Source of the DNA: Geminocystis sp. NIES-3709
GTDB taxonomy: Bacteria > Cyanobacteriota > Cyanobacteriia > Cyanobacteriales > Cyanobacteriaceae
DNA length: 64,000 bases
Assembly (NCBI RefSeq): GCF_001548115.1
Contig: NZ_AP014821.1
Coordinates: 3,723,262-3,787,261 of the forward strand
Direction: 5' to 3'
Part shown: in pieces, positions 1 to 64,000 of the stretch
Layout: each line of letters opens with the position of its first letter
Position numbering within the stretch: position 1 is the first letter of the stretch
The notes under the pieces: model-generated
Databases searched by the model: none
The model's input: only the letters and a program-made list of their open reading frames with translations
What the model was told of the DNA's origin: nothing
Translations under genes and position numbers: made by a program

Positions 1-1509
<1,509 letters not shown>

Positions 1510-1634
1510 TTTAATGAATTTTAGGTGGGTATTTATTGCTCACCTTACTTCTTGAAATATTCAGAATAGGATTAGTTAATGCCGTAATAAATATCATTTG
1601 AGTTCAGAGTTCGATAGATAACATTACGGTTTTT

Positions 1635-1669
1635 AACTGTCAACTGTCAACTGTCAACTATCAACTGTG
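1635..1669. repeat. Heptanucleotide tandem repeat between atpA and atpC
   Basis: Five consecutive 7-bp units of the form AACTGTC (one reads AACTATC, the last AACTGTG) end 10 bases before the atpC start codon. Tandem heptamers of this sort (STRR) are known from cyanobacterial intergenic DNA. Its closeness to the start may affect atpC translation, which is inference. Confidence 0.85.
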
Positions 1670-1679
1670 AATTAAAATT

Positions 1680-2627
1680 ATGTCTAATTTAAAAGCGATA
1701 CGCGATCGCATTGACTCGGTAAAAAATACAAAAAAAATTACTGAAGCCATGCGGCTAGTGGCGGCGGCGAAAGTTAGAAGAGCTCAAGAACAAGTTACAG
1801 CTACCCGCCCTTTTGCGGATACTTTAGCCCAAGTTCTTTATGGCTTACAAAATCGTCTCCGCTTTGAAGATGTGGACTTACCTTTACTCAAAGAAAGAGA
1901 AGTTAAAACTGTTGGTTTATTCGTCATTACAGGCGATCGTGGTTTATGTGGTGGCTACAATACGAATGTAATAAAAAAAGCTGAACAACGGGCGGCGGAA
2001 TTGAAAGAGCAAGGTATTGATTATACCTATGTAACGATCGGGCGTAAAGCAGGACAATACTTCAAACGTAGAAACGAGCCTATTGCACAGCAGTATTTCG
2101 GTTTAGAGCAAATTCCTACAGCGAAAGAATCTGGGGCGATGGCTGATGAATTATTGTCTTTATTTTTTTCTAAGAATATCGATCGGGTAGAATTAATTTA
2201 TACTCGTTTTATGTCCTTAATCAGTTCTAAACCTGTAATTCAAACTTTATTACCCTTAACTCCTCAAGGTTTGGAAGTTCATGACGATGAAATTTTCCGT
2301 TTAACAGTAAAGGGTGGTGAGTTTCAGGTAGAAAGAGAAACTGTAGCGAATACGGCACAAACTTTGCCTAGAGAGATGATTTTTGAACAAGATCCTGTTC
2401 AGATTCTTGACTCATTACTACCATTATACATTAATAACCAATTATTAAGAGCATTACAAGAGTCTGCCGCTAGTGAATTAGCCGCTCGAATGACTGCGAT
2501 GAGTAATGCGAGTGAAAATGCTAAAGAATTAATGAAAACCTTGACATTATCTTATAACAAAGCTCGTCAAGCATCTATTACTCAACAAATTCTTGAAGTT
2601 GTATCAGGTGCTAATGCTTTAGGCTAA
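1680..2627 (+). CDS. atpC: ATP synthase F1 subunit gamma
   Basis: This is the rotating central stalk of F1, linking c-ring rotation to the catalytic sites. The N-terminus ([18 protein letters not shown]) and the [10 protein letters not shown] motif are diagnostic. At 315 residues it has the length of the cyanobacterial/plastid gamma, which carries an extra regulatory stretch in the middle; I see no cysteine pair there, so thiol control of the plant type is not expected. It lies 170 bp after atpA, separated by a heptamer repeat, and is followed by a terminator, so it is the last gene of the operon. Confidence 0.98.
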
Positions 2628-2652
2628 CTTGTAAAAAATTCACCAAATACTT

Positions 2653-2685
2653 AAGTCTTTCTCTTAATGGGGGAAGACTTTTTTT
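2653..2685 (+). terminator. Rho-independent terminator after atpC
   Basis: A stem AAGTCTT/AAGACTT encloses a loop of 14 bases and is followed by a run of seven T. It starts 25 bases after the atpC stop codon and ends the atp operon. Confidence 0.85.
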
Positions 2686-2782
2686 ATTAATTCCAAGACT
2701 TACGCACCAGCCCTCTTGATTCTCCAATTCTGGGGGAAATATCAAGTTTGCTTAAACAGTTATAAGCTAAGATCTAAGATCT

Positions 2783-2804
2783 GAGTGCTTTGTCGTTCTC
2801 TCAG
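2783..2804. repeat. Solo terminal end of the IS4-family element
   Basis: These 22 bases match the outer 22 bases of the left end of the intact IS4-family element (8341-8362), in reverse orientation, at 20 of 22 positions. No transposase or partner end is nearby, so it is an orphan end or relic. It sits 50 bp upstream of the phytochrome start, in the promoter region. Confidence 0.6.
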
Positions 2805-2854
2805 GAATTACTAGGTTATAATGATGGGATTTAAAAATTTGAAGTTAATAATTT

Positions 2855-5113
2855 ATGTCAAAGTCTAAAGCAGAAAAAATTGTCATTACATCTGAAAATG
2901 TTGATTTAACTAACTGTGCTAGAGAACAAATTCATACCCCTAATTCTATTCAGTGTCATGGCACATTAATTGTTTTAGATAAAGACTCTTTTGATATTAT
3001 TCAAGCAAGTAAAAATGTAGAAAAAATCCTTGGTTATAAATATGTAGATTTAATTGGTTTTCCTTTAGCTACATTACTAAATAATAGCAGTATTGAACGA
3101 ATAAAAAGTTGTTTAAATAAAGATTTTGCTTCCATTAATCCCCTCAGAATTAAAATTAACAATGAAACTTTAAATTTAATAGTTCACGAAAATCAAGGAT
3201 TTATTTTTCTTGAATTTGAGCCTGTTGATGAAAAATATCAAAATGACTTCCTCAATTTTTACAATCTGACCAAAAAAATCGTCGATGAAATGCAAATCAG
3301 TGCTAATCTACAAGATTTATCAGAAATAATCGTTAAGAATATACGTGAACTGACAGGATTTGATCGAGTGATGATTTATCGTTTTGATGAAGACGGCTCA
3401 GGTAATGTAATTGCAGAAGATAAAAAAGAAGAGTTAGAGAGTTTTTTCGGATTACGTTATCCTCCCACAGACGTACCAAAACCTGCAAGAAGATTATATA
3501 AATTAAACTATATTCGTATTATTTCTGATATTGACTCTCAAGGAATTTCTCTGCCACCCCATCCCCTCACTAACGAACCTTTTGATCTTAGTTATTCGAC
3601 TTTGAGAAGTGTTTCCCCTATTCATATTGAATACTTGCAAAATATGGGAGTACAAGCATCTATGTCCATATCTATCCTCCATGAAAATAAATTATGGGGA
3701 TTGATTGCCTGTCATCACTATCAACCGAAATATCTCCCTTACGAAATGAGAACTGCTTGTGAGTTTTTGGGTAAGGTTATGTCTTTAAATCTTATTGCCA
3801 AAGAGGATAAAGAAAACTTCTCCAATAAAATAGAAATTAAAGAAAGACTTTCTGAGGTAATAAAAAAATTATCCCAAACAGTAAATATTGCTGAAAGTTT
3901 ATCTGAAAATATTGATTTAGTAAAAGGATTAGTCAATGCCCAAGGATTGGCGATATGTTTTGAGGGAGAATTAAAACTAACAGGCACAACTCCTGAAATA
4001 TTTGCCATAAATGAGCTTGTGGCTTGGTTAAAAGGAAATAATGATAAAAATTTTTTCCATACTGATCACCTTTCAGGAATTTATGAACAAGGAATCCCCA
4101 TTAAATCCGTAGCCAGTGGCATAATGATACTTTATCTAAGTAGAGTTAAAGATTCTTATATCATCTGGTTTCGACCTGAAGTCTCACAGATTGTTACATG
4201 GGCTGGAAATCCCCATAAAGAAGCTCAGTTAGAAGAAGATGGCACTCTTACTCTTACTCCTCGAAAATCCTTTGAACTTTGGAAACAAAACCTGACAGGG
4301 CATTCTTTACCTTGGCTTAAGAGTGAAATTCAACAGATTATGGAGTTCCGTAACCTACTGATAGATATTATCTTTAAAAAATCTAATGAATTAATTGAGT
4401 TAAATATTGAATTACAAAGAAGTAATGAGGAGTTAGATTCCTTTGCCTATATTGCATCTCATGATCTCAAAGAACCTTTAAGGGGCATTTATAACTATTC
4501 GTATTTATTATTAGAAGATTATGAACAGGTTTTAGATGAAGATGGTTCTCGAAAATTAAATATGTTAATGACTTTAACTAAAAGAATGGAAAGGCTCATG
4601 GATGCTTTATTATACTATTCCCGTTTAGGACGCAAAGAACTTCATCTTGAAACTATTGATATTAAACAAATGATCGAGGAAGAGATAATACCAATTCTTG
4701 AAGTTTCTCAACAAGAATCACTAGATATTAGAATTGTCGAAAAAATTCCTACTTTTAAGGGTGATAAAACTCTCATAGAAGAAGTTTTTATGAACTTAAT
4801 TACTAATGGATTAAAATATAATAATCAACCTGAAAAAATTATTGAAATTGGCTATTTAAGAAACTCACAAAAATCTTCCCAAATTATTTTTTATGTTCGA
4901 GATAATGGTATTGGTATAGAAGAAGAACATCAAACGATAATTTTCAATATTTTTAAAAGATTACATGGACAAAAAACTTTTGGAGGTGGCACTGGTGCGG
5001 GTTTAACTATTGTAAAAAAAATCATTGAACGTCATGGTGGGAAAATATGGGTTGAATCAACCTATGGACAAGGGTCAATCTTTTACTTTACACTGGAAAT
5101 GGAGGAAAAATAA
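2855..5113 (+). CDS. cphB: Bacteriophytochrome-type sensor histidine kinase (CphB-like)
   Basis: This is a red/far-red light sensor kinase of 752 residues, with PAS (about 25-120), GAF (145-310), PHY (320-490), HisKA (phospho-acceptor His536 in ASHDLKEPLRG) and HATPase with the GGGTGAGL G-box. The GAF keeps the pyrrole-water Asp206 (PTDVP) and His258. The Cys that binds phycocyanobilin in Cph1-type phytochromes is replaced by Ile256 (RSVSPIHIEYL). Instead Cys21 (LTNCAREQIH) sits where bacteriophytochromes attach biliverdin. The family rule therefore points to a biliverdin chromophore, as in Calothrix CphB. The next gene starts 2 bp after the stop and is the matching Rcp-type regulator. No haem oxygenase gene is nearby. 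Confidence 0.93.
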   Translation: MSKSKAEKIVITSENVDLTNCAREQIHTPNSIQCHGTLIVLDKDSFDIIQASKNVEKILGYKYVDLIGFPLATLLNNSSIERIKSCLNKDFASINPLRIKINNETLNLIVHENQGFIFLEFEPVDEKYQNDFLNFYNLTKKIVDEMQISANLQDLSEIIVKNIRELTGFDRVMIYRFDEDGSGNVIAEDKKEELESFFGLRYPPTDVPKPARRLYKLNYIRIISDIDSQGISLPPHPLTNEPFDLSYSTLRSVSPIHIEYLQNMGVQASMSISILHENKLWGLIACHHYQPKYLPYEMRTACEFLGKVMSLNLIAKEDKENFSNKIEIKERLSEVIKKLSQTVNIAESLSENIDLVKGLVNAQGLAICFEGELKLTGTTPEIFAINELVAWLKGNNDKNFFHTDHLSGIYEQGIPIKSVASGIMILYLSRVKDSYIIWFRPEVSQIVTWAGNPHKEAQLEEDGTLTLTPRKSFELWKQNLTGHSLPWLKSEIQQIMEFRNLLIDIIFKKSNELIELNIELQRSNEELDSFAYIASHDLKEPLRGIYNYSYLLLEDYEQVLDEDGSRKLNMLMTLTKRMERLMDALLYYSRLGRKELHLETIDIKQMIEEEIIPILEVSQQESLDIRIVEKIPTFKGDKTLIEEVFMNLITNGLKYNNQPEKIIEIGYLRNSQKSSQIIFYVRDNGIGIEEEHQTIIFNIFKRLHGQKTFGGGTGAGLTIVKKIIERHGGKIWVESTYGQGSIFYFTLEMEEK

Positions 5114-5115
5114 CA

Positions 5116-5580
5116 ATGATAGCAGAACAATTTAAGCCTTTACATTCGGAATTACCTCATAGGTTACTGGTGATAGAAGATAGCGAAGAAGACTATGAAA
5201 TGTTTATGAGAGTGGTTAATAAAAACAGTATCAAATGTCTTATTCATCATTCTGAAACGGGAGAAGAAGCATTAAAATTTTTACAGAACTCAAATAAAGA
5301 AAAATTCCCCAATCCATCGCTAATTTTATTAGACTTAAATTTACCCGGAATAAATGGTAAAAAAGTTTTACAAAAAATTAAATCTGATCCTTTTTTTAAC
5401 TTAATTCCTGTGGTTATTTTTAGTAGTTCTTCTCATTCAAAAGATATTGAAGATTGTTACAGTAAAGGTGCAAATGCTTATGTCATAAAACCTATGAATG
5501 TTATTCTCTTAGAGGAATATATTAAAACAATATTATCTCATTGGCTCAATGTAAATACACCATGCTCTAAAATGTTATAA
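5116..5580 (+). CDS. rcpB: Rcp-type CheY-like response regulator, partner of the phytochrome
   Basis: A single receiver domain of 154 residues without an output domain. The phospho-acceptor is Asp73 (LLDLNLPG), the acidic pair is E21-D22, and the conserved Lys is K125 (VIKPMN). The start codon lies 2 bp after the phytochrome stop, so the two are translationally coupled and almost surely a kinase-regulator pair, like Cph1-Rcp1. The downstream effector cannot be told from the sequence. Confidence 0.93.
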   Translation: MIAEQFKPLHSELPHRLLVIEDSEEDYEMFMRVVNKNSIKCLIHHSETGEEALKFLQNSNKEKFPNPSLILLDLNLPGINGKKVLQKIKSDPFFNLIPVVIFSSSSHSKDIEDCYSKGANAYVIKPMNVILLEEYIKTILSHWLNVNTPCSKML

Positions 5581-5639
5581 ACATACTTTTTACCAACATT
5601 TTAATTTATTTTTATGACGACTATACAGGAGTCTCAATC

Positions 5640-8207
5640 ATGTTAGTTAATAATGATGTTGATTGTCGATCGGAAATTTATCAAGTTTTAATTATTGAAG
5701 ATTCTTTAGCTGATTTTGAACTTTATCAAAAATTTTTACAAAAAGATCAACTTCATTACTATAAGATAGAATACGCTGAAACCGCAACAGAAGGCTTAGA
5801 TTTTTTTCGGGCTAAAAAACCTGATTTTGTTATTGTTGATTATTCTCTTCCTGACATGAATGGCTTGAAATTAATCTCAGCAATTAAAAAATTAGATCAA
5901 TTTCCAGAAGTTCCCATTATTATGATGACAGGCTTAGGAAATGAAGCGATCGCCCTCCAAGCGATGAAACAAAATATTCAAGATTATTTAGTTAAAAGTG
6001 ATTTAGATTTTCACAAATTTATTAATACAATTTATAATCTTATTACTTTAACAAGCACTCAAAATTTTAATTCAGAAGAGCAAATAATCGAGGTTTTATT
6101 AATTGATGATTCAGAATTAGATTTAAAACTTTATCAAAAATTTCTTACTGAAGATCAAAATTCTCTATTTAATGTTTATACAGCAAAAACTGCTCAAGAG
6201 GCATTAAATTTCTTAAAAAGAAAAGAAGTAGATGTCATCGTTACTGATTATCAACTTCCAGATATGAACGGAATTGAATTAATTAAAAATTATCAAAAAT
6301 TCAGAAAATTAAATGAGGTTTGTATCATCCTGATGACCGGTTTTGGTAATGAAAAACTGGTGGTAGATGCGTTTAAAAATGGTGTAGTTGATTATTTTTT
6401 AAAAGAGAATATTTTATTTAATAATTTTGCACAAAAACTTAAAGAAAATGTTTATAAAATACGTATATCATCTCAATTAAAAGAAATTCAATTACAGAAA
6501 AATTTATTATCAAAAATTAGTTTAAATATTCGTAAATCTTTAGAATTAGAGGAAATTATTCAAACTTCAGTAACAGAAATTAAAAAATATTTACTTTGCG
6601 ATCGAGTTTTAATTTATAAACTAAATAGATTAGGAGAAGGAAAAATTATCGCCGAGGAGGTGAATAATCCTTTTTTAAAAAGTTTAGGTTTAAATATTAC
6701 AGATACTTTTTTTGAAGATTCAAGAAACCGTGAAGAATATGTAATTAATTTTCGCAAACAAGTTATTAGCAACATCAATGAATCTAATCTTACTCCTTGT
6801 CATCAACAATTACTAAAACAATTTCAAGTTAAATCTATCGTGACAATTCCTATTATTATTGAAAGTGTAGAAAATCCATTATGGGGGGTATTAGTTGTCC
6901 ATTTTTGTAAAGAAATACATTACTGGAAAAACAATGAAATTAGTTTTTTAAATGAAGTTAGTTTGCAAATTACAATTGCTATTCAACAAGGATTATTACT
7001 CACAGAATTAAAAAAACAAAGAGATATTGCCTATCAAGCAACTCAAGCTAAAAGTGCTTTTTTAGCTAACATGAGTCACGAAATTCGCACTCCCATGAAT
7101 GGCATTTTAGGAATGGCTGAAATGTTATCTTTCACCAATTTAACGGAAGAACAAAAAGACTATTTAACTATTATTGAATCTAGTGGAAAAAATCTCCTTA
7201 ATTTAATTAATGATATTTTAGATTTATCAAAACTTGAAGCAGGAAAAATTGAGCTTCATTTAACAGAATTTATACTGCAAGATATAGTAAAAGAACTTAT
7301 AAATTTATTTAGTTTTACTTTAAAAAAAAAAAATTTAACCATAGAATTAGACATAACAAAAGATTTACCTGTCAAATATTTAGGAGATTGTCAACGTTTA
7401 AAGCAAATTTTGATTAATTTAGTAGGTAATGCTATAAAATTTACTTCAAAAGGAAATATAAAAATTATCATAAAAGAATATAGTCGATTATCTGATAATA
7501 AACAAAACGAAATAGAATTATATTTTGCAATTCAAGACAGTGGAATTGGTATTAATTTAGAAGATCAGAAAAAATTATTTTTACCATTTTCTCAAGTAGA
7601 AAATTCAACTACTAAAAATTTTCAAGGTACTGGATTGGGATTATCTATTTGTAAAAAATTAGTAGAATTAATGGGTGGTAATATCGGTATTAAAAGTAAT
7701 TTGGATCAAGGTTCAACTTTTTGGTTTACTGCTAACCTAAAATCATTAAGTTATTTATCTTCTGAATCTTTAAACTATCAAACTAAAGAAAATATTATCG
7801 ATAAAAAATTTATTGCAAAACAAGAAAAAATCCTGTTGGTGGAAGATAATAAAGTTAATCAAATAGTAGTTAAAAATCAGCTCAAAAAAATAGGATATAA
7901 GTGCGATATTGCTGACAATGGGCAAATAGCCTTAGATTTACTTAAAAAAAAATCCTATGATTTAATTTTTATGGATTGTCAAATGCCAATTTTAGACGGC
8001 TATGATACAACTCTTGCAATTCGTCAAAATGAAAAAACTAAAGACATGATTATTATTGGTTTGACGGCTTTCGCTATGGAAAAAGATAAAGAAAAATGTA
8101 TAGATTCTGGAATGAATAGCTATTTATCAAAGCCTTGCAACTTAAATGAAATATCAAGTGCAATTAAAAAATGGATTAAGGGAAAAAATAATTCGGACTT
8201 ACAATAG
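5640..8207 (+). CDS. Hybrid histidine kinase: REC-REC-GAF-HisKA-HATPase-REC
   Basis: A soluble signalling protein of 855 residues. Two receivers lie at the front (phospho-acceptors Asp67 and Asp203), then a GAF domain (about 290-450), HisKA with His480 ([15 protein letters not shown]), HATPase, and a third receiver with Asp779 (FMDCQMPILDGY). An AGGAG ribosome site lies about 10 bases before the ATG. No membrane segment is visible. It lies 59 bp after the phytochrome regulator in the same direction, so the three may form one phosphorelay with the N-terminal receivers taking input from another kinase; that is inference. The GAF lacks an obvious bilin Cys motif. Confidence 0.9.
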   Translation: MLVNNDVDCRSEIYQVLIIEDSLADFELYQKFLQKDQLHYYKIEYAETATEGLDFFRAKKPDFVIVDYSLPDMNGLKLISAIKKLDQFPEVPIIMMTGLGNEAIALQAMKQNIQDYLVKSDLDFHKFINTIYNLITLTSTQNFNSEEQIIEVLLIDDSELDLKLYQKFLTEDQNSLFNVYTAKTAQEALNFLKRKEVDVIVTDYQLPDMNGIELIKNYQKFRKLNEVCIILMTGFGNEKLVVDAFKNGVVDYFLKENILFNNFAQKLKENVYKIRISSQLKEIQLQKNLLSKISLNIRKSLELEEIIQTSVTEIKKYLLCDRVLIYKLNRLGEGKIIAEEVNNPFLKSLGLNITDTFFEDSRNREEYVINFRKQVISNINESNLTPCHQQLLKQFQVKSIVTIPIIIESVENPLWGVLVVHFCKEIHYWKNNEISFLNEVSLQITIAIQQGLLLTELKKQRDIAYQATQAKSAFLANMSHEIRTPMNGILGMAEMLSFTNLTEEQKDYLTIIESSGKNLLNLINDILDLSKLEAGKIELHLTEFILQDIVKELINLFSFTLKKKNLTIELDITKDLPVKYLGDCQRLKQILINLVGNAIKFTSKGNIKIIIKEYSRLSDNKQNEIELYFAIQDSGIGINLEDQKKLFLPFSQVENSTTKNFQGTGLGLSICKKLVELMGGNIGIKSNLDQGSTFWFTANLKSLSYLSSESLNYQTKENIIDKKFIAKQEKILLVEDNKVNQIVVKNQLKKIGYKCDIADNGQIALDLLKKKSYDLIFMDCQMPILDGYDTTLAIRQNEKTKDMIIIGLTAFAMEKDKEKCIDSGMNSYLSKPCNLNEISSAIKKWIKGKNNSDLQ

Positions 8208-8331
8208 ATTTGGATGATATTAAAACTAGGTATTAAGAATTAATTTTAAGTTCTCAGGCAAAATTAATTGTATATTTTGAACCAAAATTTATTAATACAT
8301 CTTCTACCGCTTTTATTAAATTCAAATAACT

Positions 8332-8340
8332 CCCATAAGC
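8332..8340. repeat. Target-site duplication of the IS4-family element, left copy
   Basis: The 9 bp CCCATAAGC occur directly before the left inverted repeat and again at 9623-9631 directly after the right one. This is an exact duplication and fixes the borders of the element. Confidence 0.9.
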
Positions 8341-9622
8341 CTGAGGGGACGACAAAGCACTCATAATGCAGATTGGATAAGGGAAATAGCCCTCATACCT
8401 TGACGATAATAGGAGTGTTTCTGAGGAAATAAAGAGGTTAACTCCTCTAATTGTTCTTGGAAAAAGCAGATTTCACTTAGCCATTTTATGGCATTTAAAC
8501 CAATAGAAAAATCACTATTTCTTTTATATTTTCTACCTTTTTCAGTCGGACGAACTAGATATTCACTTATTCCTTTTCTTTTAATTTCTTCTCCTATAAA
8601 TGTTGAATAACTATAGGATAACGTTATTAGTATAATTAAAGAAATTAGTCGTTCATTATTGACTTTTGTACTCTCTAAATTATAACCGCCTAATTTCAAA
8701 TCTCTAAACATTTCTTCGATGCCCATTCTTTTGGAATAAGCGGAGATTGTTTCCGACATACTTGCTAAATTTGTGAGAATAAACCATGGCTCTTTGCTAG
8801 ATTTATTTCGATAATTTTTTTTCCACTTTGCTGCTAAATTAATTCCTGAAAATCCCTTCGTTTTTGTAACTTTTATTCCTCGATAATATACAGAGAATCC
8901 AGGACATAAACCTAATTCACTTAATCGAAACCATATATCAGATTCTAATTCGACATATTCGCTCTTTTTTAAACGTAGAGATAAATAAACCTGTTTCTCT
9001 AGTGATAACCACTTTGCTAAATCTACAGAGCAAAATTCTCTATCTCCTAAAACGATTATTTTATATTCAATTAATAAATTAATACTCGGTTCTAATACTT
9101 GTTTTTGTTCTAATAAATTACTGCTTCCTTTTTTATCTAGTAATGTAAAATAAATGGGAATAGCTCTTTGATTATAAACTAAACTTACCATCAATATATT
9201 AATATTTTGCCACTGTGTTCTATCAATTACTAAATAGATAACTTTTTTCGATTCCCAATTATTAATAATCCATGATTTTAAAATAGGAAACCAGATAGTT
9301 TCAATTTTCCAATTTTCCAGACTTAGAAATCTTTGTAACTTTTTAATTCTACTTCTTAATTTAATCGGATAAGGAAAAAGTTTTGCCATTTCTTCTAACC
9401 TAACAGTTTTAAGATTTTGGAGTAAGTTAACTAAAAGACAAAGAGTTAAATATTGAGGTAAATTAAACTGCTTTTTAAAATTATCTTGATAATCTTGGGG
9501 AAGTTGAAACATCTTTTTCTATTATTATTAATATACAAACTGAAAATATCTCATCTTTATCCAGATTACCATGTTCAATCCCTTACAGCATAGTCTTTTT
9601 AGCTTCATTGTCGCCCCCTCAG
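8341..9622. mobile_element. Complete IS4-family insertion sequence
   Basis: A 1282-bp element with 17-bp imperfect terminal inverted repeats (CTGAGGGGACGACAAAG at the left; the right, read inward, has G at position 9 and T at 16). It is flanked by identical 9-bp target copies and carries one uninterrupted transposase. Perfect target duplication and an open gene suggest a recent insertion, into intergenic DNA between the hybrid kinase and the aminopeptidase gene. Confidence 0.92.
8361..9512 (-). CDS. IS4-family DDE transposase
   Basis: A 383-residue transposase filling the element. The catalytic acids are the Asp in VIDRTQW, the Asp in LGDREF, and the Glu in YSKRMGIEEMFRDLKLGG. The last segment carries the Y-R-E-K signature of the IS4 family. 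There is no internal stop or frameshift, so it is probably functional. The coding strand is opposite to the flanking genes. Confidence 0.92.
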   Translation of the reverse strand: MFQLPQDYQDNFKKQFNLPQYLTLCLLVNLLQNLKTVRLEEMAKLFPYPIKLRSRIKKLQRFLSLENWKIETIWFPILKSWIINNWESKKVIYLVIDRTQWQNINILMVSLVYNQRAIPIYFTLLDKKGSSNLLEQKQVLEPSINLLIEYKIIVLGDREFCSVDLAKWLSLEKQVYLSLRLKKSEYVELESDIWFRLSELGLCPGFSVYYRGIKVTKTKGFSGINLAAKWKKNYRNKSSKEPWFILTNLASMSETISAYSKRMGIEEMFRDLKLGGYNLESTKVNNERLISLIILITLSYSYSTFIGEEIKRKGISEYLVRPTEKGRKYKRNSDFSIGLNAIKWLSEICFFQEQLEELTSLFPQKHSYYRQGMRAISLIQSAL

Positions 9623-9854
9623 CCCATAAGCCAAAAGTTCTAACCATTTATATTTAATAAATCTCCACAATATTTCTATTTTATTTACGGTGAGTATAGG
9701 GGGCAAGAAAAACTGTTTTTGCGAAAGTCCTAAATTCTATAAATTTAACCAAATTAAGAACGTTTTCTGTTACCTTTCTCTGAATTAACTCAATTTCGAC
9801 AAGTTAATTTGTTAACATATTCTTTCATATACCTAAATCCTCTAAATTGCAATT

Positions 9855-12434
9855 ATGAGTCGTTGGCAATATTTTTTCGATGCAGAAGAAAAGAAAAGTT
9901 TTGAGTTACCCGGTTCTAAACCTCATTATAATCCCGATCGATACGGACAAGTGCAACATATCGCCCTTGATTTAGACTTAGATATTTCAAGGCAAAGTTT
10001 TAGAGGTATTTGTACGATTATCTTAACCCCCGTTAGAAGTAATATTACTCAATTAACCCTCGATGCCGTTGATTTAACGATCGAATCTGTCTTAATTGAC
10101 AATATCAGTCAACCTTTCGATTATGATGGACAAATTATTACGATCAATCTTTTGCAACCCACCACAGAAGTAGATTTAAAAATTGCGATCGAGTATAGCA
10201 AGGAAAAACCACAAAGAGGTTTATATTTTATTGTCCCCGATGAATATTACCCAAACAAACCGAGTCAGGTATGGACACAAGGAGAAGATGAAGATTCGAG
10301 ATACTGGTTTCCTTGTTTTGACTATCCTGGACAATTAGCAACATCAGAAATAATAGTAAAAGTACCTTTAGAATATATTGCTATTTCTAATGGTGAGTTA
10401 TTTAAAGTAGAAGAATTAGACGGATATAAAACCTACTATTGGCTACAACCTCAAGTTCATCCTACATATTTAATGACATTAGCAGTAGGTAAATTTGCAG
10501 AAATTGAGGATAAATGGCAAGGTACCCCCGTTAATTATTATGTGGAAAAAGGACGAGAAACAGAAGCGAAAATTAGCATGGGTAAAACCCCAAAAATGAT
10601 TGAATTTTTCAGTCAAAAATATGGTTATCCTTACCCTTATTCTAAATATGCTCAAGTGTGTGTCGATGATTTTATTTTCGGGGGGATGGAGAACACATCT
10701 ACTACTATTTTAACCGATCGCTGTTTATTAGATGAACAAGCCTCTTTAGATAATCGTAATACTGAAAGTCTAGTGGCTCATGAATTAGCACATCAATGGT
10801 TTGGGGATTTAGTAGTAATTAAACATTGGAGTCACGCATGGATTAAAGAGGGGGCTGCTTCCTATGCAGAAGTATTATGGACTGAACATGAATACGGTCA
10901 TGATGAAGGAGCATATTATTTATTGAAAGAGGCGAGAAGTTATCTACAAGAGGATTCTTCTCGTTATCGTCGCCCTATTGTTACAAATGTTTACCGAGAA
11001 GCTATTGAGTTATACGATCGTCATCTATACGAAAAAGGCGCTTGTGTTTATCATATGATTCGAGGAATTTTAGGAGAGGAATTATTTGATAAATTTACCC
11101 ATACTTTTGTTAATGATCATGCTCATAAAACTGTCGAAACTATCGATTTATTAAGATCGATCGAGAAAGCAACAGGCTATAATTTAAGTCCTCTTTTTGA
11201 TCAATATGTTTTTAGAGGAGGACATCCTGACTTTAAAATTAATTATAGTTGGGATAGTGAATCAAATTTAGCTATAGTAACTATTACACAAACTCAAGCA
11301 AAGGAAGATAATGGTAAATTTATTGATTTATTTAACTTAAAAATACCTTTGGCATTTGGTTATATCAGAAAAGGAGAAAAACCTGATTTAAAACTATTAT
11401 CTCTTAAACTTAATAAACCCGAGCAAGTTTTTTATTTTCCTTTGGCAGAAAAACCTGATTTTATCTCTTTTGATGTTGGTAATTATCATCTAAAAACTGT
11501 TAAATTAGAGTATGGATTTGCTGAACTAAAAAATCAATTAAATCATGATCCTGATGTAACTTCTCGAATATACGCAGCGATCGCCATTGGGAAAAAAGGT
11601 AATTTAGAGGCATTGAAAACCTTAAAAGAAGCCCTAGAAAATGAGGGATTTTGGGGAGTAAAAGTCGAAATTGCGAAACAATTGGGCAAAATTAAGCTCA
11701 ATCAAGCCACCGAAGTATTAATTGCCCATATTCAAAATGATAATGCTAAAGTAAGAAGGGCAATAGTGGAAGCCTTAACCCACCACAAAAATGAAGCTAG
11801 TTACCAAGCCTTAAAAAACATCGTCATCAACGGTGATGAAAGTTATTATGTAGAATCTTCTGCTATTAACGGTTTAGGCAAACTCGCCACGGGTAATTTG
11901 GAAGGTAAACAAGAAGAAATTATCACCATCTTACAGCAGATTTTAACAGAAAAAAGCGGTTGGAATGAGGTGATTCGATCGAGTGCAATTAACGCTTTAA
12001 GTCAACTAAAAACCAACGAAATTGCCGCCGATATTATCAGTCAATATACTGAGTTAGGCATTCCTCAACCCTTACGTTTAACTGCTATTCGTTGCTTAGG
12101 AGCGATCTCCAAAGGTCAAAAACCTGATAAACTAACTTCTATACTTGAAAAATTTGAGTCTATGCTATCGGATACATTCTTTTTGACTCAAATGTCATTA
12201 ATAGGTGGTTTAGGGCAAATAGAAGACTCCCAAGCTATTGCTTTGTTAACAAATTTAGCCGATACCACCCCTGATGGTAGAGTTAAACGTCGTGCAGAAG
12301 AAGCTATTAATCAACTAAATAGTAAATTAAGTAGTGATAAAACCTTGAAAAACTTACAGCAAGAAGTGGATAAACTTAAAGAAGAAAATCAGGATTTACA
12401 AAGCCGTTTAGCCAAATTAGAAGCGGTTAAATAA
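9855..12434 (+). CDS. pepN: M1-family zinc aminopeptidase with C-terminal HEAT-like repeats
   Basis: A cytosolic zinc aminopeptidase of 859 residues that removes N-terminal residues from peptides. The exopeptidase motif GGMEN is at 276-280, the zinc site HELAH at 309-313 with the third ligand Glu332 (WIKEGAASYAE). Residues from about 545 onward are helical repeat units (HEAT-like, with phrases such as VRRAIVEAL), and the tail from about 825 is a coiled coil. This is the common cyanobacterial M1 layout, differing from the E. coli PepN C-terminus. No signal peptide is visible. A heptamer repeat follows the stop. Confidence 0.92.
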   Translation: MSRWQYFFDAEEKKSFELPGSKPHYNPDRYGQVQHIALDLDLDISRQSFRGICTIILTPVRSNITQLTLDAVDLTIESVLIDNISQPFDYDGQIITINLLQPTTEVDLKIAIEYSKEKPQRGLYFIVPDEYYPNKPSQVWTQGEDEDSRYWFPCFDYPGQLATSEIIVKVPLEYIAISNGELFKVEELDGYKTYYWLQPQVHPTYLMTLAVGKFAEIEDKWQGTPVNYYVEKGRETEAKISMGKTPKMIEFFSQKYGYPYPYSKYAQVCVDDFIFGGMENTSTTILTDRCLLDEQASLDNRNTESLVAHELAHQWFGDLVVIKHWSHAWIKEGAASYAEVLWTEHEYGHDEGAYYLLKEARSYLQEDSSRYRRPIVTNVYREAIELYDRHLYEKGACVYHMIRGILGEELFDKFTHTFVNDHAHKTVETIDLLRSIEKATGYNLSPLFDQYVFRGGHPDFKINYSWDSESNLAIVTITQTQAKEDNGKFIDLFNLKIPLAFGYIRKGEKPDLKLLSLKLNKPEQVFYFPLAEKPDFISFDVGNYHLKTVKLEYGFAELKNQLNHDPDVTSRIYAAIAIGKKGNLEALKTLKEALENEGFWGVKVEIAKQLGKIKLNQATEVLIAHIQNDNAKVRRAIVEALTHHKNEASYQALKNIVINGDESYYVESSAINGLGKLATGNLEGKQEEIITILQQILTEKSGWNEVIRSSAINALSQLKTNEIAADIISQYTELGIPQPLRLTAIRCLGAISKGQKPDKLTSILEKFESMLSDTFFLTQMSLIGGLGQIEDSQAIALLTNLADTTPDGRVKRRAEEAINQLNSKLSSDKTLKNLQQEVDKLKEENQDLQSRLAKLEAVK

Positions 12435-12460
12435 TTAACAATTAACAATTAACAATTAAG
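12433..12460. repeat. Heptanucleotide tandem repeat after the aminopeptidase gene
   Basis: Four 7-bp units of AATTAAC (the last ends in G) begin at the aminopeptidase stop codon, where they include its final bases. Confidence 0.8.
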
Positions 12461-12566
12461 TTTTGTCAAAATTTTTTCTTTAACTGATAAATATTAAATA
12501 TAAAAAAAGTACATTGATGACTAATACACAAATATTAATTTTAATTATAGTTTTTCAAGGAGTTTA

Positions 12567-13835
12567 ATGAATAATTTAATTAGAGTCTTTGAAAGTAGAA
12601 AAATTTTAGCTTTACTATTAATTGGATTTTCCTCTGGATTACCTTATCTTCTTACAAACAAAACCCTACAGGCGTGGATGACTCAAGAAGGAGTTAATTT
12701 AACCGCTATTGGTTTATTTAGTTTAGTAGGATTACCGTATTCTTTAAAGTTTCTTTGGTCACCTTTAATGGATCGTTTTGTACCACCTTTTTTTGGGCGC
12801 CGTCGAGGTTGGTTAATTCTTACTCAACTTTTATTAGTAGTTGCGATCGCTTGTATGTCATTACAACGACCAAAAGAAGCCTTATTTTTTGTTGCCATTA
12901 ACGCTGTATTTATTGCTTTTATTAGTGCGAGTCAAGACATTGTCGCTGATGCTTATCGTACCGATATTCTTGAAGTATATGAAATGGGTGCGGGGGCGGC
13001 TACTTTTGTTTTAGGCTATCGTGTTGCTTTACTCTTAACAGGTTCATTTGCGTTGATTTTAGCGGATTTAATGCCTTTTAATTTTGTTTATTTATGTTTA
13101 GCAGGATTAATGCTACTAACTGTAACTTTTACCCTCTTTGCACCCGAACCAAAATTCGACAATAATAGCCCTCAAAGTCTCAGAGATGCGGTGATTTTGC
13201 CTTTTCAAGAGTTTTTTCAACGCTCAGGAGTAGTCTCAGGTATTTTGATGTTGTTATTCATTAACCTTTACCGATTGGGAGACTCTTTCTTAGCAAATAT
13301 GTCCACTCCTTTTCTTTTACAAACTGGATTTACACAAACCGATATTGGGGCAATTCAAGGGGGAATGGGTTTACTGGCTACCATTGTCGGCACTTTAGTA
13401 GGAGGTGCAGTTATGAGCAAAATTGGCATTAATAGAGCGTTGTGGATATTTGGAGCAATACAAGCCATTAGCAATTTATCTTATTTTGTATTATCACAGG
13501 TAGGACAAAATTACCCCATTATGATATTAACGATTAATATTGAAAATTTTTGTGGTGGTTTAGGCACAGCTTCATTTATCGCCTTTCTAATGAGTTTATG
13601 TAATCAGCAATTTTCCGCCACTCAATACGCCCTACTATCTAGTTTATATGCGGTAGGTAGAGATATTTTAGTTGCACCGGCAGGAAAAATAGTTGAAAAT
13701 ATTGGTTGGTCATGGTTTTTTCTTTTTACGATAATATTAGCCCTTCCCGGATTACTTTTATTACCTTGGTTTGCCCCTTGGAATCCTCAACTTGTAGATA
13801 TTCCCCGTCCGGGTTTAGATAATGATATAGATTAA
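12567..13835 (+). CDS. ampG: Major facilitator transporter, AmpG (muropeptide permease) type
   Basis: An inner-membrane protein of 422 residues with about 12 hydrophobic helices. The N-terminal part (GFSSGLPYLLTNKTLQAW, then LPYSLKFLWSPLMDR and FGRRRGW) is typical of AmpG-like carriers that import anhydro-muropeptides for cell-wall recycling. Substrate is inferred from the family only. An AAGGAG ribosome site precedes the ATG by 7 bases. It converges on the broken kinase gene, with only 8 bp between the stops. Confidence 0.87.
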   Translation: MNNLIRVFESRKILALLLIGFSSGLPYLLTNKTLQAWMTQEGVNLTAIGLFSLVGLPYSLKFLWSPLMDRFVPPFFGRRRGWLILTQLLLVVAIACMSLQRPKEALFFVAINAVFIAFISASQDIVADAYRTDILEVYEMGAGAATFVLGYRVALLLTGSFALILADLMPFNFVYLCLAGLMLLTVTFTLFAPEPKFDNNSPQSLRDAVILPFQEFFQRSGVVSGILMLLFINLYRLGDSFLANMSTPFLLQTGFTQTDIGAIQGGMGLLATIVGTLVGGAVMSKIGINRALWIFGAIQAISNLSYFVLSQVGQNYPIMILTINIENFCGGLGTASFIAFLMSLCNQQFSATQYALLSSLYAVGRDILVAPAGKIVENIGWSWFFLFTIILALPGLLLLPWFAPWNPQLVDIPRPGLDNDID

Positions 13836-13843
13836 AAGATTTA

Positions 13844-15442
13844 TTATTGAGTGGGTAGTTCACGAATATATTTATTGATGATACGAGAAAATTCTTCTAC
13901 CACGATCGGTTTACCGATATAATCATTCATACCTAATTGTAAACAACGTTCTTTTTCCCCTTGAACAGTTCCAGCAGTTAAGGCAATAATGGGAGTAAAT
14001 TTATTGACGGGTATTTTTCTAATTTCTTGAGTAGCTTCATAACCACTCACCATCGGCATTTGTATATCCATTAAAATTATATCAGGGTTATATTCCCTAA
14101 ATTTATCGATCGCTTCTTGTCCATTTTTCGCTTCAATAATTTTGATTTTGGGTAATATTTTATTTACCATCACTTTGGCTAAAGTCATATTAACTTTATT
14201 GTCTTCAGCAATGAGGATAGTATAATTAGAGTAATCGAGATTTATTAGATTTTCGACACATGTCGGGATAGTAAAAGTTTTTGCCGTCAGTTGAGTGAGA
14301 ATAGAATATAGTTGAGATATACTGATGGGTTTATTGAGTTGAGAGTGTATATGTAATCCTTGACACGCCTGACTAATATATCGATCGTTCGCCGTACTGT
14401 GTAACGATATAATAGGCAATTGATCCGCATTAATCATCAGTTTTGTTCGTATTTGTCTAATTATTGTTACGCCATCCATAAAAGGCATTTCATAGTCGAT
14501 AATAGCCGCCTGATAACAATTAGTCGTAATTTTTTCCAAGGCAACAATACCATTTTCCGCTATATCACCATGAATGTTTTTAAGAGCCAACATATCTTTT
14601 AAAATACTACTATTATTTTTATTATCATCAACCACTAAAACTTCTTTAATCCTATCTAAACCTTCATAGATAATCATTTCACCTATCTCAGTTTCAACTT
14701 GTATTGAAAAAAAGAAACGGCTACCTTTACCTTGTTCGCTTTCAATATGTAATTTACCACCCATTAAGTTCACTAATTTATGAGAAATAGTTAAACCTAA
14801 TCCTGTACCACCATATTTGCGAGTGGTAGATTCGTCTTCTTGAGAAAAAGCCAAAAAGATCGTTTTTTGTTTGTCAGAGGAGATACCAATACCTGTATCT
14901 CTGACGGAAAATTCTAGGGTATAACAATTATCATGTTTACTTAGTATCTTAATTGCTAATTCAATTTCTCCTGTATCGGTAAATTTAGCAGAATTACCTA
15001 AAAGGTTTATTAAGACTTGTTTTAATCTTAAATCATCTATCCATGCAAAACGAGGTAATTCGGGAGAAATATTTAGGAGTAATTCTATTTCTTTATCTTT
15101 GATTTTAAAACGAATAATATCAGTAACTTGAGTACAAATTTCCCATAAATCATGTTTTTCGATTACTAATTCTAGTTTTCCAGCTTCTATTTTGGAAAAA
15201 TCTAGTATATCGTTGATTAAGTCAAGAAGAATATTACCTGATTGATGTACTAATTGAAGATATTTTTTTTGAGTATTATTGACATTTGTTTGTAATAAAA
15301 GTTCAGAAAAACCGATAACTCCATTAAGAGGAGTGCGTATTTCGTGACTCATATTCGCTAAAAACTCTGATTTGGCAAGATTTGCCGTTTCAGCGAGTCG
15401 TTTTGCCTTTAAGAGACTTTCTTCCAAGGTTTTTCTCTCCAT
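13844..15442 (-). pseudogene. C-terminal fragment of the broken kinase: HisKA-HATPase-REC-REC
   Basis: An open frame of 532 residues from an internal ATG ([10 protein letters not shown]). It holds the phospho-acceptor His in [15 protein letters not shown], an ATPase domain with the GGTGLGL motif, and two receivers (Asp in [12 protein letters not shown] and in [12 protein letters not shown]). Upstream codons of the same frame read [12 protein letters not shown], the end of a GAF domain, up to the IS701-family terminus at 15478. It is thus a truncated gene, but the whole catalytic core is intact and could be expressed if the insertion supplies a promoter. The stop faces the AmpG gene 8 bp away. 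Confidence 0.85.
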
Positions 15443-15478
15443 AGCACTAGAAATACTATCAGCAAAGCTACAAAGTAA

Positions 15479-16830
15479 CGGTACTTAGACAAAACAATAA
15501 CAACAATTAAGCTATAATATTTACATTATATTGTTTTTAGGTCAAAATGAAAGAAATCACATCTTCATCAATGCCACCCTGTTTCGAGCGTTGGTGCCAA
15601 AAAATAGACCCTGTATTAAAAACAAAAGCACAAAAACGAGAGTTTAGAAATTATTTGGGCGGTTTATTAGGTGATTCTCAAAGAAAAAATCTCACTCAAA
15701 TTGCCCATAATAATCTTGATATTACTTATCATAAGTTACATCATTTCCTAACAGAATCCACTTGGAATTATGATGAGGTAAATAATAAAAGACTAGAAAT
15801 TATTGCCTCATGTCGTCAAACTAAAATAAGTCGCTCTTTCTCTTTAATTATCGATGATTCAGGTCATCGTAAAAGTGGCAATTTTACTGACTGTGTGGGA
15901 CGACAATATATTGGTGAAATTGGCAAAACTGATAATGGTAATATCCGCAGTCACCACCCACATTTATGATGGGGTCAGAAGTTTTCCCTTAGACGTTGAA
16001 TTATATGAAAAAGCGGAAAATTTCCCCTTGGGAAAAGATGACCCACAATTTCAAAAAAAACCCGATATTGCCTTTAATTTAATTGAAAAATGTTTAAACC
16101 GAAATTACCATCCTCAAATAATTTTAATGGATGGGGGTTATGGGAACAATACTAATTTATTAGAAAAATTAGAACAAAAAAATTTAAAATATATAGGAAT
16201 TATTGCAAAAAATAGATTAGTACAAGTAGTAAAAGAAGATTTGAGAGAGTCTGAAAAAAGAATAGATGAAATAGCTAAATTATTACCTCAAGAGAGTTTT
16301 GAAGAAATAAAAACAGGTAAAAATAGAGAAAAAACTCTTTGGGTAGCAACCATAAAAATTAAATTATCAGCCTTATCAGGAATAAAAACCGTAGCTATCG
16401 TCATGAATGCTCCCAGTTTTGAAAAGTCCACAGATATTGATTATTTAATGACCAATGAAACAGGAGAAAAAGTCTGTGCAAATTGGATAGTAGAAACTTA
16501 TACATCAAGAAATTGGATAGAAGTATTTTACCGTGAAATTAAGGGATGGTTAGGCTTATCACAATACCAAGTGAGAAATAAAAGAAGTTTAATGAGACAT
16601 TTTATATTGGTATTTTGCGCCTATACTTTTATTCAATGGCATCGTTTGACAGGGGGATTGAGAAGGCAATGGGGAAATAAACCCTTAAATACTTTTGCAG
16701 AGGCATTGGAAGCGTTTCGGACAGCAGTGTCTTTTCGTTTCTTTCAATGGTTAAAAGATAATGTGGAAGTATTTAGCTTATATAAAGCAAGTTTAGGGTT
16801 TATTTGGGCATAATTTTTGTCTAAGTACCG
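15479..16830. mobile_element. IS701-family insertion sequence
   Basis: A 1352-bp element. Both ends read CGGTACTTAGACAAAA inward, an inverted repeat of at least 16 bp. IS701 elements duplicate a 4-bp YTAR target. Here the flanks are GTAA on the left and TTAG on the right, so the copies do not match exactly: one copy mutated, or neighbouring GAF DNA was lost. The transposase inside is frameshifted. The outer 8 bp are the same as those of the two MITEs in this window. Confidence 0.87.
15547..16813 (+). pseudogene. IS701-family transposase, frameshifted
   Basis: The first frame (from 15547) holds the N-terminus and the first catalytic Asp (IIDDSGHRKSG). The second frame (to 16813) holds the second Asp (LMDGGYGNN) and the Glu (IEVFYREIKGWLGLSQ). 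They overlap near 15940, where one extra C in ATCCGCA shifts the frame; without it the junction reads DNGNIAVTTHIYDG, as in intact relatives. About 420 residues in all, the usual size. IS701 transposases are normally single frames, so this is decay rather than programmed frameshifting. Confidence 0.85.
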
Positions 16831-16834
16831 TTAG

Positions 16835-17015
16835 TTTAGATGAAATAATCCGCAGTTATTGTGACAGTTAAGTGTCTCATTCTTATTTTTAATGACTATA
16901 AATAGTAAGCCTGATCTACTTCAATCCCTTTCGCAAGTATGGACAGAGAACAGCCGATCGCACTATCAATATTTTTGTTAGAGAGTAATTCTTTAGTTGC
17001 CTGAGAAATAGCTAC
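16835..17015 (-). pseudogene. GAF-domain fragment of the broken kinase
   Basis: Read on the minus strand, the stretch next to the IS630 end encodes LVAISQATKELLSNKNIDSA, then a segment ending GIEVDQAYYL before a stop: the opening of a GAF domain. A further frame then gives a short cysteine-containing tail up to the IS701 end. Compared with a normal GAF, roughly 90 residues between these parts are missing and the frame changes, so this part is damaged beyond the two insertions beside it. Confidence 0.7.
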
Positions 17016-17030
17016 TAAGCTAAGACGCAT

Positions 17031-18161
17031 TTAACTTACATTGATTAATTCACCCTTATTCTTAAATTTTTTACTCCAATTAATTACTAAACTTCCTTCA
17101 TTTAATAAGTAATTTACTGTTTTTTCTAGCTGTTCTTTATTTTCAAAGTTTCTATAAGCTATATATTCCTTTGCCGAATGCCACACTAATTCTATTAAGT
17201 TATAATCTGGACTATATACCGGTAAATATTCTAGTCTTATATTCGGTAGATTTTTTTCTATTTTTTCTACTATTTCCTTTTTTTTATGGAAACTTGCGTT
17301 GTCTAATATTATGATTATTTTCGGACCACATTCTTTAAAATCTTTTTCATCATTTCCCTTACTTACCCATTCATTTTTTATTTCTTCCCATAACTTTTTT
17401 AATTGTTCACAAAACGTTTCTGAATCACCTTTTTTTATTACAAAACATCTTCTTTTTTTATCCGAATATCTTATTCCTCCCATGATATTTACTCTTCCTC
17501 TTCTTCTTTCTCCCTTCACCTTTTTTCTTTTTCCTTTTTTCTTTTTCCTTTTTTCGTCCATGTTTTTCTTCTTATCACCCTTAAACTAAAACCACACTCA
17601 TCCTAAAACCATACTTGAACTAACTCAGGATTCTCTTTACCTATTTCTATGTAATGTTCTAATTTTTCTTTAAATGCTTTTCTTTGTTCTTGATTTTGTT
17701 TGTCTTCTAAACTATATTTTCCCCAAATATAACTATACTTTTTTCTTTTTAATATCCTCACTACTTGTGATTTGCTTAATTTAATTCCTGTTTCTTTTTC
17801 CAAATGTTCTGATAATCTTTACCCCGTCCATCGACCAAAATCATATCCAAAATCTTCAGGATTTTTATCAACTACTTCTAATAATCTTTCAATATATTTA
17901 TCCGTTGCTTTTGTTTGGTTTCCTTTTCTTCTTTTATCTTGCAATGAATCTACATTATTAGGATTACCATGAACTGCCCAGTAAGCCACCGTTTTGGGGG
18001 AACAACCCAAAAAAACTGCTATTTCTTGATAATTTTTACCATCATTCTCTAATAAAAATATTAAAATTCTTTCCCTGACTTCCGATCTCTTTTCTATTTT
18101 TAAAGCATCTTGTAGATACTTTCTTTCTTCCTTCCTCTGACAAAAAATTTTTAGAAGGCAT
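17031..18161 (-). pseudogene. IS630-family transposase, multiply disrupted
   Basis: Read from an ATG at 18161 (MPSKNFLSEE), the frame shifts near 18120, continues through a helix-turn-helix part (FLGCSPKTVAYW), meets a TAA at 17819 after GRWTG and a TAG at 17603 where VWFW is expected, and shifts again at a 14-bp tandem duplication (17527-17554). The last 176 codons keep the DDE core: MGGIRYSDKKR, IIILDNASFHKK with the second Asp, and the Glu of YSPDYNLIELVWHSAKEY. Four lesions make it non-functional. Confidence 0.88.
17527..17554. repeat. 14-bp tandem duplication in the IS630 transposase
   Basis: The unit CTTTTTCCTTTTTT occurs twice in a row. One copy would give the family-typical lysine-rich stretch in frame; the second copy adds 14 bases and shifts the frame. 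Slipped-strand copying in the A/T-rich run is the likely cause. Confidence 0.8.
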
Positions 18162-18218
18162 AAATCACACCTAAGTTTTATCTTTTCTGACTTAAATTAT
18201 ATACCAAATCAATGCGTC

Positions 18219-19382
18219 TTAGCTTAACATTTGTTCTTTTCTAATTAATTGTTGATTTATGTTCTGTAATTCTGTTTCAGTGTTTTTTTGTTTAGTTATA
18301 TCAAAAATCAGTCCTTCAATATGTTTTAATTGAGCATTTCGATCGTAAACTCCTCTACCTTTTTCATAAACCCAAAGTTCTTGATTATCAATAGTTGTAA
18401 TAATATATTGAATTTCAAAACATTTTTTTTCTTCTAAAAACTGATTTATTTGTTTTCTAACATTATTTCGATAATCAGGATGAATAATTGCTTGTAAACT
18501 AATTTGATTAGTAATAAAATCTTCAGTTTTATAACCTGTTAATCGTTCAATTTCATCACTAATAAAAATAGCTGTATAATCTTCGTCATTAAGGCATTGA
18601 TAAGCTACTCCGGGTAAATAATCAATGAGATTTTTAAGTCGGGCTTCGCTTTCGGCTAAGGCAATTTTAATAAGTTGATTTTCAGTAATATCAGTAACAA
18701 TACCATCAATTCTAATTATTATCCCTTGTTCATTTTGGACATACTTTGCTTTACTGGAAACCCATTTTATTTCACCTTCATGAGTGACAATACGATATTC
18801 TGTTTGTGAATAACCTTTGGTTTCCATATTTTGCCAAATAACATCGACAATACCCTGATCTTCAGGATGAATAAACTGACTCCAAAGGGTGTAATCTTCC
18901 ATCCATTCTTTAAGAGGAATACCATAAATTTTTTCTACTGATGGACTAACATATATAACTTTAAAATTTGGGACACTAATTGACCATAATACTTCTGTTA
19001 AAGATGAAATTACATTTTGTAGCTGATCTTTTGTTTGTTGAAACTCAATTTCTGCTTGTTTTTGTTCTGTAATATCTGTTATTGTTCCAAACCAAAACCA
19101 TTTACCTTGATCATCTTGATGAGGTTTTGATTGAATACGCATCCATCGAATTTGATTATTGATAATAAATCTCGTTGTTTCGTTAAAAGATGATTTTTGG
19201 ATGAGTGTTTCAATATTTTTTTGTAAGAAGTAATCTTGATCGTCAGGATGGATAATATTTATAGCTAAATGGGGATGATCTAAAACATCTTGCTCTTTAA
19301 TATTATTAAGACGACACCATACAGGACTAACATAAGCAAAAGTAAAATCTTCTCGCAGTTTGTAAATACCCATAGGAATCAT
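18219..19382 (-). pseudogene. Middle fragment of the broken kinase: PAS4-PAS5-PAS6
   Basis: An open frame of 387 residues between the IS630 element and the MITE. It carries three PAS units with PAC tails: MGIYKLREDFTFAYVSPVW, then EVLWSISVPNFKVIYVSP, then LPGVAYQCLNDEDYTAIFIS, each ending in an ITDITE/IFDITK-type stretch. The last codons before the insertion are KEQML, and the stop comes from the IS630 end. The first ATG at 19382 is an internal Met; upstream codons run into the MITE target copy in frame. Alone it would be an unlinked sensor fragment. Confidence 0.85.
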
Positions 19383-19391
19383 AGAGACTAA

Positions 19392-19573
19392 CGGTACTTT
19401 GAAAAATTTTGGTGCAAAAATAGCTTCAAATACAGTCAGAGTAAGATATTTAGGTAAACGTCATAAAAACGGCTGAAACTCTTGGTATAAAAGGAAAAGT
19501 TATCGATCTATGTAAAATCTTTGATTTATAACGATTTGAGACTCATAGTTTAATATTTTTAGTTTAAGTCCCG
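19392..19573. mobile_element. 182-bp MITE, copy 1 (in the kinase gene)
   Basis: Non-coding element with ends CGGTACTT and, inverted, CGGGACTT (one base off), flanked on both sides by CTAA (19388-19391 and 19574-19577). The 4-bp YTAR target and the outer 8 bp are those of the IS701-family element at 15479. A second copy of identical length lies inverted at 23688. Removing it with one CTAA restores the kinase frame. Confidence 0.92.
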
Positions 19574-20768
19574 CTAACTCATTATATTCCGCAGTTTTTT
19601 CCAAAAGGGCAATTTGATTCCGTTTTTGTCGATCGATGTCTTGAAATGAACCATAAATACGGATACATTTACCATCTTTAAATTCAGATTTAATAATTAG
19701 TTTTACCCAAATTTCTCTAGCTTTTGCGGTAATAAATTGGACTTCCAAAGAAGAAGATTTACCCAAATTAATAGCATCATTTACAGCGTTTATAACAGTG
19801 TTTCTACTTTTTCCTTCTTTATAAAAATTAATACCTTCCATTAAGGTAACTTCAGAGGGAGATGGCAATTCATGAATTATTCTGGTCATATTAGACCATT
19901 CTACTTTTTCAGCATTTAAATACATTTGCCAACCGCCAACTCTAGCTAATTGATTAGTTTGATCTAAAAATTCTTTAGTTTTAAGCAGTTCAATTTCTGT
20001 TTTTTTTCTTGTGGTAATATCTTGAATTGTGCCAAAAAATTCTACACATTTACCATTTTCTAATTTTACATTTCCGATAATTCTCACCCAAATTTCTTTT
20101 TTCGTAGCAGTGATTATTACTACTTCTAAATCATAGCCAATACCTTCTCTGATAGCTAAATCCATCGCAGAAACTAATTTATCTCTATTTTCTCCTTCTT
20201 TAATAAAATTTATAGCTGTATCCAGATCTGCAATATAGTCTTCAGATACTTCATGAATTTTTTTAGTAATTTTTGACCAATATATTTTATTATTGATTAA
20301 ATCAGCATCCCAAAGACCAATATCACCAACTTCATTGATACGATCGAATAATGTTCTGGTATGAGATAATTGGGTTTCGATAGATTTACGATGAGTTATA
20401 TCTCTTCCCACGGCATAAATTAAATTATCAACACATCTCGATCGCCATTCTATGTAATAATAAGACCCATCATGGGAAAGATAACGATTTTCAAAATTAT
20501 AAATTTCCTTACCATTGCCTAATTTTTCTGTGGCTTCCCAAGTTGAGGATAAATCATCTGGATGAACAAAATCAAAAAATTTACGAGTTTCTAATTCAGT
20601 GGTGTTATAACCTAAGATAGATTTTCATGCTTGATTAACTCGGATAAAATTTCCTTTTAAATCAGCAATACAGAGTAAGTCTAATGCTAAAGAGAAAAAA
20701 TTTTCTAAATCTTTTTTCGCAGGTAAACTTTCTGAGATATTTTCATGAATTTTATCTTCTAAGGACAT
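19500..20768 (-). pseudogene. N-terminal fragment of the broken kinase: PAS1-PAS2-PAS3
   Basis: From the ATG at 20768 (MSLEDKIHEN) the frame gives PAS1 (DLLCIADLKGNFIRVNQA) and then a TGA at 20625-20627 in place of Trp, continues in frame through HDGSYYYIEWRSR and GRDITHRKS, and then PAS2 (GDIGLWDADLINNKIYWS) and PAS3 (VGGWQMYLNAEKVEWS). It ends inside the MITE near 19500 with foreign codons. From the GTG at 20411 a 303-residue frame is open and may be called as a gene, but it is only part of this one. Confidence 0.85.
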
Positions 20769-20802
20769 ACTTTGCCATTGAATAAATAGATTCTCCTATT
20801 TT

Positions 20803-20844
20803 AATCATGAATAATAAATCATGAATAATAAATCATGAATGATA
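20803..20844. repeat. 14-bp tandem repeat before the broken kinase
   Basis: Three consecutive 14-bp units of AATCATGAATAATA, the last with one change (GAATGATA), lie 35 bp upstream of the kinase ATG. The unit length is twice seven, like the heptamer tracts elsewhere here. Confidence 0.8.
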
Positions 20845-20954
20845 AATTAAAAAACGAAAATTATTAGATCTCTTGCAAAATAAAAATTAAAATAAATTAG
20901 AAGCCAAATTACATCAAATCCCATATCCTAAATTATTATAGAAGTCTATCAAAT

Positions 20955-21746
20955 ATGATGAATCAAATCAGATTCCTAAAAGTAGTATCCTCAATGTTGA
21001 TTTCTATCGCATTTTTTGTTTTTCATCCAGCGGGTGCCTATGGGGGAGAATGGCAAGAAATTGAAAAAAAAGGACTATTAACCATAGCTGTTAAAGATAA
21101 TTTGCGTCCTTTGGGTTATCGTGATCAAGAGGGTAATTTACGGGGATTTGAAATTGATTTAGCCCATCGTTTAGCTTTAGAATTGTTAGGGGAAGAAAAA
21201 GCAGTTCAACTTATTCCCGTCAATAATCAAGAAAGAATACAAATTGTCACAGATGTAGAAGTAGATTTGGCGATCGCCTCAGTAACAGCTAATGCCTCTC
21301 GTCGTCGCATCGTAGATTTTAGTGATTCATACTATTTAGATGGTACGGGAATTTTGGTCAAAAAAGGCAAAAAAATAGATTTAACGAAGAAAATTGGGGT
21401 ACTTTCTAATTCTCGATCGATCGACCAAATCAGATATAATTTACCGAGAGTTACATTACAAGCCGTCTCATCCTATGAAAAAGCCTTAGAATTGATGGAA
21501 TTAGGAGAAATTGAAGGATTTGCGGGAGATATAACTGTTTTAGTCGGTTGGGTACAAGAAAACAGTGATTATGAACTATTATCAAAGGTTTTTGGTGGTT
21601 ATCCCCTCTCGATCGTACTTCCTAAAGGACGACAATATCAAGAATTACGAGATAAAGTAAACCAAGTAATCAGAAAATTGAATCAAGAAGGATGGTTAGA
21701 GGAAAAAGCTAAATATTGGGGATTACCGATTAATAACTTAAACTAA
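20955..21746 (+). CDS. Periplasmic amino-acid-binding protein (SBP_bac_3 family)
   Basis: A solute-binding protein of 263 residues of a polar amino-acid ABC transporter. Residues 1-29 are a signal peptide (hydrophobic stretch VVSSMLISIAFFVFHPAGA). The mature start KKGLLTIAVKDNLRPLGYRD, then GFEIDLAHRLA and VDFSDSYY, are family signatures. No permease or ATPase gene is adjacent, so it is an orphan that works with subunits coded elsewhere or acts in sensing. Which amino acid is bound cannot be told. A candidate terminator lies 140 bp downstream. Confidence 0.87.
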   Translation: MMNQIRFLKVVSSMLISIAFFVFHPAGAYGGEWQEIEKKGLLTIAVKDNLRPLGYRDQEGNLRGFEIDLAHRLALELLGEEKAVQLIPVNNQERIQIVTDVEVDLAIASVTANASRRRIVDFSDSYYLDGTGILVKKGKKIDLTKKIGVLSNSRSIDQIRYNLPRVTLQAVSSYEKALELMELGEIEGFAGDITVLVGWVQENSDYELLSKVFGGYPLSIVLPKGRQYQELRDKVNQVIRKLNQEGWLEEKAKYWGLPINNLN

Positions 21747-21753
21747 GTAAGGT

Positions 21754-21783
21754 GTGCTGAAAAAGTCTTTTTATGAGGGTAGG
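21754..21783. repeat. 30-bp dispersed repeat, copy 1
   Basis: The 30 bases that start GTGCTGAAAAAGTCTTTT and end TGAGGGTAGG are repeated at 55189-55218 with two differences. Both copies lie at or just after the end of a plus-strand gene. It may be an orphan IS end; I cannot name the element. Confidence 0.7.
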
Positions 21784-21886
21784 AGTGATAGGAATTGACT
21801 TAAACATTGTTAAAATTGATTTTCGATAACTATTTACTCAATTTAATTATTTTTTAGGGAAAAAATTTGTTTAGTTAACACTCTTA

Positions 21887-21911
21887 AACCTTTATTTTTC
21901 AAGGTTTTTTA
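21887..21911 (+). terminator. Putative terminator after the amino-acid-binding protein
   Basis: Stem AAACCTT/AAGGTTT with an 8-base loop and six T in a row at the 3' side. It lies between the plus-strand binding-protein gene and the end of lpxD; the T-run fits the plus strand. Confidence 0.55.
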
Positions 21912-21929
21912 CAGCTCACTGAGATTTTA

Positions 21930-21942
21930 TGCGTCTTAGCCT
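21930..21942. repeat. Solo IS630-type end at the lpxD stop
   Basis: ATGCGTCTTAGCC followed by TA matches the outer 13 bases of the right end of the IS630 element (18212-18224) except the last. It overlaps the lpxD stop codon. No second end is recognisable, so this is a relic. Confidence 0.5.
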
Positions 21943-22975
21943 ACAAGGATTTTTTTTGCAATTCTTTGACAATTTTATAAATTTCAGGCAATTTCTTATA
22001 AATAGCCGATACTTTTAAATATAGTTTATTTGCCACAGCCGGAGAACCCGATACTGTCTCTCCTGTTTTTACGTCATTATGTATCCCTGTTTGAGCAGAA
22101 GCGATCGCATTATCTCCGATTTGTACCTGATTAGCAACACCGACTTGCCCAGCGAGAATAACCCGATTACCTAATTTTACACCCCCGGCTAACCCCACTT
22201 GAGCCGCCAAGGCACAGTTTTCGCCAATATCTCCATTATGCCCGATGTGGACTAAGTTATCTAATTTTGTGTTTTTACCGATGCGAGTGATACCCACCGC
22301 AGGGCGATCGACAGTACTATTACACCCAATTTCCACCCCATCTTCCAATATCACATAACCTGATTGTTGCATCTTATACCAACCTTCAGGAATCGGTACG
22401 AAACCAAAACCCTCACCACCAATAACAGCACCACTATGGATCACACAATTTGAACCTATTTGACTTCTTTCTTCGATCGTAGCGTTAGCATGGATTAAAG
22501 TTCCACTGCCAATAGTAACATGAGGATAGATAACAACATTAGGAAAGATACAGACATGATCCTCAATTACAACTCCTTTTTCAATTACCACATTAGCAGC
22601 GATCGCCACATTTTTGCCTAATTTAACATCTTCACCAATAACGGCAGTGGGGTGAATTTTGGACTCAGGTTGAAAAGGTTGATAAAATAAACCAATAGCT
22701 TGGGCAAAAGTAAGACGAGGGTAAGCAGAAGATAACCAAGCAATACCTCTTTTTGTAGCCAACTCTTGTAAGGACAAATCTAGTGGTAAAATAAGAGCAG
22801 AAGCTGTTGTAACGGCTACCATTTTGGCAAACTTATCACCTTCAATATAACTTAGTGTATTAACTTCCGCTTGATCAATAGGCATAATACTATTAACCTC
22901 AGGATTAAGATGCGGATTTGTATTGAGACTATGAGCTTGAGGTGATAATTGACTAATAAGATCACTAAATTTCAT
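21941..22975 (-). CDS. lpxD: UDP-3-O-acylglucosamine N-acyltransferase
   Basis: Third step of lipid A synthesis: adds the N-linked acyl chain to UDP-3-O-acyl-glucosamine. The protein has 344 residues, with an N-terminal uridine-binding part and then a long left-handed beta helix of hexapeptide repeats (such as IGEDVKLGKNVAIAANVVI). The catalytic His is in NLVHIGHN. The C-terminus is helical (KLPEIYKIVKELQKKSL) and its stop lies in an IS630-like end, so the very last residues may have been altered. It is divergent from the TerD gene, with 11 bp between the start codons. Confidence 0.95.
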   Translation of the reverse strand: MKFSDLISQLSPQAHSLNTNPHLNPEVNSIMPIDQAEVNTLSYIEGDKFAKMVAVTTASALILPLDLSLQELATKRGIAWLSSAYPRLTFAQAIGLFYQPFQPESKIHPTAVIGEDVKLGKNVAIAANVVIEKGVVIEDHVCIFPNVVIYPHVTIGSGTLIHANATIEERSQIGSNCVIHSGAVIGGEGFGFVPIPEGWYKMQQSGYVILEDGVEIGCNSTVDRPAVGITRIGKNTKLDNLVHIGHNGDIGENCALAAQVGLAGGVKLGNRVILAGQVGVANQVQIGDNAIASAQTGIHNDVKTGETVSGSPAVANKLYLKVSAIYKKLPEIYKIVKELQKKSL

Positions 22976-22986
22976 ACAATTAAATT

Positions 22987-23562
22987 ATGACTATTTCACT
23001 ACAAAAAGGACAAAGAATTTCATTAGCAAAAGTAGCACCAACCCTAGTAGCCGGATTTATTGGTTTAGGTTGGGATACTAATTCAACAGATACGGGAGGA
23101 GATTTTGATTTAGATGTATCTGTATTTCTTTTAGGTACTAACGAAAAATTAGTTTCCGATAAACATTTCATTTTTTACAATAACCTAATTAGTCCCGATT
23201 CTGATCAATCAATCAAACTTTTAGGAGATAATCGCACGGGAGAAGGAGAAGGAGATGATGAAGGTTTAATCGTTGATTTGCGCAAAGTACCCTCTGATGT
23301 GGCTAAAATTGTCGTGACAGTAACTATTTATGATGCCAATAAAAGACACCAAAATTTTGGACAGGTAACCAATGCTTATATCCGTCTTGTAGATGTACAA
23401 ACTAAAGAAGAAATTTTACGTTATGACTTAACAGAAGATTTCTCTGTAGAAACTGCCGTCATAATGGCTGAATTATATAACAAAGATGGTGATTGGCGTA
23501 TTAATGCCGTTGGTAGTGGTTATGAAGGAGGATTACAAACCCTGCTTGATAAGTATAGCTAA
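22987..23562 (+). CDS. terD: TerD-family calcium-binding stress protein
   Basis: A 191-residue protein of the TerD/TerZ family, linked to tellurite and general stress resistance and binding calcium. The opening (ISLQKGQRISLAK), the GLGWDTN...FDLDVSVFLL block, and the acidic DNRTGEGEGDDE stretch are family features. No other ter genes adjoin it, so it is a lone TerD protein, common in cyanobacteria. The 11 bp to the lpxD start means the two promoters lie inside the neighbouring coding sequences or overlap. Confidence 0.92.
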   Translation: MTISLQKGQRISLAKVAPTLVAGFIGLGWDTNSTDTGGDFDLDVSVFLLGTNEKLVSDKHFIFYNNLISPDSDQSIKLLGDNRTGEGEGDDEGLIVDLRKVPSDVAKIVVTVTIYDANKRHQNFGQVTNAYIRLVDVQTKEEILRYDLTEDFSVETAVIMAELYNKDGDWRINAVGSGYEGGLQTLLDKYS

Positions 23563-23687
23563 TGAAAAATAAATTTTATAGGGTATCTATACTATAAATA
23601 TAAATATAGCAACTCATAATATCCTGTTTCATGGGCAATGTTCGTTTATATATAATTCGTAATTACCATGAGCAGGTTTACTACTAG

Positions 23688-23869
23688 CGGTACTTAAACT
23701 AAAAATATAAAACTATGAGTCTCAAATCTTTATGAATCAAAGATTTTACATCGATTAATAACTTTTCCTTTGATAGTAGGAGTTTCAGCCATTTTTATCT
23801 TGTTTACCTAAATCCCTTATGCTGACTGTATTTTAAGCTATTTTTGCACAAAAATTTCTCAAAGTACCG
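23688..23869. mobile_element. 182-bp MITE, copy 2
   Basis: Same length as copy 1 (19392-19573) and, when reversed, closely similar along its whole length. The inverted ends are CGGTACTT and AAGTACCG, and the flanks are CTAG on both sides (23684-23687 and 23870-23873). It fills most of the gap between the TerD and FHA-PBP genes. Confidence 0.92.
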
Positions 23870-23975
23870 CTAGGAGGGGTATTGAGATAGTAGAAGAAAT
23901 TAACTATTAGTTTAAGCAATACTCGATCGATTTATTGAGGAAGTTTACTCAAATTTTCTTTTGAATAAGAAACAT

Positions 23976-26213
23976 TTATAAAATTTTTTTCATATAATTT
24001 CCCCATAATATAGCGGCTTGTCCACTACTACTATTAGTCGGGGAGTTGTTATCATTTCCCAACCAAATTCCCGTCACCAAATTATCTTTAGTAACGTAGC
24101 CGATAAACCACAAATCAACTCCTTTATTGGTTGTACCTGTTTTTCCTGCTTCGTCTTTACCCACGGATGCACTTCTACCAGTGCCTGAAGTAATAACTTG
24201 TCGTAGCATTTGGTTCATAGTTTGAGCAATTTTAGGGTTAATAACTTGTTTTTGCTCGTCACTATTTTCATTAAATCGATAAATTTCTCGACAGGTATTA
24301 TGTTTTTCAAAGTCTTGACAGTCTCTCCCATCTCTAATTACTTTGATAGCGTGAGGGCGTGACCAAATTCCTTGATTGGCAAAAGCGGTATAAGCACCTG
24401 TTATTTCTAGCACATTGACTTCACTTTGTCCTAATATTAATCCCGGAACAGCATTTAACTCTGATTTAATACCTAATTTTTTCGCCATATCAACTACTTT
24501 ATTTAAGCCTACATCTTGAGCAACTCTAAGGGCGATCGCATTTTCCGATAACGCCAAACCTTGATACATATTTGTAACTCCTCCTGTTCTTTCACAACCT
24601 CTATAGGTAAAACCTTGCCAACGGAGAGGGGAGCAAGAATAGCTCTTATTTGCTGAAATTCCTGCCTCTAAGGCAGCTGTATAGGCAAAAACCTTAAAAG
24701 TTGACCCCGGTTGTCTTTTGGCTTGAGTAGCCCTGTTAAACTGACTTTCCTTATAATCTTTTCCACCCACTAAAGCAACTATTTCTCCATTTTTTGCTCG
24801 AATACTGGCGATCGCACCTTGAGAAAAATTATTTTGTTTACCGTTATTAGCTAGATGATTTTTGAGACTGTCCTCTGCTATAGCTTGAATTTTAGGGTTT
24901 AATGCGGTTTCAATAATAAAATCTCCCTCTTGTGTCAAATTATCTCCTAATAAACGATTCATTTCTTGAAAAACGTGACTATAGTAATAAGGTGCTAAAA
25001 TATTCGATAAAGTTTGTTGTGCTTTTGGACTAATATAAATTCTCGATCGTCTAGCCTTAGATGCTTCGTCTTTTGTGATCATCCCTGCATCTAGCATTCT
25101 TTCAATGACTCGGTTACGAAAATCAATAGTAGTGTCATAATCTTGTACAGGGTTATAGGCGTTGGGGGCAGGTAAAATGGCCACTAGGGTAGCAGATTCG
25201 ACTAAATCTAAATCCTTAGCTGATTTGTCGAAATAAAATTGTGCCGCATCTTCAAAACCATACAAATTAACACCCAAATATACTCGATTAAGATAGGTTT
25301 TCAGGATGTCATTTTTGCTATAAACCGCTTCCAATTTCAATGCAACCATCATTTCTCGTAGTTTACGGGCTAAATTATTTTCTCTACCCACATCAGGATA
25401 AATACTTCGGGCTAGTTGTTGAGTTATAGTACTTGCACCCTGCTTAGCATCACCCCGTGTATTAATTAATATTGCTCTGAGTATGCCTAAAGGATCAACT
25501 CCAAAATGCCAATAATAGCGAGTGTCTTCTGAAGCCATTAAGGCTTTGGGTAAGTAAGGAGAAAATTCTTTTAAACTATCTAATTCTCGGTGAGGGGAGT
25601 CGATACGAGGAGAAAGTAGGGTTTTACCATCATCACCATACACTACCGTTGAACCACCTACATGATCAGGGATAGGATAAACATCATATTTTGTCCATTC
25701 AAAGCCTATCCAAGCCATAATCAAGAAGACAATAACTCCCCCAGTCATTAAACCATAACGAGCAAAAATCAAGGATTTTGGCAGACATTTATCAAAACGT
25801 ATTTCTATGACATCTGCTAATTCTGGGGGGCCAAGAGTGATACGATCGTTATGTTCAAGGGTAAGGGATTGATAACGTTGAGTGCCAAAGTAAACACCGT
25901 TAGTAGAGTTTAAGTCACGAATAATAAATTTTTGAGGATTGTTAGTATCTCTTTCGATGACGCAGTGAGTTTGACTAATAATTGCACTACGGATAACTAT
26001 ATCGCAACTTTTAGTGCTTCTTCCTATGATATATCGATCGCCCAGTAAAGGATAAAAAGAGCTATGTTTTTCTTGTCCATTTTTAACGTAAATACCCGGT
26101 ACTCTAGCATTGGGCTTAAGAGTAGGTATTTTGAATTGAGTTTGGACGTTATGCCAAATAGTGGTGACAACTTTACTGATGGAAGAATCAGAGTTACTCG
26201 ATCGATGATCCAT
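23976..26213 (-). CDS. FHA-domain bifunctional penicillin-binding protein (PBP1A type)
   Basis: A peptidoglycan synthase of 745 residues. An FHA domain sits in the cytoplasmic part at about 60-130 (GDRYIIGRSTKSCDIVI, RDLNSTNGVYFG), followed by a membrane segment at about 150-170, a GT51 glycosyltransferase with the catalytic Glu in SEDTRYYWHFGVDPLG, and a transpeptidase with the active Ser in PGSTFK, the SEN triad and KTGTT. FHA domains bind phosphothreonine, so this synthase is probably controlled by a Ser/Thr kinase; that is inference from the family. Such fusions are known from cyanobacteria. The adjacent argJ is in the same direction, 200 bp upstream. Confidence 0.92.
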   Translation of the reverse strand: MDHRSSNSDSSISKVVTTIWHNVQTQFKIPTLKPNARVPGIYVKNGQEKHSSFYPLLGDRYIIGRSTKSCDIVIRSAIISQTHCVIERDTNNPQKFIIRDLNSTNGVYFGTQRYQSLTLEHNDRITLGPPELADVIEIRFDKCLPKSLIFARYGLMTGGVIVFLIMAWIGFEWTKYDVYPIPDHVGGSTVVYGDDGKTLLSPRIDSPHRELDSLKEFSPYLPKALMASEDTRYYWHFGVDPLGILRAILINTRGDAKQGASTITQQLARSIYPDVGRENNLARKLREMMVALKLEAVYSKNDILKTYLNRVYLGVNLYGFEDAAQFYFDKSAKDLDLVESATLVAILPAPNAYNPVQDYDTTIDFRNRVIERMLDAGMITKDEASKARRSRIYISPKAQQTLSNILAPYYYSHVFQEMNRLLGDNLTQEGDFIIETALNPKIQAIAEDSLKNHLANNGKQNNFSQGAIASIRAKNGEIVALVGGKDYKESQFNRATQAKRQPGSTFKVFAYTAALEAGISANKSYSCSPLRWQGFTYRGCERTGGVTNMYQGLALSENAIALRVAQDVGLNKVVDMAKKLGIKSELNAVPGLILGQSEVNVLEITGAYTAFANQGIWSRPHAIKVIRDGRDCQDFEKHNTCREIYRFNENSDEQKQVINPKIAQTMNQMLRQVITSGTGRSASVGKDEAGKTGTTNKGVDLWFIGYVTKDNLVTGIWLGNDNNSPTNSSSGQAAILWGNYMKKIL

Positions 26214-26300
26214 AATTTACCTTGATTTGAGTCAAAAAAAGAATTTTTAACCATACAAGTATAACAATCAATCACGGATTTTCTACAATGGTTATATCAA

Positions 26301-26379
26301 GTTCGGATAATCAGTTATAATCAAAGTCTCAGTCTTTGCAGTCTTTGCGAGAGATTCTACTATAATTATTTAATCGAAC
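26301..26379. repeat. 79-bp dispersed repeat, copy 1
   Basis: From GTTCGGATAATCAGTTATAA to TATTTAATCGAAC. An inverted, diverged copy of the same length lies at 38729-38808. The two ends of each copy are themselves imperfect inverted repeats beginning GTTCG, so this looks like a small MITE. It lies between argJ and the FHA-PBP gene. Confidence 0.7.
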
Positions 26380-26419
26380 TTAATATTATAAAATGTCCCA
26401 ATTTATTGGTTCTATATTG

Positions 26420-27661
26420 TTAAGTTGTATATTCAGCATTAATCTTCACATAATCGTAACTGAGATCACAACCCCATGCTTTCCCTACTCCTGAGCCGTT
26501 ACCCACAGAGACAGAAATAGCTACAGTATCAGTTTTCAAGTACTCTCCTGCAGCCGCTTGTTTCAAATAATTACTAGCCGCAACTCGATCGAAGGGTTGA
26601 GGTTGTCCTCTTTCCATTAACAAGAAATCTCCCAGTTTAATCATCAAATCATCTTGGTTGAATTGTACCCCAGCACGACCCGCCGCCGCCGCAATACGTC
26701 CCCAATTGGGATCACGTCCGAAGATAGCCGATTTAACTAAAGATGATCCCACAATGGTTTTAGCGATTTGACGAGCAGAGGCTTCATCAGTAGCTCCTTT
26801 AACTTCTACTTCTACCAAACAGGTTGCACCTTCACCATCTCTGGCGATCGCTTTTGCCAAATGTTGACATACTTCTGTTAGCATTGCCTCTAATTTTTGC
26901 CCATTTTCATCAAGGCTAGTAATGGCAGGGGTACGAGATTGACCATTAGCAAGGGCAATTAAACTATCATTAGTGCTAGTATCACCGTCAACAGTAATTT
27001 GATTAAAACTTTTATCCGTAGCTCGTTTTAACATCTGTTGCCATAGTTGGGTGGAAACGGCTGCATCACAGGTAATAAAACCAAGCATGGTAGCCATATT
27101 CGGGTGAATCATGCCCGAACCCTTAGAAATACCGCCAATACGCACAGGACGACCATCGATCGTGGTTTCAAGGGCAATGGATTTAGTTACTAAATCAGTG
27201 GTAATAATGGCTTTTGCGGTGGCATCCCCACCATTTTCCGATAATTCAGCGACTAATTTAGGGATTGCACCTTTTAATATGTCCATTTTAATTCTTTGTC
27301 CGATAACCCCTGTCGAAGCTAAAAGAATTGAATCAGCATCAATATTTAATTCCTTGGCTAAAGCGTCTGCGGTATCTATGGCATCTTGCCAACCTTGTTC
27401 TCCCGTAGCAGCATTGGCTTGACCTGCATTACAAATAATAGCTCTGGCACTAGATTTTTTTTGCAATTTTTGACGACAATAGTCAACACAAGCGGCCCGA
27501 ACCTCAGAAGTGGTAAATACTCCTGCGGCGATCGCATCGGTTTCCGAATAAATAAGAGCCAAATCAGGGGCTTTAGAAGGTTTTAACCCGGCGGTAATAC
27601 CAGAAGATTTAAAGCCTTTAGGGGCAGTTAAACCCCCTTCAATTACTTTCCAGTCAGACAT
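26420..27661 (-). CDS. argJ: Bifunctional ornithine acetyltransferase / N-acetylglutamate synthase
   Basis: Moves the acetyl group from N-acetylornithine to glutamate in cyclic arginine synthesis. The autocleavage motif HPNMATMLGFITCDA is present, with the Thr after Ala becoming the nucleophile of the beta chain. The start is placed at the ATG at 27661 (MSDWKVIEGG). The frame is open 27 codons further, but that part is hydrophobic, unlike the family, and comes from the heptamer repeat area. Full length is 413 residues. The C-terminus CDLSYDYVKINAEYTT is typical. Confidence 0.95.
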   Translation of the reverse strand: MSDWKVIEGGLTAPKGFKSSGITAGLKPSKAPDLALIYSETDAIAAGVFTTSEVRAACVDYCRQKLQKKSSARAIICNAGQANAATGEQGWQDAIDTADALAKELNIDADSILLASTGVIGQRIKMDILKGAIPKLVAELSENGGDATAKAIITTDLVTKSIALETTIDGRPVRIGGISKGSGMIHPNMATMLGFITCDAAVSTQLWQQMLKRATDKSFNQITVDGDTSTNDSLIALANGQSRTPAITSLDENGQKLEAMLTEVCQHLAKAIARDGEGATCLVEVEVKGATDEASARQIAKTIVGSSLVKSAIFGRDPNWGRIAAAAGRAGVQFNQDDLMIKLGDFLLMERGQPQPFDRVAASNYLKQAAAGEYLKTDTVAISVSVGNGSGVGKAWGCDLSYDYVKINAEYTT

Positions 27662-27675
27662 GATAATTAATTTAA

Positions 27676-27703
27676 TGAGAAATGAGAAATTAGAAATTAA
27701 TAA
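27676..27703. repeat. Degenerate heptanucleotide tract upstream of argJ
   Basis: Four adjoining 7-bp units: TGAGAAA, TGAGAAA, TTAGAAA, TTAATAA. They end 15 bases before the argJ start codon, in its leader. Confidence 0.6.
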
Positions 27704-27787
27704 TGGGAAAAAAGTAAACGATGAAAAGTTTAGTATGAACAAATTGTCTTGGGAGTCCCCTTGTCCACCTGTCTTCTAGTTCACCTC

Positions 27788-28327
27788 CTACTTTTTGGGT
27801 GAGAGAAACATGATCATATTTCGCCCTTCTTTTTTTGGTTTTTGTTGAATTTCTGCCAATTCTGCCAAATCCACAGCCATACGTTCTAATAATTCTTGTC
27901 CTAAGTGAACGTGTTGAGCCTCTCTACCTCTAAAGTTAATCGTGGCTTTAACTTTATCCCCAGCATTGAGAAAACGTTTTGCTTGACTGACTCGCACTTG
28001 ATAATCATGCTCATCAATTTTATAACGCATTTTCACCTCTTTTATATCCGCCGTATGTTGCTTTTTGCGGATTGCCCTAGCTTTTTTCTCTTGTTCAAAC
28101 TTAAATTTTCCGTAGTCCATGATACGACACACGGGTGGATCAGAAGTTTCACTGACTAAAACTAAGTCTAATTCTTGTTCTTCTGCCATGCGATTAGCAT
28201 CTCTGGTATCGAGGATACCTAGTTGTTCCCCTTCTGTACCAATTACCCGTACTCTAGGAAAACGGATATTGTTGTTAATTTTCGGTAAATCTCTTTGATT
28301 TGTTTTTTTATTGTTGCTATAGGTCAC
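27788..28327 (-). CDS. infC: Translation initiation factor IF-3
   Basis: Binds the 30S subunit and checks start-codon pairing. 179 residues; the motifs [31 protein letters not shown] and [14 protein letters not shown] are diagnostic. The only possible start is the GTG at 28327, since an in-frame TAA lies 9 bases upstream. A non-ATG start is usual for infC, which controls itself through start-codon quality. rpmI and rplT do not follow it here, unlike in many bacteria. Confidence 0.95.
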
Positions 28328-28524
28328 AGGTTTTGATTAATGTCTCCAATACGATCGAATAAAGTTTGAGGTTGATTTAGTAATTAATAGTTTTTAGTGC
28401 TAGTCAATATTATAATTGGTGATTGCTAAGAAAGGATTATTTTTTCTCCATGATTATATAGTTAATGCTTTGATTAGTAATGATTTGCTCACAATATTAA
28501 AAAAAATTAAGAAGTTTGATCTCA

Positions 28525-29379
28525 ATGGACACAATACAATCACTTTTCAATGGTGTGGCGGTAGGTAGTATTATCGCTTTAGCGGCGGTGGGTTTAACCT
28601 TAACGATGGGTATTTTACGGTTATCTAATTTTGCTCATGGAGATTTTTTGACTATGGGGGCTTATCTTACATGGTTGATCAATAGTAACGGGGTGAATAT
28701 TTGGTTATCGATCGTGGTTAGTACTTTAGGTACAGTGATTCTAATGTTAATCTGTGAGCAATTGTTATGGAAGCCCATGCGAGATAAACGGGCTAGTAGC
28801 ACTACTTTAATTATTATTTCTATTGGTTTGGCGCTGTTTTTGCGCAATGGTATTTTATTTATTTGGGGTGGTAGTAATCAAAATTATGATTTGCCTTTGG
28901 TGGAAGCGATCGATATTGGGGGGGTAAAAATTGCTTATTATCGTATTATTGTAGTTACTTTAACTATTGCTGCGATCGTTGCATTACATCTTATTCTTAA
29001 AAATACTAAAATAGGGAAAGCCATGAGGGCGGTAGCAGATAACATTGATTTAGCTAGAGTTTCAGGGATTAATGTAGAGCAAGTCGTTTTATTTACATGG
29101 ATTATGACGGCGATGCTAACGGCTTTTGGTGGGGGGTTATTTGGTTTGATCACAACGGTACGACCAAATATGGGTTGGTTTCTGATTTTACCTATGTTTG
29201 CGGCGGTGATACTCGGAGGGATTGGTAATCCCTATGGTGCGATCGCTGGAGGGTTAATTATTGGCATTGCACAAGAATTAAGTGTGCCGATTTTTGGTTC
29301 TGAGTATAAGTTGGGAGTAGCTTTAGTAATTATGATCGGAATTTTATTAATTCGTCCTCAAGGTATTTTTGGGAAGTAA
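28525..29379 (+). CDS. Amino-acid ABC transporter permease, LivH/NatD type
   Basis: An inner-membrane permease of 284 residues with about eight hydrophobic helices, family of branched-chain and neutral amino-acid transporters. The stretches LTMGILRLSNFAHGDFLTMG and AVADNIDLARVSGINVEQV are family signatures. The ATG at 28525 follows an AAGAAG ribosome site; a TTG three codons earlier is possible. The partner LivM, LivF, LivG and binding-protein genes are not here. A 53-bp copy of its last codons occurs at 33622. Confidence 0.9.
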   Translation: MDTIQSLFNGVAVGSIIALAAVGLTLTMGILRLSNFAHGDFLTMGAYLTWLINSNGVNIWLSIVVSTLGTVILMLICEQLLWKPMRDKRASSTTLIIISIGLALFLRNGILFIWGGSNQNYDLPLVEAIDIGGVKIAYYRIIVVTLTIAAIVALHLILKNTKIGKAMRAVADNIDLARVSGINVEQVVLFTWIMTAMLTAFGGGLFGLITTVRPNMGWFLILPMFAAVILGGIGNPYGAIAGGLIIGIAQELSVPIFGSEYKLGVALVIMIGILLIRPQGIFGK

Positions 29380-29448
29380 TATTTTGTTTTTAGTAATCTG
29401 AATAAAATTTTCTTATAATAAGGCTATCTCAACAGTTTAATTATAACC

Positions 29449-29493
29449 ATGTTAAAAAAAACCTTTGATGTCAACTTATTGGGGGATCATTTA
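29449..29493 (+). pseudogene. N-terminal scrap of a Phd-type antitoxin, cut by the IS5-family element
   Basis: ATG followed by LKKTFDVNLLGDHL, then the IS5-family end. The other part of the gene reappears after the element (30590-30674). The middle third of a normal antitoxin is missing, so the insertion was accompanied by a deletion. Confidence 0.55.
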
Positions 29494-29572
29494 GGCTTTG
29501 TTGCATGAATCGCTTGTGGAGAGTATTTTGAGATAAAATTAGGTATTGTTTTTCCATAGCCACCGTCAGAAG

Positions 29573-30514
29573 ATGAAACAAAAATACCATCTAAGAAATT
29601 GGTCAGAATATGATCGAGGACTAAAACAAAGAGGAAGTCTGACATTTTGGCTTTCTGAAGAAGTCTTATCTAACTGGATTTTAACAGAAAAATCAGGAAC
29701 TAGAGGAGCTGATAATTATTTCTCAGATCAAGCAATATTAACTTTTGTGATGGTGAAGTCTTTATTTAGTTTAGCGGGGAGACAAACGGAAGGTTTTTTA
29801 GAATCATTATTTGTTCTCATGGGGATTGATTTGCCAGTGCCAGACCATACTACGGTGTCTCGTAGAGCGAAAAATCTCGATGTAGTTCTACCAGTGAACA
29901 AAAGGGATGAACCTCGTCATGTGGTAGTAGATTCCACAGGGGTAAAAGTTTATGGTGAAGGTGAATGGAAAACCAGACAACACGGTGTAAGTAAAAGAAG
30001 AACATGGCGTAAATTACATTTAGCCGTAGATGAAAAAACAGGTGAAATTTTAGTAGCAGAAGTAACGACAAATAATTGCCATGACGGCGATGTACTAGAA
30101 AGTTTATTAGAAGCGGTAGAAGGTGAGATTGAGCAAGTTTCAGGGGATGGGGCTTATGATCGCGCAGCGCCAGAGCTTCGCTCTGATCAAAGAAAATGTT
30201 ATCGGGCGATCGCCAAGAGAGGGGCAATGGCGACAATTCTACCACAAAACAATGCTCAAAAGTGGTCAGACATAGATGGAGACAGGAATAGAAATATCGA
30301 AAAAATTGAGGAAATAGGTAGAAAAGAATGGAAGGAAGAAAGTGGTTATAATCGACGTTCAATCAGTGAAACTACAATGTTTAGGCTAAAGACAATCTTT
30401 GGAGGAAAACTAAGTAGCAGAGATTTTGACAATCAGGCTGTGGAATTGTTTGTGAAATGTCTGTTGTTGAATAAAATGATCCAAATTGCCAAACCAGATA
30501 GCTATATAGTTTAA
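29573..30514 (+). CDS. IS5-family DDE transposase
   Basis: 313 residues from the ATG at 29573 (an upstream TTG would add nine). Catalytic acids: Asp in VVVDSTGVKVYGEGEWK, Asp in VSGDGAYD, Glu in RRSISETTMFRLKTIFGG. Directly after GDGAYD there are nine extra codons (RAAPELRSD) that form a palindromic 27-nt insertion in frame. The frame stays open, but extra residues beside the second catalytic Asp may reduce activity. Confidence 0.9.
   Translation: MKQKYHLRNWSEYDRGLKQRGSLTFWLSEEVLSNWILTEKSGTRGADNYFSDQAILTFVMVKSLFSLAGRQTEGFLESLFVLMGIDLPVPDHTTVSRRAKNLDVVLPVNKRDEPRHVVVDSTGVKVYGEGEWKTRQHGVSKRRTWRKLHLAVDEKTGEILVAEVTTNNCHDGDVLESLLEAVEGEIEQVSGDGAYDRAAPELRSDQRKCYRAIAKRGAMATILPQNNAQKWSDIDGDRNRNIEKIEEIGRKEWKEESGYNRRSISETTMFRLKTIFGGKLSSRDFDNQAVELFVKCLLLNKMIQIAKPDSYIV
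30158..30188. repeat. Palindromic repeat inserted in the IS5-family transposase gene
   Basis: GATCGCGCAGCG followed by the hairpin CAGAGCTTCGCTCTG and GATC. It adds 27 bases with GAT repeated at both sides. Related sequences with GATCG-NN-CAG-N-G plus a hairpin occur at 56659 and (inverted) 61585. Confidence 0.65.
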
Positions 30515-30589
30515 CAACTCATAATGATAGGGTCATAGCGATCGTTCCTCTGAAAAATTGTTCGTTTTTTGATTCATGCAACAAAGCCG

Positions 30590-30674
30590 TTGGAAAGGAC
30601 AAATTTGGATTGCGAATGATTTTGATGATGAATCACCAGAAGTTAACGCTATGTTTTACGGGGAAGATGAATGA
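30590..30674 (+). pseudogene. C-terminal scrap of the Phd-type antitoxin
   Basis: After the element the frame reads WKGQIWIANDFDDESPE and ends in TGA at 30674. The GKIW..DDFD pattern is the typical tail of antitoxins paired with PIN toxins. It overlaps the toxin start (ATG at 30671), as in intact operons. Confidence 0.6.
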
Positions 30675-30760
30675 AGTTTTTATTAGATACTCATATTCTC
30701 TTGTGGTGGTTAGGAGATGACGAAAAATTATCACCACAGATAAGGGCAATTATTAAATAA
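30671..30760 (+). pseudogene. Truncated PIN-domain (VapC-like) toxin
   Basis: The first 29 residues of a PIN toxin (MKFLLDTHILLWWLGDD, with the first catalytic Asp) end at a TAA. Normal toxins have about 130 residues and the rest is not found downstream. The ATG overlaps the antitoxin stop. Both halves of this toxin-antitoxin pair are dead. Confidence 0.65.
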
Positions 30761-30956
30761 TTAGTTCACATTATCGCATTCGGGTGTGGTTCTTTTAAAA
30801 AGATTATCAAATCTTGTGATCATTTTTGGTAGATAAATGCAATTATTCGCAATTATTAATCTTGAAAAGTCTTTATTTCAGTTCAAATTAATTATCAAAA
30901 CTGATTTCAAATACAATACAGAAGTTATCTTCATAGAAGAACCGTGCCCATCGCAT

Positions 30957-32426
30957 TCACCATTTCCATTTAATCATAACTTTCTGACGCACTTCATCTG
31001 GATAGGCAAAGTCGAAGCTAGAAGTCTTAGTTCTACCTTTATCAGGTTCTGGTAACAAACCGTCATGAACAACTTTTGAACCACGACAGTTTTCCCGCTC
31101 GGCATGTGAATAACAGGTGAGTAAAGGCAATATTGAACCCTCTTTAACAATTTGTCGATTGACTGGATGACAGCGGGTTGGAATAGCCCACAACACATCT
31201 TTTATGTTTGTTGGATCAATATCATCATCAAGGACATAAATGACTTCCATGCAATGCCCAAACAAAGACTTCCAAACGATGTCTGCAATTTTTTCGGAAA
31301 ATTCTAGGGATGTGGTGTCAGGAAGTTTTTCACGCCAGTCAGGTGAAACCGTAATAATCATCCAACTTACAGCTGTTTCAAAGGGAGTCCAAGCCATACT
31401 GACAGGCAGTCCTGATTCCTGTAACAATCCTAAACCTTCAACAGAAAATCCAAGTCCTGCGCAGGTATGAAATTCATCTACAGGTCTCCCCTCGGCGACA
31501 AAAGGCCAAATAGCATTGTCTCTATGAGAAATTGATTGAATATGATAAGTGGGTTGCATTTGTGTTTCAGTGGCTAAATAACCTTGATATTCACCGAATG
31601 GACCTTCTAAGGAATCCTTCACCAAGGAAACATAGCCCTCAATCACCACTTCAGAGCTTGCTGGAACTTCAAGGTCCACCGATTCGCACCGAACAACTTC
31701 TATAGGCTCACCGAAATGAGCTCCCAGATAATCTGATTCACTTATCCAGTCTTCCAGTGGCATTGCCGATACAAAAGGCAACCCTGGCTCGCAACCTTGG
31801 CAAAGTGCAAAAGGCATAGGTTTGCCTATTTTTACCCACATATCCCAAATCATTCTGATATGCTGTGGTTTTTGGAATAATCCAGTCATGCGCTTACCAT
31901 CAAGTTTTTCCACCCGAGCTATAGACCAACTAGTCCAATTACCATCTGGTGAACGGACGACAATTGTTCCCCAAGTATTTGCGTAAGGCCCACCATCGCC
32001 TTCATGAAGTGTTCCTATGGGAAAAATATCCAGAGTAGCATCGTCACCTATAAATATATTCTGTTTGAAGGGGGCGGTATCAACGATTTTAGGTTTAATT
32101 TTTGGTTTCGTACGACTTGCAACCAAAGACTTAACGATTTCTGTCCATGTCGAATTGATTGGAAGACCCACAGAGAGTGCAACTCTGGCTGCCTGACAAT
32201 TTGGGATGGAACTGAGTGCACCAGGAGCCCCCAGTGCGCGCATACCAGGTTTAGAGCCTTTTATATTAGTAAATAAAGGAGCAGGTGCCTGAACAGCCTG
32301 ATCATATCCGCGTCTAGCAAATGCCGCCATTTCTAAAAATGGATCCACCTCGTGATCAATATAACAAACATCACCTAAATTATGTAATATATCAATATAG
32401 TCTCTTATGCTTTTTAAACGCTTCAT
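30957..32426 (-). CDS. UbiD-family decarboxylase
   Basis: 489 residues of the UbiD/FDC fold, which uses prenylated FMN to decarboxylate unsaturated or aromatic acids. Visible family parts are YANTWGTIVVR, SWSIARVEKLDG (Arg) and LEGPFGEYQGY (the Glu pair). It differs from the usual cyanobacterial UbiD homologue used in plastoquinone work, judging by its phenolic-acid-decarboxylase-like N-terminus, but the substrate is unknown. No UbiX (prenyl-FMN maker) is adjacent. The base composition is richer in G+C than neighbours (about half in some 60-base lines), and it sits in a rearranged area, so acquisition by transfer is likely. Confidence 0.87.
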   Translation of the reverse strand: MKRLKSIRDYIDILHNLGDVCYIDHEVDPFLEMAAFARRGYDQAVQAPAPLFTNIKGSKPGMRALGAPGALSSIPNCQAARVALSVGLPINSTWTEIVKSLVASRTKPKIKPKIVDTAPFKQNIFIGDDATLDIFPIGTLHEGDGGPYANTWGTIVVRSPDGNWTSWSIARVEKLDGKRMTGLFQKPQHIRMIWDMWVKIGKPMPFALCQGCEPGLPFVSAMPLEDWISESDYLGAHFGEPIEVVRCESVDLEVPASSEVVIEGYVSLVKDSLEGPFGEYQGYLATETQMQPTYHIQSISHRDNAIWPFVAEGRPVDEFHTCAGLGFSVEGLGLLQESGLPVSMAWTPFETAVSWMIITVSPDWREKLPDTTSLEFSEKIADIVWKSLFGHCMEVIYVLDDDIDPTNIKDVLWAIPTRCHPVNRQIVKEGSILPLLTCYSHAERENCRGSKVVHDGLLPEPDKGRTKTSSFDFAYPDEVRQKVMIKWKW

Positions 32427-32601
32427 TCTATTTTCTCTTTTTATTTTTTATCTACATTGTATTGCAAAAATCATAAATTAGAAAAATATTGATAATATCT
32501 ATTCCCGATCGAACCATATTAACCAACATTCCTGTGTTGATTACAAGGGGCATCATCTAACCTTGATTTTTAAGCCTTCTGATCATTTAAGCAAACCCTA
32601 A

Positions 32602-33240
32602 TTATGTTCCTTGCCTATTCTTCAAATCTTCTCGAAGGTGTGATCGATCGGCTAAAATTTTGAGTAAAGGCCCTCTTACCGTAAATTCTACCACTGTCAC
32701 CGAAGCAACGGGCAGAGCAATACGATCTCGATAACGTCCAATATCAATACCTAATAAACTACAAAGCATAATGCGAATAGTAGCCTTATGAGAAACAACC
32801 AAAACGTTACCCGTAGAATAATTTTGTTCAATTTCCTCTAAAACTTGACTACTACGTCTAGCTATATCAATACCTTTTTCTCCTCCCGTGGGGGCATTCC
32901 AGCCCGGATCGGCTAACCAGCGTACATACTCATCATGATATTCTTGATTAACTTGTTGAGGGGTTTTTCCTTCCCAATTACCATAAGCAATTTCTCGTAA
33001 TCCGTCTCGTTGTTGAATTCCCATACCCAAGGTTTTAGCTAAAGGGGTTGCGGTGGCAATAGTTCGAGATAAAGGACTCGAAAAAATACCCTGCCAAGGC
33101 AAATTTTTATAGGCTTGACAAAAATCTTCAGCCATCAAATATCCTTCCGCCGTCAAGTCTAAATCGAGAATACCACAATAACCACCACTGAGACTAGAAG
33201 TTGTTTCTCCGTGTCTCAAAAAGTAAATTGTTAAACTCAT
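32602..33240 (-). CDS. Histidine phosphatase / phosphoglycerate-mutase family protein
   Basis: About 212 residues. The phospho-accepting His is in FLRHGETTSS, the second His in VVSHKATIRIM, with ARRSSQVLEEI between. The start is set at the ATG at 33240 (MSLTIYFLRHGE), close to the motif as usual; an ATG six codons upstream is also possible. The family includes broad-range phosphatases and alpha-ribazole phosphatases, so the substrate is open. The gene has normal local base composition, unlike the UbiD gene beside it. Confidence 0.87.
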   Translation of the reverse strand: MSLTIYFLRHGETTSSLSGGYCGILDLDLTAEGYLMAEDFCQAYKNLPWQGIFSSPLSRTIATATPLAKTLGMGIQQRDGLREIAYGNWEGKTPQQVNQEYHDEYVRWLADPGWNAPTGGEKGIDIARRSSQVLEEIEQNYSTGNVLVVSHKATIRIMLCSLLGIDIGRYRDRIALPVASVTVVEFTVRGPLLKILADRSHLREDLKNRQGT

Positions 33241-33453
33241 ATTGAATAGACTCTCCAATAATTATAAAATACAATCAGTTATAACAAACCATTTATGAAT
33301 TTACACTATATTTTTAATTATTCCTGAGTTAAAATCATAATTTCTGGAAAAGTCTAATAAGTTACAAAGTTATTTGCATATATAATGTTGTGAAAGTTAT
33401 TGATAATCTCTATTCTCGATCGATCCTGATGTAATATTTATTTTGATATGATT

Positions 33454-33579
33454 CGATCATAATTACTAGATTCTGACAATTTCTTTTCTTTTTCGAGTCT
33501 GGAAAATTTACTGGTAATGTCGCTTCTTGTGAAATTGGAAAACCAACCTTCGGAATTGTTGAAGAAACGAATAGCGGTA
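33454..33579 (-). pseudogene. Duplicated 3' fragment of mtnD
   Basis: About 126 bases closely match 34727-34853, that is, the end of mtnD and its downstream flank, in the same orientation. It is a diverged partial copy. It directly precedes a copy of the permease-gene tail; see the finding on the duplication scar. Confidence 0.8.
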
Positions 33580-33621
33580 TGTTCCTATTTTCAGATCAAA
33601 GTACAAATTAGAGGTAGCAGT

Positions 33622-33674
33622 TATTATGATCGGAATTTTATTAATTTGTCCTCAAGGTATTTTTGGGAAGTAAC
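33622..33674 (+). pseudogene. Duplicated 3' fragment of the amino-acid permease gene
   Basis: 53 bases match 29328-29380 almost perfectly, including the stop codon TAA after GIFGK. One change turns CGT into TGT. It begins 42 bases after the mtnD fragment. Confidence 0.85.
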
Positions 33675-33719
33675 CTTCTATTTGTGTTAGGCTTCCCACA
33701 GCAAATGCTTAATACAATG

Positions 33720-33911
33720 TCATGAGTGAAATTTTTTACCATAGGTTTCGAGATCATATGATTTGACACAGTATTCATGAAATCCATTCGCCCAAGCGGA
33801 CAAATCTGTATTTCTAAATGCTGTTGCAACAGATGCTTCTACCATTTTAAAATGTCCACACTCACTGAGTTCAGAGAGTAACCGTACTAGTTCAGAATCT
33901 AAAAATGGCAT
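33720..33911 (-). CDS. Small hypothetical protein, possibly 5'-truncated
   Basis: 63 residues from an ATG (MPFLDSELVRLLSELSEC...). The same frame is open about 35 codons further upstream, reading QGNYANWIEYFFYYKNQVDK without a start codon, and this part looks protein-like. The gene has therefore probably lost its start and is a remnant. I do not recognise the family. It lies just after the duplicated permease tail. Confidence 0.4.
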   Translation of the reverse strand: MPFLDSELVRLLSELSECGHFKMVEASVATAFRNTDLSAWANGFHEYCVKSYDLETYGKKFHS

Positions 33912-34077
33912 TTTGTCTGTAACTACAGAAATAAATTTATCAACTTGATTTTTATAATAAAAAAAGTATTCTATCCAGTTAGCATAATTACCTTGAACAT
34001 CTTTTATTTTTATAAACTAAATTAACTTGCCACAACTTGTTGGCTTGCAAGTTAGGACTTCGACGCTCAATGCTAGG

Positions 34078-34611
34078 TTAGTGCGGTTTACGGAAAACGC
34101 CAGCAATTTGAGCAGGATCGACCTTTCCACTATAAATATCTTGACACGCTTTCAGCTCTTTTTTAGTTATTTTAGCCACATAGTCCTTGAGTTCTTGCCC
34201 ATCACTCAGTGGAAAGAATTTGAGTGGTAAAGGTGCTACCAATGTTCCTGTATCAACGGGTTCTGCCAATTCATCAACCACGAAAAGGACTAAACCGCCA
34301 ATGGTAAATGGGTGATGTTGTGGGCTTTCTGTGAAAGGTGTCACATCCACAAGTTTGTTGTCAGGAGCAAGCCAAACTGCGTGATGTGTTGCCATCAAAT
34401 AATCGCCATGGTGTAAATTAACACGGTGGTGGAGAGTCCAACCAAATAAAATACGGCCTCCATCCTTCTCGACTTTAGCCAACACATTTTGAAAACAGCA
34501 TACAGGACGAGCTTCGCTTTCGGGTAAATGTAATGCTTTACACAAAGGTTGCGGACTTATTTCAGACGCGAACTCCTTCATTTCCTCTATCAATTTCCGT
34601 TTTGTAATCAT
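34078..34611 (-). CDS. Hypothetical protein, FQNV/HAVW/LVDVTP family
   Basis: 177 residues. A central block (CCFQNVLAKVEKDGGRILFG, then HHAVWLAPDNKLVDVTP) resembles small proteins of unknown role found in many bacteria. There is no signal peptide or membrane segment. Several His and Cys residues (PVCCFQ, HHRVNLHHGD) could bind a metal, which is speculation. Base composition is richer in G+C than neighbours, as for the UbiD gene, suggesting joint or parallel acquisition. Confidence 0.65.
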   Translation of the reverse strand: MITKRKLIEEMKEFASEISPQPLCKALHLPESEARPVCCFQNVLAKVEKDGGRILFGWTLHHRVNLHHGDYLMATHHAVWLAPDNKLVDVTPFTESPQHHPFTIGGLVLFVVDELAEPVDTGTLVAPLPLKFFPLSDGQELKDYVAKITKKELKACQDIYSGKVDPAQIAGVFRKPH

Positions 34612-34759
34612 AATTTTGAATACACAAATCTGTCAAGCCGTGCGCTTGTAGCTAACTCATAATTATATCGCAATTTCGGTCTAATACCATATATTGAACT
34701 ATATCAAGATAAATACTATATAGGGATCGATCGTAATTACTTGATTATGACAATTTCTC

Positions 34760-35323
34760 TTAGTTTTCGAGTCTGGAAAATTTACTAGCAATATCACTTC
34801 CCGTAAAATTGGCAACCCAACCTTCTGGATTATTAAAAAAACGAATAGCGATAAAATTGGGATTCTCTCCCATATCGAACCAATGACGAGTATTAGCTGG
34901 TACACTAATTAAATCTCCTCTAGTGCATAAAACTTCAAACACTTGATTTTCGATGTGTAAGCTAAATAAACCCTCACCATCTACGAAAAAGCGCACTTCA
35001 TCTTCACTGTGAGTATGCTCATTTAAAAATTTTTCACGGAATGCCTTTTTATTGGGGTTATCCGCCGTTAAACTAACTACGTCAACGGTTAAATATCCTT
35101 CTTCATTGATTAATTGATCAACTTCTGATTTATAAGCCTTTAAGATTTCCTCTTGAGTCGCTCCTGATGTTAGACTTTCGATCGTGTGCCATTGTTCAAA
35201 TCTTACGTTAACTTGTTTTAATTGGTAAGTTATTTTATCTATTTTGTCTGTTTCCGATAAGGTATTACTATCAAAAATAGGTGTACTAGGATTATCTTCA
35301 TTAAATACTTTTAAAGCCGTCAT
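34760..35323 (-). CDS. mtnD: Acireductone dioxygenase
   Basis: Methionine salvage: oxidises acireductone to the keto-acid precursor of methionine and formate. A cupin protein of 187 residues with metal ligands in HTHSEDEVRFFVDG (two His, one Glu) and the later His in ANTRHWFDMG. It starts 4 bases after the mtnB stop and so is coupled to it. Its 3' end has a diverged copy at 33454. Confidence 0.93.
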   Translation of the reverse strand: MTALKVFNEDNPSTPIFDSNTLSETDKIDKITYQLKQVNVRFEQWHTIESLTSGATQEEILKAYKSEVDQLINEEGYLTVDVVSLTADNPNKKAFREKFLNEHTHSEDEVRFFVDGEGLFSLHIENQVFEVLCTRGDLISVPANTRHWFDMGENPNFIAIRFFNNPEGWVANFTGSDIASKFSRLEN

Positions 35324-35327
35324 AAAT

Positions 35328-35954
35328 TTATTTACCTTTAATACGCATAATTTCTAATTCACATTGTATTAAATATTCGATCGCTTCTAAATGTCTTAAG
35401 GTTTCTGCCATATCCTTACCCCAAGTATAAGCTCCATGACCTCGAATGAGATACCCCCAACAAGGAATTTTTTTGTTTAGATATTCGATAACTTCATCCG
35501 CCAAACTAGCTATGTCTTGAGTATTAGCAAATATCGGGATTTCGATCGAACTTTCATGGGTAGAAATTCCTGTAAAGGCTTTTAATAACTCATAACCTTT
35601 TAATTTCCATGAGGAATTTTCTGTTAAAAGAGTAAGCAAAGTACTATTAAGCGAATGAGTATGCAACACTGCACCAATATGAGGATTCCAACCATACAAA
35701 CTTGTATGTAAAAGAGTTTCTGCTGATGGTTTTTTCTCGTCTTGGGATTTTCCGTTTAAATCCACCACCATAATATCATCAGGGATTAATCTACCTTTAT
35801 GTTTACCTGATACGGTAATAGCACAGTAATTATCATCTAATCTTTGAGAAAAATTACTGCTAGTGGCTGGAGTCCAACCTTGACTATCAAGAAAATTAGC
35901 CGTTTCAATAATGCTAATAATTGCGATGTCTAAATCCTGTGACGAATAAGTCAA
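35328..35954 (-). CDS. mtnB: Methylthioribulose-1-phosphate dehydratase
   Basis: Methionine salvage: dehydrates methylthioribulose-1-phosphate. Class II aldolase fold with zinc ligands in HTHSLNSTLL and a later His (IRGHGAYTWG); GWTPATSSNFSQR is the family opening. There is no ATG: the start is taken as the TTG at 35954, which has AAAGGA nine bases upstream; a TTG at 35972 would place that site inside the gene. The gene diverges from groEL and is followed by mtnD. Confidence 0.9.
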   Translation of the reverse strand: MTYSSQDLDIAIISIIETANFLDSQGWTPATSSNFSQRLDDNYCAITVSGKHKGRLIPDDIMVVDLNGKSQDEKKPSAETLLHTSLYGWNPHIGAVLHTHSLNSTLLTLLTENSSWKLKGYELLKAFTGISTHESSIEIPIFANTQDIASLADEVIEYLNKKIPCWGYLIRGHGAYTWGKDMAETLRHLEAIEYLIQCELEIMRIKGK

Positions 35955-36066
35955 TTTAACTAATCCTTTCAATCAAAACTTAAAGAATAATATTTTAACC
36001 TAACCTGCCTTGAAACTTTAATCAAACATATTAATACACAAACTAATCAAGGTGCTGATAACCGTA

Positions 36067-36093
36067 TTAGCACTCAGACCCTAAGAGCGCTAA
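36067..36093. promoter_or_regulatory. CIRCE heat-shock operator (HrcA site)
   Basis: TTAGCACTC, nine spacer bases, then GAGCGCTAA. The consensus second arm is GAGTGCTAA, so there is one mismatch. It lies 41 bases before the groEL start, in the expected place for repression by HrcA. Confidence 0.92.
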
Positions 36094-36122
36094 ATTTATA
36101 TATGGTGAATCAAAAATCTTAA

Positions 36123-37799
<1,677 letters not shown>

Positions 37800-38260
37800 T
37801 CAGAATTTGGAATCTGTTACCGTAGCCTAAAAACAAGTCACAAACTTATAGTTGTTTCAATTAACTTGGAGACACTTTTAAAAACCTAAGTCTTTGATAA
37901 ACAATAGTTACAGGTTTTGATTTTGTTTCATATTGATTTGAAATGACTATAAAAATAGTTTTTCAAGACTTAATCAAAGAATCTAAATGTAGGGTGGGGA
38001 AAGCCCACCTTTTCGTTAGAATAGTGATCATAAAATTCATGTATTGTAGGTTGGGTTAAATCTGTGAAACTTAAACAGCCAAAACTCCTAAAAATACTAT
38101 TCTTAATATTAATTAGAGGTTGCTTACTTATCTATAATGTATCTCTCGCAAAGATGCAAAAGTTATAAGAAAAGTGGCTATTTTTTCATATCCAATATCA
38201 CTAACGCCAACTTGCCCAAATCCAGTTTTTCAGAAAGTTGTGGTTACTAAGGAGTATAAA
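37800..38260. other. Gene-poor stretch after groEL
   Basis: About 460 bases with one palindrome (37993-38013) and, near 38044, a GTAGGTTGGGTT word of the sort repeated in cyanobacterial genomes. No gene is visible. A frame open from 38174 leads into the next gene, but its first 29 codons lack a ribosome site. Confidence 0.6.
37993..38013. repeat. GGTGGG palindrome downstream of groEL
   Basis: Stem GGTGGG/CCCACC with a short loop and only four T after it, 190 bp beyond groEL. This resembles the widespread cyanobacterial GTAGGGTGGGC palindromes rather than a strong terminator. Confidence 0.5.
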
Positions 38261-38683
38261 ATGGAAGAATTGTTAACTTTGCGTCAATATATAGAGGAGA
38301 AAAATTACCATCAAGCCCTCGAATTGATAGCAGAATTAGAGGAAATGTCAAAAGAAGATAAACTAAATAAAATTTTTAGTTATGCAGTTATTTTATTATT
38401 ACATTTAATCAAACAACAAGCAGAAAAAAGAACAACTCGCTCTTGGGATTTTTCTATTTATAATTCTACTAAAGAAATAAAAAAAATTAATAAAAGGCGT
38501 AAATCAGGTGGTTATTATGCCACTGAAGAAGAATTAAGAGAAATAATAGCGGATGCCTTTGATACGGCGATAAGAAAAGCATCTTTAGAAGCATTTGAAG
38601 GAAAATATAGTTCGGAAGAATTAATAACAAAAATTGATTCTAATTCGATTCAATCTTCTGCTTTAAAATTGATTTTATTTTAG
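38261..38683 (+). CDS. DUF29-family protein
   Basis: 140 residues from the ATG at 38261, which has AAGGAG six bases upstream; this decides the start against one 29 codons earlier. The opening EELLTLRQYIEEKNYHQALELIAELEEMSKEDK and the RSWDFSIYNS segment are like DUF29-type proteins, a family expanded in cyanobacteria with unknown role. It has no membrane part. Confidence 0.75.
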   Translation: MEELLTLRQYIEEKNYHQALELIAELEEMSKEDKLNKIFSYAVILLLHLIKQQAEKRTTRSWDFSIYNSTKEIKKINKRRKSGGYYATEEELREIIADAFDTAIRKASLEAFEGKYSSEELITKIDSNSIQSSALKLILF

Positions 38684-38728
38684 AACAAAATATTTAGTCA
38701 AAGATTTATATATCCTGTCTAATATTAG

Positions 38729-38808
38729 GTTCGATTAAATAATTATAGTAGAATTTTTCGCAAAGACCCCAAAAAAAGCAAAGCATCATTATAACTGATT
38801 ATCCAAAC
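38729..38808. repeat. 79-bp dispersed repeat, copy 2 (inverted)
   Basis: When reversed this matches 26301-26379, best in the outer 30 bases of each end (GTTCG...TAATTATAGTAGAAT and ATAACTGATTATCC). TAG stands on both outer sides. It lies between the DUF29 gene and aqpZ. Confidence 0.7.
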
Positions 38809-38877
38809 TAGAGATAAATGATTACTGCACAATTAATTGATCTCCTCTTTTGGTAGTCTTTCCATCTTCTCTTTTTC

Positions 38878-39615
38878 CTAATTTTCCATATCTTCCACAG
38901 AAGGAGAAGAAGATTCAGCAAAATAGCTATAGTAAAGATAACCGGCTAAAACTGCTCCTAAAATGGGGGCGAACCAAAATAACCATAATTGTCCTATAAT
39001 TTCGATATTGCCCGAAAATAGTGCAACTCCAGTACTTCTAGCAGGATTAACTGAAGTGTTAGTAACAGGAATACTTATTAAATGAATTAATGTTAACCCT
39101 AAACCAATGGGGATAGGTGCAAAACCAGCAGGCGCTCTTCTATCTGTTGAACCTAAAATAATAATTAGAAAAATAAAAGTCATTATTATTTCAGTAATTA
39201 ATGCAGATAACAAAGAATAACCACCGGGAGAATGACTACCATAACCATTGGTAGCTAAAGGATTACTTCCCGTTAAAGCAAAACCATCTGCACCACTGGC
39301 AATGATTAAAATAATTAAACCGGCTAAAATTGCTCCTACTACTTGAGCAATAATATAGGGTAATAACTCCGAGCTAGGAAATCTTTTTCCAGCCCATAAA
39401 CCGAAGGAAACCGCAGGATTAAAATGACCACCTGATATATGTCCTACAGCATAAGCCATAGTTAATACTGTTAAGCCAAAAGCAAGGGAAACCCCGACAA
39501 AAGCAATCCCAAAAGGATTACCATCGCCGCCAAAATTAGCGGCTAAAACGGCACTGCCACAACCGCCTAAAACTAACCAGAAAGTGCCGATTAACTCAGC
39601 TACATATTTCTTCAT
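38878..39615 (-). CDS. aqpZ: Aquaporin Z
   Basis: Water channel of 245 residues with six helices and the two pore loops GGHFNPAVS and TSVNPARS. The opening [23 protein letters not shown] is that of AqpZ. The residues lining the filter fit a water channel rather than a glycerol one. It acts in the plasma membrane in osmotic adaptation. Confidence 0.95.
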
Positions 39616-39743
39616 TATTCTTATGTGAATTCGATAAATTTATTGTTAAATTCAATCAAATTATAGAAATTCACCATAAAAAAAACAATAAGTTTTGTTA
39701 ATAGTAAAAAATTATACTTTTGAAGAGAATAATTTGTGCGTTA

Positions 39744-39767
39744 AACTAAGACCCATTTAACTTGCAT
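39744..39767. repeat. Solo IS630-type end
   Basis: 24 bases match the left end of the IS630 element (17018-17041) at 21 positions and are preceded by TA. No transposase remains. It lies between aqpZ and the VTT-domain gene. Confidence 0.55.
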
Positions 39768-39831
39768 AGTTTAATCTTAGTAAAAATTGGTGAAAATCTT
39801 ATTTATTGCCAATGAGCCTATCCTCAATATT

Positions 39832-40479
39832 CTACTTAGATGCCTCTGAGCTTATCTCTTTTTGTTCTTCATCAAGAACTTTTTTGGCTATTTTAGTAAT
39901 ATAAATGGTTACTGCAACCGTGGCAATAAAGCCGACCATATTAAGGATCAAACGTAATGTATCAGTATTCCCCGTTGTGGCTTCTAGGGCAGTTTTGGGT
40001 ATTGAACCAATATAAACGTACATGATTGTACCGGGTAGCATTCCAAACCATGAAGCAAAGAAAAAATCTCTTAAGGATACTTTTGTCAGGCTAAAAGCAT
40101 AATTTAAAAATACAAAAGGAAAAAGGGGAGATAATCGTGTTAAAGCAACTATTTTCCATCCTTCTTTTGCCACTGCGGCATCGATCGATCTAAACTTAGG
40201 TTGAGTTTCAATTTGTTTTTCTACCCATCCCCTCAAAAAATAACGTCCGATTAAAAAAGCAAGGGTTGCACCAGTAACGGATCCGATCGATACTAAGATA
40301 GATCCTTTGACTACTCCAAAAATTAATCCAGCACCTAATGTTAGCGCAGATCCTGGAATTAATACGATCGTGGCGATGATATAGATAAATATAAATCCTA
40401 CAACCCCCCAAGCTCCCCATTGAGCGATCGAATCATTAATATTACTTAAAAAATTGTTGATGTGTTCAAAGATTTCCAT
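39832..40479 (-). CDS. TVP38/TMEM64 (VTT-domain) membrane protein
   Basis: 215 residues with about five hydrophobic helices. The core GAGLIFGVVKGSILVSIGSV, the GRYFLRGWVEKQI stretch and LTRLSPLFPFVFLNYAFSLT are typical of VTT-domain proteins related to DedA and SNARE-associated proteins. Members move lipids between leaflets or keep membrane balance; the exact job is not known here. A heptamer repeat lies directly before the start. Confidence 0.88.
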   Translation of the reverse strand: MEIFEHINNFLSNINDSIAQWGAWGVVGFIFIYIIATIVLIPGSALTLGAGLIFGVVKGSILVSIGSVTGATLAFLIGRYFLRGWVEKQIETQPKFRSIDAAVAKEGWKIVALTRLSPLFPFVFLNYAFSLTKVSLRDFFFASWFGMLPGTIMYVYIGSIPKTALEATTGNTDTLRLILNMVGFIATVAVTIYITKIAKKVLDEEQKEISSEASK

Positions 40480-40480
40480 A

Positions 40481-40508
40481 TTGATAATTGATAATTGATA
40501 ATTGACAG
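40481..40508. repeat. Heptanucleotide tandem repeat at the VTT gene start
   Basis: Three units of TTGATAA and a changed fourth (TTGACAG) begin one base upstream of the start codon at 40479, so they form the ribosome-binding region of the gene. Confidence 0.8.
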
Positions 40509-40711
40509 TTAGGAAGGATTAACAATTAATAATAAAAATTTGCTAATTTCTCCTTCTAAATTCCTCATCCCAAACTCCCTATATTCTAAACTCATCAATA
40601 ACTTTTGGATCTACTGAAATTGTTATCAAAATTCTTGGGTTTAAAACCCCGTCCTTTTCGGACAACTTTATATTTCTTAAATTCGTTACCATTCCCCAAA
40701 ATGTGCGTTAA

Positions 40712-41416
40712 ATTAAAAAGGTTTACTGTAAAGTTTCTCGTTTACCATTCGGTGAATTAAAATCGATTACCATTTCTGTAAATCCGTCAGGACAATATTT
40801 TGCTTCCTGTCTCTATGATGACGGGCAAGATACTCCTGAGCAAAACCCAGAAGGTAAAGCGATTGGTATTGATGTCGGAATAAATCATTTTGCAATTACT
40901 AGCGATGGTAGCAAACATGGAAACCCTAAACATTACCGTAAATATGAGAAAAAATTAGCTAAAAGACAAAAACAGTTAGCGAAGAAACAAAAAGGCTCTA
41001 AAAACCGCCATAAAGCGAGAAAAGCGGTAGCTAAAGTCCATGAGAAAATAGTTAGATGTAGAGAAGATTTTTTGCACAAACTATCACGCAAAATAGTTAA
41101 CGAAAACCAAGTAATATGTGTAGAGAATTTAGCAGTGAAAAACATGGTTAAAAATCACAAATTAGCTAAATCTATTAGTGATTGTGGTTGGAGGCAATTC
41201 TGCACTATGCTTAAATATAAAGCAGAATGGGAAAGTAAAATTTACCTTGAAGTAGATAGATTTTTCCCTAGGTCTCAAACCTGTAGTAACTGCCGACATC
41301 AAGTGGACAGTTTAAGTTTAGATATGAGGCTGTGGCAATGTCCTAGATGTATGAAAATACATGACAGAGATGTTAATACAGCGAAAAATATCAGAGATGA
41401 AGGTTTGCGTATTTAA
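40712..41416 (+). pseudogene. tnpB: 5'-truncated TnpB RNA-guided nuclease
   Basis: 234 codons with no start codon, open from a TAA at 40709. It keeps the RuvC acids: Asp in IGIDVGINHFAIT, Glu in VICVENLAVKNMVKNH, and the last Asp in KIHDRDVNTAKNI, plus a zinc ribbon CSNC...CPRC. The N-terminal recognition lobe (roughly 150 residues) is missing, so target binding should be lost even though the nuclease part is conserved. Confidence 0.85.
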
Positions 41417-41540
41417 AATGCGGTAGGGCATATCGTCAGAGCTTCTGGAGAAAGAGTAAGACCGAGTAAAGGCACCGCTTTTACAAGGCATCCTTTGGTG
41501 AAGGAAGAATCCTCTCGCCTTTAGGCAGGGGAGTTGTCAA
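41400..41540 (+). ncRNA. Possible omega-RNA / right end of the IS605 remnant
   Basis: TnpB uses an RNA coded at the 3' end of its own gene and the right end of the element. The stretch after the tnpB stop keeps the long G-rich scaffold-like sequence and the terminal hairpin. Expression is not shown by the sequence. Confidence 0.4.
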
Positions 41541-41573
41541 AAGATATTCATAATCAAATTTATATATTAATTT

Positions 41574-42737
41574 ATGAAACTAATTTCTATACTAGGTTCT
41601 ACTGGTTCGATCGGTACTCAAACTTTGGATATAGTAAGAGATCATCCCGATCGATTTCAAGTAGTAGGATTAGCCGCCGGAAATAATATCACTCTTTTAG
41701 CTGAACAAATTAGAGAATTTAACCCCGAAATAGTTGCTATTCAAAATCCGGATAAATTATTAGACTTAAAAAATGCGATCGCTGATTGTCCTCAACAACC
41801 AATTTTATTAGCAGGAAAAGACGCTATTTGTGAAGTTGCTAGTTATGGCAATGCAGAAAGTGTTGTTACAGGGATTGTCGGTTGTGCTGGATTATTACCG
41901 ACTATTGCCGCTATCAAAGCTGGAAAAGACATCGCTTTAGCTAATAAAGAAACCTTGATTGCAGGTGGCCCTGTGGTGTTACCTTTAATAAAAGAGTATG
42001 GTGTAAAATTATTCCCTGCGGACTCTGAGCATTCGGCAATTTTTCAATGTTTGCAAGGTGTACCCGAAAAAGGCTTACGGAAAATTATTTTAACCGCTTC
42101 TGGTGGTTCATTTCGAGATTTACCCGTAGAAAAATTAGCTAGTGTAACAGTACAAGATGCTTTAAAACATCCTAACTGGTCTATGGGACAAAAAATCACG
42201 ATCGATTCTGCTACTTTAATGAATAAGGGTTTAGAAGTCATTGAAGCTCATTATTTATTCGGTTTAGATTATGATGATATTGATATAGTTATTCATCCTC
42301 AAAGTATTATTCATTCTATGATAGAGCTACAGGATACTTCCGTTTTAGCTCAATTGGGATGGGCAGATATGCGCTTACCTTTACTCTATGCTTTATCTTA
42401 TCCCGATCGTATTCCTACTAATTGGGAAACCCTTGATTTAGTCAAAGTTGGCAGTTTAACCTTCCGAGAACCAGATCATAATAAATATCCTTGTATGCAA
42501 TTAGCCTATGATGTAGGGAGGGTTGGAGGTTGTTTACCAGCGATATTAAATGCCGCCAATGAACAAGCAGTGGCATTATTTTTACAAGAAAAAATCGGTT
42601 TTCTCGACATTCCTCGTTTAATTGAGTCGGCTTGCGATCGTTTTTCAGATCAAAATAAATCTGATCCCAGTTTAGATGATATTTTACACGCTGACGAGTG
42701 GGCAAGAAAAGCAGTTATGGAATTATTTGCATTGTAG
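41574..42737 (+). CDS. dxr: 1-deoxy-D-xylulose-5-phosphate reductoisomerase
   Basis: First committed step of the MEP isoprenoid route, making methylerythritol phosphate with NADPH. 387 residues; nucleotide motif [14 protein letters not shown] at the N-terminus, metal and substrate site in [16 protein letters not shown], and the flexible loop with [21 protein letters not shown]. It begins 34 bases after the IS605 remnant, which may have changed its promoter. purN follows in the same direction. Confidence 0.97.
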
Positions 42738-42799
42738 TTTTTTTAGAGATTGCTCATGGTGATATGATTTAATTAAGAATTATTAATTGATCATTTTCT

Positions 42800-43438
42800 A
42801 TGACAAACTCCACCTATTTGATTTCTCCCTCTTTAACAAAAGAACAATTACAATTAGAGAATACTGTAAGATTGGGGGTTATGGCTTCGGGTAGTGGTAG
42901 TAATTTTGAGGCGATCGCCCAAGCCATTAATGAGGGGAGATTAAATGCTAAGATTGAGGTCTTAATCTATAATAATCCTAATGCTAAAGTAAAAGAAAGA
43001 GCCGATCGATTAAACATACCTACAGTTTTACTTAATCACAAAGATTACAAAACCAGAAAAGCCTTTGATAAAGCGATCGTCAAAGTATTCCAAACCCATC
43101 AAGTACAATGGGTTGTTATGGCCGGATGGATGCGCATTATTACTCAGGAATTGTTAAACGCTTATCCCCAAAAAGTGATTAATATTCATCCTAGTATTTT
43201 ACCTAGTTTTAAGGGTATTAATGCCGTTGAGCAATCATTAGAAGCAAAAGTAAAAGTAACAGGATGTACAGTCCATTTAGTTGATTTAGAGGTAGATAGT
43301 GGACTAATTTTAATTCAAGCTGTTGTACCCATTTTCCCTGATGATACTGCTGATAGTTTACACGATCGAATCCAAATTCAAGAACATCGTATAATTGTTG
43401 ATGGCATCGCCTTAGCTGTTAAAAAAGTTGACAGTTGA
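42800..43438 (+). CDS. purN: Phosphoribosylglycinamide formyltransferase
   Basis: Third step of purine synthesis: transfers formyl from formyl-THF to GAR. 212 residues with an N-terminal extension of about 25 residues before GVMASGSGSNFEAI. Catalytic Asn and His are in INIHPSILPSFKG and the Asp in LVDLEVDSG. It lies 62 bp after dxr and converges with ftsW. Confidence 0.95.
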   Translation: MTNSTYLISPSLTKEQLQLENTVRLGVMASGSGSNFEAIAQAINEGRLNAKIEVLIYNNPNAKVKERADRLNIPTVLLNHKDYKTRKAFDKAIVKVFQTHQVQWVVMAGWMRIITQELLNAYPQKVINIHPSILPSFKGINAVEQSLEAKVKVTGCTVHLVDLEVDSGLILIQAVVPIFPDDTADSLHDRIQIQEHRIIVDGIALAVKKVDS

Positions 43439-43444
43439 TAATTC

Positions 43445-44593
43445 TCAATTCTCCATTCTGATAACTTCCTGTTGAGTCTCGATCGCAACTCGGATCAATA
43501 AACCTGCTAAAATTAAACTACTCATCACAGAACTACCCCCATAACTTAAAAAAGGAAAAGGTAAACCAGTAGTTGGTAAAACACCAACATTCACCCCTAT
43601 ATTGAGTAAAGATTGACCGACTAAAATTACCATAACACCAACTGCAATCAAACGTTTAATTGGGTGATTAGATTTTAAAGTTACAAAAAAAGCGACAGTA
43701 GCATAAGTTATCACCATCAAAATTAAAATAACAGTGCCAAGAAAACCAAATTCCTCGGCAAATACTGCAAAAATAAAATCCGTATATTGAAAAGGTAGAT
43801 AAAATAACTTTTGTTGAGACATTCCGAAACCTACCCCCAACTCACCACCAGACCCAATTGCTAGTAAACTTTGTACTAACTGATAACCGTCACCTCTTGC
43901 ATCTTTCCAAGGGTCAGTAAATGATACAATTCGTTTTAACTGATAAGGATTTAATGCCACACTCAAAGAAGCCGTCACCATACCCATCATTGCTGTTGCT
44001 AATAATTGTATATAGGGTAAACCACCAGCTAAAGCCATTAACCATAATGTCATTCCACATAAAGCAGTTGTACTTAGATTGGGTTGTTTCAAAATACAGG
44101 CTAAAGTAAAAGCAAAAATACCTAGCCATGTACCTTTAATTTGCCAAGGTAGTTTTTTCCAACCGGCAAAAATAGTCGCACCTTGTAAAACTAGAAAGGG
44201 CTTAAGTAATTCTGAGGGTTGAATTTGAATTGGGCCAATAGAAATCCATCTTTCTGCACCATTAATATTTTCTCCTAAACCGACCACTGTGCCAATAATT
44301 AAAACTAAAGCACCAAGATAAAACCAAGGTGAGTATTTTAAGATAATTTTTAGGGGCAATTCTATAACTATTTTGAAACAAACTAAACCAATAATCATCC
44401 AAAATGCTTGACGCTTAAAATAAAACCAACCATCGTTAGATTCATCTAAGCCAACGGCATAGGAAGCAGAAAATAAAGCAATTAAACCGATTAATAACCA
44501 TAAAAAAGTTAACCACCGCAACAATCTTGCTTCTAATGACCATTCATCTATATCTGGTTGATAAAATGGGATAATATAACGGAAAATATCCAT
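43445..44593 (-). CDS. ftsW: Cell-division lipid II glycosyltransferase FtsW
   Basis: SEDS-family septal peptidoglycan polymerase, 382 residues, about ten helices. GAERWISIGPIQIQPSELLK and the C-terminal GVLPTTGLPFPFLSYGGSS are diagnostic. Works with its partner PBP in the divisome. FtsW and RodA are alike; the choice rests on the overall match to cyanobacterial FtsW. Confidence 0.9.
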   Translation of the reverse strand: MDIFRYIIPFYQPDIDEWSLEARLLRWLTFLWLLIGLIALFSASYAVGLDESNDGWFYFKRQAFWMIIGLVCFKIVIELPLKIILKYSPWFYLGALVLIIGTVVGLGENINGAERWISIGPIQIQPSELLKPFLVLQGATIFAGWKKLPWQIKGTWLGIFAFTLACILKQPNLSTTALCGMTLWLMALAGGLPYIQLLATAMMGMVTASLSVALNPYQLKRIVSFTDPWKDARGDGYQLVQSLLAIGSGGELGVGFGMSQQKLFYLPFQYTDFIFAVFAEEFGFLGTVILILMVITYATVAFFVTLKSNHPIKRLIAVGVMVILVGQSLLNIGVNVGVLPTTGLPFPFLSYGGSSVMSSLILAGLLIRVAIETQQEVIRMEN

Positions 44594-44773
44594 AGAGAAA
44601 GATAATGTTATTTTAGTTAACTTTTTAGAATAACATATACTAATCCTAAACCAGTTCTATAAAAACTGTTTAAAAAAGGCAATAGGCAATGGTAATGGTA
44701 TTTTCGATAATTTTTCTAATAATTGATTGTTCACAAATGATTTAGGACTGCTTAAGACATAATATTTTTGTTC

Positions 44774-45553
44774 TTATTTTTCCCAAGGCTTTAATTTAAG
44801 ATATTCATAAATTGCTTTTATATTATTTTCTGTTTTATTTATTTTCATTTGCATCTCTTTTACTATTATAATTAAATCCTTTAAATTCCTTTCTTGTATT
44901 GTCTGTTTATCTACTAGACTTTGTTGCTTTTTTGTGATCATACTCATACCTTCTTGAATACTTAGATTAAAGTTTTGTTGAAATATATTTTGATTATTTT
45001 TTGCTCCTTCTCCTTTTTCTTGATATTTATTAATTTTTTCTATTAATGTTTTTAAAAAATCATTATTTTCTGATGAATTAATTGAATTAATAAATTCTAA
45101 AATAGGCTCGATCGAGCTTTTGATATTATTATATTCTAGTCTTAATTGTTGTTGATATTTTTCAAGTTTTTGTCTTTGAATAGTCAAAAATTCTGATTGT
45201 TCATTGATAGTGTTAATAATTTCCTGTTTTTGATTCAAAAAATATTTAATTGAATCTAACTCTTGTTGTATATTTTGATCTAAATTTTGATATTTTTTTT
45301 CACTGGTATTTAAAAATTCTTCAGCAGATTTAATACGATTAACTAAATTAATAAAACTAGATTCTCCTCCTAGTAATTCTACCGATTTATATACTGATTC
45401 TAGTTTAAATAAATCATTTTTTAACAATTTTGCTTCCTCTTGTATTGTTTCTGCAAAATTAACTCTTTCTTCCGCTTTAATCAATAAATCATTGACAATA
45501 GTTTTAAGTTTTTCTAAATCCTGAATTGTATCGGAATCTTTTATCTCATTCAT
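44774..45553 (-). CDS. Coiled-coil protein, partner of the RelE-helicase fusion
   Basis: 259 residues, almost wholly predicted helix with heptad patterns from about 10 to 150 and again 205-250 (for example EERVNFAETIQEEAKLLKND). No signal peptide or membrane segment. It starts 14 bases after the helicase stop in the same direction, so the two are one operon. I do not recognise the family. A scaffold or sensor for the helicase is a guess from position. Confidence 0.7.
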   Translation of the reverse strand: MNEIKDSDTIQDLEKLKTIVNDLLIKAEERVNFAETIQEEAKLLKNDLFKLESVYKSVELLGGESSFINLVNRIKSAEEFLNTSEKKYQNLDQNIQQELDSIKYFLNQKQEIINTINEQSEFLTIQRQKLEKYQQQLRLEYNNIKSSIEPILEFINSINSSENNDFLKTLIEKINKYQEKGEGAKNNQNIFQQNFNLSIQEGMSMITKKQQSLVDKQTIQERNLKDLIIIVKEMQMKINKTENNIKAIYEYLKLKPWEK

Positions 45554-45567
45554 AGAATTTTTATCAC

Positions 45568-48231
45568 TTATAGTTGAGGTAATTTATTCAGAAAAGATTT
45601 ACATAAAAGTTTTACTAATTCTCCTTCTTCAGTTAAAATGTCTGCAAAAGGAATTTTTCGTGAGGGTGATTGTTTCAAAAATTGTACTCTAATTCTCATT
45701 GCTTCATAGTTTAACCCTTTTTTTTCTAATTGTAAGGCGATTTCTTCTATTTCTATATCTCGATCGTAACCCCGATTATAAGCTCGATCGTGATAAAATA
45801 ATAATACTGCTGACCATGATAAATTATTTGCGGTTAAAATTAGAGCTTTTAAGTCAGTAAATTTAATTGCATCTAAAGAAGATAATAATATTTGAATTAA
45901 AGATTGATTTTGACTTTGTTGTAAAAATTTGATTATTTCTCTTTGTATTTTAAAAATAGGCTTCATTTCTAAACCAGTTTTAAAATAAATATATTTTGCA
46001 CCATAATATAAAACAATTATTTCTAAAAAATTACTTTTATTAAAAGATAGAATAACATGATCAAAATTGATGGCATCTAAAAATAAATCTTGACTTTCTG
46101 TTAACTCATCTATTGTGTAAACAATTTCCTCAATCACTTGCCACCAAGTTAACTTAAATTGTTGCCATTTTTGTCTTAAATTATCAGGAAAAAATCCCGT
46201 TTCTAACCATTTATATATATCATTATTAACAAGATTTCTAATAAACTTTTGTCGCCGTTGTTGGAGAGTAATTAAACTTTGTCCATTAACCTTTAATTCT
46301 TGTGCAAAACTTTCGGGAGTTATATTTTCTTGAATATCGAATAAAATCGATAACTTATAGGAATTTTCAGCCGTATTTTGTAACCAAGTCCATTCTTCTT
46401 CTGTAACTAAAATAGATTCATAATAACGCGCACGAGTTATAGCTGTGTACCATTGGAATAAGTCATCAAAACCTAACTGATTTTTATTTATTTCAAAAGG
46501 AAATAAGATTACTATAGCCTCAAATTCTTGTCCTTTTGCTTCTGAAATTGAGTAAATAATTATTTTTTCAGCTTTTTCTAATTCAACAATTTTTTCAGTT
46601 AAATCATGATCAGAAAAAGTTAATAAGTCTCTTTTTAAGAAGACAATTTCATTAAATGTTTCTATTTTTTCTTGTGAGTTGTCTTGATGTTCTAAACAAT
46701 TTAACAAATTTTTCAACCAAGAGATATTTACTTTTATTAATTTTGGTTTTAGACCTTCATCATAACATTTATAAGGATCCCCGATGGGAGGTAGTTTTCT
46801 ATTATTAAGTTGAATTTGTTTAATAAAAGCTTCTTCTAAAAAATATTTTGCCACAGAAGCAATTTGTTTTGTATTACGAAAATTTTGGCTTAATTTAATT
46901 TCTTCAAGTAATGTACGATGATGAAAATTTTGAGCAAAAATAGTTCTAAAATTTGCCCAAGAAAATCCTGAAATAATAACCCGTTGATTTTCGTCTCCTA
47001 AAATAATAACAGTGACTGATAAATTATAATTATTAGCTAAATCAAGAAATATTTTGAGTTGAAACCAGTAAAAATCTTGTACCTCATCAATGATTAACAA
47101 AATAGGTTTATTTTGAGTTAATGATTGAAACCATTGAATATTAGATAATAAATTTTTAAACGCTTTATTACTATAACTAAAAGCATCTCTACTACCAAAA
47201 ATAGTAGCATTTTCTGGTCTCCATATTTTTCTTAAAAAATCAATTATATTTTTATAATTAGTAGTTAAAGCATCTTTATCTGTTAAAGGATAACTAAGAC
47301 TTTCTCCAATAATAAATGATTGTAAAATACCATAGATATTAATATGATGATAGTTATTAATACCGTGATGTCGTTTTTGCAAATACTCTCGCATTATTTT
47401 ACAACCCTGACTAGCCGTTAATGCAGGATAATTTTCTCCAGCAAGTTTTTGTATTAATTCATCACGACTGAATAAGGCTATATCATAATTTTGATTTTCT
47501 AAATTTTCTTGAAATTCGTCATCTAAAATAATTGCATCTGGATTTAAAGATTTAAGACAATGATAACCAAATTTTTTTAATGATTTATTAGGAGTAATAA
47601 TTATGGGGAAAATATTTTCAGTGATAAGTTTATCTGCTAAAAAAAAAGCAAGAGTAGTTTTACCTGTTCCTGCAGTACCTTGAATTTGATATACTAAAGA
47701 TTCCTTAGTTTTAAGATTTTTAATTAGCTGTTTTTGTTCAGAATTTAGGCAAGGGTTAAAACGATATTTTCCCTCTATAATAAAATCAATAATAGTTTCA
47801 GACTTAATTTGATTATCTATTAAAGAAGGAGATAGTTTATAATATCGATCAAAGTCTTGAAATTGAGTATCTTCCTCAATATTTTCGTGATTTTGATCGT
47901 CAATAATTAATTCTTCTAAATGAGTGTTTAATTCGGGAGAAAAATATTTAGGTAAATTTTGATAAACAGTTTCTCTTGAAGCGATACGATGAATAATTAA
48001 ATAAGGATTTTCTGTGGAGCCAACGGTAAAAATAATGCGATAATCACCAATACGATAACGCCAAACTGTGGGTTTTCTTCCTTTTAATCTTTTAATATTG
48101 GGATATTCATGTAAATAAAGTCCTTCTAAACAGTCGATCGTCTGTGCTAATTTAGTTATATGAGAATAAAATATTTGGGGAGAATGCAAAACACTTTTAA
48201 ATCCATTATCTGACAAATAAATATCCAACAT
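45568..48231 (-). CDS. SF1 (UvrD-like) helicase with N-terminal RelE/ParE-like domain
   Basis: 887 residues. Residues 1-95 look like a RelE/ParE toxin fold: KRLKGRKPTVWRYRIGDYRI then HRIASRETVYQN. A complete superfamily-1 helicase follows: Walker A GTAGTGKTT (185-193), Walker B LLIIDEVQD (378-386), motif III LGDENQ (411-416), SQNFRNT (448-454), SEAKGQEFEAIV (motif V), and YTAITRARY (motif VI). The last 250 residues are unrecognised. The RelE active-site pattern is only partly kept, so it may bind RNA rather than cut it. The coiled-coil gene follows. Confidence 0.8.
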   Translation of the reverse strand: MLDIYLSDNGFKSVLHSPQIFYSHITKLAQTIDCLEGLYLHEYPNIKRLKGRKPTVWRYRIGDYRIIFTVGSTENPYLIIHRIASRETVYQNLPKYFSPELNTHLEELIIDDQNHENIEEDTQFQDFDRYYKLSPSLIDNQIKSETIIDFIIEGKYRFNPCLNSEQKQLIKNLKTKESLVYQIQGTAGTGKTTLAFFLADKLITENIFPIIITPNKSLKKFGYHCLKSLNPDAIILDDEFQENLENQNYDIALFSRDELIQKLAGENYPALTASQGCKIMREYLQKRHHGINNYHHINIYGILQSFIIGESLSYPLTDKDALTTNYKNIIDFLRKIWRPENATIFGSRDAFSYSNKAFKNLLSNIQWFQSLTQNKPILLIIDEVQDFYWFQLKIFLDLANNYNLSVTVIILGDENQRVIISGFSWANFRTIFAQNFHHRTLLEEIKLSQNFRNTKQIASVAKYFLEEAFIKQIQLNNRKLPPIGDPYKCYDEGLKPKLIKVNISWLKNLLNCLEHQDNSQEKIETFNEIVFLKRDLLTFSDHDLTEKIVELEKAEKIIIYSISEAKGQEFEAIVILFPFEINKNQLGFDDLFQWYTAITRARYYESILVTEEEWTWLQNTAENSYKLSILFDIQENITPESFAQELKVNGQSLITLQQRRQKFIRNLVNNDIYKWLETGFFPDNLRQKWQQFKLTWWQVIEEIVYTIDELTESQDLFLDAINFDHVILSFNKSNFLEIIVLYYGAKYIYFKTGLEMKPIFKIQREIIKFLQQSQNQSLIQILLSSLDAIKFTDLKALILTANNLSWSAVLLFYHDRAYNRGYDRDIEIEEIALQLEKKGLNYEAMRIRVQFLKQSPSRKIPFADILTEEGELVKLLCKSFLNKLPQL

Positions 48232-48374
48232 AAATTTTTCCTAAATTACCAAATTTAAAATATTCAGATATAACTTATTTGTGTAAAACTGCTATTAAAA
48301 TCTTAACTTCTTGGCGACATAATTAATAATTGATTAAACTAGAAAATGCTGTTTTTTTTGTCTAGTAATTTTCT

Positions 48375-49493
48375 ATGAAAGTTAATGGGAAACCCTATCG
48401 CACAATTTGGCTACATCCCGATGATAGCAGTATTGTTCAAGTCATTGATCAACGTTATTTACCTCATCAATTCGTTATTGAAGATTTAGCAACTTTAGAG
48501 CAAGTTTGTACTGCGATCGAGCAAATGCACGTTCGTGGTGCTGGTGTAATTGGTGCATCGGCGGCTTACGGAATGTACATTGCAAGTTTAGAGGCGAAAA
48601 GAAATCAAATCACCAATATTCAAGAGTATATGCAGTGGGCAGGAGACAAATTAAAAGCCACTCGTCCTACTGCTGTAAATTTAGCATGGGCGGTTAATCG
48701 TCAACTCGAAAAAATTGTTACTTTAAATGATAATATAAATCTCATAGTGGAGAATAGTGCAAAAATTGCTCATATAGTTGCAGAAGAAGATGTTAATTTT
48801 TGTCAAAATATTGGAAAACATGGGGTTACACTAATTGAACAGATAAGCCAACAGAAGCAAGGAGAAACCGTTAACATCCTCACTCACTGTAACGCTGGTT
48901 GGTTAGGTTGTGTGGATAATGGTACCGCTACTTCTCCTATTTATGAAGCCCATAGAAAAGGTATTAAAGTTCATGTGTGGGTAGATGAAACTCGTCCTCG
49001 CAATCAAGGTTCGACTCTGACGGCTTGGGAGTTAGGAGAGCAAGGAGTTAACTATACGATTATCCCTGATAACGCAGGAGGACATCTTATGCAGAATGGC
49101 TTAGTCGATCTTGTAATCACAGGTAGCGATCGAACTACTTATACTGGAGATGTAGCAAATAAAATAGGTACATATTTAAAAGCGGTGGCGGCAAAAGATA
49201 ATAATATCCCTTTTTACGTTGCATTAACTTATTCAGCTTTTGATTGGGAAATAAGTGACGGAGTAAAACAAATACCTATTGAACAACGAGACGCAAGAGA
49301 GGTTAAATATATTAAGGGATTGCATGATGGAGAAATTAAAGAGGTATTGGTGACTCCGGAAAATAGCCCTGCCGCTAACTACGGTTTTGATGTGACTCCT
49401 GCCAGATTGATTACGGGATTAATCACAGAAAGAGGAATTTGTCAACCTTGTGCCGAAGGAATTTTTAGTCTATATCCTGAAAAAGCAAAATAA
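48375..49493 (+). CDS. mtnA: S-methyl-5-thioribose-1-phosphate isomerase
   Basis: Methionine salvage: turns methylthioribose-1-phosphate into methylthioribulose-1-phosphate, the substrate of MtnB. 372 residues of the eIF2B-like fold; RGAGVIGASAAYG, the catalytic Cys region THCNAGWLGCVD and the Asp of VITGSDRTTYTGDVANKIGT are present. It lies 12.4 kb from mtnB-mtnD, separated by unrelated genes. Confidence 0.95.
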   Translation: MKVNGKPYRTIWLHPDDSSIVQVIDQRYLPHQFVIEDLATLEQVCTAIEQMHVRGAGVIGASAAYGMYIASLEAKRNQITNIQEYMQWAGDKLKATRPTAVNLAWAVNRQLEKIVTLNDNINLIVENSAKIAHIVAEEDVNFCQNIGKHGVTLIEQISQQKQGETVNILTHCNAGWLGCVDNGTATSPIYEAHRKGIKVHVWVDETRPRNQGSTLTAWELGEQGVNYTIIPDNAGGHLMQNGLVDLVITGSDRTTYTGDVANKIGTYLKAVAAKDNNIPFYVALTYSAFDWEISDGVKQIPIEQRDAREVKYIKGLHDGEIKEVLVTPENSPAANYGFDVTPARLITGLITERGICQPCAEGIFSLYPEKAK

Positions 49494-49650
49494 CCTAAGA
49501 GGTATCTAAATTTAGTGGTAAAAGAGAGAATATTTAAGTTAATAGGAGATAGTAGGAGAGATTAACTTAAACTATTTCCAAATTTATTTGATTTCTATTA
49601 CTATTACTATTACTGTATTTTAGAATCAAGACTCGTTGTTTTTTTGTTGA

Positions 49651-52509
49651 TTAATTTTTATTCCTAATATCTAAGAAGTTGTTCAAAATAGACTCTAATT
49701 TTGCTAACTTAATTGGTTTGGGTAAATAGTCTTTCATGCCCACATCTTGGCAAATTTTTTTATTCTCATCGTCATCATGGGCAGTCATGGCTATAATTAT
49801 CGGTAAGTGTTCTGATGGTAGAATTTCATGAACTTTTTTTGTAGCAGTGATACCATCCATTTCGGGCATTTCTACATCCATAAAAATAATATCATAGGGT
49901 TTCATCTCGATCGAGTTTAAAACTTCTTTCCCATTGTTAGCAATATCTGCTGAATAACCTAACTTTTTCAGGAAATTTAAAATTAATTTTTGGTTGACTC
50001 TGTTATCTTCTGCCACTAAAATTTTTATTTCTTGAGATGACATTTTTTTTGTTTCCGTTAACTTTTCAACTGTTTTATTTAAAAGGGTAACAGGATTTTC
50101 TGAGGTTGATTCATAAATATATTCCAAAGACAAAAACTCTTGCAATTTCTCAAATATAATTGCCGTCACAAAGGGTTTACTCACAATATCATCACATCCA
50201 GAATATAAAATATCGTCTTTTTGTTCTATAAAAGCATGAGCAGTTAATGCTATGATTACAGGACAATAAGGGGAGTTGCGATAAGTTTCACGAATCAGTT
50301 TTGTCGCCTCATAACCATCCATTTCCGGCATACCTATATCCATCCAAATTAGATGAGGTTGCCAAATGTTTGTCACTTCGACAGCTTCTCTACCATTAAC
50401 GGCTTCTTTAATATCAAAATTTAAAGGTTTTAATAATTTGCGTAATAGTAAACGATTTGGCTCATGATCATCCACTATTAAAATACGATAAATAGGAGTA
50501 TTAGGTGCTAAACTAACTATTTTTTGACTAGCTAAAATTTTTCGATCGTGCAAAGAACAAACAGGAATAAAATTAATAGTAAAGTGAAATATTGTACCTT
50601 GATTCAATTCACTTTCTACTTGCATTTCTCCTCCCATTAATTGGGCAAATTGACGAGAAATTAATAAGCCTAAACCTGTACCTTGTTTTGATTTAATACC
50701 AGATTCTGTTTGAAAAAAAGGAGTAAAAAGTTTTGCTAACTCTTCTGTTTTCATTCCCACACCTGTATCTTTTACAGCAAAATAAAGTTGATTTTCTTTA
50801 ACTAACTTTGCCATAAGAGTTATACTTCCTCTTTTTGTAAATTTAAGAGAATTACTAATTAAGTTCAATAAAATTTGTCTAAGTTTACTCTCATCACTAA
50901 TAATAAATGAAGGTACATTATCTTCTATATTAAAAATCAAATCTATCTTTTTTTCTGTCGCTTTTATTTGCAACATAGATTTTAAAGAGTATAGTAATTC
51001 ATGAAGATTAAATGCACTTTGATTAAAATTAATTTGTCCTGCTTCAATTTTTGATAATTCTAATACTTCATTAATTAAGGATAATAAATGTTCTCCACTA
51101 TGAATAATAATGTTAAGATTATCTCTATTCTCTAAACTTAAATTATTATCATCTTTCATAAGTTGAGAAAAACCTAAAATTGCATTTAAGGGAGTCCGTA
51201 ATTCATGACTCATATTTGATAAAAAAATACTCTTAGCTTGATTAGCTTTTTCAGCAGATTCTTTGGCTAAATTTAATTCTTTTGTTCGAGATAATATTTT
51301 TTCTTCTAATTCTTGATTAATTTTTTTTAGCTTATTTTCTTGACTAATTAAAGTATGAACTAAATCTGATAAACTAGAAGATAATAAAAGAATTTCATTT
51401 CTTCCTTGATAAAAAGAATTATTAGTCAGATTATTTGCTAAAGATACGGAGAGATTTCCTTTGCGAATTTGATCAGCTTCATAAGCAATATTCAGTAAAG
51501 GTTTAGTCATTTGTTGTGCAATTTTCCATCCTATCCATGAAAAAATTGTAGCCAATATTAATCCCCAAATTAAAATTTTTCTTTGCAAATCATCAGCAGG
51601 TTTAAAAGCAATAGCAGTGGGTTGTTTTACAAGAATATGCCATCCCAATCCGGTATAAGTTAAATAACCTTTATCTCGATGATGACTGATTAAATACTCT
51701 ATTCCTTCAAAATTTTTTCTTTGAAATAAAGATATAGGTTTATTTAATTTTATATCAGGAATAATATTATCAATATTTTCTCCTTCTAGTTTTTCTTCCG
51801 AATCAAAGATAATTTTGCCTTTTTTATCAAGGATTAAAATTGCGATGCGTTTATCTTTAGGAATATTTATCATTAGGGTATTGCTGGTATCTTCTATCCA
51901 TTGCCAACTAAGATGAGCTCCTAAAACCCCGATTAATTCATCTTTGGTGTTATATACTGGATGTGCTATATCTAAAAACCTTAAAGGTTCACCATTGGGA
52001 AGAGGTGGTAATTTGTTGGCGAGTAATTTAGCTAGATGCACATCTCCGATAAAACTTTCTTTTAAACCACCAGTAAACCAAGGACGCTGACTGACATTTT
52101 CTCCTTGTAAAATACTTTGGGTACTAACTTCTATTTTTCCCTCAGTATCAGCAAAGCCTATCCAAGCATAACCTTCATAACTTTTCTGTAATGTTTCTAA
52201 CAAAAAACGACGATTATTTTTATATTGCCCTTCTTCACGAAATTCTGATAATATAGACATATTGCGAATATCAGTAAAACGACGGTGCATTAGTCGATCG
52301 AAGGTATTAACTAATTCACTGCTGATTTGTTGTAATAATAAGCCTTGATCTTCTTCTACTTTATTTCTCACAGATTCAGAAACAATAAAACTAAATAAAA
52401 TAGACAGAAAAAAAATCGTCACCCCAAAAGAGAATCCTAATTTTTCTTTGAGAGTAAGATTAAGTGAAAATTTATCTAGTTTTGTCTTTAGAAAAGTAAG
52501 AAAATACAT
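49651..52509 (-). CDS. Membrane hybrid histidine kinase: Cache-HAMP-HisKA-HATPase-REC-REC
   Basis: 952 residues from the ATG at 52509 (a TTG lies one codon earlier). TM1 at about 27-45 and TM2 at about 312-330 enclose a periplasmic double Cache sensor ([28 protein letters not shown]). HAMP and a coiled coil follow, HisKA with His435 ([15 protein letters not shown]), HATPase with GTGLGL, and two receivers (Asp in [13 protein letters not shown] and [12 protein letters not shown]). Cache domains bind small extracellular molecules. No output regulator is adjacent. Confidence 0.92.
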
Positions 52510-52713
52510 CAAACATAGAAGATATAATATCCTACTATTTTATTCTAGTTGTTCGATCGTGCAACATCAGAAAATTGAGAATTTTAAACTCTCATTGATT
52601 TCTGTTGTAGGTTTTATTTATCGTTGCTTTAGCCGACTTTTGCTATTAGCTGTGTAATCAAGTTGCACAAGGGGTGATCAATTAACACCGAAAACCTAAT
52701 TCCTCATTCTCTG

Positions 52714-54087
52714 TTAAACTTTGACTGCTTCTTTTTCTGTTTCTGGGGAGGATGAAGGATAATATTTATTATTAAAGGATTTATTCATTAGGCTTGTCTC
52801 ACTGATTTCTCCTGTAATTAATCTCGCACCCCTACCACGAGTAAGATAATTCCAACCCCATTGAACCATGACAACTAATTTACTGTCAAATTCAATTAAG
52901 TAGTAAATATGAGCAAATACCCAAACTATCCATGCTATAAACCCTGATAATTTCAGAAATCCCAGATCTACTACGGCATGATTGTCTCCAATTACCGCTA
53001 AACTGCCTTTGTCTTTGTATTCAAAAGGTGGGATGACTTCACCTTTAATTTTTCCTTTGACATATCTAGCCATATATAAACCCTGTGCCATCGCAACGGG
53101 GGCAATACCGGGGAGAGGTTTATTATCTTGATGGGAGAAATTGGCTAAGTCACCAACTACGAAAATATCAGGATGATTTTTGATACTTAAATCTGACTCA
53201 ACTATAATTCTACCAGCTCGATCGGTTTGAGCATTAGTTCTTTTGGCGATCGCATTTGCTAAACTAGAGGCTTTTACCCCCGCCGCCCATAAAATTGTCC
53301 TTGCTTTAATCACATCCTCTTTTTCACCGTGACGAATATTTACCCTACTTTTCTCAATGTTTGTCACCATGCGATTAGTTAAAACTGTTACCCCTAATTT
53401 TTCTAAAGATTCTTGAGCTTTTTGAGATAAATCTTCAGGATAAGGGGGTAGTATCCTATTCATTCCCTCAATCAGCAGAATTTTAGCCTTGGTGGTGTCT
53501 ATTTCCCTAAAATCGTCTTTAATGATCCTATGGGCAATTTCGGCGATCGCACCAGCTAATTCAACGCCTGTAGCGCCACCACCGACAATCACAAAAGTTA
53601 ACCATTCCTCTTTTTCTTGGGGAGATGACACTTTTTCCGCTTCCTCAAACGCAAGGAAGATTTTACGACGAATATCAAGGGCATTTTCGATACTTTTTAA
53701 TCCGGGTGCATCATTTTCCCAATGATCATTACCAAAATAGTGATGACTAACTCCTGTACCAATAATAAGATAATCATAGTCAAGGATACCCTCACGCATA
53801 ATAACCTGTTTTAGCTCAGGTTCAATATCGATAACTTCATCTAAAATAACATGAGTGTTCTTATTTCTACCGACAATTAATCGCAAAGGAGAACAAATTT
53901 CCGCAGGAGATAAACTACCCGTTGCCACCTGATACAAAAGAGGTTGAAAAAGATGAAAATTGCGCTTATCTATGAGAGTTACCTTGACAGGGGCATTTCC
54001 TAACTCTTTAGCCGCATATAAACCGGCAAAACCTCCTCCAACTATTACCACATGAGGCTCATTTGATTGTTGATGAAAATTGTACAT
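52714..54087 (-). CDS. Type II NADH dehydrogenase (NDH-2)
   Basis: A single-subunit flavoprotein that oxidises NADH and reduces plastoquinone without pumping protons. 457 residues from the ATG at 54087; a GTG two codons earlier is also possible, with AGGA spaced 5 bases from it. FAD site VVIVGGGFAGLYAAKELG, NADH site FVIVGGGATGVELAGAI, and VVGDLANF near the second FAD contact. The C-terminal hydrophobic stretch (FIAWIVWVFAHIYYLIEF) anchors it to the membrane. In cyanobacteria such enzymes also act in redox sensing. Confidence 0.93.
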   Translation of the reverse strand: MYNFHQQSNEPHVVIVGGGFAGLYAAKELGNAPVKVTLIDKRNFHLFQPLLYQVATGSLSPAEICSPLRLIVGRNKNTHVILDEVIDIEPELKQVIMREGILDYDYLIIGTGVSHHYFGNDHWENDAPGLKSIENALDIRRKIFLAFEEAEKVSSPQEKEEWLTFVIVGGGATGVELAGAIAEIAHRIIKDDFREIDTTKAKILLIEGMNRILPPYPEDLSQKAQESLEKLGVTVLTNRMVTNIEKSRVNIRHGEKEDVIKARTILWAAGVKASSLANAIAKRTNAQTDRAGRIIVESDLSIKNHPDIFVVGDLANFSHQDNKPLPGIAPVAMAQGLYMARYVKGKIKGEVIPPFEYKDKGSLAVIGDNHAVVDLGFLKLSGFIAWIVWVFAHIYYLIEFDSKLVVMVQWGWNYLTRGRGARLITGEISETSLMNKSFNNKYYPSSSPETEKEAVKV

Positions 54088-54093
54088 ACTCAC

Positions 54094-54394
54094 TTTAATC
54101 CTTTCTAGCTGTTATACAAAGCCCGATCTTAATCGATCGATCAGTAGTAGATTATCGAATTAATCAAAACTTTAGAGTAATAACTCATACATTTCAGTAA
54201 ATAAGCTCAGAGGCATCTAAATTTAGTGTTGATGATAAGCAAGAGGCAAAAAGCCAACAAATAAGAGTTTCATCAATTTATTTTGAAAGATTTTCGAGTT
54301 ATTCCGCAGACTCTACTTAGAAAGATGATGGAAGGCATTTTTTGCATATTAAAATGATATTGACGTTTTAAAAAGTAAGTGTTATAGTAAAGCT
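54094..54394. other. Intergenic region before the MerR-like gene
   Basis: About 300 AT-rich bases between two divergent genes. A TATAGT word 15 bases before the ATG at 54395 may be a -10 box. The 20-base phrase AGAGGCATCTAAATTTAGTG at 54208 has a near copy after mtnA (49498). Nothing else is visible. Confidence 0.4.
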
Positions 54395-55195
54395 ATGGAC
54401 TTAGAAACAATAAAAAACAAGAATAAAAAATGGTCAATTGATGAATTTGTGGAGGTAGCAAATCGGTTATTGCCCCTTTATCTTCCTGATATTAGAGGGA
54501 ATACCAAAGTTACAGAAGAAATTAACATTCGTTTAGTACGAAGTTACACCAGTCAAAAATTGATGGATGAGCCTATTCGTCAAAATCGTTATGCTTTTTA
54601 TACCTATCGTCATCTTTTACAGTTATTATTGGTCAAACGTTTATTAAGTGATGGTATCGGTACAACGGCGATTAATGATTTACTAACTTCAAAAACTAAT
54701 GAGGAGTTAAAAGGTTTATTAATTGGAGGTATTCAGATTCATATTACTACGGCTCATCCTTCCTTAACTCAGACAAGTCAAAAGTTTAGCAGTAATTCAA
54801 CCATCCCAACTAACCAAGATTCTAGCAGTAATTCCGCTTTAGACTTTCTCGCTGATTTAAAAGGGAAAAGAAGTCAATCACCCTCAACTCTGACAGGAGA
54901 AACAAAACGAAATAAATTTAACTCATCTAATCCGAACAAGAATACTATGTCTGCATCAAGTGATGACGATAATGAGGGTATGTCTGCGTTGAATGAGGGA
55001 TTTGATCAGGATAGTAATGTCTCTCGCAGTTCACAGGTTTCATCTATGGGTGATAAGGAAGAAAATTGGACTCGTTTAAGGGTTTTAGATGGCTTGGAAT
55101 TACATATTCGTGATGATTTTATTTATCCCAATAGTATCAAGGAGCGAGAGTCTTTAATACAACTTTTCGGCAATATTTTCAGTAAGCGGTGCTGA
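54395..55195 (+). CDS. MerR-like transcription factor with long disordered tail
   Basis: 266 residues. The N-terminal 110 form a MerR-type winged helix (SIDEFVEVANRLLPLYL, RYAFYTYRHLLQLLLVKRLL, GIGTTAINDLL). Residues 125-220 are Ser/Asn/Asp-rich and probably disordered; a short folded segment (WTRLRVLDGLELHIRDDF) closes it. The last two codons and the stop come from a 30-bp dispersed repeat (55189), so the original C-terminus was changed. The VWA gene follows by 219 bp, an arrangement that suggests joint control. Confidence 0.72.
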   Translation: MDLETIKNKNKKWSIDEFVEVANRLLPLYLPDIRGNTKVTEEINIRLVRSYTSQKLMDEPIRQNRYAFYTYRHLLQLLLVKRLLSDGIGTTAINDLLTSKTNEELKGLLIGGIQIHITTAHPSLTQTSQKFSSNSTIPTNQDSSSNSALDFLADLKGKRSQSPSTLTGETKRNKFNSSNPNKNTMSASSDDDNEGMSALNEGFDQDSNVSRSSQVSSMGDKEENWTRLRVLDGLELHIRDDFIYPNSIKERESLIQLFGNIFSKRC

Positions 55196-55218
55196 AAAAG
55201 TCTTTTCGTGAGGGTAGG
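55189..55218. repeat. 30-bp dispersed repeat, copy 2, at the MerR-like stop codon
   Basis: Matches 21754-21783 in 28 of 30 positions. It supplies the codons for the last Cys and the TGA stop of the gene before it. Confidence 0.7.
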
Positions 55219-55414
55219 CAATAAGCAAGAGTTTTAATAATTTTCATCGTTAAGATTTGAGTTTATAAACGGATGAGACGTCTCCAGTTTTTTACTTAAA
55301 ATTGCTAAAACTGCGGATTTTTTTGTTAATGTATTATGTCTCATCTCTTGATTTTAGACGCCTTTTGACTCCCGACAGCAAAACCTAAGTAAATTTTTCA
55401 TTCATGAGACAATT

Positions 55415-56653
55415 ATGAGCAATGTTAAGCCTCAAGTGCAATTTATCTGTTTAAGGGATGCTATTTCATCGGATAGCGTAACGAATCTCGATGTGATTGT
55501 GAGAATCACTGTGCCTGAAATCCCGACTAATCGACAACGCCCGACTCTTAATTTAGGGTTGGTAATCGATCGATCGGGCTCAATGGGTGGTGATAAAATT
55601 AAGTATGCCCGTCAAGCGGCTATCTATGCAGTGCAACAATTATCGGAGTCGGACAGAATCAGTGTTACCATCTATGATGATCAAGTAGAAGTTATTATTC
55701 CCTCTCAAAAAGCCACTGACAAACAGAATATCATTAATCGAATTAATAGTATCACTCCTCGCAATATGACGGCGTTGTATGATGGTTGGTTAGAAGGGGC
55801 GACTCAGGTGAGTAAATATCTGCAACCCGAACATTTAAACCGTGTGATTCTCTTATCCGATGGCTTGGCAAATGTGGGAGAAACGAATCCTGATGTGATT
55901 GGAAATGACGTTAATGGGTTGAGTAAACGGGGTGTTAGCACTACGACAATGGGCATTGGCGATGATTTTAATGAGGATTTGATGCAAGGAATGGCTTTAT
56001 CTGGGGATGGTAATTATTACTTTATCCAAAATCCAGATCAGTTACCAAGTATCTTCAATACTGAGTTACAGGGGATTATGGCAACCATTGGGCAAAAAGT
56101 CAGTTTAGGCATTAAATCTTTTTCTCCTGTGGAATTGGTGGATGTGTTTAATGATTTGGAAAAAACCGAATATGGGCGTTATAAATTACCGAATCTCATG
56201 GCAGGAAATCAAGTTGATGTGGTATTGCGGTTAAAAGTGCCTCCCATGTCAGAATCAGCACCTCTTATCAAATTCCGATTAGCCTATGATGACAGTGAAA
56301 CCCAGTCAAGAAAAGTATCTAATCATCAGTTACAGTTGCCTGTAGTTAACTCTGCTCAGTTGAATAATTATCCTTTTAATGAGGAGGTAAAGGCAAAAGT
56401 TGCTCAGTTAATGGCTTCACGGGCAAAAGAAGAAGCGGTAAGAAGTCTTGATAGAGGTGATATACGGGGTACAAGAGAGCGTTTACAGGAGGCAAAAGAA
56501 GAAATGATGGCTTCTGGGGTAGCGTTTGATTTCATAGCACCTCAAATGGCGGAAATGGATGATTTATTGGTGGATTTAGAAAGGGGTGAAAGTAAATCCA
56601 TGAGGAAAAAAGCCCAATATCAAAATTATAACCAACGCCGTAGCCGTCCATAA
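55415..56653 (+). CDS. von Willebrand factor A domain protein
   Basis: 412 residues. The metal-ion-dependent adhesion site is complete: DRSGS near residue 52, Thr in MTALYDG, Asp in LLSDGLANVG. The VWA core runs to about 220; a beta-rich region then a helical, basic tail (about 325-412) follow. No signal peptide, so it acts in the cytosol. VWA proteins of this type often work with ATPases or as scaffolds. The MerR-like gene lies upstream. Confidence 0.85.
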   Translation: MSNVKPQVQFICLRDAISSDSVTNLDVIVRITVPEIPTNRQRPTLNLGLVIDRSGSMGGDKIKYARQAAIYAVQQLSESDRISVTIYDDQVEVIIPSQKATDKQNIINRINSITPRNMTALYDGWLEGATQVSKYLQPEHLNRVILLSDGLANVGETNPDVIGNDVNGLSKRGVSTTTMGIGDDFNEDLMQGMALSGDGNYYFIQNPDQLPSIFNTELQGIMATIGQKVSLGIKSFSPVELVDVFNDLEKTEYGRYKLPNLMAGNQVDVVLRLKVPPMSESAPLIKFRLAYDDSETQSRKVSNHQLQLPVVNSAQLNNYPFNEEVKAKVAQLMASRAKEEAVRSLDRGDIRGTRERLQEAKEEMMASGVAFDFIAPQMAEMDDLLVDLERGESKSMRKKAQYQNYNQRRSRP

Positions 56654-56658
56654 AGTTC

Positions 56659-56706
56659 GATCGCACAGCGTGCCTTTGGCATCGTACTAAGCCCTTCGGG
56701 GCTTCA
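56659..56706. repeat. Palindromic repeat and stem-loop after the VWA gene
   Basis: GATCGCACAGCG followed by GCCTTTGGC (56659-56684) belongs to the same design as the insert in the IS5 transposase. Right after it, AAGCCC-TTCG-GGGCTT (56689-56704) is a perfect hairpin with a TTCG loop but no T-run. Confidence 0.6.
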
Positions 56707-56730
56707 TCAATAAAAATATTAAGGGCAAAC

Positions 56731-56767
56731 TGCATAAATCTTCAAAATGAATAGTATAAGTAAGTAG
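56731..56767. repeat. Leader repeat, copy 1
   Basis: About 37 bases (TGCATAAAT..TCAAAATGAATAG..) recur at 57299-57336 with few differences. In this copy the ATG opens only a six-codon frame (MNSISK). Confidence 0.65.
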
Positions 56768-56791
56768 AACTAAAATGGAGATGTTAATATC

Positions 56792-57271
56792 ATGATTAAT
56801 TTGGAACGTCTTTTATGGACAAAAAATGTTAGGCCTAGTAATGTTACATGGGCTTATATGGAGTATGGAGTCGGACAACTATTCAAATTAGGATGGAAAG
56901 ACAAACAAGACAACGCCGATTATTTTAATGCCGATCGACCCGTAAGAAATGATTTAATTTTACTGAGACAACATGGTTATGTAAGCCACTTAGTGAAAGT
57001 GTTAAATCGTCAACCTGAATATGAAGATTTTAAAGGCAATCCTATCATCTATCGTATTGTGGAAATTGTTTGGAAAATCGATAGTATTGAATCTCCCTCG
57101 GAAAATTATAAAGCGGATAAAGTTTTTGATTTTCCAGAAGTTCTTAAGTTTATGGGTGGCAATACAATGAAATTAGAAGAGTTACCTACTTTTAAAGAGG
57201 CGTGGAATCATAGAGGAGGTATATCAGCATTTCAAAGTCATATTCAGTCACAATTACAGCTAGTAGCTTAA
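56792..57271 (+). CDS. Hypothetical protein (159 aa) in the MerR-VWA row
   Basis: I do not recognise the family. The sequence is mixed alpha/beta with aromatic residues (TWAYMEYGVGQLFKLGWKD, RNDLILLRQHGYVSHLVKVL, YRIVEIVWKID); the pattern of strands recalls small PUA-like or EVE-like nucleic-acid-binding folds, a weak impression only. No signal peptide. GGAG lies 13 bases before the ATG. It follows the VWA gene by 138 bp. Confidence 0.7.
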   Translation: MINLERLLWTKNVRPSNVTWAYMEYGVGQLFKLGWKDKQDNADYFNADRPVRNDLILLRQHGYVSHLVKVLNRQPEYEDFKGNPIIYRIVEIVWKIDSIESPSENYKADKVFDFPEVLKFMGGNTMKLEELPTFKEAWNHRGGISAFQSHIQSQLQLVA

Positions 57272-57298
57272 CACCTTGAATAAATATTAACGACATAG

Positions 57299-57336
57299 TG
57301 CATAAATTATCAAAATGAATAGAGTAAATAAGCAAG
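57299..57336. repeat. Leader repeat, copy 2
   Basis: Near copy of 56731-56767. Here its ATG continues into a 210-codon frame. Confidence 0.65.
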
Positions 57337-57947
57337 ATTATATTTGTACTGCAAAGAAATCACCCAACAACTGTAAAAGCAAAACAGGTTCTCTGGATAA
57401 AAGTAGTCTAAAATTTTTAGTCGATAAATATATGGATGAATATAGAGATTGTTACAAACAGGAAGATCAATGGTGGGGAGACAAAACTTTAAGTTGGGAA
57501 AAAGCAATAGAAACGGCTTGGAAGTCTCGTTTTGCCAACGGGAAAATGCACCCTCATCAGTATCGGGTTGGCGAAAAGAAACTCGACAAAGGTCTTCAAG
57601 TTTGTTTGAGACATAACAGAAAATGTGACAGTTTCAATGACTTTCACGATATTTATTGTTGGATCGAGTCCATTTGCAAAAATACTGACGGTATTGGCTC
57701 TCTTACAACCTATGACATTGCCCGAAGATTAGGAGCATGGTTGGGTAAGCAACCTGAAATAGTTTATCTACACGCTGGATCGATGAAAGGTGCAAAGAAA
57801 TTGGGTATTAAAGGCGAGACAGTCTCTTTAAATGATTTTCCACCAGAGATTCAAGAATTAGGGGCTACTCATGCCGAGAACTTTCTCTGTATTTATAAAG
57901 AAAGATTGTCTGTAGTTATTTCTGATTCGTATGTTAACCGATGCTAA
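57315..57947 (+). CDS. Hypothetical protein (210 aa) in the MerR-VWA row
   Basis: Not recognised. The middle is rich in Trp, His and Cys (DQWWGDKTLSWEKAIETAW, CLRHNRKC, FHDIYCWIESICKNT), and the C-terminal part (LTTYDIARRLGAWLG, IVYLHAGSMKGAKKLGI) looks enzyme-like. The first ATG lies inside a duplicated leader without a clear ribosome site, so the true start may be later, for example the Met of DKYMDEYRD. It follows the 159-residue gene by 43 bp. Confidence 0.7.
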   Translation: MNRVNKQDYICTAKKSPNNCKSKTGSLDKSSLKFLVDKYMDEYRDCYKQEDQWWGDKTLSWEKAIETAWKSRFANGKMHPHQYRVGEKKLDKGLQVCLRHNRKCDSFNDFHDIYCWIESICKNTDGIGSLTTYDIARRLGAWLGKQPEIVYLHAGSMKGAKKLGIKGETVSLNDFPPEIQELGATHAENFLCIYKERLSVVISDSYVNRC

Positions 57948-58128
57948 TTTGGAGGGGATTATTGTTATCCATGAAAATACCACAATAGAAATCCCTGAAG
58001 AATAGTATTTTGGAGGTAATCGACTTTTATGGGAGGATGTTGGATCGAGTTTTTGGGGTAGAGTTCGATCGAGCTTTGATTTTATATATAATAAACTTAG
58101 TTTTTAATGGTCAAGAGGAAAAACTACA

Positions 58129-58347
58129 ATGTCACAAACCATCCAGTTTGGTCAAATTTTAGAGATGATTGATTATCTTTCTCTGGATGAACAAGATGAC
58201 TTAATCAATATTATTCGACATAGACAAATTGAGAAAAGACGAGAAGAAATTGCTCGAAATATTACTCAAGCCCGTCAAGATTATCAACAAGGAGACGTAT
58301 TTCGAGGAGATGTTGATGATATTATTGCTGAATTGAATAATGACTAA
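58129..58347 (+). CDS. Antitoxin of a RelE/YafQ-type toxin-antitoxin pair
   Basis: 72 residues, acidic and helical (LEMIDYLSLDEQDDLINIIR..., ending GDVDDIIAELNND). Small proteins with this layout precede RelE-type toxins in cyanobacteria. The stop overlaps the toxin start region (toxin ATG at 58340). AAGAGGAA precedes the ATG. The antitoxin is intact although its toxin is broken. Confidence 0.75.
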   Translation: MSQTIQFGQILEMIDYLSLDEQDDLINIIRHRQIEKRREEIARNITQARQDYQQGDVFRGDVDDIIAELNND

Positions 58348-58624
58348 ATTAATCCTCACCCCATCTTTTAAACGAGCTTTTAAAACTGTTATTAAAAGAA
58401 AACCAGAGTTAAAGCCTAAAATAGAATTGAAATTAAAATTACTAGCGGATAATCCTTATAATCCTATATTACGCACTCACAAATTGAAAGGAAGATTATC
58501 AGGGGCTTAGGCTTGTAACGTTGAATATGATTGTCGTATTGTATTTTGTTTTGAGCATAATCAAGAAACCTTAGAAGAAGAAATTAATTTAATTGATATT
58601 GGGACTCATGATGAGGTTTATTAG
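58340..58624 (+). pseudogene. RelE/YafQ-type toxin with an internal stop
   Basis: 94 residues would be made (MTKLILTPSFKRAFKTVIKR...), but a TAG at 58508-58510 stands where relatives have Trp (LSG-W-AC). The frame then continues as ACNVEYDCRIVFCFEHN and ends LIDIGTHDEVY, the normal toxin tail. A single G-to-A change explains it. The N-terminal half alone lacks the active site. Confidence 0.8.
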
Positions 58625-58992
58625 TTACGATCGCATTTTTGTAGGGAGAGTTCGATCGACTTTGTGGGGTAGATTTCGATGTACCTAAAAAAATGATAAA
58701 ATATTAGCACTAAGTGAAACTTGTAAGTATCAAAATATAGATAAGATGAAAACCAGCTTTTAGTGATTTAAGGGTGTTGATTTAAGGTTCGATCGCATTT
58801 CGTAAGAAAACTAAGTTTCTGGTATCCTAAAAATAAATCTGTAAGGAAAAAAGACAATGAATATCAAAGTTATTGTTTGGCAAAAAAATGATGTTTCCTG
58901 TGCTTTGGTATTTTAAAAGATATTCTTAAAAATACGGGATTCACTGAAGATGATATTTAAAAAGCGATCGTACAATCAATTTTAACGTTTAA
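58625..58992. other. Decayed HicAB-like remnant region
   Basis: At 58857-58916 a 19-codon frame MNIKVIVWQKNDVSCALVF looks like the beginning of a HicB-type antitoxin. At 58918-58959 DILKNTGFTEDDI resembles the end of a HicA toxin. Around them lie repeated GTTCGATCG words. No working gene is visible in these 370 bases. Confidence 0.35.
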
Positions 58993-60798
58993 CTACTTTT
59001 TATTCTGACTATTTTTAGTTAAATACTTATTAGCCCAACCATAAAGTTTAGCATCTTTTTTAAGTAAATCTTTAGCTATTTGTATCCTCTTTTCTTTGTT
59101 TTTCATTCTTTCTAAAGATTTCTTAATTTCAGCATTAATAGACTCATGAGAAGCTCCCCGTTTTTCAGCTTCTCTAAACCATCTTTCTCCTTCATAACGA
59201 TCATAACGATCAAAACAAATAGCTCCCATTAAAGTATAAGGATGATGACTATTAGGTTGATATTCGATCGCTTTTCTCGCACATTTTTCTGCATCATCTA
59301 ATTGATTAAGATCCCGAAATGCACCGCCTCTAGTAGTAAGAATAGCTGATTTTAATTTATTTTCTTTTATTTTATCAAAGTTAATATTTTCAGTAGCATT
59401 TAAAGCCTTTTTAGGCTCATCAGCTTTACGCCAATGACTACTAATATTAGGAAGATTCCATTTATTACCAGTTTTTTGATAATCTGCTTCATAAAATTCA
59501 GCTTCAATCGTATTAAAACAAATATAAATTTTACTATCAGAATAAAATAAATTTTTATCTTGTAAATAAGCTATATCTACAGCATCTAAACGTTGATTTT
59601 GAGCCAGTTTTTGGAGAATAAAATATAATTGACTTTCTGGAGAATTGTCAGTGAAACTTTGAATTTCATATTGAGTTTTTAACTTGGTAAAGTATTTAGT
59701 TTTGCCTAATTTTATCACATCATTTCTCTGATTTTTTTCAATCCACTTCAATTCACTTTGATTTAATTCTTCTCCTATTCCTATTTTATTAATCAGAAAA
59801 TTAGTGTAATTTTCCATTGCAATATTAATAGTTTCTGTTAATTTTCTCTTTTTCAAAAAATTAAGATCATTCTCAGGTAAAGGAATATTTAAATGAATTT
59901 TTTTGAGAACTTTATATAAATTACTTGATGGGGATAAATCTTCAATTTCTGTGGCTTTATACTTAAATTTCAAGGCTACAAAATCAGCAATAATTATTGT
60001 ATCATTAAGATTATTTGATGTTAACCAATTAAGTTCATGAGTTTTTAATAATTGACCACTTTCAAGATTATTTAACATTTGGTATAAAATACTATTGAGA
60101 GAATTTTCTGAAGAAGAAATAGCCTGATATTTTTCCTTAAGTTTAATAAATTTTTCCTCTCGTTTTTTCAGTTGTAACTCATAAGTTTTTAACACATAAA
60201 TAAGATTATTTTGTTTTAGAAATTTAAGATTCTTATCCGTTAATTGTATATCACTCTCTAATTTTTTCAAAATACTATATAAAGGATCATTAGGTGAAAT
60301 ATTAAAATATTCGAGCACCTTATATTGTTTTTTAAGTTTGAGAAAATCTAATACTTTAATAAACTTACTTTCATCTAATCTATTTGATTTTAGATAATCG
60401 ATTTCTGTTTGTTTCAATTCACTTCCTGAGTCAAGTTTTAGTAAAATAGAGGATAGAATATTTTTAAATGTTTTTATCGCATATTCTATACTGAATTTAT
60501 GTTTATATTCTAAAATCTCACTAGGAGTTATACTGAATAAAAAACTAAACTTATTATAAACAGGAGTAAATAATTCCTTTGCTAAATTTTCTATATTTTT
60601 GTCTTTAGTATCTTTTTTTTCCTTTAGTAATTCATAGATTTTAGGATCATTTTCTTTCAAGTAGTTCCAATCAGTATTGTTTAATAAATTTATATCTATT
60701 TCAGCTTTATTTAAAATGAAATATAAATAGGTATTATTGTTTTCTTGGGAAATATTATATTTAGTTTTAAGTTCAGTAAAATTTTGTTTATTAACCAT
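58993..60798 (-). CDS. Large hypothetical protein of about seven novel repeats plus TPR-like end
   Basis: 601 residues from the ATG at 60798 (a TTG lies three codons earlier). Residues 7-51, 110-141, 153-199, 217-264, 273-320, 331-357 and 370-417 share the pattern F-x-x-LK-x-KY, then LY-x-IL-x-KL, then L-x-x-x-(D/E)L-x-(W/F)LK-x-x-x-L, two of them lacking the front half. The C-terminal 130 residues are TPR-like (LDDAEKCARKAIEYQPNSHHPYTLMGAI). No signal or membrane segment. I do not know the family; protein-protein binding is likely from the repeat form. Confidence 0.75.
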   Translation of the reverse strand: MVNKQNFTELKTKYNISQENNNTYLYFILNKAEIDINLLNNTDWNYLKENDPKIYELLKEKKDTKDKNIENLAKELFTPVYNKFSFLFSITPSEILEYKHKFSIEYAIKTFKNILSSILLKLDSGSELKQTEIDYLKSNRLDESKFIKVLDFLKLKKQYKVLEYFNISPNDPLYSILKKLESDIQLTDKNLKFLKQNNLIYVLKTYELQLKKREEKFIKLKEKYQAISSSENSLNSILYQMLNNLESGQLLKTHELNWLTSNNLNDTIIIADFVALKFKYKATEIEDLSPSSNLYKVLKKIHLNIPLPENDLNFLKKRKLTETINIAMENYTNFLINKIGIGEELNQSELKWIEKNQRNDVIKLGKTKYFTKLKTQYEIQSFTDNSPESQLYFILQKLAQNQRLDAVDIAYLQDKNLFYSDSKIYICFNTIEAEFYEADYQKTGNKWNLPNISSHWRKADEPKKALNATENINFDKIKENKLKSAILTTRGGAFRDLNQLDDAEKCARKAIEYQPNSHHPYTLMGAICFDRYDRYEGERWFREAEKRGASHESINAEIKKSLERMKNKEKRIQIAKDLLKKDAKLYGWANKYLTKNSQNKK

Positions 60799-61022
60799 AT
60801 TAATCAAAAAAAAGTCACTTACAATACATTTTGTCTTAATAAAATAGCATATTCTAGTAATTTATTTATTCTAATTAATCGGAAATTAACTCTTGTAAAT
60901 CTCGGTCACGAAGTGGTGCTGTTCGATCGTATCTCATGAAACTATATCTAAAAAGCGATCGCACACCTAACTCCACCTAAAGTTTGATCGCACTCCTAAC
61001 TCCCCACAAAAAGCGATATTCT

Positions 61023-61328
61023 CTAAATTGAATATTCCATTTCACCAGAACGAATTTTCAAATTAGCTTTGTATTTTGTCTTGAATTTTTTTTGTTCATT
61101 TTGAACTTGTGTAGAGTTTAAAGGACACCTAGTACAACAAATAATACAATTTATTTGGTAAGAGGTTATAGAAGAACATTGCTGTTTAATATAATTTATA
61201 CTATCAATTAGTTGCGTAATTGCTTTTGCTACATCATTACCTTTAAGTTCAATAAATACTAAAAGTAAATCTGATTGTTTATAGCAATTCTCATTTTGGT
61301 GAGGTACAAAATTGTCGTTGAAAGGCAA
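61023..61328 (-). CDS. Hypothetical protein with IELKG motif, possibly N-terminally truncated
   Basis: 101 residues. LLLVFIELKGNDVAKAITQL resembles a family of small bacterial proteins of unknown role in which the ELKG motif recalls nuclease-like folds. Relatives begin earlier with a longer cysteine-bearing part, so this copy may have lost its front. C-terminal CIICCTRCP is Cys-rich. Function unknown. Confidence 0.5.
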   Translation of the reverse strand: MPFNDNFVPHQNENCYKQSDLLLVFIELKGNDVAKAITQLIDSINYIKQQCSSITSYQINCIICCTRCPLNSTQVQNEQKKFKTKYKANLKIRSGEMEYSI

Positions 61329-61365
61329 GAGGCAATAGAAAAAATGTACCTCATAATTTAAAAAA

Positions 61366-61549
61366 ATGCTATATATTGATAAATTAAATAGTGGAGATAC
61401 AGCAAGTAATAGAAGAACAAAAAAAAGATCAAAGGTGCGTGAACAGTCAATAAAGTATGCTGATATTTATAGTGAAAATAATTTTGTTAAATCTATTAAG
61501 TCTTTTATTTATACTAATGAAAATTCTGAACCGATAGAAATAAAAAAAG
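61366..61549 (+). pseudogene. Short hypothetical frame cut by the IS1 element
   Basis: A basic frame starting MLYIDKLNSGDTASNRRTKK runs into the IS1 end and stops at 61560 within it. It may be the front of a gene broken by the insertion, or chance. No continuation is found on the other side. Confidence 0.25.
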
Positions 61550-61584
61550 GGCATTGCTGAATTAAGGTATGATTGTTAGATAAA

Positions 61585-61615
61585 GCGATCGCCTTTGGCG
61601 GCACTGCACGATCGC
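61585..61615. repeat. Palindromic repeat inside the IS1 element
   Basis: GCGATCGCCTTTGGCGGCAC...GATCGC. Reversed it fits the GATCG-NN-CAG-N-G plus hairpin design seen at 30158 and 56659. Confidence 0.55.
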
Positions 61616-61651
61616 ACCTCACCTCGATAAGGTATGGGAATATCTTGGAAT

Positions 61652-61984
61652 TTAAAATAATGAATCAAAAAGTGAGATTGAATATTTCAGCATTTCGACA
61701 GACTTGGAATAGCAAAGGGTTTTTCCCTGTAATCTGGCTAGATAGTGCCTCAATCTCGTATTTTCTCCTTCAACCCTTGTCATATAAGTTTTACTGATGA
61801 TTTGGTCCCCCTCTGGGATAAAATTAGGATATACCTTCCAACCATCAGTTACATAAAAATAACAATTCCATGGTTGTGGATTAATAAACTGTCTACCACA
61901 ATCAACACAAAGATGATTTTGCTTTCCTCTTTTCATTCCATTTTTGTTAATGTGCATAGAACTGCACTCGGGGCATTTGATCAT
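61652..61984 (-). pseudogene. IS1-family transposase (InsA-InsB) with internal deletion
   Basis: 110 residues. The front has the InsA-type zinc pattern (CPEC...HLCVDCGRQFINPQP). It then jumps to the InsB end (VTDGWKVYPNFIPEGDQIIS, then SKTYMTRVEGENTRLRHYL and YSKSVEMLKYSI). About 100 residues, including the first catalytic acids, are missing, so it is inactive. Confidence 0.82.
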
Positions 61985-62159
61985 TTTTTGATTTCTAATA
62001 AATTTGCTCGCTTTATCTTAAAATCATACCTTAATTCAGCAACGCCTAATTTCTCTCAAAAACTTTAATCTTCCTGATAGAGTTGATACAAAACCCCAAT
62101 TCATGACCTTGATATGCTTAAAATAGTAAATTATTGTAACAAATATAAGCATAAATACT

Positions 62160-64000
62160 ATGACTTGGTTAGAAACATATCATCAACACGCAGAAGAAAG
62201 AGCCAAATTGGGCATTCCCCCCTTACCCCTTAACGCCGAACAAACATCCCATCTGTGCGAAATGTTGCAGAATCCCTCTGAGGGATTAAAAGAAGAATTA
62301 ATGATGTTACTCCGTGACAGAATCCCCCCCGGAGTCGATGAAGCATCCTACGTTAAAGCAGGATTTTTAACAGCAGTGGCAAAAGGTGAATTAACCTCTC
62401 CTATAATCTCCCCTCAAGGTGCTGTCAGCCTTTTAGGTACAATGATGGGTGGTTACAACGTACAATCTCTCATCAGCTTATTAAAATCCAAAGATAGCAA
62501 TGTTGCCCTCGAAGCCGCTAACGCATTAAGCAAAACCCTTTTAGTTTTTGATGCCTTTAACGATGTATTAGAATTATCGGATATTAACCCCTACGCTAAA
62601 CAAGTAATTGACGCATGGGCAAATGGTGCATGGTTTATCAGTAAGCCCAAAGTACCTGAATCCATTACCGTGACGGTGTTTAAAGTGTCGGGAGAAACCA
62701 ACACCGATGACTTATCTCCTGCCCCCCATGCCACCACTCGCCCGGATATTCCCCTACACGCCCTCGCAATGTTAGAGTCGAGAATGCCAGACGGGTTAGA
62801 AACGATCGCCAAATTAAAAGAAAAAGGACACCCTGTGGCTTATGTCGGTGACGTAGTGGGAACAGGTTCTTCTCGTAAGTCTGCAATCAATTCCGTATTA
62901 TGGCACATTGGTAATGAAATTCCTTTTGTACCCAATAAGAAGGGGGGCGGTTATGTATTAGGAGGCAAGATTGCACCTATCTTCTTCAACACTGCTGAAG
63001 ATTCTGGGGCGTTACCCATCGAGTGCGATGTCAACAAGCTCAACACTGGGGATGTCATCACCATTTACCCCTATGAGGGCAAAATCACCAACGAAAAGGG
63101 CGAAACCATTACCACCTTTACCCTCAAGCCTGAAACCATTTTAGACGAAGTGAGAGCAGGAGGACGTATTCCCTTATTAATTGGCAGGGCTTTAACCGAT
63201 AAAACCCGTCAAGCATTAGGATTAGAATCTAGTAACTTATTTGTAAGACCTATTGCTCCTGCTGATACTGGTAAAGGGTTTACTTTGGCTCAAAAAATGG
63301 TGGGTAAAGCCTGTGGTGTAGAAGGAATCAGCCCCAGCACTTCCTGCGAACCGATTATGACTACTGTTGGCTCTCAGGATACCACAGGACCAATGACTCG
63401 TGATGAATTAAAAGAATTGGCTTGTTTAGGTTTCAATGCTGACTTAACCTTACAAACCTTCTGTCATACCGCCGCCTATCCCAAACCCGTTGACATCAAA
63501 ACCCACAAAGAATTACCAGATTTCTTCTCAAACAGAGGAGGAGTTGCTTTACGTCCGGGGGATGGTATCATTCACTCGTGGTTAAACCGTATGTTATTGC
63601 CTGATACTGTCGGCACTGGGGGCGATTCCCATACCCGTTTTCCCCTTGGTATTTCTTTCCCCGCAGGTTCAGGTTTAGTGGCATTTGCGGCAGCTTTAGG
63701 AGCTATGCCTTTAGATATGCCTGAGTCGGTGTTAGTCAAATTCACGGGAGAATTGCAACCAGGTGTGACTTTACGAGACATCGTTAACGCTATCCCTTGG
63801 GTAGCAATGCAGGAAGGCAAATTAACCTATGGTAAGGGGGATAAAATTAACGTCTTTAATGGGCGTATCATGGAAATGGAAGGCTTACCCGACTTAAAAG
63901 TTGAACAGGCTTTCGAGTTAACCGACGCTACGGCAGAGCGTTCTTGTTCTGGTAGTACAATTAAACTCAGTGAGGAAACGGTAGCGGAATATTTGCGATC
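62160..64000 (+). CDS. acnB: Aconitate hydratase B, 5' part (cut by window end)
   Basis: TCA-cycle enzyme converting citrate to isocitrate with a 4Fe-4S cluster. The ATG at 62160 opens [20 protein letters not shown], the AcnB opening. The HEAT-like N-terminal domain and the swivel domain ([37 protein letters not shown]) precede the aconitase core (GIAPTSC-like segments such as [21 protein letters not shown]). 613 codons are visible of roughly 860. Its G+C is higher than that of neighbours. The IS1 remnant ends 113 bp upstream. Confidence 0.95.

Follow-up and report, generated by a model that had tools for sequence, protein, structure and literature searches.

Very probable remains of a single hybrid histidine kinase gene, broken by mobile elements, in the cyanobacterium Geminocystis sp. 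NIES-3709

The DNA analysed here (the window) is a stretch of 64,000 nucleotides from Geminocystis sp. NIES-3709 (contig NZ_AP014821.1). Within it, the minus strand carries five coding pieces in a row between 20768 and 13844; what separates them is a stop codon, an element of 182 bp and one element each of the IS630 and IS701 families (Table 1). The pieces are flanked on one side by a major facilitator superfamily (MFS) gene, whose end is at 13835, and on the other by a gene for a substrate-binding protein, with its start at 20955. The window has a GC content of 33.6%; the octamer GCGATCGC occurs 22 times and CGATCG 108 times (∼6 expected), an excess that we take to be the HIP1 signature of cyanobacteria. 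A scan of the window against Rfam gave no match.

Table 1. Coding pieces and lesions of the broken kinase gene (window coordinates)
Feature	Coordinates	Strand	Content
Piece A1	20768-20628 (with TGA, 20625..20768)	-	N-terminus and first part of PAS1
TGA nonsense codon	20627-20625	-	ends piece A1; Trp in orthologues
Piece A2	20624-19578	-	remainder of PAS1, then PAS2 and PAS3
MITE	19388..19577; core 19392-19573 (182 bp)	.	IS701-like ends, CTAA duplicated
Piece B	19391-18227	-	PAS4, PAS5 and PAS6; 388 codons open
IS630-family element	17016..18226 with TA copies; core 17018-18224 (1207 bp)	-	transposase frame broken
Piece C	16831..17017; GAF N-terminus 17015-16899	-	38 GAF residues, frameshift (net -1), then tail
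IS701-family element	15479..16830	+	transposase frameshifted; flanks GTAA/TTAG
Piece D	15472-13844 (part listed as 13844..15478)	-	last GAF residues, HisKA, HATPase_c, two receivers

Piece D, an open frame of 532 codons from an ATG at 15442, matches the Pfam families HisKA (3.5e-23) and HATPase_c (5e-27) and has two Response_reg stretches, all above the cut-offs. Three PAS stretches were found in piece B, and A2 also matches PAS. For the number of PAS units (six) and for the assignment of GAF we rely on the alignment with relatives, because PAS2 is barely at the Pfam cut-off (25.7 bits versus 25.6), PAS3 is under it (14.7 bits), and neither A1 alone nor C alone has a Pfam match. The six units proposed by a sequence-only reading of the locus are reasonable by that alignment, with weaker Pfam support for PAS2 and PAS3.

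We searched 15 genomes of the family, including the genome of the window itself. Among the matches listed, the gene is found as one ORF in eight of the 14 other genomes: six orthologues that were aligned across the joints, plus G020 and G021. A BLASTP comparison of the pieces with the long ORFs of the relatives mapped the pieces in their order to one ORF in each of these six, two of the same genus (G004, 1211 a.a.; G002, 1344 a.a.) and four others (G006, 1489 a.a.; G012, 1496 a.a.; G008, 1231 a.a.; G011, 1223 a.a.), and as the best match per piece has an E-value between 0 and 4e-9, chance is no explanation. All five pieces are matched in seven of the eight whole orthologues; the exception is G021, whose ORF starts at PAS3 and is without A1 and the first part of A2. 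The eight orthologues share with the window the arrangement PAS array, GAF segment, HisKA, HATPase_c and receiver(s), and the best match of each window piece is 36–75% identical; they differ in that their ORFs are whole and in that the number of PAS domains and the PAS domain in second place vary. We took the gene as absent from six further genomes (G001, G003, G005, G007, G009 and G010), since the identity to piece B is at most 37% there among the matches listed.

HisKA, HATPase_c and receivers in one chain, with sensor and catalytic parts continuous in the orthologues, identify the ancestral product as a hybrid histidine kinase. An ORF caller would report the pieces as neighbouring PAS proteins and a kinase, and they might always have been such separate genes; but with one continuous ORF in eight relatives and a frame that is exact at two clean insertions (see below), this has next to no probability and is already refuted by the whole orthologues. 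The sequence-only reading, which had joined the pieces into one hybrid kinase gene and named a continuous orthologue in related cyanobacteria as the test, is borne out on this point (six orthologues by alignment, eight by BLAST).

G006 and G012 are nearest to the window in architecture, with two receivers and a GAF domain called by Pfam; GAF was not called by Pfam in G002, G004, G008 and G011 at a threshold of 1e-5, but the aligned segment is present in all four. Two receivers are also found by Pfam in G008 and G011 and in the window, compared with a single receiver in the congeners G002 and G004 (L040 and L041), which suggests that these congeners lost the first receiver, as the four relatives with two are more distant. 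PAS2 and PAS3 of the window share short direct repeats at a spacing of 381 bp (19578-20369), PAS2 aligns poorly with the PAS domain at that place in relatives, and the relatives have a different PAS domain, or none, at the place of the PAS2/PAS3 repeats. By these alignments, PAS modules appear to turn over, and the GAF domain and kinase core appear to stay.

We looked for four neighbours in the window, which from their sequences we take to be an aminopeptidase, an MFS transporter, a binding protein and an LpxD-like protein, and found none of them within 5 to 20 kb around the gene in the eight relatives, so the gene sits elsewhere in those genomes. The congener G003 keeps the aminopeptidase–MFS pair, followed by other genes, and in three stretches taken from G003 and G004 we saw no remnant of the kinase. 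The MFS gene itself (12567-13835) is 93% identical at the DNA level to that of G003, as against only 85% for the aminopeptidase gene upstream; it has no match in nine of the 13 other genomes searched and is at most 30% identical in three more. A recent transfer of this transporter gene is possible.

The first lesion is the TGA codon, which stands in PAS1 where all six aligned orthologues have a tryptophan. The second is a miniature inverted-repeat transposable element (MITE) between CTAA copies at 19388-19391 and 19574-19577. Its removal together with one target copy restores the frame and the orthologue length exactly (the joint falls between EYNE and LVSM, and the empty site reads ...KTAEYNELVSMIPMG...); the insert of 186 bp is a multiple of three, and it is an internal stop that breaks the frame. 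The element is gene-less (longest open stretch 30 codons), has an NTAN duplication and a CGGTACTT end, and at its right end carries the one mismatch of its subgroup (AAGTCCCG). A repeat search saw no 12-nt inverted pair in it, and its DNA folds no better than shuffles. There are 33 matches in the same genome (counting the window copy and partial ones), of which 19 were analysed: a perfect 4-bp NTAN duplication is present in 14 of the 18 readable copies, one being unreadable. Short, multicopy and with the ends and target duplication of a resident IS, it can be classified as an IS701-related MITE, although the right-end mismatch and the lack of a 12-nt inverted pair speak against this; the shared ends and target duplication suggest that it may be mobilised by the IS701 transposase. 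A second copy lies in the window (23685-23869, 88%), and the left-end pattern occurs at 27 sites in the genome. Elsewhere, we found six matches in G008, which belongs to another genus, and at most two partial ones in four further genomes of the family; a plasmid search with the MITE matched no records.

The IS630-family element is likewise a clean insertion. It is flanked by TA copies at 17016-17017 and 18225-18226, and taking it out with one of them (joint between RKEQML and VAISQ, one TA kept; empty site ...RKEQMLVAISQATKELL...) restores the frame and the length of the orthologues exactly. One part of its broken transposase frame matches NF033545 (E-value 5.5e-33; 114.7 bits, cut-off 100), and all of the 20 copies pulled from 36 matches in the genome (window copy and partial ones counted) have TA flanks. 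The joint given for IS630 in the sequence-only reading was in frame but left out one codon; its statement that the frame is exact at two of the three insertions once element and one target copy are removed holds for the MITE and IS630. Of the breaks, the TGA and the GAF frameshift described below are small changes that could have come from an assembly or sequencing error. Such an origin is very improbable for the locus, as the MITE and IS630 come with correct target duplications and multicopy sisters, and the window belongs to contig C1, which measures 4.15 Mb, in an assembly of 4.43 Mb and 99.97% completeness.

The third element is of the IS701 type: the C-terminal part of its transposase matches NF033540 (E-value 1.4e-45; 156.2 bits, cut-off 150), and the N-terminal part alone, in a frame split by 1 nt, scores 118.3 bits, under that cut-off. 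Its flanking tetramers do not form a matching target duplication. The genome has 46 matches to this element (window copy and partial ones counted); among 20 of them that were pulled, 15 have a perfect 4-bp NTAN duplication and five do not (in one, L065, both outer bases of the flanks are likewise mismatched), so that a mismatch alone is not rare. The copies (L064-L083) fall into a 99%-identical subgroup, in which all 12 copies have the same 1-nt transposase shift (near 15945 in the window), and a 90% subgroup with a stretch of 423 open codons in eight pulled copies. Either a defective copy was amplified in trans, or translation bridges the shift. A plasmid search gave nine records with IS701 relatives at 68–72% identity, all of which we take, by their names, to be cyanobacterial.

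The GAF domain is broken on one side of this element and resumes on the other. The frame shifts by a net -1 after 38 residues, a shift that a frameshift-aware alignment passes in three of the six orthologues (G002, G006 and G012) and at which it stops in the other three. Read in the shifted frame, which was chosen by the analyst, the tail has the exact continuation of GAF as the best of 137 offsets and reaches about position 59 of 157, but the fit to positions 39-59 is weak: the profile scores below zero (-1.12), a value matched by 12 of 2000 shuffles at this offset, and other frames contain short windows with higher scores elsewhere. At the nucleotide level, compared across seven genomes (G021 left out), the last 29 bases show an identity close to background, with 5–13 matches out of 29 for the continuation and up to 17 out of 29 for other offsets, at inconsistent places. 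Beyond IS701, GAF is taken up again near position 149; some 89 codons are gone, and this deletion lies apparently at the boundary of the element.

As IS701 has no matching target duplication, its insertion and the GAF deletion are probably linked, on moderate evidence; we grade the link no higher than probable because the tail scores below zero in a frame picked by the analyst, rival windows score higher and nucleotide identity gives no support. The missing duplication is compatible with a deletion next to the IS or with recombination of IS copies; a published study names both as causes of absent target duplications (PMC11708052). The IS-adjacent deletions described there are similar in having the IS at the deletion edge without a target duplication; they were followed in E. 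coli and Pseudomonas with another IS family, whereas here the end state alone is seen. We considered a GAF decay independent of IS701 and set it aside, given that the tail is best at the exact GAF continuation among the 137 offsets, the link with IS701 being probable only. The 'GAF decay' of the sequence-only reading is right in that GAF is damaged, but a more accurate description is a small frameshift together with a deletion that seems to lie at the boundary of IS701.

Taken against the whole orthologues, the frame is broken by the TGA, two clean insertions, the GAF frameshift and the deletion with IS701, as expected of a pseudogene, and we are highly confident that the pieces are the remains of one ancestral hybrid histidine kinase gene, now a recent pseudogene broken by these lesions; the agents of damage proposed earlier (IS701, IS630, a MITE, a nonsense codon and a GAF lesion) are all supported. 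The ancestor would have had six PAS units, GAF, HisKA, HATPase_c and two receivers. The damage to it comprised, in no particular order, a change of Trp to TGA in PAS1, insertion of the IS701-like MITE between PAS3 and PAS4 and of IS630 between PAS6 and GAF (all three evident from the sequence and the whole orthologues), a small GAF frameshift (from the alignment with three of the six orthologues), and the arrival of IS701 with loss of ∼89 GAF codons, apparently at its boundary. That IS701 caused the deletion is suggested by the missing target duplication and the weak GAF tail alignment.

The sequence-only reading also held that the order of damage and the ancestral protein can be read directly, which did not stand up: about 89 GAF codons are gone, so the protein is not readable in full, and the order is unreadable from one genome, because the elements lie side by side, not nested, and are all too close to their sister copies. 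The window MITE is identical over 185 bases to one copy on contig C12 (L002, left out of the copy comparison) and one substitution away from seven others. The window IS701 has no private substitutions among 20 copies and 3–12 differences to the 11 others of its subgroup, and the window IS630 differs from 19 others by 3–6 substitutions and 18–63 gap columns (its 16 'private' columns must be mostly places where other copies have gaps). A readable order was dropped, since these divergences do not separate the events in time.

Decay is not elevated in what remains of the gene. Among positions that do not vary in the other eight genes, the window differs at 1 of 22 in A, 1 of 44 in B, 1 of 16 in C and 5 of 176 in D, within the range of the whole orthologues (for piece D, the same comparison gives from 1 of 172 to 12 of 183 in the other eight). 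G004 is an outlier (22 of 43 in A and 22 of 65 in B), probably due to its differing PAS domains. With no excess of changes at conserved sites, the breakage looks recent. Branch lengths do not separate selection on D from that on B, a comparison with little power for so recent an event.

Since no reading frame joins the sensor half to the catalytic half, we infer from the sequence that the function of the whole kinase is lost; the conserved sites of piece D fit recency and are no proof that D itself is lost. Piece D might instead work as a shorter, sensorless kinase, a HisKA-HATPase-REC-REC protein of 532 residues from the ATG at 15442, perhaps with a promoter at the IS701 end. Its open frame, its domain matches above the cut-offs and its conserved sites would agree with this, but the insertions seem so recent that decay would not yet be visible, the number of promoter-like matches is that of shuffled sequence (41 found, mean 39.7), and such a short form is found in none of the eight whole orthologues; we regard it as unlikely. 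Slightly less likely still is that the breakage released D as a new protein that would be expressed and signal without PAS/GAF sensors, in which case the insertions would have rewired the gene instead of merely killing it. No close paralogue was seen in the same genome, where the best-scoring other match to D has 43% identity along the full length of the piece and matches to the kinase core go up to 48%. A relative of D (52% identical over residues 7-526) is found on a MAG contig titled uncultured Bacteroidetes (L104), either by misbinning or by transfer; the contig scan that gave it found 16 loci, none of them titled as a cyanobacterium.

That the locus is a rare case, as first proposed, is not supported. 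For Anabaena sp. 90, a published study (PMC3542288) gives 227 pseudogenes, with two-component genes, kinases included, among them, and places 15 of 147 MITEs inside broken ORFs. Those pseudogenes resemble the locus in that two-component genes and IS- and MITE-disrupted ORFs occur among them, whereas the MITEs described there have no IS-like ends (type II), unlike the window MITE, which has its ends and target duplication in common with the resident IS701. A literature search found no paper on this locus, which carries little weight. The locus is ordinary gene loss, well resolved and known in kind, and of small scientific reach, since losses of this type are on record for cyanobacteria. It is a clean example of gene loss by mobile elements in an IS-rich genome, one in which a list of ORFs would show several proteins in place of a single dead gene. 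The details most open to reuse are that the MITE and IS701 have their ends and target duplication in common, and that the GAF deletion is probably linked to IS701.
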